NCBI GenBank assembly: GCA_026989095.1
Contig: JALSKA010000009.1
Span: 1-33,401 of the forward strand
Reading direction: 5' to 3'
Origin: Ardenticatenaceae bacterium
GTDB lineage: Bacteria; Chloroflexota; Anaerolineae; Ardenticatenales; Ardenticatenaceae
Length of the DNA stretch: 33,401 nucleotides
In this document: in pieces, positions 1 to 33,401 of the stretch
How positions within the stretch are numbered: the first letter of the stretch is position 1
Layout: each line of letters begins with the position of its first letter
Notes under the pieces: generated by a model
Told to the model about the DNA's origin: nothing
The model's database searches: none
The model's input: the letters and a program-made list of their open reading frames with translations, nothing else
Position numbers and translations under genes: made by a program

Positions 1-343
1 TCACCTCTTCCCGGGATGGCACGTGGACTTGCACGCCATCCTGGAGAGGGGCTGCCTGGTTGACGGCCTCCGGGACCGCCTCGTCCGTCATCCCGCCGGC
101 GGCGGCCACAGCATCGACCACGCGGCTTCCGGCAGGCAGTTGGTAGACGCCGGGCTGCTTGACGGCGCCGCTCACGTACACGGTGAGGGGAACCGGCGTC
201 GGCGTGGGCGCCGGCGTGGGCTCCACCAGCACGAGGGGTTCGGCCGGCACACGCCACGCCCACCAGACCAGCGCGCCATTGACGCCCACCGAGACGACGA
301 GGACGAAGAGCGCCCAACGAACCATCTGGAAACGGTCGGCCAT
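1..343 (-). CDS. comEA: ComEA-like SLBB-domain protein, partial
   Basis: Read on the minus strand from ATG at 343; it runs off the window start, so the C-terminus is missing (114 codons seen). Residues about 8-30 form one hydrophobic segment (ALFVLVVSVGVNGALVWWAW), then a Pro/Thr linker (PTPAPTPTPVP), then an SLBB-type domain containing VYVSGAVKQPGVYQLPAG and a VDAVAAAGGMTDEA helix. This order is that of the N-terminal half of ComEA, the membrane-anchored DNA receptor of competence systems. The helix-hairpin-helix DNA-binding pair expected next would lie outside the window, so an SLBB-only export protein is the alternative. An AGGAG site sits 7 bases before the ATG, and a good promoter (393-421) precedes it. 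Confidence 0.8.
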   Translation of the reverse strand, partial: MADRFQMVRWALFVLVVSVGVNGALVWWAWRVPAEPLVLVEPTPAPTPTPVPLTVYVSGAVKQPGVYQLPAGSRVVDAVAAAGGMTDEAVPEAVNQAAPLQDGVQVHVPSREEV

Positions 344-392
344 GCGTCACTCCTGCCGCCGGTTTCTGCGCCGGGTAGCGTCCTCTGGCCGA

Positions 393-421
393 AGTGTAGC
401 CCGTTTCGTCCCTTTGCGCAA
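393..421 (-). promoter_or_regulatory. sigma-70-type promoter of the comEA-like gene
   Basis: On the minus strand TTGCGC (416-421), 17 bases, TACACT (393-398). The start site would fall near 386, giving a leader of about 43 bases before the ATG at 343. The rest of the 344-499 gap shows only a G/C-rich stretch and no clear terminator for the upstream nucleoside hydrolase. Confidence 0.55.
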
Positions 422-499
422 CCCCCCAGCCCCCTCCCCTTGCGTTGCCCCACCGGCGTGCCACCTCTCCGAAGCGGGGCAGTTCACGCGGGAAGCAGT

Positions 500-1420
500 C
501 TAGGTGAGGGCTCGTTCGAGCAAGGCGTTCACCGCGTCCATGTCGAGCTCGAAGACCACGTGGGCGTTGGGCGGCTCCGCGCCCACGCCGTGGTAGTCCA
601 CGACGGTCTGGCCACGGCAGTGGTGACCGCAGAGCTCGACCTGAACGGCGTGCCTCTCGGCCCGCCGCACGGCCTCGGGGGCCAGGGCGACGGCCGCGGC
701 CAGGGGATCGGGAACGGTGAAGCCGGGCAACTGGAAGGTGTGACGCAGGACGCCCTCGATGTGGCCGGTGATGGCCCGCACGAAGCGCGCCTTGGGCGTG
801 GGCAGGCGGACCAGCTCTTCCCAGCGGTCCCAGGGGATCAGGTGGTCGAGGGTTGTCTCCCAGGAGATGAGCCAGAGGTTGGCCCCGCTGTTGAGGACGA
901 TGTGGGCGGCCTCCGGGTCGGCCCAGAAGTTGTACTCGGCCGCTGGCGTCACGTTGCCCTGTCCGCGGATCGTGCCCCCCATGACCACAAGCCGCTCCAG
1001 GCGGGCGGGGAGTTCAGGGTCCAGGCGAAAGGCCAGGGCCACGTTGGTCAGCGGCCCCAGGGCCAAGAGCGTGAGATCAGCACACGTGCGGCCGGCCTCG
1101 ACGATGGCCAGGGCCGCGTGCACGTCGGCCACGGGGCGGGAAGAGGGCGGAAAGGCCGTGTTGCCCAGGCCGTCGGCCCCGTGGACGCCGCCGGCGTCCC
1201 GGTGCTCGCCGATGAGGGGGGTCGCACATCCCCGGTAGACGGGCACAGGCGGGGCGCCCACGGCGTCCAGGACCACCCCGATGTTGCGCATCACCTGGTC
1301 CAGGCCCACGTTGCCGGCCACACCGCAGATGCCCACGACCTCCACGTCCGGCGAGGCCAGCACCATCATCAGGGCCAGGGCATCGTCCACGCCCACGTCG
1401 GTGTCCACCATCACCCTCAT
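500..1420 (-). CDS. inosine-uridine preferring nucleoside hydrolase family protein
   Basis: 306 aa, usual length for the family. The N-terminal calcium-binding signature DTDVGVDDALAL is at residues 6-17; later conserved blocks are GPLTNVALAF and the MGGTIRGQGN / EYNFWADPEAA pair. The family cleaves the N-glycosidic bond of nucleosides to free base and ribose in salvage. The C-terminal block reads PDPLAAAVAL (about residue 240), where well-studied members have HDPLA: the aspartate metal ligand is kept but the histidine that helps the leaving base depart is a proline, so substrate preference may differ. The start ATG overlaps the upstream stop by ATGA, implying co-translation with the gene at 1417-2604. 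Confidence 0.9.
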   Translation of the reverse strand: MRVMVDTDVGVDDALALMMVLASPDVEVVGICGVAGNVGLDQVMRNIGVVLDAVGAPPVPVYRGCATPLIGEHRDAGGVHGADGLGNTAFPPSSRPVADVHAALAIVEAGRTCADLTLLALGPLTNVALAFRLDPELPARLERLVVMGGTIRGQGNVTPAAEYNFWADPEAAHIVLNSGANLWLISWETTLDHLIPWDRWEELVRLPTPKARFVRAITGHIEGVLRHTFQLPGFTVPDPLAAAVALAPEAVRRAERHAVQVELCGHHCRGQTVVDYHGVGAEPPNAHVVFELDMDAVNALLERALT

Positions 1421-2604
1421 GGCCCGTCGCCTCCGCCATCGGCCTCCACGGCCGTCAGCCGCCCCGTGGAAGTAAAACGGCGGTGGAGCTCATCGAAGGG
1501 CACCTGGCTGTAATACTGGGCGGGGTCCAAGCGCTCGTCCGGCGGCTCGGGCACCACGGGCCGGCGCGCGGCCTCTTGGATGGCGGCCAGGGCTGGCTTG
1601 GGCGTGCCGTCGGCCCGCACGAGGCCCATCGTCCGCTCGGCCGGCGCCACGTCCAGGGGCGGGCGCTGCCACAGGTCTCGGGCGTAGTCGCTCCACATCC
1701 ACCAGTAGAGCTCGGGAACGCCCAGCCGGCGCGCCACCAGCACCACCTCCGTGGCCCAAGCGGCCTGTTCGTCCTCGCTGAGGCCGGGCGCCCCGGGAGC
1801 GTGGGCGGTAGGCGCGCCCACAGCGTGAAGCAGGGGCACTTGGCCGGCCAGGGCCGCCACCAGCCGGACCACGAACTCGACGAAGGCCGGCGCCTGGGGA
1901 CGGCCGTCCGCGCCCTCGGGCAGGGCCGAGATGGCGGCCTGCCCCGCAATGCGGGCCACGTCGTTGACGCGCAGGCTGCTCTCTTCCCGCAGCTCCTTGG
2001 GCGAAGCGCCCATCCAGAGGGAAGCCCCGGGGGCACAGCGGCGCACGGCGCGCACCAGCGCCGAGAGCCAATTGCGGCCCTCCTGAGAATGCCCTAACGG
2101 GCGCCAACCGTCGCCAATGTGATGGCCCAGGTCCCAGGCGTGCAGGGCGGGGTGCGAGGCCAACGGGGTCACTACGCCCTCGACAAAGCGGTTCTGGGCC
2201 GCGGTCAGGGACGTGTCGCGCCAGATGTCGCGGATGTATCGCCGTTGCGGGCGCCTGCCGGCGAAGAGGTGCAGGCCGGCGGGCACCTCCCGTCCGCCGA
2301 GGGCCCACGGGGGCCAGAAGACCACGTTAGGGGCCACGGTGCCCGTGAACAGGGAGGGCACCACCCGGAGGGCGACCTGCTCGGCAGTGTCCAAGACCTG
2401 CTCCAGCCGGGCCACGGCGGACGTGTCCACGCGCTCGCGCTCCGGCTGGAAGTCCTCCCAGAGCAGAAAGAGGCGCACGGCCCGAAAGCCGGCCTCGGAG
2501 ATGGCCGCGAAATCGTCGGCCACCTCGGCCCGGTCGAACCGGCGCCACCACTCCACACCCTTGCGGGCCGGCCAGTAGTTCACTCCCAGGAGCATGTCCT
2601 CCAT
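1417..2604 (-). CDS. cellulase/mannanase-fold (GH5-like) protein lacking both catalytic glutamates
   Basis: 395 aa with no signal peptide. The layout is that of a clan GH-A (alpha/beta)8 barrel glycosidase: GVNYWPARKGVEWW at residues 7-20, VRLFLLWEDFQP at 43-54, AQNRFVEGVV at 136-145, HPALHAWDLG at 151-160 and LYWWMWSDYA near 305. Active relatives read WDLGNE at the fourth strand and QEFG at the seventh; here these read WDLGHH (161-162) and HAVG (260-263), so the acid/base and the nucleophile are both absent. It is probably a non-catalytic sugar- or nucleoside-binding relative, or has another chemistry. The ATG at 2604 has GAGGTGAGG upstream; a second ATG at 2595 is possible. It is coupled to the nucleoside hydrolase by a 4-base overlap. 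Confidence 0.75.
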   Translation of the reverse strand: MEDMLLGVNYWPARKGVEWWRRFDRAEVADDFAAISEAGFRAVRLFLLWEDFQPERERVDTSAVARLEQVLDTAEQVALRVVPSLFTGTVAPNVVFWPPWALGGREVPAGLHLFAGRRPQRRYIRDIWRDTSLTAAQNRFVEGVVTPLASHPALHAWDLGHHIGDGWRPLGHSQEGRNWLSALVRAVRRCAPGASLWMGASPKELREESSLRVNDVARIAGQAAISALPEGADGRPQAPAFVEFVVRLVAALAGQVPLLHAVGAPTAHAPGAPGLSEDEQAAWATEVVLVARRLGVPELYWWMWSDYARDLWQRPPLDVAPAERTMGLVRADGTPKPALAAIQEAARRPVVPEPPDERLDPAQYYSQVPFDELHRRFTSTGRLTAVEADGGGDGP

Positions 2605-2638
2605 AACCGCCTCACCTCACCGGTATCTGGGGGTTCCT

Positions 2639-2666
2639 ATTGTACTCCGTTTCACGAATTGACCAA
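2639..2666 (-). promoter_or_regulatory. candidate promoter of the GH5-like / nucleoside hydrolase operon
   Basis: On the minus strand TTGGTC (2661-2666), 16 bases, TACAAT (2639-2644); initiation would be near 2632, about 28 bases before the ATG. The -35 is weak. The divergent metallophosphoesterase must have its own promoter in the same 165-base gap, but I see no convincing pair for it (a TATCAT at 2732-2737 is the only -10-like word). Confidence 0.4.
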
Positions 2667-2769
2667 TTTCAACCAAACTCCGCTGTCAAACCCCCCGCCA
2701 AGTGGCGCTTTCTCTTCTGGACAACCTGTGCTATCATCGGAGCCGAACGCGAGGAGGAGCTGGTCGGCC

Positions 2770-3525
2770 ATGAGATATCTCATCATCTCCGACATCCACG
2801 CCAACTTGGTGGCCTTGGAGGCCGTCCTGGGGGTTGCCGAGGTTCAGGGGTTTGACGAGGTGTGGTGTCTTGGCGACATCGTGGGCTACGGGCCCGATCC
2901 CAACGAGTGTGTGGCCGCAGTCCGGGAGGTGGCGAGCATCGTGCTGGCCGGCAACCACGATTGGGCGGCCCTCGGCAAGTTGGACGTGAGCGACTTCAAC
3001 CCCGAGGCCCGCCAGGCCGTGGAGTGGACTCAGGAGCAGCTCAGCGACGAGAGCCGAGCCTATCTGGAGGAACTTCCCCCCCGCCTTGATCAGGTGGCCG
3101 AGCTCTTCACCCTGGCCCACGGGAGCCCCCGTCACCCCATCTGGGAATACATCGTCTACCCCTCGACGGCCGCCGAGAACTTCGACCACTTCGAGACGCC
3201 CTTCTGTTTAGTGGGCCACACCCACCAGCCGGTCCTCTTCCGCCGCGACCCGGAGGACGGCGCCGTCCAAGCGCTGATGCCCGCCCTCGAGTACCCCCTG
3301 CCCCTCCGCCGGGCGGCCGAGCAGGGCGTGCGCCTCATCATCAACCCGGGCTCGGTGGGCCAACCCCGTGACGGCGACCCGCGCGCCAGCTTCGCCATCT
3401 ACGACGCCGAGGCCGGCACTCTCTCCTACTACCGCGTGGCCTACGACGTCGCCGAGACCCAAGCCCGTATGCGCGCGGCCGGCCTGCCCGAACGCCTCGT
3501 GGCGCGGCTGGAGTACGGCTGGTAG
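2770..3525 (+). CDS. calcineurin-like metallophosphoesterase (YfcE/MJ0936-like)
   Basis: 251 aa from ATG 2770. All metal-binding blocks of the superfamily are present in order: SDIHAN (residues 7-12), GDIVGYG (about 36-42), GNHDW (about 60-64), an AHG block, and GHTHQP (about 151-156). The GDxxGYG version is typical of the compact bacterial phosphodiesterases related to MJ0936/YfcE; the natural substrate cannot be told from sequence. The frame is open further upstream, but a good AGGAGGA lies about 12 bases before 2770 and the protein motif starts immediately after this Met, which decides the start. The gene stands alone between divergent and downstream promoters. Confidence 0.9.
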   Translation: MRYLIISDIHANLVALEAVLGVAEVQGFDEVWCLGDIVGYGPDPNECVAAVREVASIVLAGNHDWAALGKLDVSDFNPEARQAVEWTQEQLSDESRAYLEELPPRLDQVAELFTLAHGSPRHPIWEYIVYPSTAAENFDHFETPFCLVGHTHQPVLFRRDPEDGAVQALMPALEYPLPLRRAAEQGVRLIINPGSVGQPRDGDPRASFAIYDAEAGTLSYYRVAYDVAETQARMRAAGLPERLVARLEYGW

Positions 3526-3581
3526 CGCCGGGCACCCGAGCACACCCGCCTGCAAACGACGATGCGTTCCCACACGCCATG

Positions 3582-3598
3582 AGGCGTTTGACACGCCT
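3582..3598 (+). promoter_or_regulatory. inverted repeat spanning the S1-gene -35 box
   Basis: AGGCGT (3582-3587), loop TTGAC, ACGCCT (3593-3598), followed by TTT. The -35 hexamer TTGACA starts in the loop. It may be a weak terminator for the metallophosphoesterase transcript or an operator over the promoter; the sequence alone does not decide. Confidence 0.4.
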
Positions 3599-3616
3599 TT
3601 TCCCTTCCAGTATAAT
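3588..3616 (+). promoter_or_regulatory. consensus sigma-70 promoter of the S1-domain gene
   Basis: TTGACA (3588-3593), exactly 17 bases, TATAAT (3611-3616): a perfect match to the vegetative sigma factor consensus, and the strongest promoter in the window. Transcription would start near 3622-3624, leaving an untranslated leader of about 285 bases before the S1 coding region. Confidence 0.85.
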
Positions 3617-3622
3617 ACGCCC

Positions 3623-3909
3623 ACACTTTGCCAGCCCGAAAAAGGGAGCCCGCTCGAGAGTGCTTTGCGCGTCGCGTTGGTATGGTGCCGCTTATGAACA
3701 GGTAAGGCCGCACTCACGGCGACAATCCAAAGCGGTCCACCGACAAAGCGCGTCCGCTGTGGCGCGCTTTGTCGGTGAGAGGGAGCACTCCGTGAACGAC
3801 TCGGGCACCATCGGCTCGCACAGCGGTGGACGGCCGAGTCGTTCTGTTCTCCAGACGGGACCCCGGGGTGGCAGAGGAAAACTTCTTTCAAGGAAATGAG
3901 GTGCCAAAG
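3623..3909 (+). ncRNA. long structured 5' leader RNA of the S1-domain gene
   Basis: No protein-coding gene fits here. Hairpin A: 15 perfect base pairs, 3738-3752 with 3763-3777, apical loop of 10. Hairpin B: 11 perfect base pairs, 3794-3804 with 3834-3844, enclosing a 29-base loop. Bases 3754-3761 (CCGCTGTG) in loop A are the exact reverse complement of 3819-3826 (CACAGCGG) in loop B, so the two can kiss. A competing 8-bp helix joins 3735-3742 (GTCCACCG) to 3824-3831 (CGGTGGAC) and would break hairpin A's base. Upstream, GAGTGC (3658-3663) could pair with GCACTC at either 3710-3715 or 3785-3790. There is no U-run after the hairpins, so this is not a simple terminator. I recognise no known riboswitch class; an S1 autoregulatory leader is the simplest guess. 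Confidence 0.6.
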
Positions 3910-5166
3910 GTGAACGAATTTACAGGAGCCCAGCAGGACAAAGAGACGTCGCCGATGTGGCAATATCTGGAACACGAGGAGTACAATTACCAGGCACCGT
4001 CCCCGGGGGACATCCGTGAAGGGGTCATTCTCAAGAAGACGAACTACGAAGTTCTCGTTGACTTGGGCCTGAAGCGCGAGGCCGTGGTGCCCTACCGGGA
4101 CATCCAGAAGCTCTCCCCCGAGGAGTTCGAGGCCTTGGCCGAGGGCGAACGGGTGCGGGTCTTCATCCTGCCCAACGAGGACGAGGAGGGGCGCCGTCTC
4201 GTCTCCATCAACTTGGCCCGCGTCCGCGAGGATTGGGAACGGGCCAAGGCCATGCACGAGGCGGGCGAGCTCTTCGAGGGCGAGGTCATCGGCGCCAACA
4301 AGGGCGGAGTGATCGTGGCCTTCGGCAGGCTGCGGGGCTTCGTGCCGGCCTCCCAGCTCGTCCGGCTCCCGCCCCAGCGCGAAGGGCAATCCCACCAGGA
4401 GCGGCTCAAGGGCCTTGTGGGCCGGCAGTTGACCGTGAAGGTCATCGAAGTGGACCCCCGTCGTCGCCGCCTCATCCTCTCCGAACGAGCAGCCCACCGC
4501 GAGCGGCGGGCCGCCCAGCGCGAGAAGCTGTTGGCCGAGCTCCAGCCCGGCGACGTGCGCCGGGGCACGGTGACCAACCTGCAATCCTTCGGCGCCTTCG
4601 TGGACCTCGGGGGCGCGGACGGGCTCATCCACGTCAGCGAGTTGGCCTGGTACCGGGTGAAGCACCCCCGTGAGGTGCTCCAGGTGGGCCAGGAGGTCGA
4701 AGTCTACGTGCTTAACGTGGACCGGGAGGAGAACCGTATTGCCCTCAGCCTCAAGCGCCTCCAGCCCGACCCGTGGATGCAGGTGGCCCAGAAGTACAAC
4801 CGTGGGGACACCATCGAGGTGGAGATCACCAACGTGACCAGCTTCGGTGCCTTTGCTCGCGTCGAAGAGGGCGTCGAGGGGCTGATTCACGTCTCGGAGC
4901 TCTCCCACGAGCCCGTCGAGAGCCCAGCCCAAGTCGTCCGTCGTGGCCAGCGGCTGCGGGTGCAGATCATCAGCATCGACCCGGACCGACAGCGCATTGG
5001 GCTGAGCCTGAAGCGCGTCGAGGAGCAGGCCTTTCCGGAGCCAGAGGGCAGTGAGGTGGATGCCCGGCCGGCGGAGGAAGAGGCGCCCTCCGGCCACGGC
5101 GATGTCCCCCAGGAGCAGGCCGACGACAACCACGCCGTGGCCGCCGGCCTCAACGCCGAACAGTGA
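3910..5166 (+). CDS. rpsA: S1 RNA-binding domain protein (short ribosomal protein S1 type)
   Basis: 418 aa from GTG 3910. There are four S1 (OB-fold) domains at about residues 33-104, 118-192, 212-283 and 297-369, the third and fourth carrying the classic SFGAF...GLIHVSEL core, then an acidic Glu/Pro-rich tail. Four domains is the form seen outside Proteobacteria, where full S1 has six; such proteins help mRNA bind the 30S subunit. Start choice: GAGGTG at 3898-3903 lies 6 bases before GTG 3910; GTG 3901 and ATG 3955 are alternatives. The gene lies behind a consensus promoter and a structured leader, upstream of rpsU, which supports a ribosomal role. Confidence 0.85.
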   Translation: MNEFTGAQQDKETSPMWQYLEHEEYNYQAPSPGDIREGVILKKTNYEVLVDLGLKREAVVPYRDIQKLSPEEFEALAEGERVRVFILPNEDEEGRRLVSINLARVREDWERAKAMHEAGELFEGEVIGANKGGVIVAFGRLRGFVPASQLVRLPPQREGQSHQERLKGLVGRQLTVKVIEVDPRRRRLILSERAAHRERRAAQREKLLAELQPGDVRRGTVTNLQSFGAFVDLGGADGLIHVSELAWYRVKHPREVLQVGQEVEVYVLNVDREENRIALSLKRLQPDPWMQVAQKYNRGDTIEVEITNVTSFGAFARVEEGVEGLIHVSELSHEPVESPAQVVRRGQRLRVQIISIDPDRQRIGLSLKRVEEQAFPEPEGSEVDARPAEEEAPSGHGDVPQEQADDNHAVAAGLNAEQ

Positions 5167-5309
5167 GCCTTGGCGGGAGCAGACGGCGTTCTTCCAAGCC
5201 CTGCACAGCGTGGCGGGCCGGCATCCTGCCGCGCGTGGGCCGAGATGGATGCAGGTGATGTCGGTTCCAGTGAAGCGGCGAATTCAAACAACGGGGAGGT
5301 GAGAAAGAC

Positions 5310-5528
5310 GTGACTGTACGACTGCGCCCAGGTGAGAGCCCGGAAAGTCTTCTGAAGCGCTTCCGCAAGGAAGTCTCGCAGGCCAGGATTCTCAGCACAT
5401 ACCGCCGAAAACGGTGGTTTATCAGCAAGAGCGAGCAGCGCCGCAAGGACCGCAAGAAGGCGCTGCGCAAGCTGCGCCGCAAGCTCGCCCGGCAGCAGCA
5501 GCGGCTCCAGCAGCGCCATCGCCGGTGA
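5310..5528 (+). CDS. rpsU: 30S ribosomal protein S21
   Basis: 72 aa, very basic, starting with MTVRLRPGESPESLLKRFRK and carrying the RRKRWFISKSEQRRKDRKKA core of bacterial S21; the C-terminus is a Lys/Arg/Gln-rich helix. S21 binds the 30S platform near the 3' end of 16S rRNA. The start is GTG 5310 with GGGGAGGTGA at 5293-5302, about 7 bases away. The 143-base gap after the S1 gene shows only a weak G/C hairpin and no clear promoter, so read-through from the S1 promoter is plausible. A strong terminator follows. Confidence 0.93.
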   Translation: MTVRLRPGESPESLLKRFRKEVSQARILSTYRRKRWFISKSEQRRKDRKKALRKLRRKLARQQQRLQQRHRR

Positions 5529-5546
5529 GGTGTGCCGGCCCCTCGC

Positions 5547-6506
5547 TCAAGGCCCTCGATTCGGTCGAGGGCTTTTTTCGTCCGCCCTGCTGCCCACGTG
5601 GTGGAGCACGAAGGGCACCACGTCGGTAATCTGCCGGATCTCCGGCGCGTCAGGTGCCACCCGGCCCCACACCAGCACGGGCACCGGGTTGTGTGTGTGC
5701 CTGTTGGTGCTCAGGTCCTCGCAATTGCCGTGGTCGCTGGCAACCAGCACCAAAGTCTCCTCGGGATCGGCGTTCGCCAGGAGGCCGGCCAGCAGGCGGT
5801 CCACCAGCTCCACCACCCGGATGGCCCACGCCATATCCCGGCGGTGGCCGGCGTGGTCGGTCTGAAAGAACTCGAAGGCCGTCAGCGTGTGGGCGCGGGC
5901 CAGCTTGGCCAAGCGGGCGCCGGCTTCTTCGGGCGATATGATGGGAATGGTTGGGGCCACGCGGTTCCAGCGCTCGTTGGTCACGAAGGCGGAGACGGCC
6001 AAGCCTTGCTGGAGCTCGTGAAGGCCCCGAAGCCGAATGCCGGCGGCCAGGGCAGCCCTCGTCATCGTGGTGCGCCGGGCTCGTCCCCGGGCCAGGCGTT
6101 CGAGGTAGTGGGGAGGAAAGGCGTTGGCCAACGTCACCGTGCCGCCCAGCGCCCGCACGCGGACGAAGAGGCTGTGCTGTCGGAGCACAGGGTGGAGGGG
6201 GGCCGGCGGGAACGGGCCCTCGTGGCGCCCCAACAGGCGGGCCGCGTTCACCCCCGTGAGCAGGCTGGTGGTGCCGGTGCCGCTCTGGGGCAGGCCCGGC
6301 ACGCCCAGGGAGGCGTCGGCCGCGTAGAGGCGCGCGCCGTTGGCCCGCCACCACAGGCCCACGTCGGCCCTCTGCCCCTCGATCACAGGCCACCCGCGCC
6401 CGAAGAGCATCTGCCACGTCCTCCGGGACGCCACCAGAAAGGGGTTCACCTGTGGGTCGGGAGGGCCAATGCCCACTCCGTCCAGGAAGACGAACATCAC
6501 GCCCAC
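5547..6506 (-). CDS. alkaline phosphatase superfamily metalloenzyme (phosphopentomutase/PGM-like)
   Basis: 319 aa. Motifs of the superfamily appear in order: FLDGVGIG with the first aspartate (residues 7-14), SGTGTTSLLTG with the Ser/Thr nucleophile (about 95-105), TDHAGH (about 216-221), SDHGNCED (about 256-263) and THNPVPV (about 269-275), giving the usual two-metal site. It belongs to the small metalloenzyme branch related to cofactor-independent phosphoglycerate mutase and phosphopentomutase; a specific substrate cannot be assigned. The start is GTG 6506 (GGTGGAG just upstream); GTG 6500 or ATG 6497 are alternatives. The gene is convergent with rpsU and divergent from the ECF sigma gene. 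Confidence 0.82.
   Translation of the reverse strand: MGVMFVFLDGVGIGPPDPQVNPFLVASRRTWQMLFGRGWPVIEGQRADVGLWWRANGARLYAADASLGVPGLPQSGTGTTSLLTGVNAARLLGRHEGPFPPAPLHPVLRQHSLFVRVRALGGTVTLANAFPPHYLERLARGRARRTTMTRAALAAGIRLRGLHELQQGLAVSAFVTNERWNRVAPTIPIISPEEAGARLAKLARAHTLTAFEFFQTDHAGHRRDMAWAIRVVELVDRLLAGLLANADPEETLVLVASDHGNCEDLSTNRHTHNPVPVLVWGRVAPDAPEIRQITDVVPFVLHHVGSRADEKSPRPNRGP
5552..5578 (+). terminator. Rho-independent terminator after rpsU
   Basis: Stem GCCCTCGA (5552-5559), loop TTCGG, TCGAGGGC (5565-5572), then six T (5573-5578). It lies inside the last codons of the convergent gene at 5547-6506, whose 3' end is thus shared with the terminator. Confidence 0.9.
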
Positions 6507-6582
6507 GTCTCCACCACCCTCGATCCGCTTCGTCTCACCTCTCGGTCGCAGATTGGAGCTTTTCGCCGACGGCCGGGCATGC

Positions 6583-6588
6583 TACAAT
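6583..6588 (+). promoter_or_regulatory. possible -10 element upstream of the ECF sigma gene
   Basis: TACAAT lies in the 208-base divergent gap; there is no acceptable -35 at 16-18 bases (TTGGAG is 24 bases away). It would give a leader of about 120 bases. This is weak evidence, and the sigma factor may instead use its own, unrecognised promoter. Confidence 0.25.
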
Positions 6589-6714
6589 ACCACCCCGCGA
6601 TCCCATGGCTGTGTGGCCTTCGGAGACGTGAGCTTCCGGGCCAGATGGCATTCGCGGACACGGCGCCGGGGCTCCCAGGACCACGTAACTTTTCCCCCGG
6701 CGGAGGGTTTTCAC

Positions 6715-7323
6715 ATGCAAACGCCCGGCCCTGCTTCGCAATCCAGTGGCCAGAGCGGCCCGAACCGGGAACACGAGCTCATCGAGCGGGCCAAGCACGA
6801 CCGCCACGCCTTTGGCGAGCTGTACGAGCGATACGTGGACCGCGTCTACCAGTACATTTACTACCGGGTCGGCAACCAACAGGACGCCGAAGACCTCACA
6901 GCACGGGTCTTCTTCCGGGTGTTGGAAGCCCTCCCACGCTACCGCTGCGGTCGGGCGCCCTTCGAGGCCTGGCTCTTCAAGATCGCCCGCAACTTGGTCT
7001 CGAACTGGCACCGCGACCAGAAACAGCGGCGCCTGATCTCCCTGGAGGACATGCCCCTCCTCCAACGCCTGGTCGATCACGAACCTCCTGACCGCATTGC
7101 CGAGCGCCGAGACGAGTACGAACAGCTGTACCGGGCCATCCGAACGCTGGCCGAGGACCGGCAAACCCTCCTCTACCTGAAGTTCATGGAGGGCATGAGC
7201 AACGCCGAGATCGGCGAAGTCCTCGGCAAGAGCGAGGGCGCCGTGAAGGCCCTCTACAACCGCACGCTCCACACCCTGCGGCGCGAGCTGCGCAAGCGGG
7301 GCGTGCGCTTCAGATCCCGCTGA
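6715..7323 (+). CDS. ECF-type RNA polymerase sigma factor
   Basis: 202 aa from ATG 6715 (GGAGG at 6702-6706, 8 bases before). Sigma region 2 is at about residues 30-95, with AFGELYERYVDRVYQYIYYRVGN followed by QDAEDLTARVFFRVLEALPRY. Sigma region 4 is at about 138-195, with the helix-turn-helix MSNAEIGEVLGKSEGAVKAL. There is no sigma region 1.1 or 3, so this is group 4 (ECF). The open frame extends upstream to 6340, but that part is antisense to the neighbouring gene and has no homology-like features. It is followed after 44 bases by a small membrane protein likely to be its regulator. Confidence 0.92.
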   Translation: MQTPGPASQSSGQSGPNREHELIERAKHDRHAFGELYERYVDRVYQYIYYRVGNQQDAEDLTARVFFRVLEALPRYRCGRAPFEAWLFKIARNLVSNWHRDQKQRRLISLEDMPLLQRLVDHEPPDRIAERRDEYEQLYRAIRTLAEDRQTLLYLKFMEGMSNAEIGEVLGKSEGAVKALYNRTLHTLRRELRKRGVRFRSR

Positions 7324-7367
7324 GCCGATGGCCCCGCTGTGGGTCACCATTCGAGGAGGTTGCCCTG

Positions 7368-7739
7368 ATGAAAGCTCAATTCCTGGCCGAACTGGTGTCC
7401 GCCTACGCGGACCACCGCACGCCCGCCCACCGACGGGCGCTCCTGCACCTCTTCCCCGAACACGCCGACGTGTTGCGCGAGCTGTTCGACCTGACCGACG
7501 CGCTGGCCGGCCTCTTCAGTGCCCAAGCCCACCGGCCGGCCCAAGCGTTCCGCGCCGAGCTGAAGAGGGAGCTCTTGGAGGAGATGGAACGCCGTCGCGA
7601 GCTGGCGGACGAGCCGGTCACCGGCGCTGCCGGGGGCCGGCGCTACTTGGCGGCAGCCGTGGGCGTGGGGTCGGCGGCGGTGGTCGTGGCCGCGGGCGCC
7701 ATCGTCTACTGGCGGCACCGCACGGCGATGGTGGCGTGA
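7368..7739 (+). CDS. small single-span membrane protein, candidate anti-sigma factor
   Basis: 123 aa; GGAGG lies just upstream of the ATG. Residues 1-85 are a charged helical cytoplasmic region (AYADHRTPAHRRALLHLFPEHADVLRELFDL, shown here in two parts: AYADHRTPAHRR and LFPEHADVLRELFDL), followed by one transmembrane helix at about 92-114 and a short tail. It lacks the HxxxCxxC zinc site of common anti-sigma domains. Position directly after the ECF sigma gene and cytoplasmic-N topology suggest it holds that sigma factor at the membrane; this is inference from context. I do not recognise a named family. Confidence 0.6.
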   Translation: MKAQFLAELVSAYADHRTPAHRRALLHLFPEHADVLRELFDLTDALAGLFSAQAHRPAQAFRAELKRELLEEMERRRELADEPVTGAAGGRRYLAAAVGVGSAAVVVAAGAIVYWRHRTAMVA

Positions 7740-7749
7740 GCCCACGCCG

Positions 7750-8217
7750 TCACGCTTCCCTCGGGGCCACGTGGCCCAACCCGAGCCGCCCCATGATGTG
7801 CGCCTGCCGAGCCCACATCCGCGACCGGGCCTCGGGTTCCTCGTCGTCATATCCCAGCAGGTGTAACACGCCGTGGACCACGAGCAAGTCCACCTCGTCT
7901 TGGGGCGCGTGCCCCATTTCCCCGGCCTGTCGGGCCGCCTGCGGCCAAGCAATGACGACGTCACCCAAGTACTCCCCCTCCTCATCGCCCCCCGGCAGGG
8001 GATCAAAAGGAAAGGTCAACACGTCCGTCGTCCCCGCCTCGCCCCGGTAGGCCACGTGAAGCCGCTCCATTTCGGCGTCGTCCACCACTACGACTGTGAG
8101 GGCCACCGGCCGGTCCACCCCTTCCGCTTCCAGGGCCGTGCGCGCGGCACGGACCAGCCGGCGCCCGTCAACCCGAGTGCTCAACGAACCGGTGATCTGG
8201 AGATGGAGCTGAAGCAT
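7750..8217 (-). CDS. ybeY: endoribonuclease YbeY (rRNA maturation factor)
   Basis: 155 aa from ATG 8217 (a TTG at 8226 would add three residues). It contains YRGEAGTTDVLTFPF (residues 57-71), matching the family's Arg-containing block, and HGVLHLLGYDD at 115-125. YbeY is a zinc enzyme acting in 16S rRNA 3'-end processing and 70S quality control; its metal is usually held by three histidines in HGxLHLxGYDH. Here the third position is Asp125, not His; Asp can bind zinc, so activity is possible but not assured. The reading frame overlaps the end of pgpH by about 50 bases and shows no clear Shine-Dalgarno, suggesting coupling to pgpH translation. It converges with the gene ending at 7739, 10 bases away. 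Confidence 0.88.
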   Translation of the reverse strand: MLQLHLQITGSLSTRVDGRRLVRAARTALEAEGVDRPVALTVVVVDDAEMERLHVAYRGEAGTTDVLTFPFDPLPGGDEEGEYLGDVVIAWPQAARQAGEMGHAPQDEVDLLVVHGVLHLLGYDDEEPEARSRMWARQAHIMGRLGLGHVAPREA

Positions 8218-10354
8218 GGGCGTCAACCGTTTGGGAGGGCGTGTTCGCCCGGCCAGCCTCGTTGGGCGTTGGGTAGAGCACGCGCGTGTGGTACATGCCG
8301 GAGAGTGTGGTCACAAAGGCTTGGCGGATCAATTCGAGGTCGCGCAGCGTCAGGTCCGTGTTCACGAGCTGGCCCTCGTCCAGCTTCTGCTGAATGATGC
8401 GACAGACGAGCCGGTCGATGGCCTCCACGTCGGCGGGCTTCTCCGCCCGCACCGTGGCTTCCACCGAGTCGGCCAGCATGAGGATGGCCGTTTCCCGCGT
8501 CTGCGGGCGCGGGCCCGGGTAGCGGAACTTGGCCTCGTCCACGTTCTCGGGGCCGTAACGCTCACACGCGCGGCGGTAGAAGTACTCCACCCGCGTGGTC
8601 CCGTGGTGCTCCTGGATGAAATCCACAATCCGTGCCGGCAGCCGGTGCTTGCGCGCCAGGCGCACCCCCTCTGTGACGTGGCGGATGATGATCCGGGCGC
8701 TCTCCTCGGGGTCGTCCAGCTCGTCGTGGGGGTTGGCGGGGCCGGTCTGGTTCTCCACGAAGTAGTGGGGGGCCGAGAGTTTGCCGATGTCGTGGTAATA
8801 GGCGGCCACGCGCACCAGGAGGGCGTCGGCACCGATGGCCTCGGCAGCCCGCTCGCCCAAGTTCCCGGTCATGATCGAGTGGTGGTAGGTGCCGGGCGCC
8901 TCGACGAGCAGGCGCTTGAACAGCGGGTGAGTTGGCCGGGCCAGCTCCATGAGCTGGAGGAAGGTGGTCACCCCGGCAAAGGTGGAAAGGACGTAGAAGC
9001 CGGCCAGCGTGAGGCTGGCGCTCAGGGCACCGTTCGTCAGGGCCAGGCCGCCGCGCAAGGCCAGCGCCAGGGGCGACCAGCTCGTCTCCTGGAGGGCAAA
9101 GGCCAGGACAACGCCCAAGTTCGTGAGCCCCACGAAGAAGCCGGCGGAGACAAAGCCCTGCAAGCGCTCGACGCGCCAGAGGACCAGGGCGGCCACGCCA
9201 CTGCCCACCAGGGCATAGGTCGCCAGCTCGAAGGAGCCCGTGAACTGCATGACCAGAAAGGCCAGCAGGGTGGAGGCGAGTAGCGCCACGTCCGGCCCGG
9301 CCAGCATGGCCAACAGCATGGCCGCCGAGGCCGTGGGGGTGAGGTAGGCCAAGAAGGAATGGTCGGGCATCATGATGCGAATAGCGCCCGCCGTCAGCCC
9401 CAACGTCATGGTCAGCGCAGCCATCATGCGGTGATGGGTCCAGACGTGAGGGTGAACGCGGGCCACGTAGAAGCTGAAGAGCAGGGTCAACAGCGTCACC
9501 ACCAGGCCCACGCCGATCAGCCGCTCCCGGGTAACGGCGGCGCTCTGGAGTCCCAGGGCCTCGAGCGCTTCGATGTGTTCGGGCTGGATGATCTCCCCCT
9601 CGCGCACGATGATCTGGCCCTGTTCGTAGGTGACCTGCACGTCAGGCACGCTGCGGCGGGCGTTCTCGCGGGCCTCCTCGGTCTTGGCCTCGTCGGGGAA
9701 GCTGTTGGGCTGCAGCAGGGCCGAGACCCATTCGGTGACCACGCGAGTCTGGTCGCTGTCGAGGGTGACGTTGACCTGGGAGGCGATCTGACGGCGAACG
9801 GCTGGGAGCTGATCTTCCCGAATCTGGCGGCGGTTCAACCGCTCGAGGAGGCGCTGCGTTTCCTCGACGACAGCCTCCCATTCCTGTTCGGTGAAGTCGA
9901 GAATGGCCTCGATAGCCTGTTCGGAGAATTGGACCGGCTCCAGCCCGGCAATGCGCTCCACCTTCTCGGCACGCGAGATGGTGGAATCGTCGCGCACTTT
10001 GGTGATGAAGTCGGCCACCTGGCGCGCGGTGGCCAACTGTTTGATGGCCAGGGCCCGGTCAGGCGGGGTGTAAATGGTGGCCACACTGGCGGCAGCAGCC
10101 TCGCGGGCCTGCTGGGTGCGCACCTGGCTCACGAAGGTGATGCGTCGGGGCGCGCGGATGTCCTGTGGGCTCACGCTCCCCACCTTCAAGGTGGCCGACG
10201 GGGACGGATCGACCACGACGACGGCCAACAGAACGCCCACCAGCAGCGCCGTCCACACGAGGCCCTGGAACTGCTGGCGCAGGGAGAGGGTTGGGGAGGC
10301 CGGGCGGATTGTTTGGGACGAGCTGGACGTGTACATGGCTTCGAGGTGAGACAT
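8168..10354 (-). CDS. pgpH: 7TMR-HD family membrane HD hydrolase (PgpH-type c-di-AMP phosphodiesterase)
   Basis: About 728 aa from the ATG at 10354 (10336 is an alternative; the open frame reaches 10441, but that part overlaps yqeY). One N-terminal membrane helix at about 25-45, an extracellular 7TMR-HDED domain to about 285, then a bundle of membrane helices to about 470, and a cytoplasmic HD domain with YHHSIMTGNL, YYHDIGKL (about 516-523) and EHHGTTR. This is the architecture of PgpH, which hydrolyses cyclic di-AMP to pApA; the HD and downstream His/Asp residues look intact. It sits between yqeY and ybeY. In many bacteria phoH lies in this cluster, but it is absent here. Confidence 0.9.
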   Translation of the reverse strand: MSHLEAMYTSSSSQTIRPASPTLSLRQQFQGLVWTALLVGVLLAVVVVDPSPSATLKVGSVSPQDIRAPRRITFVSQVRTQQAREAAAASVATIYTPPDRALAIKQLATARQVADFITKVRDDSTISRAEKVERIAGLEPVQFSEQAIEAILDFTEQEWEAVVEETQRLLERLNRRQIREDQLPAVRRQIASQVNVTLDSDQTRVVTEWVSALLQPNSFPDEAKTEEARENARRSVPDVQVTYEQGQIIVREGEIIQPEHIEALEALGLQSAAVTRERLIGVGLVVTLLTLLFSFYVARVHPHVWTHHRMMAALTMTLGLTAGAIRIMMPDHSFLAYLTPTASAAMLLAMLAGPDVALLASTLLAFLVMQFTGSFELATYALVGSGVAALVLWRVERLQGFVSAGFFVGLTNLGVVLAFALQETSWSPLALALRGGLALTNGALSASLTLAGFYVLSTFAGVTTFLQLMELARPTHPLFKRLLVEAPGTYHHSIMTGNLGERAAEAIGADALLVRVAAYYHDIGKLSAPHYFVENQTGPANPHDELDDPEESARIIIRHVTEGVRLARKHRLPARIVDFIQEHHGTTRVEYFYRRACERYGPENVDEAKFRYPGPRPQTRETAILMLADSVEATVRAEKPADVEAIDRLVCRIIQQKLDEGQLVNTDLTLRDLELIRQAFVTTLSGMYHTRVLYPTPNEAGRANTPSQTVDAHASAPSPDHRFVEHSG

Positions 10355-10403
10355 TTCAACCGTGGGCGGCGGCACGAGGCGGCCCACTCGCGCGGCCCGC
10401 CCC

Positions 10404-10859
10404 TCACCCGGCTCGTCGGGCCAGGAGCTCCCGCACCACACGCTGGACTACAGCGCCGTCGGCGCGGCCGCGCAGTTTGGCCATGAGGGGGCCCATGACC
10501 TTGCCCATGTCCTTGGGGCCGGTGGCCCCCACGGCCTCGATCTGGGCCAAGGCCTCCTGCCGAATTTCCTCCTCGCTCAACATTCGGGGCAAGTAGGATT
10601 CGATCACGGCCAGCTCGGCCTCTTCTTCCTGGACCAAGTCCTGCCGCCCGGCCGCACGGTACTGCTCGATGGACTCGCGGCGCTGTTTGGCCTGCTTCTG
10701 GAGGAGCACCAGCATCTCCTGCTCCGTGAGCTCGCCGCCCTTGGCAATCTCGGCGTTTCGGACGGCGCTCAGGAGCAGGCGCACGGTGTTCCGCTTGACG
10801 GTGTCGCCGGCCTTCATGGCCGCCTTCAAGTCACGCTGCAACTTGGCTTTGAGGTTCAT
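10404..10859 (-). CDS. yqeY: GatB/YqeY domain protein
   Basis: 151 aa, the standard length for free-standing YqeY. It begins MNLKAKLQRDLKAAMKAGD and contains RLLLSAVRNAEI and GPKDMGKVMGPLM, the conserved features of the tail-like domain also found at the C-terminus of GatB, the amidotransferase subunit for Gln-tRNA/Asn-tRNA. The role of the free-standing form is unsettled; tRNA binding is the usual proposal. GAGGAG lies upstream of the ATG. It is 12 bases after the HIT gene and 49 bases before pgpH. Confidence 0.9.
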   Translation of the reverse strand: MNLKAKLQRDLKAAMKAGDTVKRNTVRLLLSAVRNAEIAKGGELTEQEMLVLLQKQAKQRRESIEQYRAAGRQDLVQEEEAELAVIESYLPRMLSEEEIRQEALAQIEAVGATGPKDMGKVMGPLMAKLRGRADGAVVQRVVRELLARRAG

Positions 10860-10871
10860 GGTGAACTCCTC

Positions 10872-11228
10872 TCACCCCGGCGGCCACCCCATGCGGCGCC
10901 CGCCCAACACGTGGAGGTGAACGTGGTGGACGAGCAGGCCACCGTCCTGGCCGTAGTTGAGGACGAGACGGTAACCCCGGTCGGGGGTGTGGATCTTCTC
11001 CTGCTCGGCCACTTGGGTGGCCACCCGGAGCATGTGACCCAGCAGGAGCTCATCTTCGGCCGTGATGTCCGCCAAGGTGGCAATGTGTCGGTTGGGCACT
11101 ACGAGCACGTGGACCGGCGCCTGGGGGTTGATGTCCCTGAAGGCTGTCACCGACTCGTCCTGGTAGACAATGTCGGAGGGCACCTCTCCGGCCACAATTT
11201 TGCAGAAAATGCACTCCTGGTTCGCCAT
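10872..11228 (-). CDS. HIT-family protein (HinT-like nucleoside phosphoramidase)
   Basis: 118 aa from ATG 11228. The N-terminus carries CIFCKIVAGEVPS, the C-terminus the histidine triad HHVHLHVLGG and ends GRRMGWPPG, as in HINT/PKCI-type enzymes that hydrolyse AMP-lysine and aminoacyl-adenylate phosphoramidates. GGAGGT lies 4-5 bases before the ATG, which sets the start over the longer open frame to 11300. It is the first gene of the HIT-yqeY-pgpH-ybeY operon, with a promoter at 11301-11329 and a small GGCGCG/CGCGCC hairpin in its short leader. Confidence 0.93.
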   Translation of the reverse strand: MANQECIFCKIVAGEVPSDIVYQDESVTAFRDINPQAPVHVLVVPNRHIATLADITAEDELLLGHMLRVATQVAEQEKIHTPDRGYRLVLNYGQDGGLLVHHVHLHVLGGRRMGWPPG

Positions 11229-11300
11229 AGGCACCTCCTCCGTTCTCCTCTGTTCGCTCAAGCACCGCCGGCCTTCGGCGCGCTTCCGCGCCCGGCTCAC

Positions 11301-11329
11301 ATCTTAGCACGGGAGCGCACCGGAATCAA
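11301..11329 (-). promoter_or_regulatory. sigma-70-type promoter of the HIT-yqeY-pgpH-ybeY operon
   Basis: On the minus strand TTGATT (11324-11329), 17 bases, TAAGAT (11301-11306). The -35 overlaps the stop codon of the preceding O-antigen ligase gene, so the two operons abut with no spare DNA. The predicted leader is about 65 bases. Confidence 0.6.
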
Positions 11330-12906
11330 ACGGGGCTCCGGGGTTCCAACCGGCCCTCTTGCAACTCGGCCCCCTGCCAGATCAGGAGCAGGGGGTTGTC
11401 GGTGTCCGGCTCACCGTCGCTGCCAACGGCTTCGAGGCCAATGCGGGCCGCCGCCACGGCCACGCCGACGAAGAGCCAGAAGAGGGCCACGCTGTGGGGA
11501 AAGGTGATGTTGAAGAAGTAGTGGTCGAAAATGCCGCCCACCATGGCGCCCACGATGGCCGACGTGGCGCCCAGCAGCAGCGGCTCGACGCGCGCGTCCC
11601 CCTGCAGGGCGCGCACGGCCCGCGCCGTCAGCACGAAGAAGGCCACCATCGTGCTCAGAAAGGCGCCCAACCCCACCAGCCCCATGAACTCGGCCATCAA
11701 CAGGTAGACGCTGCTCACGCCGATGTAGAGGTCGATGTCAGGCGTGCCCGAGAATCCCACCCCAAACCACGGGTAACGCTGGATGAGCCGCCAGGCGTCC
11801 TTGTACTCGCCGAAGCGCATCTGGGTGGCCAGGTCCTGCCCGCGAAATCCCTCCACAAAGCGCTGGAGGTAGACTTGGGACTGGGGCAACAGGAGGAGCA
11901 GCAGCCCCGCGACCAGGGCGTAGGGGATGAGCCGGCGGTAGCGCAGCAGCATCAGGGGCGTGAGCCCGGCGACCAAGCCCAGCATGGCGCCCCGCGAGAA
12001 GGTCAACACCATGGCCAGCCCCATGGTGACCACCATGCCCGCGGTGAGCCAGCGCGGGAAGAGGGGGCGAGGGGCGGCCAGTTGGGGTGCCGTGAAAGCC
12101 GTGACCAAGATGAGCAGCCCGCCGAACACGTTGGGGTCCACGCTCGTGCTGATGGCCCGCTGGGGCAGGGCGGGATTGTCCTCGATGAAGCGCAGGACGC
12201 CGGGCCCGGCCGGGTAGTCGAAGACGCGCAGGGCCGAGAGGAGGCGGATGCTCACCTCCTGGGGCAGGACGTAGAGCACCACGCCGATCAGGGCCGAGAG
12301 GAACCCACACAAGATGATGACCACGGCCAATCCCTCCAACTGCCGGCGGTGGCGCACGTGGTCCACCACCACCAGGAAGAGGGAGACGCCCAGCATGACC
12401 TCGCCGAAGCGCCGGAGGGTGTTCTTGTCCAGGGGCGCGTGTTCCAGGCCGGCCACGAAGGCCACCACCGCCACGCCCATGAAGGCCAGCACGAAGGGCG
12501 CCAGGGGGGAGAGCCGGAGCCGGCGCACGCGCCCGGCGGCCAGGCGCATGAACCAGACGAAGAAGGTGATCCCCAGGGCGCCGTCGAGGAAGGTGGGCTT
12601 GAACCCCACGTTGACGGGCACGGCGCCGAAGGGAAGCAGAATGGCCACGGCCACGACGGCGTAGAGGCCCCACTGGGGGGACCTCAACATGACGGCCAGC
12701 CCCAAGGCGGCCACCACCCCCAAGGCAGCCACCAGGGGCGAGGCGAAGGCCACGGCGGCGCCGGCCACTCCCCCGCCAAGCAAGCAAGCGGCCAGCAAGG
12801 CAAGCAACGTGCGCCGGTCGCTCACCAAGAAGCTCAGGCGCACGGAACGGTACATTGTGCGCAGGGCCCGCCGGTAGCGCGGGCGCGGGAACGTCTGCGA
12901 AGCCAT
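11326..12906 (-). CDS. O-antigen ligase / polymerase family membrane protein
   Basis: 526 aa from ATG 12906 (GAGGA upstream; ATG 12855 is possible). Twelve or so hydrophobic helices; the paired opening helices (LLALLAACLLGGG... and ALGVVAALGLAVML) are followed by a long periplasmic loop before YPWFGVGFSGT (about residue 380). A Wzy/WaaL-type DxxYPWxGxG motif is characteristic of the superfamily that joins or polymerises lipid-linked glycans on the outer face of the membrane. It is the last gene of a four-gene minus-strand membrane glycan operon (11 bases after the preceding stop). Ligase and polymerase roles cannot be told apart by sequence. Confidence 0.85.
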   Translation of the reverse strand: MASQTFPRPRYRRALRTMYRSVRLSFLVSDRRTLLALLAACLLGGGVAGAAVAFASPLVAALGVVAALGLAVMLRSPQWGLYAVVAVAILLPFGAVPVNVGFKPTFLDGALGITFFVWFMRLAAGRVRRLRLSPLAPFVLAFMGVAVVAFVAGLEHAPLDKNTLRRFGEVMLGVSLFLVVVDHVRHRRQLEGLAVVIILCGFLSALIGVVLYVLPQEVSIRLLSALRVFDYPAGPGVLRFIEDNPALPQRAISTSVDPNVFGGLLILVTAFTAPQLAAPRPLFPRWLTAGMVVTMGLAMVLTFSRGAMLGLVAGLTPLMLLRYRRLIPYALVAGLLLLLLPQSQVYLQRFVEGFRGQDLATQMRFGEYKDAWRLIQRYPWFGVGFSGTPDIDLYIGVSSVYLLMAEFMGLVGLGAFLSTMVAFFVLTARAVRALQGDARVEPLLLGATSAIVGAMVGGIFDHYFFNITFPHSVALFWLFVGVAVAAARIGLEAVGSDGEPDTDNPLLLIWQGAELQEGRLEPRSPV

Positions 12907-12917
12907 GGGGTCCTCAC

Positions 12918-15113
12918 TTACTCCGACGGCCGGATAACCACACGTCCCAGGAGGATGCGCCCATCCTCCCGGCCCTCGACAGGCAACCGTTCCCCGGTGG
13001 CGAAATCGTACAGGCCGGCCCACAGGAGATACTCGCCGGCCGGCAGGGTGTCGGGCACCTCCAGCCGGTGGCGGTCTGGCACCAGCTCGCCGGCCACCCA
13101 GCGGCTCGTGGGCGTGTAGCCGCCGCCCGGATCGCCGTCCGACTGGGCCAGGGGCCGGCCACCGTCGGGACCTGTCAGGTGAACGAAGACTTTGTAGTTC
13201 TGCCGCGTTGGGCGCCGGCTCAACCAGTATAGTGTAATCGAGAGCGCCTGTCCACTTCTGGGTTCGGCGGGCGCCTGTTGCCATCCCACGAGCCAGGCCA
13301 GGTCGCCCACGGCCACGCTGGCCGGCGTGAAGCGCCCTCGCCCAGCCGGAAAAGCCCCTACCACCAGCGCCGTCGCCAGGGCACTGGCCACGCCCACCAG
13401 GAGAAGGCGCTCACGCCTTCCTCGCCCCCCCGTGCGCGCCCACCAGACGGCAGCCGCCAACCCAAGGGCCACGCCGGCGGCCGTTAGGGCCATGCCGGCC
13501 GCCACGGGGCGCGTCGTCCGCCACGCGAAGGTCACCCTGTGGCGGCCGGGGGGCACTGTGGCCGTCACCAGGCCGAGGGACGTGGAGGGCCACGTGGGCA
13601 CGGGCCGGCCGTCCACCCACACCTGCCAGGCCGGCAGGTAAAACTGGTGGAGGCGCAGGGGCGCTGCGGCCCGCAATTCCACTTCCAGCTCATAGCGCCA
13701 GGGCGTTGCGCTCACCAGGCGGGCCCGCTCGGCGGGGAGCACAGGGCCGGCGTCGGGCCGGTTCACGGGCCTCGGCACGGCCCAACGTTCCTCGCGCACC
13801 CACCGGGGCAAGTACTCGGCCGTCCACGTGGCCCCGATCTGTTGGAGGCGAAAGTCCTCCGCCCACATGACTTCAGGATACCGGCCCGGCTCCACCGCCA
13901 GCGTCCCGGTGGCTAGGCGCGGCAGGCTGCTGCCGCCCACCACTACCAGCAGGCCCGCCACCAGCCCGGCCCTCGCGCGCCTGCCGCCCGCGGGCACCAC
14001 CAGGCCACTCAACAGGGCCGTCAGCAGGACAATGGGGCCCAGCCACCGCCAGGGGTATTGGACCATGCCGAAGGGAACGGCAATGAGCTCCCACACGGGG
14101 CGGGACATGTCGGCGAGGAGAAAGAGGAGGCCGGCCAAAAGCACCAAGAGGGGCCCGCTCGGCCACCGGCCACGCCGACGCCAGCGCCACCACGCGGGCA
14201 ACAACGCCAGGAGCAGCGCCAGGTGCACCCAGCTCAGAGGGTGCTCGGCGGCCACTTGTTGATCGGGCACGTACCGGTAGACAAGGGAACGCGAGATCAA
14301 CTCGGACCAGGGATAGAGGTGGCGGAGAAATCCCCGGCCGCCCACGTCGCCGGCCAGGAGCACCCACTTGGTCTCCAGGAGCACCGGGAGCCAGTAGAAG
14401 GCGCTCAGGAGGGCCGCCAGCCCAACGGCGGCGGTCAGGCGCCGGGCAGACGCCGCCGCGTGGGGCCAGAGGGAGGTCCCGGCGGGCCGGCGTGTCCAGA
14501 CAACTACGCCCCACCAGACCACGAGGACGGGCGCGAAGAGCAGCGCGGAGAGGTTGTGGGTGAGCACGAGGGCGGCCAACCCCAGCACGGTCGCGCCCCA
14601 GTGCTCCCGCCAGACACCCCACATGATCACGGGCCACCAGACGAAGGCCCAGCTCTCGGCCAGAGCCCCCCGCCGGTAAACGTCGGCCAAGTGATAGGGC
14701 AAATACGTGTAGACCAGCGCCCCCACCAGGCCGGCGATCTCATCCTCCCACACCTCCCGGGCCAGCCACCACATGGCAAGGGCGGACGCCACCAGGCTGA
14801 GCCCGAAGGCCCCCTTCATGGCCGAGACGATCCCCATCCCCGCCCCCGTGAGGAGAAGCCCCACATAGTACGTCAGGGGCCCATAATAATGGAAAACCGC
14901 AAAGCCGTACTCGAAGGCGAATTCGGGGAAGAGGCGCGGGTACCAAACGCCGGCTTCCACGGCCCCGCGCAGCGCCGCCAGGCGGAAGAGGTGGATCAGG
15001 CCGTCGTCACTGCGCCAGTATCCCGGACGGCCCAAGGGCCAGAGGGCCGGGAGGGTTAGGAGCACAACCACCAGCGCTGTTCGCCACGGCCAACGGCCTT
15101 CAGGGCGACTCAC
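12918..15113 (-). CDS. GT-C-like membrane protein, PTPS-related/YfhO type
   Basis: 731 aa. About eleven membrane helices fill residues 10-430; an early loop has YWRSDDGLIHLFRL (about 31-44), an acidic DD..H motif where GT-C glycosyltransferases bind a lipid-phosphate sugar donor. After the helices comes a YfhO-like beta domain (YLPAWQVWVDGRPVP near 488, then PPGRHRVTFAW), two further helices, and a C-terminal beta-sandwich at about 600-731 with ITLYWL, FVHLTGPDG and LLWAGLYDFATGERLP. Probable function: transfer of a sugar to a cell-surface acceptor; substrate unknown. The start overlaps the preceding gene by 14 bases. Confidence 0.75.
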   Translation of the reverse strand: MSRPEGRWPWRTALVVVLLTLPALWPLGRPGYWRSDDGLIHLFRLAALRGAVEAGVWYPRLFPEFAFEYGFAVFHYYGPLTYYVGLLLTGAGMGIVSAMKGAFGLSLVASALAMWWLAREVWEDEIAGLVGALVYTYLPYHLADVYRRGALAESWAFVWWPVIMWGVWREHWGATVLGLAALVLTHNLSALLFAPVLVVWWGVVVWTRRPAGTSLWPHAAASARRLTAAVGLAALLSAFYWLPVLLETKWVLLAGDVGGRGFLRHLYPWSELISRSLVYRYVPDQQVAAEHPLSWVHLALLLALLPAWWRWRRRGRWPSGPLLVLLAGLLFLLADMSRPVWELIAVPFGMVQYPWRWLGPIVLLTALLSGLVVPAGGRRARAGLVAGLLVVVGGSSLPRLATGTLAVEPGRYPEVMWAEDFRLQQIGATWTAEYLPRWVREERWAVPRPVNRPDAGPVLPAERARLVSATPWRYELEVELRAAAPLRLHQFYLPAWQVWVDGRPVPTWPSTSLGLVTATVPPGRHRVTFAWRTTRPVAAGMALTAAGVALGLAAAVWWARTGGRGRRERLLLVGVASALATALVVGAFPAGRGRFTPASVAVGDLAWLVGWQQAPAEPRSGQALSITLYWLSRRPTRQNYKVFVHLTGPDGGRPLAQSDGDPGGGYTPTSRWVAGELVPDRHRLEVPDTLPAGEYLLWAGLYDFATGERLPVEGREDGRILLGRVVIRPSE

Positions 15114-17934
15114 GCTCCGCCCCCAGGGGAAGCTCCACCCAATCGCCGCCGCCCAAGGGCAACCGGGCTCCGCTCACCGGGTCGTAGAGCCCCACGCGCA
15201 GGCGCCAGCCGGGCTCCGGGGCAACCGGCAGGGCGAAGGGGTCGGGGATGACGGTGCCGGGCCACCAGCCGGAAGTGGGCGCCCGGCCGGCCTGGGGCAC
15301 GTGATCGGCCTGGGCCACGACCCGGCCGTCCTCGTCGATCAGGTGGACGAAGACGCTCAGGTTCAGCGGCACCTCTCTCCGAGCGCGCCAGTACAAGGTC
15401 ACCTCGCGCCGGCCGCGCCACTCGTAGCCCAGCAGCTCGACGATGTCCCCGAAGGTGGCGTTCAACGGGCGTGCGCCGTCGGGGAGATGGGGGAGACGCT
15501 CGTACTCGGCCACGATCACATCGGCCAGGGGCACGTCCTGCGCTCGCCGCCACAGGCCGGTGCGGCCTGTCTCCACCCTGCCGTCGCGCAACAGGGCCAG
15601 CACCAGGCGATACGGCCCGGCGCGAACGGAGGGAGCCAGGCGCAAGCGCACAACCTGGCGGCGAACGTCGGTCACCGTGTCGTCCGGCCAGCGGCCGCCG
15701 GCCTCCAGGGGCACCTCCCACACCTGCGCGTCCGCGCCGCCGTCGGCCGGCACGAGCCGAAGCTGCACGGTGTATTGGCGGGGCCTTCGCCCCACGGAGA
15801 GCCACGTGAGGGTGACGGGGAGCTCTTGGCCGGGGTAGAAGGTGTCGCCCCGCACCTCGGCGCCCACGAGCCGGAGCGTCCTCCACAGCGCCATGCCCTG
15901 GAACCCGTGGGCCCTCAGCTCGCGGGGGGCCGGCCCCTTCTCCGCCGCCTCCACGGAGATGGGCCACGTGACCGCAGCTCCTTGCTCGTCGATGCCCGGC
16001 CACGTCTCGCCTGTGGCCGGGTCGAACAGGTCCATTTCCAGGGTGTACGTTCCGGCCGGCAGCCCCCAGGGGACAGGCAGGCGGGGCCTGCTGATCACCT
16101 CCTGGCCGGTGGGCAGGGTAGCGCGCGGGTCCCAGAGGCTGGCGAAGCGGCGGTGCCACTCGGCCACCACACGGCCGTCCTCGCCGCGCAGGCGCAGGGC
16201 CAGAAGCATGTCCCGGGGGACCGGCGCCTCGGCAACCCAGCGCAGCGTGAGGGCCACGAATTGGCCCTCGCGCCACGTCTGGGGCACCTCGTGGGCCACC
16301 AGCCGGGCATCGCCGAAGCGAGGGCCATCCTCGGGCACGGTGGGCGTCTCGCCGGGCAATTCGACGCGCACGAAGAGCCCGTCGGGCACCAGGCGGAAGC
16401 GGGCCGGCACGTCGGCGCCCCAGTCGAGCAGGGGGCCCGCCAGGTAGAGGGGACGGCCAGCGCGCAGCCACACCTCGGCCAGCTCGGCGCTCGGCGGGAA
16501 GAGGCCGACCAGGTCCGGGCGCCGGCCCAGGGCGTGCTGTTGGTACCAGAAGGGCGTGAGGTCGCCCCAGTGGGCCATGAGGCCGGCTCCCGGCGCCAGG
16601 GGTTGGGCCAGGGCCTCGTCCCAGTAGGCTTGAATGGCCGGGCTCTCCTCCTGATCGGCCGCCGGGGGACGTGCCGCCAGGGCGAACGCCTGGGGCACGA
16701 AGAGGAGCAACGGCAGGCCGGCCGCGGCCAGGCGCCCCGCCGACGAGGCCGAGGCGCGCCCCCACGACCAGATGGCGGCCGATCCCACGGCGATGAGGAG
16801 CACGTGGATGACGTGAACGGCCATCAAGTGGCCCTCCACGTGGGCCACTTCCTGGTTGGCCGCGAAGTCCCGCCAGTATTTGAGCGCCAAGGTGCCGCTG
16901 AGGGCGTAGACCGTCATGAGGGTCAGCGTTATCCCCCTGTGCCAGCGCCAGAGGGCGAGGAGGCCCACGAAGGCCAGGAGCAGCCACCCGGGGCCCAAGG
17001 GTCTCCAGACCTGCTCCCACCAGAGGGGAGGCACGTCGGCCCAGCCGGCGCTCAGGTCGGTGAGCAAGGAGCGCCCCAGCACGTAGTCCAGGAAGCCGGC
17101 CAGGCCTGGTCGGTAGAAGGGGCTGATCAGCCCCCGCGCCACGGCCGGCGTGAGGCCGGGCAGCTCCGGGAACGCGGGGTCGGGCCGGCCGAGGGCCCAC
17201 GCGCGCCAGGGCAAGTAGGCGTAGCTCAGCGCGCCCACGCCCAGGGGCCACGCGAGCCGCATCAGGCGGGGAAGCCCACCCCGCCGAACCTCGGCGCGGA
17301 GCAGGGCCACCACGAGAGGGGACAGGGCCAGCAGGAAGATGTTGAAGGTGAGGTGATTGCTCGCGCCCAGGCCGGCAGCCAGGAAGAACGTCTGGGCCGC
17401 GCGCGCCGAGGGCTTCCCTTCCGCAAGGCGCTCCCACCAAGCGTGCAGGCGTTCGAGGGTCACCACGAGGAAGAAGGCGTGGAGGCTGTAGACGGCCGCG
17501 GCCGTGCTGTACCTCCAGAAGTCGGGCCAGAGGGCAAGGGCCAGTCCGGCCACCAGGGCCGCACCCCAGGCGGGCAGAGCTCGCCTGAGCCAGGCCACCA
17601 GCCAGGCCACGGCCAGGGCTCCCCAGAAGGCGCTGAAGAGGTTCATCTTCCACGCCGGCTCGCCAAAGGGCACCAGGCGCTGCCAGAGGGCGCCGGTGAG
17701 CAGGTAGAAGGGATAGCCGTTCGGGTGGGGAATGCCCAGGACGAGCGGCTGGTAGGCGAACTCGCCGGAGTCGCCGCTGAGCACGCCGGACACCAGCGTG
17801 GCCGCGAAGAGAACGAAGGCCGCCAGGAAGCCGGCCGCCGGCAGGAGCACGTGGTGCCACGGGCGGCCGGCGACGAGGAGGGCTTCGCGAACGCTCTGGC
17901 CGGGCCGGGTCTCGGCCCCGTGTATCACCCCCAT
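15100..17934 (-). CDS. DUF2723-family membrane glycosyltransferase with three beta modules
   Basis: 944 aa from ATG 17934, one base after the preceding stop, with GGAGGT about 10 bases upstream. An N-terminal GT-C region of about 12 helices has the family's first-loop motif LSGDSGEFAYQP followed by GIPHPNGYP (about 52-76); the DSGE acid matches that of TMEM260/POMT-like DUF2723 mannosyltransferases. From about 430 on it is extracytoplasmic, and three diverged copies of a beta-sandwich follow: about 541-655, 688-806 and 823-944, the last with FVHLIDEDGRVVAQAD and RLRVGLYDPVSGARLPLG. The last copy resembles the C-terminus of the next gene. Role: probable protein- or lipid-linked glycosylation at the cell surface. 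Confidence 0.8.
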   Translation of the reverse strand: MGVIHGAETRPGQSVREALLVAGRPWHHVLLPAAGFLAAFVLFAATLVSGVLSGDSGEFAYQPLVLGIPHPNGYPFYLLTGALWQRLVPFGEPAWKMNLFSAFWGALAVAWLVAWLRRALPAWGAALVAGLALALWPDFWRYSTAAAVYSLHAFFLVVTLERLHAWWERLAEGKPSARAAQTFFLAAGLGASNHLTFNIFLLALSPLVVALLRAEVRRGGLPRLMRLAWPLGVGALSYAYLPWRAWALGRPDPAFPELPGLTPAVARGLISPFYRPGLAGFLDYVLGRSLLTDLSAGWADVPPLWWEQVWRPLGPGWLLLAFVGLLALWRWHRGITLTLMTVYALSGTLALKYWRDFAANQEVAHVEGHLMAVHVIHVLLIAVGSAAIWSWGRASASSAGRLAAAGLPLLLFVPQAFALAARPPAADQEESPAIQAYWDEALAQPLAPGAGLMAHWGDLTPFWYQQHALGRRPDLVGLFPPSAELAEVWLRAGRPLYLAGPLLDWGADVPARFRLVPDGLFVRVELPGETPTVPEDGPRFGDARLVAHEVPQTWREGQFVALTLRWVAEAPVPRDMLLALRLRGEDGRVVAEWHRRFASLWDPRATLPTGQEVISRPRLPVPWGLPAGTYTLEMDLFDPATGETWPGIDEQGAAVTWPISVEAAEKGPAPRELRAHGFQGMALWRTLRLVGAEVRGDTFYPGQELPVTLTWLSVGRRPRQYTVQLRLVPADGGADAQVWEVPLEAGGRWPDDTVTDVRRQVVRLRLAPSVRAGPYRLVLALLRDGRVETGRTGLWRRAQDVPLADVIVAEYERLPHLPDGARPLNATFGDIVELLGYEWRGRREVTLYWRARREVPLNLSVFVHLIDEDGRVVAQADHVPQAGRAPTSGWWPGTVIPDPFALPVAPEPGWRLRVGLYDPVSGARLPLGGGDWVELPLGAERESP

Positions 17935-17935
17935 G

Positions 17936-18931
17936 TTACTGAGAGACCTCCACATCGGCCTGTTGGACGGCCTTGGAGCGCCCCAAGGAGAAAAGGTTGT
18001 TCATGGTGTACAGCAGCCCCCCGATGAGGCCGGCCAACAGGGTGATGGCGTAAAAGGCCAGGGACATGGCCAACGCGCTCTCCCGGGGCACGCCCACTTG
18101 GCCGAAGAGGGCCACATAGCCGCCCTCGCGCACGCCCAAGCCGTTGATCGAGACCGGCAGGACGAGGAGAAACGAGATGATGGGCACGAAGACCACGTAG
18201 TACCGCAAGGGCACCTCCAGCCGGAAGGCAAGGCCAAGGGCCACGTTCACCAGGATGATGAGCCCGTTGAAGACCAGCGAGGCGAGAGCTGCCCGCCCCA
18301 ACACGGGCCGGGAATAGGCGTCGAGCGAGGCGTAGAGCGCCCGGAGCCCCCGGCGGCGCACCAACCACGAGAGGCCGGGAACGCGCTCTTCAACCCACAC
18401 GCGCCACCGGCGGTTCAGGAGCACGGCCAGCCCGGCTAAACTGCCCGCGGTCAGGAGAGCCAACCCCCAGATAACGGCCGGGGAGAGGCGGTCAGAGGCC
18501 CACGGCATCACGGCCACGCCCATGATGAAGAGCACGACAAGGCCGCTGGCCCGGTCGGCGATGACGCTGCTGGTCACGCGGGCCTCGACGTGGGGCAACG
18601 TGCCGGCGCCGGAGCGGCTCAGCTCGTAGACCTTGACCACATCGCCGCCGACGCCGCTGGGCAGAACCATGTTGAAGAAGGAGCCCACGAAGTAGAGATA
18701 GGCCAGGCGCCGCGTGGAAGCGGAGATGCCTTGGGCGCCCAGCAGAATGCGCCAGCGAACGGCGCGCACGAGGAGCGTGAGCATGTAGAGCCCGGCCGCG
18801 CCGGCAAGGGGTAGGAGGCGGGCCTGGCGCAGGGCGTGCCACGTCTCCTGCCACCCCACCGCGCGGATCAGCAGGCCCATCAGGCCCAAGCTCACGGCAA
18901 TTTTGACCAAGCTGGAAAGGCGTCCGCGCAC
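17936..18931 (-). CDS. LPG-synthase-TM (UPF0104) family membrane protein
   Basis: 331 aa from GTG 18931. Seven to eight membrane helices with the family's hallmark YLYFVGSFFNMVLPSGVGGD (about 86-105) and the late LPVSINGLGVREGGYVALF (about 253-271). Family members include the flippase half of MprF, AglD-like and polyisoprenoid-linked glycan proteins; without the MprF synthase domain it is most likely a transporter or flippase for a lipid-linked sugar. The open frame extends to 19117, but a good promoter (18981-19008) lies inside that stretch, and GGAG sits 8 bases before GTG 18931. It is the first gene of the glycan operon, fitting a supply or flip role for the two GT-C proteins. Confidence 0.82.
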   Translation of the reverse strand: MRGRLSSLVKIAVSLGLMGLLIRAVGWQETWHALRQARLLPLAGAAGLYMLTLLVRAVRWRILLGAQGISASTRRLAYLYFVGSFFNMVLPSGVGGDVVKVYELSRSGAGTLPHVEARVTSSVIADRASGLVVLFIMGVAVMPWASDRLSPAVIWGLALLTAGSLAGLAVLLNRRWRVWVEERVPGLSWLVRRRGLRALYASLDAYSRPVLGRAALASLVFNGLIILVNVALGLAFRLEVPLRYYVVFVPIISFLLVLPVSINGLGVREGGYVALFGQVGVPRESALAMSLAFYAITLLAGLIGGLLYTMNNLFSLGRSKAVQQADVEVSQ

Positions 18932-18967
18932 CGGGCGTGCTCCGCGTGTCTCACAGGATCGGCGGTG

Positions 18968-18981
18968 TACACAAACGTGTA
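18968..18981. promoter_or_regulatory. operator-like inverted repeat at the glycan operon start site
   Basis: TACAC-AAAC-GTGTA, perfect 5-base arms, with an overlapping 8-base palindrome GTGTACAC at 18965-18972. It abuts the -10 and covers the predicted +1, where a repressor would block initiation. No regulator gene is adjacent. Confidence 0.35.
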
Positions 18982-19008
18982 TTCTACGCGCTTTTGAACG
19001 GATGTCGA
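18981..19008 (-). promoter_or_regulatory. sigma-70-type promoter of the surface-glycan operon
   Basis: On the minus strand TCGACA (19003-19008, 5 of 6 matches to consensus), 16 bases, TAGAAT (18981-18986). Initiation near 18974 gives a leader of about 43 bases to GTG 18931. Divergent from the ccm promoter at 19065-19092. Confidence 0.6.
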
Positions 19009-19064
19009 ACGTGTCGCCACCGGCAGGCGAACCGGGCTCTGGCCCGTCACCAACCCGATGAGGT

Positions 19065-19092
19065 TTGGAAAAACCCCACGCATGGCTATAAT
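19065..19092 (+). promoter_or_regulatory. promoter of the cytochrome c maturation operon
   Basis: TTGGAA (19065-19070), 16 bases, TATAAT (19087-19092). Initiation near 19099 gives a leader of about 50 bases before the ccmE GTG at 19149. Confidence 0.55.
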
Positions 19093-19148
19093 CTTGGCAG
19101 CTTGAGAAAAATGGCACAAACGGTCAAGGCAAGAGCAGGGGGAGAACC

Positions 19149-19649
19149 GTGACCACCATCACATACGATCAGCCCAAGATCGGCCCGATACCCAAACGCA
19201 AGCTGAAGTTCGTGATCGGCGGCGTCGTGGCCTTGGTCTCCATCGCAGCCCTGATCGTCAACGGCCTGCTCAGCGCGAGCAACTACTACATTACTCTGGA
19301 GGAAGCTCTCTCCCAGGGCGACCGCCTGGTGGGCAAGGGCCTCCGCATCAACGCCGTCGTGGACAAGGAATCGGTGAAGTACGACACCCAGAACATCGTG
19401 CTCACCTTCGACCTGGTGGACGAGGCCGGCCGTCGGGTGCCGGTCGTCTACCGTGATGTGATGCCCGACCTCTTCATGAAGAGCGAGAGCGTGATCGTCG
19501 AGGGGCGGCTGAACGAGAACGGCGTCTTCGAGGCCGACCTCATCCTGGTCAAATGCCCCTCCAAGTACGAGGAGGCCATCGAGCCGGGCACTCAGCCCAA
19601 GTCCAACCCCATGCCCATCGATCCCTCGTTGATTCCTTCGTCAGGGTAA
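19149..19649 (+). CDS. ccmE: cytochrome c maturation protein CcmE, Cys-type (CxxxY)
   Basis: 166 aa from GTG 19149 (GGGGAG upstream). A basic N-terminus, one membrane helix at about 20-42, then the periplasmic OB-fold: YYITLEEAL (46-54), LRINAVV, VPVVYRDVMPDLF (98-109), VIVEGRLNENGVFEADLIL (115-133). CcmE takes haem from CcmC/CcmAB and hands it to CcmF. The haem-attaching residue in classical CcmE is His in a HxxxY motif; here the motif is Cys136-Pro-Ser-Lys-Tyr140. This CxxxY variant is known from archaea and Desulfovibrio-type organisms whose System I lacks CcmH (often called System I*). It is the first gene of the ccm operon, 18 bases before ccmF. Confidence 0.93.
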   Translation: MTTITYDQPKIGPIPKRKLKFVIGGVVALVSIAALIVNGLLSASNYYITLEEALSQGDRLVGKGLRINAVVDKESVKYDTQNIVLTFDLVDEAGRRVPVVYRDVMPDLFMKSESVIVEGRLNENGVFEADLILVKCPSKYEEAIEPGTQPKSNPMPIDPSLIPSSG

Positions 19650-19667
19650 GCGAACACAGGAGGAGCA

Positions 19668-21680
19668 ATGAGCAACATCGGTTACCTCAGCCTCTTGGGG
19701 GCGTTGGCCCTGAGCGTCTACGCCACGCTGGCCCTCTTCTTCGGGGCGCGCCGCCGGCTCCCCGAGCTCATCGCCAGCGGCCGGCGGGCGACCATCGGCA
19801 TTGCCATCTTGAACGCGGTGGCCTTTCTGGCCCTCGAGTACTTGCTCATCGTGCAGGACTTCAACGTGGAGTACGTGGCCCGCCAGACCAGCATCGGACA
19901 GCCCCTCTTCTACACCATCACGGGCATTTGGGGCGGGCAGGAAGGGTCTCTGCTCTTCTGGGTGCTGCTCCTCTCCCTCTACACCTTGGGGGTGATGTGG
20001 GTCCACCGGGACGACGCGCCGGAGCTGATGCCCTACGTGCTTTCAGTGATGAACTTCGTGATGGTCTTCTTCCTCGTCGTGCTGAACTTCTCGGCCCCTC
20101 CCTTCAGGCGGCTCGACTTCGTGCCCGTGGACGGACAGGGGCTCAACCCACTGCTCCAGCACCCGGCCATGATCATGCACCCGCCGAACCTCTACGCCGG
20201 GTTCGTGGGCTTCACCGTGCCCTACGCCTTCGCCATGGCGGCCCTGCTCAGCGGCCGCACCGGGGCCACGTGGGTACGCCTCTCCCGCCGCTGGACCCTC
20301 ATCGCGTGGATGTTCCTGGGGCTGGGCATGTTGTTGGGCGGCTGGTGGGCCTACAACGAGCTGGGCTGGGGCGGCTACTGGGCGTGGGACCCGGTGGAGA
20401 ACGCTTCCCTGATGCCCTGGCTCATCGGCACAGCATTCCTCCACTCGGTGATGGTGCAAGAACAGCGGGGCATGTTCAAGGTCTGGAACATGCTGCTCAT
20501 CATCTTGGCCTTCGTGCTCTCCATCTTCGGCACGTTCTTGACGCGCAGCGGGGTGCTCGACTCGATCCACGCCTTCGCGGTGAGCAGCATCGGCGTCTAC
20601 TTCCTGGTCTTCATTGCCATCACGCTGTTGGGCTCCTTCATGCTCCTCTACGACCGGCTTCCCCTGCTGAAGAGCGAACGTGAGCTGGACGCCCCGCTCT
20701 CCCGGGAAGCCGCGTTCTTGGTCAACAACATCCTGTTCCTGGGCATCTGGTTCACCGTCTTCTGGGGCACGATGTACCCCATCATCAGCGAGCTGGTCAC
20801 CGGCCGGCGCATCTTCGTGGGACCGCCCTTCTTCAACATGGTGGCCGGTCCCCTGCTGCTGGTCATGTTGGCCCTGATGGGCATTGGGCCCCTGCTGCCC
20901 TGGCGCCGCACCTCGTGGACTCACGCCAAGCGCCACGTGATCCCGCCCATCATCTTCGCCCTGGTGCTCATGGTCGTGCTGTGGCTGGTGGGCGTGCGCC
21001 GGTGGATCGTGGTGGTGGCCTACGGGGTGGTGGGCTTTGCGACCGCCGGCCACATCCTGGAGTTCTGGCGCGGGTGGCGGGCCCAGCGCGCGCGCAGCGG
21101 CTCTCACCCGGTGGCGGCCTTCTTCGAGCTCATTGCCAAAAACCGCCGGCGCTACGGCGGGTACATCGTTCACTTGGGCGTGCTCCTGCTCACCATTGGC
21201 GTCATCGGCTCCAAGTTCTACGAGCAGGTGGTGGACATCACCCTGGCGCCGGGCGAACGCACCCACGTGGGCGAGTACACGGTCCAGTTCCTGGAGGCCG
21301 AGGGGTCCCGCGACCAGATCAAAGAGCGCGTGGCTACCCCCCTCCACCTCTGGAAGGGAGAGCGCTTCCTGGGCACCCTGGTGCCCTCCCTGGACTACTA
21401 CTTCAAAGTGCCCGGCGGCCAACGGGAGACCGAGGTGGCCGTGCGGTCCTCCCTCTTCGAGGACTTCTACGTGGTGCTCACGGGCGTGAACCGGGATGGC
21501 TCGGCCACGTTCAAGATCTTCATCAACCCGCTGGTCGCCTGGGTGTGGGCTGGCAGTCTGCTCTTGCTCTTCGGCACGTGGGTGGCTATGTGGCCTGACC
21601 CGCGCGAGGAGCGCATCCTGGAGCGCCTGCGCGCCCGCGAGGCGTCCCGCCGGTCGCTGTTGGGCACGTCGCAGGCGTGA
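19668..21680 (+). CDS. ccmF: cytochrome c haem lyase subunit CcmF
   Basis: 670 aa, full length. About 14 membrane helices with the tryptophan-rich WWD motif WGGYWAWDPVENASLMPW at about 234-251, the early GGQEGSLLFW block (near 89-98) and HPPNLYAGFVG (about 170-180), plus a large periplasmic domain near 530-640 before the last helix. CcmF accepts haem from holo-CcmE and attaches it to CxxCH apocytochromes. AGGAGG-like site (CAGGAGGAGC) before the ATG. Lies directly after ccmE and before a small CcmI-like gene. Confidence 0.95.
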   Translation: MSNIGYLSLLGALALSVYATLALFFGARRRLPELIASGRRATIGIAILNAVAFLALEYLLIVQDFNVEYVARQTSIGQPLFYTITGIWGGQEGSLLFWVLLLSLYTLGVMWVHRDDAPELMPYVLSVMNFVMVFFLVVLNFSAPPFRRLDFVPVDGQGLNPLLQHPAMIMHPPNLYAGFVGFTVPYAFAMAALLSGRTGATWVRLSRRWTLIAWMFLGLGMLLGGWWAYNELGWGGYWAWDPVENASLMPWLIGTAFLHSVMVQEQRGMFKVWNMLLIILAFVLSIFGTFLTRSGVLDSIHAFAVSSIGVYFLVFIAITLLGSFMLLYDRLPLLKSERELDAPLSREAAFLVNNILFLGIWFTVFWGTMYPIISELVTGRRIFVGPPFFNMVAGPLLLVMLALMGIGPLLPWRRTSWTHAKRHVIPPIIFALVLMVVLWLVGVRRWIVVVAYGVVGFATAGHILEFWRGWRAQRARSGSHPVAAFFELIAKNRRRYGGYIVHLGVLLLTIGVIGSKFYEQVVDITLAPGERTHVGEYTVQFLEAEGSRDQIKERVATPLHLWKGERFLGTLVPSLDYYFKVPGGQRETEVAVRSSLFEDFYVVLTGVNRDGSATFKIFINPLVAWVWAGSLLLLFGTWVAMWPDPREERILERLRAREASRRSLLGTSQA

Positions 21681-21701
21681 GCCGGGAAAGGGGGAAGAAC
21701 G

Positions 21702-22118
21702 GTGGAGACGTGGGTTTCCGTGCTGGTCGGCTTGGGCCTGCTCGCCGGGCTCGTGGGGTACGTGGTCCGGCCCATTCTGCGGGCCGGCCGGCAGCCGAGC
21801 GCCGAGCCGTGGCTTCCAGACCCGACGGACACAAGCACCGAGGAGCTGGCAGAGCTGCTCTTCCAGCGCGACGCCCTGCTGGCCGCGCTCCACGACCTGC
21901 AGATGGACCTGCAGATGGGCAAGATCGGCGAGGAGGACTTCCGCCGGCTGGATGCCCTCTACCGCGCGCGGGCCGTGGAGGTGCTGCGCCGGCTGGACGA
22001 ACTCCAGGAAGGGGAGGCCGAGATCGCGCCGACGGAGGCGGCAGAACAGACGTGGGAGGCGTGGATCGAGCGCGCAGTGGAGCGGGCCCGCCAGGCCACA
22101 TCCTCCTCCCCCACGTGA
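21702..22118 (+). CDS. small CcmI-like membrane-anchored coiled-coil protein
   Basis: 138 aa from GTG 21702 with GGGGGAAG upstream. One N-terminal helix (VSVLVGLGLLAGLVGYVV, residues 5-22), then ELLFQRDALLAALHDLQMDLQMGKIGEEDFRRL (about 50-82; quoted motif parts ELLFQRDALLAAL and GKIGEEDF), a pattern like the first segment of CcmI/CycH and of small proteins encoded in many ccm operons. The remainder is charged coiled coil. CcmI presents apocytochrome to the ligation complex; this protein lacks CcmI's TPR part, so a scaffold role is inferred only from position between ccmF and ccmA. Confidence 0.65.
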   Translation: METWVSVLVGLGLLAGLVGYVVRPILRAGRQPSAEPWLPDPTDTSTEELAELLFQRDALLAALHDLQMDLQMGKIGEEDFRRLDALYRARAVEVLRRLDELQEGEAEIAPTEAAEQTWEAWIERAVERARQATSSSPT

Positions 22119-22136
22119 TGTTGCGCGGTCCAACTC

Positions 22137-22856
22137 ATGACAGCGCCGCCCCTCATTGAGGTTGAAGACCTCCACAAGAATTACGGCCTGCGCCGGGCCC
22201 TGCGGGGCGTCACCATGAGGGTGGCCCAAGGAGAATGGGTCACCCTCTTTGGCCCCAACGGGGCCGGGAAGACGACGCTGATCCACATCATCGCCACGCT
22301 GGTGCGCCCCTCGCGGGGCACCGTGCGCCTCCAAGGACACCCGCTCACCGGCGATTGGACCGAAGCCCGCCGTCACATCGGCCTGGTCTCCCACCGCAGC
22401 TTCCTCTACCCCGACCTCACCGCGGCCGAGAACTTGCGCCTCTACGCCCACCTCTACGACGTGCCGGACGCGGAAGCACGCATCCGTGCCCTGGCCGAAC
22501 GGGTGGGGCTCGTCAAGCGGCTCCACGATCCCGTGCGCACCTTCTCGCGGGGCATGGTCCAGCGGCTCACCATCGCCCGCGCGCTGCTCCACTCCCCCCT
22601 GATTTTGCTGCTGGACGAGCCCTACACGGGCTTGGACGCCGGCGCCACGGCGTGGCTCACCCGCCTCCTCGGCCAGATGGCCCGCGAAGGCCACACCATT
22701 CTCATGGCCACCCACAACTTGGAGCAGGGCCTGGCCTTGTGCGACCGCGCCGTCATCCTGCACCGGGGCCGCCTCGTCTTCGACTCCCCCCGGCAGGCTC
22801 TCTCGACCGAGGAGTGGCAGGCCGTCTACCGCACTTACGTGGAGGAACCATCGTGA
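22137..22856 (+). CDS. ccmA: haem/cytochrome c maturation ABC transporter ATPase CcmA
   Basis: 239 aa. ABC ATPase with Walker A FGPNGAGKTT (residues 38-47), Q-loop region near VSHRSFLYPDLT, signature FSRGMVQRL (137-145), Walker B LILLLDEP (156-163), D-loop GLD and switch His in ATHN. CcmA powers release of holo-CcmE from the CcmABCD complex. It overlaps ccmB by 4 bases (GTGA at 22853-22856). A generic ABC-2 exporter ATPase would look similar, but the operon and the CcmB that follows settle the assignment. Confidence 0.9.
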   Translation: MTAPPLIEVEDLHKNYGLRRALRGVTMRVAQGEWVTLFGPNGAGKTTLIHIIATLVRPSRGTVRLQGHPLTGDWTEARRHIGLVSHRSFLYPDLTAAENLRLYAHLYDVPDAEARIRALAERVGLVKRLHDPVRTFSRGMVQRLTIARALLHSPLILLLDEPYTGLDAGATAWLTRLLGQMAREGHTILMATHNLEQGLALCDRAVILHRGRLVFDSPRQALSTEEWQAVYRTYVEEPS

Positions 22857-23530
22857 GGGCCTACTTGCGCAAGGCGTGGCTCATCGCCTGGAAGGACCTG
22901 GTGAGCGAGTGGCGTTCGCGGGAAATCTTCAGCATCATGGCGGTCTTCGCGCTGCTGACCATCCTCATCTTCAACTTCGCCCTGGAGCTCTCGTCGGTGA
23001 ACCGCGTCGAGGTGGCCCCTGGACTGCTGTGGGTGACCTTCATCTTCGCCGGGCTTCTGGGGGTCAACCGCAGCTTCGCCCGCGAACAGGACCAAGGCAA
23101 TTTGGCCGGCCTCATGATGGCGCCGGTGGACCGCAGTGCCATCTACCTGGGCAAACTGATCGGCAACTTGGCCTTCATCGCCAGCGTGGAGGCCGTGACG
23201 CTTCCCCTCTTCGCCGCCCTCTTCAACGTTGCCGTGCCCGTCTGGCCCCTAGCCGTGCCCCTCTTCCTGGGCACCTTGGGCTTCGCCATCATTGGCACCG
23301 TCTTCGCCGCCATGAGTGTGAACACGCGCCTGCGCGACGTGCTCCTGCCGGTGCTGGTGCTGCCCATCTTCGTGCCGGTGGTCATTGCGGCCGTGAAGGC
23401 CAGCAGCACTGCCTTCGCCCGCCGCTCGCTCCTCGAGGAGGCCCGCCACTGGCTGGGCCTGCTGGTCACCTTCGACGTGCTCTTCTTCACCCTCGCCATG
23501 TTGCTCTTCGACGTGATCCTCGAAGAATGA
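22853..23530 (+). CDS. ccmB: haem ABC transporter permease CcmB
   Basis: 225 aa from GTG 22853, overlapping the ccmA stop. It begins MRAYLRKAWLIAWKDLVSEW and carries the family's six-helix pattern, with RSREIFSIMAVFALLTILIF, FIFAGLLGVNRSFAREQDQG (about 62-81) and LMMAPVDRSAIYLGK, all typical of CcmB. It forms the membrane part of the CcmAB complex. No ccmC or ccmD follows; the next gene is an acetyltransferase. Confidence 0.92.
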   Translation: MRAYLRKAWLIAWKDLVSEWRSREIFSIMAVFALLTILIFNFALELSSVNRVEVAPGLLWVTFIFAGLLGVNRSFAREQDQGNLAGLMMAPVDRSAIYLGKLIGNLAFIASVEAVTLPLFAALFNVAVPVWPLAVPLFLGTLGFAIIGTVFAAMSVNTRLRDVLLPVLVLPIFVPVVIAAVKASSTAFARRSLLEEARHWLGLLVTFDVLFFTLAMLLFDVILEE

Positions 23531-23542
23531 GGGGGCGTGGCG

Positions 23543-24088
23543 ATGGAGTGGCCTCTACACGTGGAGCTCAGCGACGGGAGCACAGGCGTGCTGTATCCCA
23601 TGCACCGGCGGGACGTGTGGCGGGCCGCGGCCGGCTTGGCCCGCCTCTCGCGGGAGGATGTCAACTTGGGTGTGGAACACGTCAACGTGGGCCGCGCGGC
23701 CGACCGGTACATGCGCACGCTCAACAGGCCCGGCTACCTGTACGTGTTGGCGGAGGTCGAAGGCCAGTTCGCCGGGCTCGCCTCAGCCCGGCCCGGGCGC
23801 TTCGGCCGGAAGGACCGCCACGTGGCCACGCTGAGCCTCTGGGTTTTGCCGTGGGCCCAAGGGCGCCGGCTCGGCTATTGGATGATGCGCGCTCTGCTGA
23901 GGTGGTGCCAGGAGAGCGGCTACGAGAAGGCCGAGTTGGAGGTCTTCGCCAGCAACGTGCGCGCCCGCCGGCTCTACGAGCAGTTGGGGTTTCAGGTGGA
24001 GGTGCGACAACGGCGGGCCATCAAATTGCCCGGTGGGAGGTACACCGACAACCTGATCATGGGGCGCTTCCTCCGCCCCCCGGAGTGA
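23543..24088 (+). CDS. GNAT family N-acetyltransferase
   Basis: 181 aa from ATG 23543 (a GTG at 23537 is too close to the GGGGG ribosome site). GNAT fold: YVLAEVEGQFAGLASA, then the acetyl-CoA loop QGRRLGYWMMRALLRWC at about 112-128, and the C-terminal NVRARRLYEQLGFQVE block (about 146-161). Substrate unknown; it resembles ribosomal-protein or small-molecule acetyltransferases. It follows ccmB after 12 bases and is convergent with murJ with a 14-base gap; neither link gives a clue to its role. Confidence 0.88.
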   Translation: MEWPLHVELSDGSTGVLYPMHRRDVWRAAAGLARLSREDVNLGVEHVNVGRAADRYMRTLNRPGYLYVLAEVEGQFAGLASARPGRFGRKDRHVATLSLWVLPWAQGRRLGYWMMRALLRWCQESGYEKAELEVFASNVRARRLYEQLGFQVEVRQRRAIKLPGGRYTDNLIMGRFLRPPE

Positions 24089-24102
24089 TGCTCAGCCCGG
24101 GC

Positions 24103-25716
24103 TCACGTCCCGCGCCGGCGCAGGCGCCCAGCCAGGAGATGGGCCACGGCCCGGGCCTCCTCGAGCCCCAGGAGCGCGGCGAGCAGGGCGTACACGCCCA
24201 CGCCCACGAGCGCCGGCACGGCCACGGCCACCAGCCGGCCGACGAGGCCGGCGACGACCATCCCCTCGAGCCACACCAGCGTGGCCGCAACCGCCACTCC
24301 CATGAGGAGCGAGGCCACTGCCGTCCTGCCGGCCATCGGCACGAGCCCCGCCAACACCTGAGCGCCCACGGCCCGGCGGGTCAACCAGAGCATGATGAGG
24401 GCGTGGCCCACCCACTGGACCGAGTTGGCCAACACGAGGGCCAACATGCCCAACACCCGCACGAGGGGCAGGGCCACGGCCAGGTAGATGCCCACGGCCA
24501 CGGCGCCCACGGCGGCCGGCACCATCGTGTTCTGGCGAGCATAATACCCGAAGACGAGCACCTGGTCCACGGCCGCGAAGACCAGGCCGATGAGGTAGAG
24601 GCGCAGGGCCCGGGCTGTCCAGAGTGTGTCCACGGGCGTGAACTCGCCGTGCTCGAAGAGCAGGGCCACGATAGGGGTGGCCAACACGAAGAGCCCCACG
24701 GCCGCCGGCACGATGAGCACGATCACCATGCGCACGCCGGTGCGCAGCGTCTCCCGGTAGCCGTCACGCGCCTCGGTGGCCGCCAGGTGGGAGAGGTTGG
24801 GGAGCACGGCCAAGGAGACGGCCGTGGCCACCAAGCCCAAGGGAAACTGGATGAGCGTGGTGGCATACCGCATCCACCCGATGCTCTGCTCCCCCGTCGT
24901 CGAGGCCAGGCTGCGGTCGATCACGATGCCCAAGTGGCTCACCAGAAAGCCCAGGGCCACGGGCACGTACAGGCGCACGATGCGCCGCAGGGCCGGGTGA
25001 TGCCAGTCGAAGAGCAAGGCCAGGCGCTGATCGCGCAGGTCGGGCAGCAGGATGAGCACTTGCCCCAAGGCGCCGGCCAACATGCCCAGCGCCAGCCCGT
25101 AGATGCGCTCGGGGCCGTCGAAGAGGCGGGAGAAGAGCACGGCGCCCACGATCAGCCCCAAGTTGTAGACCGCCGCGCCGAAGGCCGCGAAGGTGAACCG
25201 CTTGAGGGCGTAGAGGAGCCCCGTCAGCACGCCGCTCACGCCGAGCAGGAGCACGGCCGGCGTGACCAACCGGATCAGGCGCGCGGTGAGGGCCTGGAGC
25301 TCGGCGTCGAACCCGCTCACCAGCAGGGCTGCCAGCCAAGAGGCCGTCAGCTCCAGCACCACCACCAGCAGGGCCACCACGGCAGCCGTGGCGCTCAGGA
25401 CCACGCTCACCAGGCGCCACAGCTCGTCGCGCCGCTCACGGTGCTCGCTGAAGACGGGCACCAGGGCCGAGCTGAGCAGGCCGCCGATCAGCATGTCGTA
25501 AATCATCATGGGGATGGCCGAGGCGGCCACGAAGGCGCTGTAGGCCCCGCTGCTGCCGAACTGGTTGGCGAAGACCGTCTCGCGCACCAGGCCCAGCACC
25601 CGGCTGGCCACGTTGCCCAGGCTGATGATGCCGGCAGCCCGCGCGATGTGACGGCGTTGGGGCACCGGGCGCCCCTGCTCCTCCAGCTGGCCGAGTGGCG
25701 ATGTGTCCACAGTCAT
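24103..25716 (-). CDS. murJ: lipid II flippase MurJ (MviN)
   Basis: 537 aa, about 14 membrane helices of the MATE/MOP fold. Signature features: GNVASRVLGLVRETVFANQFG (residues 34-54; key Arg residues in RVLGLVRE), ASAIPMMIYDMLIGGLLSSALVP (about 65-87) and FSRLFDGPERIYGLALG. MurJ moves lipid II outward for peptidoglycan synthesis. The ATG overlaps the preceding adenylyltransferase stop (ATGA), placing it in an operon with two heptose-nucleotide genes. A related O-antigen-type flippase cannot be excluded in that context. Confidence 0.9.
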   Translation of the reverse strand: MTVDTSPLGQLEEQGRPVPQRRHIARAAGIISLGNVASRVLGLVRETVFANQFGSSGAYSAFVAASAIPMMIYDMLIGGLLSSALVPVFSEHRERRDELWRLVSVVLSATAAVVALLVVVLELTASWLAALLVSGFDAELQALTARLIRLVTPAVLLLGVSGVLTGLLYALKRFTFAAFGAAVYNLGLIVGAVLFSRLFDGPERIYGLALGMLAGALGQVLILLPDLRDQRLALLFDWHHPALRRIVRLYVPVALGFLVSHLGIVIDRSLASTTGEQSIGWMRYATTLIQFPLGLVATAVSLAVLPNLSHLAATEARDGYRETLRTGVRMVIVLIVPAAVGLFVLATPIVALLFEHGEFTPVDTLWTARALRLYLIGLVFAAVDQVLVFGYYARQNTMVPAAVGAVAVGIYLAVALPLVRVLGMLALVLANSVQWVGHALIMLWLTRRAVGAQVLAGLVPMAGRTAVASLLMGVAVAATLVWLEGMVVAGLVGRLVAVAVPALVGVGVYALLAALLGLEEARAVAHLLAGRLRRRGT

Positions 25717-26213
25717 GTTAGGTCACTCAACGTCTTGCTTCGTTGCCGGCGCACGATGTGTTCGACCAGCGCGCTGCTCGAACGGCCCGGCACAGGGGGC
25801 ACCAGGACCAACCGGATGCCCAGGGCCCGAACTACGCCCATTTCGGGCAGCGTGGCCGGCGAGTAGTCGCCCCCCTTGACGTAGACATCGGGGCGGAGGG
25901 CGGCCAGCATAATGGCCGCAGTGACGTGCACCAGGGGGAGCACACCGTCTACGGCCCGCAGCGCGGCCAGGATCCGCGCCCGCTCCTCCCAAGGCACGAA
26001 CGGGCGTTGTCCCCCCTTCAATAAACGCACGCTCTCATCATCATTGACGCCCACCCAGAGCACATCTCCCCGGCGGGCGGCCTCTTCCAGCGTGTGCACG
26101 TGGCCCACGTGGAGCACGTCGAAACAGCCGTTGGTGAAGACGAGCGTGCGGCCTGCCCGGCGGAGTCGGCGGCGCTCCTCAAGGGCAGCCTCCCAAGTCA
26201 GCAGGCGGCTCAT
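25713..26213 (-). CDS. rfaE2: heptose 1-phosphate adenylyltransferase (RfaE2/HldE C-domain type)
   Basis: 166 aa. Cytidylyltransferase-fold nucleotidyltransferase with TNGCFDVLHVGHV (residues 27-39; HxGH-type site), then VGVNDDESVRLLKGGQRPF and DVYVKGGDY (about 111-119), the pattern of D-glycero-beta-D-manno-heptose-1-phosphate adenylyltransferase. It would form the ADP-heptose precursor made by HldE/RfaE. The kinase half is a separate upstream gene (4-base overlap), as in organisms with split HldE. Confidence 0.88.
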   Translation of the reverse strand: MSRLLTWEAALEERRRLRRAGRTLVFTNGCFDVLHVGHVHTLEEAARRGDVLWVGVNDDESVRLLKGGQRPFVPWEERARILAALRAVDGVLPLVHVTAAIMLAALRPDVYVKGGDYSPATLPEMGVVRALGIRLVLVPPVPGRSSSALVEHIVRRQRSKTLSDLT

Positions 26214-27202
26214 GGGCAGCGGGGCTCCTCAGCGGCGTGCAAGGCCGCCTGGGCGGCCAGTTCGGCGCGGGTAGGGGCGTAGTTGCCCAGCACTTGGAGC
26301 ACAAGGCCGGCGGCCACGTTGGCCAGCCAGCACGCCCGGGTGAGGGGCAAACCGGCCAACAGCGCCAGGGCCAACACGGCCATGACCGTATCTCCTGCTC
26401 CAGTCACGTCGAAGACCGTTGCACGGCGCGGCGGGGGCCACTCGCCGTAGCCCTCTCCGTCCAACCACGCAATGCCCTCCTCCCCCAGCGTGACCACGAC
26501 GGCGCCGGCGCGGCAGCGGGTGCGCAAGGCCGCCAACTGGGCTGCACGCCCCTCCCCTGCCGGGCGCAACGGCTCGCCCAGCTCGGCCTCGGCCTCGGCC
26601 CGGTTGCACTTGACCAGGTCGAAGCCGCGAAAACGGCTCAGCCCTCCTTGGGAGTCCACCAACAGCGGCAGGCCACACCGTTCCCGCAGGGCCACACAGT
26701 GGGCGATGAGCCCGTCGGTCACCACGCCGTTGCGGTAGTTGCTCACCACCACGGCCCCGGCCCCTGGTGCCAGGCGCGAGAGGCGCTCCAGCAGGGCGGC
26801 CTCCACGGCGCCGTCGAGGGGACGCCGGTCCACGTAATCGATGCGGGCCAGGTGCTGGCCGTGAACGAAGCTCCCCTCGGCAAGAATGCGGGTCTTGGTG
26901 GTGGTAGGGCGGGAAGGATCCACCACAAGGCCATCCGTGTTCACCCCGGCCGTGCGGAGGGCGTGCTCCAGCTCCTGGCCGGCCGGATCGTCGCCGATGA
27001 CCCCAACGGCCACAGCGTGCCCCTCCAGGCGCGCGATGTTCACTGCCGGGTTGGCGGCCCCTCCCGGCACCACGTGACGGCGTGTGCGTTCCAGCACCGG
27101 CACGGGCGCCTCCCGCGAGAGGCGAGTGGCCCGGCCGATCAGGTATTCGTCGAGCATCAGGTCCCCAACCACGAGGACCGGCTGAACCACTGGGGGCAGC
27201 AC
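26210..27202 (-). CDS. rfaE1: heptose 7-phosphate kinase (RfaE1/HldE N-domain type)
   Basis: 330 aa PfkB/ribokinase-fold kinase from GTG 27202 (AGGA upstream). VVGDLMLDEYLIGRATRLSRE (12-32; key residues GD..LD), then PGGAANPAVNIARL (46-59) and the PfkB catalytic signature DVTGAGDTVMAVLAL near 272-286, with Asp as base. The LSREAPVPV segment is typical of RfaE1. Phosphorylates heptose-7-phosphate. The gmhA, gmhB and hldD homologues of the pathway are not in this window. Confidence 0.87.
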   Translation of the reverse strand: MLPPVVQPVLVVGDLMLDEYLIGRATRLSREAPVPVLERTRRHVVPGGAANPAVNIARLEGHAVAVGVIGDDPAGQELEHALRTAGVNTDGLVVDPSRPTTTKTRILAEGSFVHGQHLARIDYVDRRPLDGAVEAALLERLSRLAPGAGAVVVSNYRNGVVTDGLIAHCVALRERCGLPLLVDSQGGLSRFRGFDLVKCNRAEAEAELGEPLRPAGEGRAAQLAALRTRCRAGAVVVTLGEEGIAWLDGEGYGEWPPPRRATVFDVTGAGDTVMAVLALALLAGLPLTRACWLANVAAGLVLQVLGNYAPTRAELAAQAALHAAEEPRCP

Positions 27203-27278
27203 GTGTTCCTCTCAGCGGTGCGGAAAGCTTCTCCTGCGGACGGGCCCACCTGCGTCGGACCCGAACGGCGCGTGTGAG

Positions 27279-27307
27279 ATTCTACACCAGAAGGGAAACT
27301 TTGCGAA
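27279..27307 (-). promoter_or_regulatory. promoter of the rfaE1-rfaE2-murJ operon
   Basis: On the minus strand TTCGCA (27302-27307), 17 bases, TAGAAT (27279-27284). Leader of about 70 bases. The -35 is the same DNA as the -35 of the divergent tRNA promoter. Confidence 0.5.
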
Positions 27308-27328
27308 AAATCGCGGCCGAGGTATAAT
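27301..27328 (+). promoter_or_regulatory. promoter of tRNA-Arg
   Basis: TTGCGA (27301-27306), 16 bases, TATAAT (27323-27328). Initiation near 27335, seven bases ahead of the mature tRNA. Confidence 0.6.
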
Positions 27329-27341
27329 TGGGGGCAGGCGA

Positions 27342-27413
27342 GCCCCCGTAGCTCAGAGGATAGAGCACTGGCCTCCGGAGCCAGGTGCGCAGGTTCGAGT
27401 CCTGCCGGGGGCA
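27342..27413 (+). tRNA. tRNA-Arg (anticodon CCG)
   Basis: 72 bases forming a full cloverleaf: acceptor GCCCCCG/CGGGGGC, D-arm GCTC/GAGC, anticodon stem CTGGC/GCCAG with loop CTCCGGA (anticodon CCG), a 4-base variable loop, T-arm GCAGG/CCTGC with loop TTCGAGT, and discriminator A. The 3' CCA is not encoded. It reads CGG, a frequent codon in this GC-rich genome. Followed by a terminator. Confidence 0.97.
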
Positions 27414-27424
27414 CCTTCTCGGGC

Positions 27425-27451
27425 GGCCCGGTGACTACGCCGGGCCTTTTT
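27425..27451 (+). terminator. Rho-independent terminator after tRNA-Arg
   Basis: Stem GGCCCGG (27425-27431), 8-base loop, CCGGGCC (27440-27446), then TTTTT. Confidence 0.88.
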
Positions 27452-27469
27452 CATTGGCGTCGGCCGCTT

Positions 27470-27497
27470 TTGGCCTCCCCCGGGAATCGCGTAAAAT
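27470..27497 (+). promoter_or_regulatory. possible promoter of the 2-hydroxyacid dehydrogenase gene
   Basis: TTGGCC (27470-27475), 16 bases, TAAAAT (27492-27497), placed after the tRNA terminator and about 25 bases before the start codon. Weak -35. Confidence 0.35.
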
Positions 27498-27526
27498 AAA
27501 GGCCAAACACGGACAAGGCCCCCACC

Positions 27527-28501
27527 ATGAACAAGGTGTTCGTCACCCGTCCCATTCCCCAGAGCGCCCTCGGCCGCCTACGACGTGAGGCCACCGTGGA
27601 GGTGTGGCCGGGCCCACAGCCGCCGCCCTACCAGGAACTCCGCCGGCACGTGGCCCCGTGTGACGGGCTCCTCTGCTTGCTCACCGACCGCGTGGACGCC
27701 GAGCTCATTGCCTCCGCCCCGAGGCTACGGGTCATCAGCCAGATGGCCGTGGGATACGACAACATAGACGTGGCCGCGGCCACGGCGCGGGGCATCCCCG
27801 TGGGCCACACGCCCGGCGTGCTGACCGAGGCCACGGCCGACCTCACGTGGGCGCTCATCTTGGCCACGGCGCGGCGTGTGCTGGACGGCGTGCGCTTCAT
27901 CGAGGCCGGCCGGTGGACGACGTGGGACCCAATGGGCCTGCTGGGGCTGGAGCTCCACGGGGCCACGCTGGGCATCGTGGGGCTCGGGCGCATCGGGGCC
28001 GCCGTGGCCAGGCGGGCTGCGGGCTTCGGGATGCGGCTCCTCTACACCGGGCCCAGGGAAAAACCCGCCGTGGCCGCCGGCGTGGGCGCCACCTACGCCG
28101 ATTTCGAGACCCTGCTGCGCGAGAGCGACGTGGTGAGCATTCACTGCCCTCTCACCCCGGCCACACGACACCTCTTCGACGCCCGTGCCTTCGCGCTCAT
28201 GAAGCCGGGTGCCATCCTGATCAACACGGCCCGGGGCGGCATCGTGGACCATAAGGCCCTGCTGGACGCCGTTCGGGACGGCCACTTGGGCGGCGCCGGC
28301 CTGGACGTGACTGAGCCAGAACCCCTGCCGGCCGATCACCCTCTTATGGCCCAGGAGCGGGTGCTGATCACCCCTCACATCGGCTCGGCCACCGTGCGCA
28401 CCCGCACTCGCATGGCCGAGATGGCCGTGGCGAACCTCCTGGCCGGCCTGCGGGGCGAGCCGCTGCCCCACTGCGTGAACCCGGAGGTCTACACCGGGTG
28501 A
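27527..28501 (+). CDS. D-2-hydroxyacid dehydrogenase (glyoxylate/hydroxypyruvate reductase type)
   Basis: 324 aa, standard length. NAD-binding Rossmann motif GIVGLGRIG (about 147-155); catalytic Arg in NTARGGIVD (about 236-244), Glu in DVTEPEPLP, and His in TPHIGSAT (about 285-292). The VGYDNIDV and LTEATADLTWALILA segments fit the GyaR/GRHPR branch, which reduces glyoxylate or hydroxypyruvate with NAD(P)H. The Shine-Dalgarno is poor. Its stop TGA overlaps a GTG that could start the next gene, so the two are likely co-transcribed. Confidence 0.9.
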   Translation: MNKVFVTRPIPQSALGRLRREATVEVWPGPQPPPYQELRRHVAPCDGLLCLLTDRVDAELIASAPRLRVISQMAVGYDNIDVAAATARGIPVGHTPGVLTEATADLTWALILATARRVLDGVRFIEAGRWTTWDPMGLLGLELHGATLGIVGLGRIGAAVARRAAGFGMRLLYTGPREKPAVAAGVGATYADFETLLRESDVVSIHCPLTPATRHLFDARAFALMKPGAILINTARGGIVDHKALLDAVRDGHLGGAGLDVTEPEPLPADHPLMAQERVLITPHIGSATVRTRTRMAEMAVANLLAGLRGEPLPHCVNPEVYTG

Positions 28502-28533
28502 TCAGCCGGAGCACAAGCGGAGGTTGGAAGCCC

Positions 28534-29034
28534 GTGGAACACCTGTGGAGCCCTTGGCGAATGGAGTACATCGTGTCGGAGAAGAAACCCGGATGCCCCT
28601 TCTGCCGAGCGCTGAGGGCCGGCGACGACAAGGCCGGCCACATCCTCCACCGCGGCACGCGCTGCTTCATCATCCTGAACAAATACCCCTACAACAACGG
28701 CCACCTGATGGTCCTGCCCTACCGCCACGTGGCCGAGCTCCACGAGCTCACGCCCGAAGAACGGCTCGAGCTCATCGATCTCGTGGAGCTCAGCATCCGC
28801 GCCCTGCGGCAGAGCTCCCGGCCCGACGGCTTCAACGTGGGCATGAACGTGGGCACGGCCGCAGGCGCCGGCGTGTTGGGCCACCTCCACATGCACGTGG
28901 TGCCCCGCTGGAACGGCGACACCAACTACATGACCGTGCTCAACCAAGTGCGCACCATTCCCGAGTTGTTGGAGCAGACGTGGCACCGGCTGAAGCCGGT
29001 GATCGAGGAGTTGGCCTCCTCCGGCCCGGAGTAA
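28534..29034 (+). CDS. HIT-family hydrolase, Ap4A phosphorylase-like
   Basis: 166 aa. Begins (V)EHLWSPWRMEYI, the N-terminal motif of the longer HIT branch related to mycobacterial Ap4A phosphorylase, then CPFCRAL (about 22-28), NGHLMVLPYRHV (about 55-66) and the triad HLHMHVVPRW (about 118-127). It probably cleaves dinucleoside polyphosphates. The start GTG 28534 has GGAGG about 10 bases away; GTG 28498, overlapping the previous stop, would add 12 residues not usual in the family. A second, shorter HIT protein lies at 10872-11228. Confidence 0.88.
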   Translation: MEHLWSPWRMEYIVSEKKPGCPFCRALRAGDDKAGHILHRGTRCFIILNKYPYNNGHLMVLPYRHVAELHELTPEERLELIDLVELSIRALRQSSRPDGFNVGMNVGTAAGAGVLGHLHMHVVPRWNGDTNYMTVLNQVRTIPELLEQTWHRLKPVIEELASSGPE

Positions 29035-29113
29035 CCCCCACGCCACTGTGTGGTTCCGGCACACCTCACCCCTTTTCCCGCTGTTCTCCTCCACAGGGAT
29101 GGCGCCTCGGCCG

Positions 29114-29142
29114 TTTCAGCTTTCGCCGAAGTTTGGTATAAT
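29114..29142 (+). promoter_or_regulatory. promoter candidate for the acyl-CoA dehydrogenase operon
   Basis: TATAAT at 29137-29142 is a perfect -10 box; the -35 is poor (TTTCAG at 29114-29119). Leader about 65 bases, with two purine-rich runs (GAAGGAGGG and GGAGG) before the ATG at 29214. Confidence 0.5.
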
Positions 29143-29213
29143 CCCGGCAGACGGCCCCAAGGGCCGATCAACCGCACATCACAAACCCGAAGGAGGGTAG
29201 ACGGAGGCCGACT

Positions 29214-30389
29214 ATGGACTTCTCGCTCACCGCAGAGCAGCGCATGATCCGGGACGTGGCCCGCGAGTTCGCCCAGCAGGAGATCGCCCCCGTGGCAGCC
29301 AAGTACGACGAGAGCGGCGAATTCCCCTTGGAGACGGTGCGCAAGATGGGCGAATTGGGGCTGATGGGCATCGAGGTGCCCGAGGAATACGGCGGCGCCG
29401 GGCTCGACACCGTGGCCTACGTGCTCGCCCTCGAGGAGATCAGCAGGGCCGACGCGGCCCACGGCACTATCATGTCAGTTTGCAACTCTCTCTTCTGCCA
29501 CGGCTTGCTCCACTTCGGCACGGAGGCCCAGAAGCAGAAGTTCCTGGTGCCCGTCGCCAGTGGGCAGTGGATCGGCGCCTACAGCCTCACCGAGCCGGGC
29601 AGCGGCTCGGACGCGGCCGGAATGCGCACCCGCGCCGTCCGGGAGGGGGACGTGTACGTGATCGAGGGGCGCAAAAGCTGGGTCACCAACGGGCCGGTGG
29701 CCGATGCCATCGTGCTCTTCGCCGTCACCGACCCCGAGGCACACCCCCGTCACCGGGGCATCACCGCCTTCGTGATCGAGACCGACCGGCCCGGCTTCGT
29801 GCGCGGCAAGGTGGAGCCCAAACTGGGCATCCGCGCCAGCGCCACGTGCGAGTGCCTCTACGAGGGGTACCGCTGCCCGGCCGAGAACCGCTTGGGCGCC
29901 GAGGGCGAGGGGTTCAAGATCGCCATGAGCGTGCTGGACGCCGGCCGCATCGGCATTGCCGCCCAAGCCGTGGGCATCGCCCAGGCAGCCTACGAGGCCA
30001 GCGCGCGCTACGCCAAGGAGCGCTACGCCTTTGGCCGCCCCATCGCCGAATTCCAGGCCATCCAGTTCAAGCTGGCCGACATGGCCACGCGCATCGAGGC
30101 CGCCCGCCTCTTGACGCTCAACGCGGCCTTGGCCAAGGAGCGCAGCAAGAAGACGGGCGAGCGGTACACCAAGCTGGCCAGCATGGCCAAGCTCTTCGCC
30201 AGTGAAACGGCCATGTGGGTCACCCACCAGGCCGTGCAGATTCACGGGGGCATGGGATACTCCAAGGAGTTGCCCATCGAGCGCTATTTCCGTGACGCCA
30301 AGATCACCGAGATCTATGAGGGGACCAGCGAAATCCAGCGGCTGGTCATCGCGCGGAACGTGCTCAGGGAAGTGGGCCACGCCCTCTGA
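29214..30389 (+). CDS. acyl-CoA dehydrogenase (short/branched-chain type)
   Basis: 391 aa, typical. N-terminal helices ([20 protein letters not shown]), the flavin/substrate block [15 protein letters not shown] (about 123-137), WVTNG (about 157-161), [21 protein letters not shown] (about 265-285; short motif YAFGRPI), [14 protein letters not shown] and the C-terminal YEGTSEIQR with the catalytic Glu. It makes enoyl-CoA from acyl-CoA and passes electrons to ETF. Good GGAGG site 7 bases before the ATG. It is 16 bases before the acyltransferase gene and in line with propionyl-CoA carboxylase, pointing to branched-chain or odd-chain acid use. Confidence 0.94.
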
Positions 30390-30404
30390 AGGCTGGGAGG
30401 GCGT

Positions 30405-30931
30405 ATGGGGCACACGGGCAAGCCACCCACCACGCGCCGACAGGAGCGCCTCTTCATCTCCCCCTCCCTGGGACGGGAAAACGCGCTCAGCTATTGGTGG
30501 AAGACCGTTCACCCCCTGCGGGTGATGTGGAACTTCGCGTGGATTTATGCCGCCCGCTACTGCCCGTCCTTGGCCCTCAAGCGAGTCCTCCTGCGCCTGA
30601 CCGGCATGAAGGTGGGCCGACACGTCTCCGTGGGGCTGGCCGTGGTCTTCGACATCTTCTTCCCCGAGCTCATAACCATTGGCGACAACACCATCATCGG
30701 CTACAATACGGTCGTGTTGGCCCACGAATTCACGGTCGGCGAGTGGCGCAAGGGCCCCGTCGTCATCGGGCGCGACGTGAGCATCGGCGCCAATTGCACG
30801 ATCCTGCCGGGCGTGGTCATCGGCGACGGGGCCACGGTCTCGGCCATGAGCTTGGTGAACCGCGACGTGCCGGCCGGGGCCTTCGTGGGCGGCGTGCCCA
30901 TCCGCGAGCTTGGGGCAAAAGAGGAGGCATC

Positions 30932-30935
<4 letters not shown>
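30405..30935 (+). CDS. left-handed beta-helix (hexapeptide repeat) acyltransferase
   Basis: 176 aa. After about 65 residues of a helical N-terminus, repeats of the [LIV]GxxxX type run from about 65 to 165: [52 protein letters not shown] (in short pieces [18 protein letters not shown]). His105 in AHEF fits the catalytic histidine of maltose/galactoside O-acetyltransferase relatives. The acceptor is unknown. Its ATG at 30405 has GGGAGG upstream, and the stop overlaps pccB by ATGA, so it is part of the acyl-CoA operon; its presence there is unusual and unexplained. Confidence 0.85.
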
Positions 30936-32485
<1,550 letters not shown>

Positions 32486-32512
32486 CCCCTGGGGCTGAGG
32501 GAGTCACCTGCC

Positions 32513-32902
32513 ATGGACGACTATCTTGACGCCCACGAGCGACATTGGATGGACGCCGAACTCCTGTACCATAACCAACGCTGGGCAAATGCAGATCACT
32601 TGTATGGTATTTCAGTGGAATGTGGTATCAAGGCACTGATGGAGGCTCAGGGAATGAACGTGCCGCGGCAACACCTGCCAACTATTGCGCAACATGTCCA
32701 GAGTTTTCAGTTCGGACAACAAGGACGCCACGCCCGAATTTACCAACTACCCAACTTAAACGCCTTCAATGGATGGAACATGAGCCAAAGATACTGGAAT
32801 CAAGCCCACATTAACAGATGGCTTGTCCAACAGCGTCGCCAACAAGCAGAACAGATGCACAATATCATCACACAGGCTAGGAGAGATGGATGGATATCAT
32901 AA
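32513..32902 (+). CDS. HEPN-like small protein
   Basis: 129 aa, all helical, from ATG 32513 with GAGGGAG about 10 bases upstream. The first part (WMDAELLYHNQRWANADHLY, residues 12-31, then ECGIKALMEAQG) has the spacing of HEPN helices 1-2, where small, E and lysine-rich segments pair. The later RYWNQAH (about 92-98, R-x5-H) matches the R-x(4-6)-H catalytic motif of HEPN ribonucleases and sits in the expected C-terminal helix, preceded by W as in many HEPN proteins. Such proteins are often toxins or effectors. It overlaps the next gene by 13 bases, so both are probably one unit. The HEPN assignment is pattern-based and tentative. Confidence 0.5.
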   Translation: MDDYLDAHERHWMDAELLYHNQRWANADHLYGISVECGIKALMEAQGMNVPRQHLPTIAQHVQSFQFGQQGRHARIYQLPNLNAFNGWNMSQRYWNQAHINRWLVQQRRQQAEQMHNIITQARRDGWIS

Positions 32903-33401
32903 CTTTTGATGAAATTTTGCCCAAAGTTCGTGAAATTATAAAAAAATACGATAGCCTATTCTCTAAAATTCAACCAGTTGTAGTGAACCGAGACCTATTT
33001 GGACGAATCGGCCTCATTGTGGATGAGAAGTGGCACAATGAAAAGTCAATTCAGGCTCAACTGGAAAGCTTCGTTCATGATGTTGTTGAGGGCATAGGGC
33101 CTCACGCGCATCAGAGGGACAAATTCATTTTGTGGGCACATCTCGACATTGCACGGGAACACGTCCCCAAAATCCGGCTGGATTTCGGCGACAATGGCCC
33201 CGAAGTCTGGCTCGTTGATCGGCTAGCAGTGGAAGGGGATTGGACAACGCCACTGATGACTCCTGAGGCTGAACACACGTCTTCGTCAAGAGTCGCCTTC
33301 TACTCTCTCAAAGGAGGTGTAGGGCGCTCAACAGCGTTGGCCACAATTGCCTTTCACCTCGCCAAACAAGGGCACAGAGTATTGGCTGTAGACCTTGACT
33401 T
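32890..33401 (+). CDS. KGGVGR-motif ParA/MinD-like ATPase, N-terminal part
   Basis: Starts at ATG 32890 (AGGAG 6 bases before); 170 residues are seen and the window ends inside the gene. Residues about 1-130 form an uncharacterised domain (MDIITFDEILPKVREIIKKY at the start). Then VAFYSLKGGVGRSTALATI, with the deviant Walker A KGGVGRST at 141-148, leads into a ParA/MinD-type fold (GHRVLAVDLD at the cut end). Normal ParA proteins read KGGxGK[ST]; the Arg at the lysine position defines the KGGVGR variant ATPases, commonly found beside effector or TIR/HEPN genes in accessory regions. Role: probably a nucleotide-driven switch of a conflict or defence unit (inference). Confidence 0.8.
   Translation, partial: MDIITFDEILPKVREIIKKYDSLFSKIQPVVVNRDLFGRIGLIVDEKWHNEKSIQAQLESFVHDVVEGIGPHAHQRDKFILWAHLDIAREHVPKIRLDFGDNGPEVWLVDRLAVEGDWTTPLMTPEAEHTSSSRVAFYSLKGGVGRSTALATIAFHLAKQGHRVLAVDLD

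Follow-up and report, generated by a model that had tools for sequence, protein, structure and literature searches.

A candidate transcription attenuator in the leader of a ribosomal protein S1 gene from Chloroflexota

The window analysed here, a stretch of 33,401 nucleotides from an Ardenticatenaceae bacterium (Chloroflexota, contig JALSKA010000009.1), contains a gene for ribosomal protein S1 with a long leader RNA, and from the comparison of related sequences we consider it fairly likely that this leader is a transcription attenuator. The attenuator is probably autogenous, and these Chloroflexota relatives probably set their S1 levels via the passage of RNA polymerase through a terminator. 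The comparison supports a consensus promoter, two hairpins (A and B), a terminator position common to the class and a helix competing with the terminator; termination at hairpin B in the species of the window and the direction of the switch are what we infer from these elements. S1 is the largest of the ribosomal proteins and the principal one in mRNA binding. An attenuator of the terminator type that accompanies one S1 paralogue and is lacking in the other would reveal how S1 levels are adjusted in a distant phylum, and the conserved CUCGG core of the terminators is a concrete, testable element.

The S1 gene (3910..5166; this and all leader coordinates refer to the plus strand) starts with GTG at 3910 and encodes a protein of 418 aa with four S1 domains (PF00575 x4). 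Although the match (E 1e-102) stays below the model cut-off, the top NCBIfam model is 30S ribosomal protein S1. The protein is 87% identical to the S1 of an Ardenticatenia MAG, likewise from the Chloroflexota, and a scan of the genome contigs revealed a single close relative and a single unrelated S1-domain match. A Shine-Dalgarno sequence, GAGGTG (3898-3903), is located 6 nt 5' of the GTG. The sigma-70-type promoter (3588..3616) is, as an earlier note on this DNA had described it, an exact match to TTGACA-17-TATAAT, and an identical promoter is found 280-350 nt 5' of S1 in five related genomes (G005, G004, G001, G002 and G006). Judged from this promoter the transcript has an untranslated leader of ~287 nt (3623..3909), in agreement with the about 285 nt given before.

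Only three leaders, those of the window and of two further members of its genus (G005 and G004), can be aligned over their full length and make up the genus comparison. Other orthologous leaders come from a sister genus (G001 and G002) and from the same order (G006). The leader of the window folds more stably than its shuffles (z = -5.0). A repeat or mobile element as its origin was ruled out by the single copy in its own genome, the palindrome of hairpin A itself aside.

Hairpin A (3738..3777) has the 15 perfect base pairs that were originally reported. The loop of 10 nt did not hold, as folding adds two pairs (17 bp, -31.6 kcal/mol) and leaves about 6 nt, CGCUGU. Hairpin B (3794..3844, arms GACUCGG/CCGAGUC) is a perfect 11-bp stem, just as claimed, with -29.5 kcal/mol, and is proposed to be an intrinsic terminator. 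Its inner stem (3808..3829, pairing 3808-3813 with 3824-3829) is kept in three species, with U-G in the window and G005 and C-G in G004. The U-rich tail, UUCUGUUCU (3842..3850), contains 6 U in 9 positions and is weaker than the U4-U8 of the relatives. Covariation in orthologous leaders, proposed in the earlier note as the test of its reading, is seen in both hairpins as paired double changes in G004 (A-U to G-C in hairpin A, C-G to U-A in hairpin B). By this comparative evidence hairpins A and B are real RNA structure.

S1 genes were found in 373 of the 396 genomes searched across the class, and about 130 upstream regions were inspected. In 51 cases a strong promoter lies at least 190 nt upstream. 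Intrinsic terminators lie between promoter and gene in 36 of these 51 long-leader genes, compared with 3 for the reverse strand and 1.95 for shuffles; at a stricter threshold the numbers are 27 against 1 and 0.3, respectively. A terminator is absent from all 23 short-leader S1 genes, although the leaders are shorter here and the power lower. The 5' arm contains CUCGG in 25 of the 36 class terminators, as it does in hairpin B, which shares their place and scores among the orthologue terminators by sequence, though its own U-tract is weak. The pattern CTCGGC-N12-42-GCCGAGTTTT occurs once per genome in nine genomes, each time directly 5' of S1; in three other genomes it matches at another place. 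In the sister genus the positions of A and B are taken by hairpins followed by U6 and U4, and in G006 a hairpin is followed by UUUUUAUUUU. Tandem terminator-like hairpins (U6, then U4) are seen 5' of S1 in the leaders L012 and L013, where the Shine-Dalgarno and start of a leader ORF are complementary to the segment between the two hairpins.

S1 leaders of family f69, which belongs to another class of the phylum, likewise terminate in a hairpin followed by U6. Three of these leaders (L193, L194, L195) have perfect promoters and a terminator GCGCC...GGCGC-UUUUUU, and in L194 and L195 an upstream copy of UAGGCGC could pair with a terminator arm.

In a tree of 44 S1 proteins every long leader falls outside a well-supported clade of short-leader paralogues. 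The leader labels require five changes on this tree, and none of 500 shuffles was as low. On this evidence the putative attenuator accompanies the S1 group of the window and is absent from the short-leader paralogue clade. Its distribution is patchy. The expectation that the leader precedes S1 in related genomes was borne out in the same genus, in the sister genus and in G006; G003, a member of the same family, has no recognisable leader of this kind, and in a sister genus of G250 the S1 leader is very short and lacks this architecture. In G001 and G002 (L021 and L022) a third S1-domain gene is preceded, within about 300 nt, by a leader, its TTGACA/CATAAT promoter and a strong terminator (AAGCCAGTTCCC...GGGAACTGGCTTGTTTTGTT), apparently another attenuator-like leader of an S1-type gene.

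All helices common to the three genus members were enumerated. Among those with strict Watson-Crick pairing, the longest one kept in the three species joins 3682-3689 (AUGGUGCC) by 8 pairs to 3804-3811 (GGCACCAU), the top of the 5' arm of hairpin B and part of its loop, and includes one compensatory change from A-U to G-C in G004. Of 1500 column shuffles only 2 gave a helix as long as 8 bp, and with false pairing rules the maximum was 4. The helix crosses hairpin B and consumes its top pair and its inner stem; 3682-3689 is proposed as the antiterminator strand and 3804-3811 as the switch segment. The U-to-C change in G004 also strengthens the inner stem of hairpin B, where U-G becomes C-G. The next-longest helix, again Watson-Crick in the three species, has 6 bp and joins 3804-3809 to 3900-3905 at the S1 Shine-Dalgarno (GAGGUGCC, 3898..3905). 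The sequence GGCACC at 3804-3809 can therefore choose between a partner in the early leader and another at the gene.

In the sequence of the window taken alone the 8-bp helix is ordinary when compared with leader shuffles (p = 0.17). The antiterminator fold is less stable by 5-7 kcal/mol before completion of the terminator and by 12-14 kcal/mol afterwards, and the predicted pairing probabilities of its helix are about zero. Being energetically disfavoured, the antiterminator would therefore need kinetic or ligand help. Most of the 17 leaders in family f36 carry GGCUGAGU at the 5' end, and this box complements the 5' arm of their terminator (10/17 with p<0.05). A combined test of all leaders for their best uninterrupted helix with the terminator arm gave p = 0.02 only, and therefore no single class-wide antiterminator sequence is claimed. 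As f36 uses a 5' box of its own, antiterminator sequences appear to vary by lineage, with the terminator core constant. RNAduplex runs of whole leaders against terminators returned gapped duplexes only and were uninformative.

The antiterminator strand overlaps the start of a candidate uORF (3682..3705, ATG GTG CCG CTT ATG AAC AGG TAA, MVPLMNR), which has a weak Shine-Dalgarno and keeps its start and stop positions in the three genus members; in G004 it reads MVPLMND with a GTG start. In the proposed mechanism RNA polymerase would start at the strong promoter, transcribe about 170 nt and reach hairpin B as the putative intrinsic terminator. Pairing of 3682-3689 with 3804-3811 while the RNA emerges would disturb hairpin B and lead to read-through into S1, and occupation of 3682-3689 would let hairpin B form and transcription stop. 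The likeliest occupant would be S1, alone or 30S-borne, binding at the weak uORF start, and ample S1 would then result in less S1 synthesis. We tentatively take S1 protein, alone or on the 30S, to be the signal, and direct or 30S-borne S1 is ranked first, ahead of uORF initiation. In that second form, for which we see only a small chance, the uORF with its poor ribosome-binding site would be initiated only when S1-loaded 30S is plentiful, and the ribosome would hide the antiterminator strand, so that hairpin B forms and transcription stops. If true, the attenuator would sense initiation factor activity and not work by protein-operator recognition.

The conserved 5' domain could in addition form a small H-type pseudoknot (3671..3736), which is a candidate target of S1. 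S1 is described to bind U/AU-rich sites and pseudoknots (PMC10931766). Both helices of this possible pseudoknot (3671-3675/3719-3723 and 3687-3692/3731-3736) can be formed in all three genus members; their pairs are invariant and therefore give no covariation test.

The earlier note had interpreted the leader as a switch based on a kissing interaction between hairpins A and B. The complementarity on which it is based is exact: 3754-3761 in loop A (CCGCUGUG) matches 3819-3826 in loop B (CACAGCGG) over 8 nt, in the window as well as in G005. The chance of about one in a thousand given for it is near our own arithmetic for one loop pair (0.1-0.3%), but the match was chosen post hoc and is not conserved. 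G005 is uninformative on this point, because both of its loop sequences are identical to those of the window. In G004 both hairpins persist, yet loop A reads UCUUCGAAGA and finds no complement in loop B. As G004 drops the loop-A half without compensation, and the conserved inner stem of hairpin B consumes part of the partner, a kissing interaction is unsupported; with about 6 nt left in the folded loop of hairpin A as well, we regard it as extremely improbable. The helix that was suggested as a rival to hairpin A, 3735-3742 (GUCCACCG) with 3824-3831 (CGGUGGAC), is exact, and 5 bp of it (3737-3741/3825-3829) are kept in each of the three genus members; the data, however, favour 3682-3689/3804-3811. 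The general idea of mutually exclusive folds in a conserved S1 leader is supported. A metabolite riboswitch with the conserved 5' domain (3671-3741) as aptamer would fit near-invariant blocks in the genus that lie 5' of a terminator. However, this domain is unrecognisable in the sister genus and in other families that retain the terminator, and the leader matches no Rfam family, consistent with the initial impression that no known riboswitch motif is present: at gathering score no Rfam covariance model matched the leader of the window or 27 relative loci, and a relaxed threshold gave chance-level matches only. We consider a riboswitch very unlikely.

Two other explanations keep the same elements and assign them another role. 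In a leader-peptide or uORF-coupled attenuator, ribosome occupancy of the tiny uORF would choose the fold and read translation capacity, not direct S1 binding. The overlap of the antiterminator strand with the uORF start fits this view, and clear leader ORFs with a ribosome-binding site are found in G001 and G002 (AAGGAG-ATG; MRTHGRHLR and MCICGRHSR), where the segment preceding the terminator offers a pairing partner for Shine-Dalgarno and start, and in family f26. The f26 leaders (L055, L060, L061) contain a conserved ORF, MKH(F/L)WKPxGLN, in which several third-position changes are silent, and the hairpin right after it could sequester an antiterminator; this leader is itself a candidate leader-peptide attenuator on S1. 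Strong combinations of Shine-Dalgarno and start are present in 41% of the leaders and in 22% of shuffles, a modest enrichment on which a uORF universal to these leaders was rejected. Many leaders have no convincing ORF, the peptides are lineage-specific, the Shine-Dalgarno of the uORF in the window is weak, and a run of one regulated codon is found in none of MVPLMNR, MRTHGRHLR, MRAVLKNCSP and MKHFWKPKGLN. Weighing these points, we judge uORF coupling rather unlikely. Alternatively, control could be translational only, with S1 or RNA folding blocking the S1 ribosome-binding site and hairpin B serving as a scaffold. In the window and G005 the GGCACC of hairpin B can indeed pair with the GGUGCC at the S1 Shine-Dalgarno, and the S1 autoregulation known from gamma-proteobacteria is translational (PMC10931766). 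But the GGUGCC of G004 is more distant from the start codon and does not serve as Shine-Dalgarno there, and the terminator is a feature common to the class, which makes purely translational control improbable.

Attenuation of ribosomal-protein genes is already known. The rplJL leader of B. subtilis (L10(L12)4 attenuation, PMC4538822) resembles the S1 leader in belonging to a ribosomal-protein gene with its own promoter, a long leader, a terminator and an antiterminator; protein and RNA differ, and autoregulation by the ribosomal protein is reported there, while for S1 it is our suggestion. Also in the infC-rpmI-rplT operon of B. subtilis, attenuation proceeds by alternative folds including a terminator (PMC10931766), but the protein is L20 and not S1, and no Rfam relation was found. 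The rpsA operator of E. coli and other gamma-proteobacteria is likewise a structured S1 leader with S1 itself as likely regulator. The likeness to it drawn in the earlier note is not supported, since that operator is translational, lacks a canonical Shine-Dalgarno and offers AU-rich single-stranded targets (PMC10931766), whereas the Chloroflexota leader has a canonical Shine-Dalgarno, GC-rich stems and the terminator-like hairpin B at a position found class-wide. With leader-peptide attenuators of the trp/ilv type the S1 leader shares a short ORF before the terminator and competing helices; it differs in having no regulatory codon run, in a uORF poorly conserved between lineages and in its ribosomal-protein target.

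In a review (PMC10931766), autogenous control of S1 appears solely as translational control in gamma-proteobacteria. An rpsA leader is absent from the main texts of a 2020 list of ribosomal leaders, of a 2010 motif survey and of a 2024 survey. No paper on S1 attenuation, Chloroflexus included, was found in the literature searched, whose coverage mostly excluded subscription journals; an S1 attenuator was not found in Rfam or in that literature.

Two further observations concern the minus strand of the window. A 641-aa ORF (3208-5133) runs antisense to the S1 gene and its leader; it is likely a by-product of the high G+C content and not a gene. At 8168-10441 a membrane protein of the 7TM-HD family (7TMR-HDED, 7TM and HD domains) is encoded, which we take to be PgpH-like, judged by its domain architecture.
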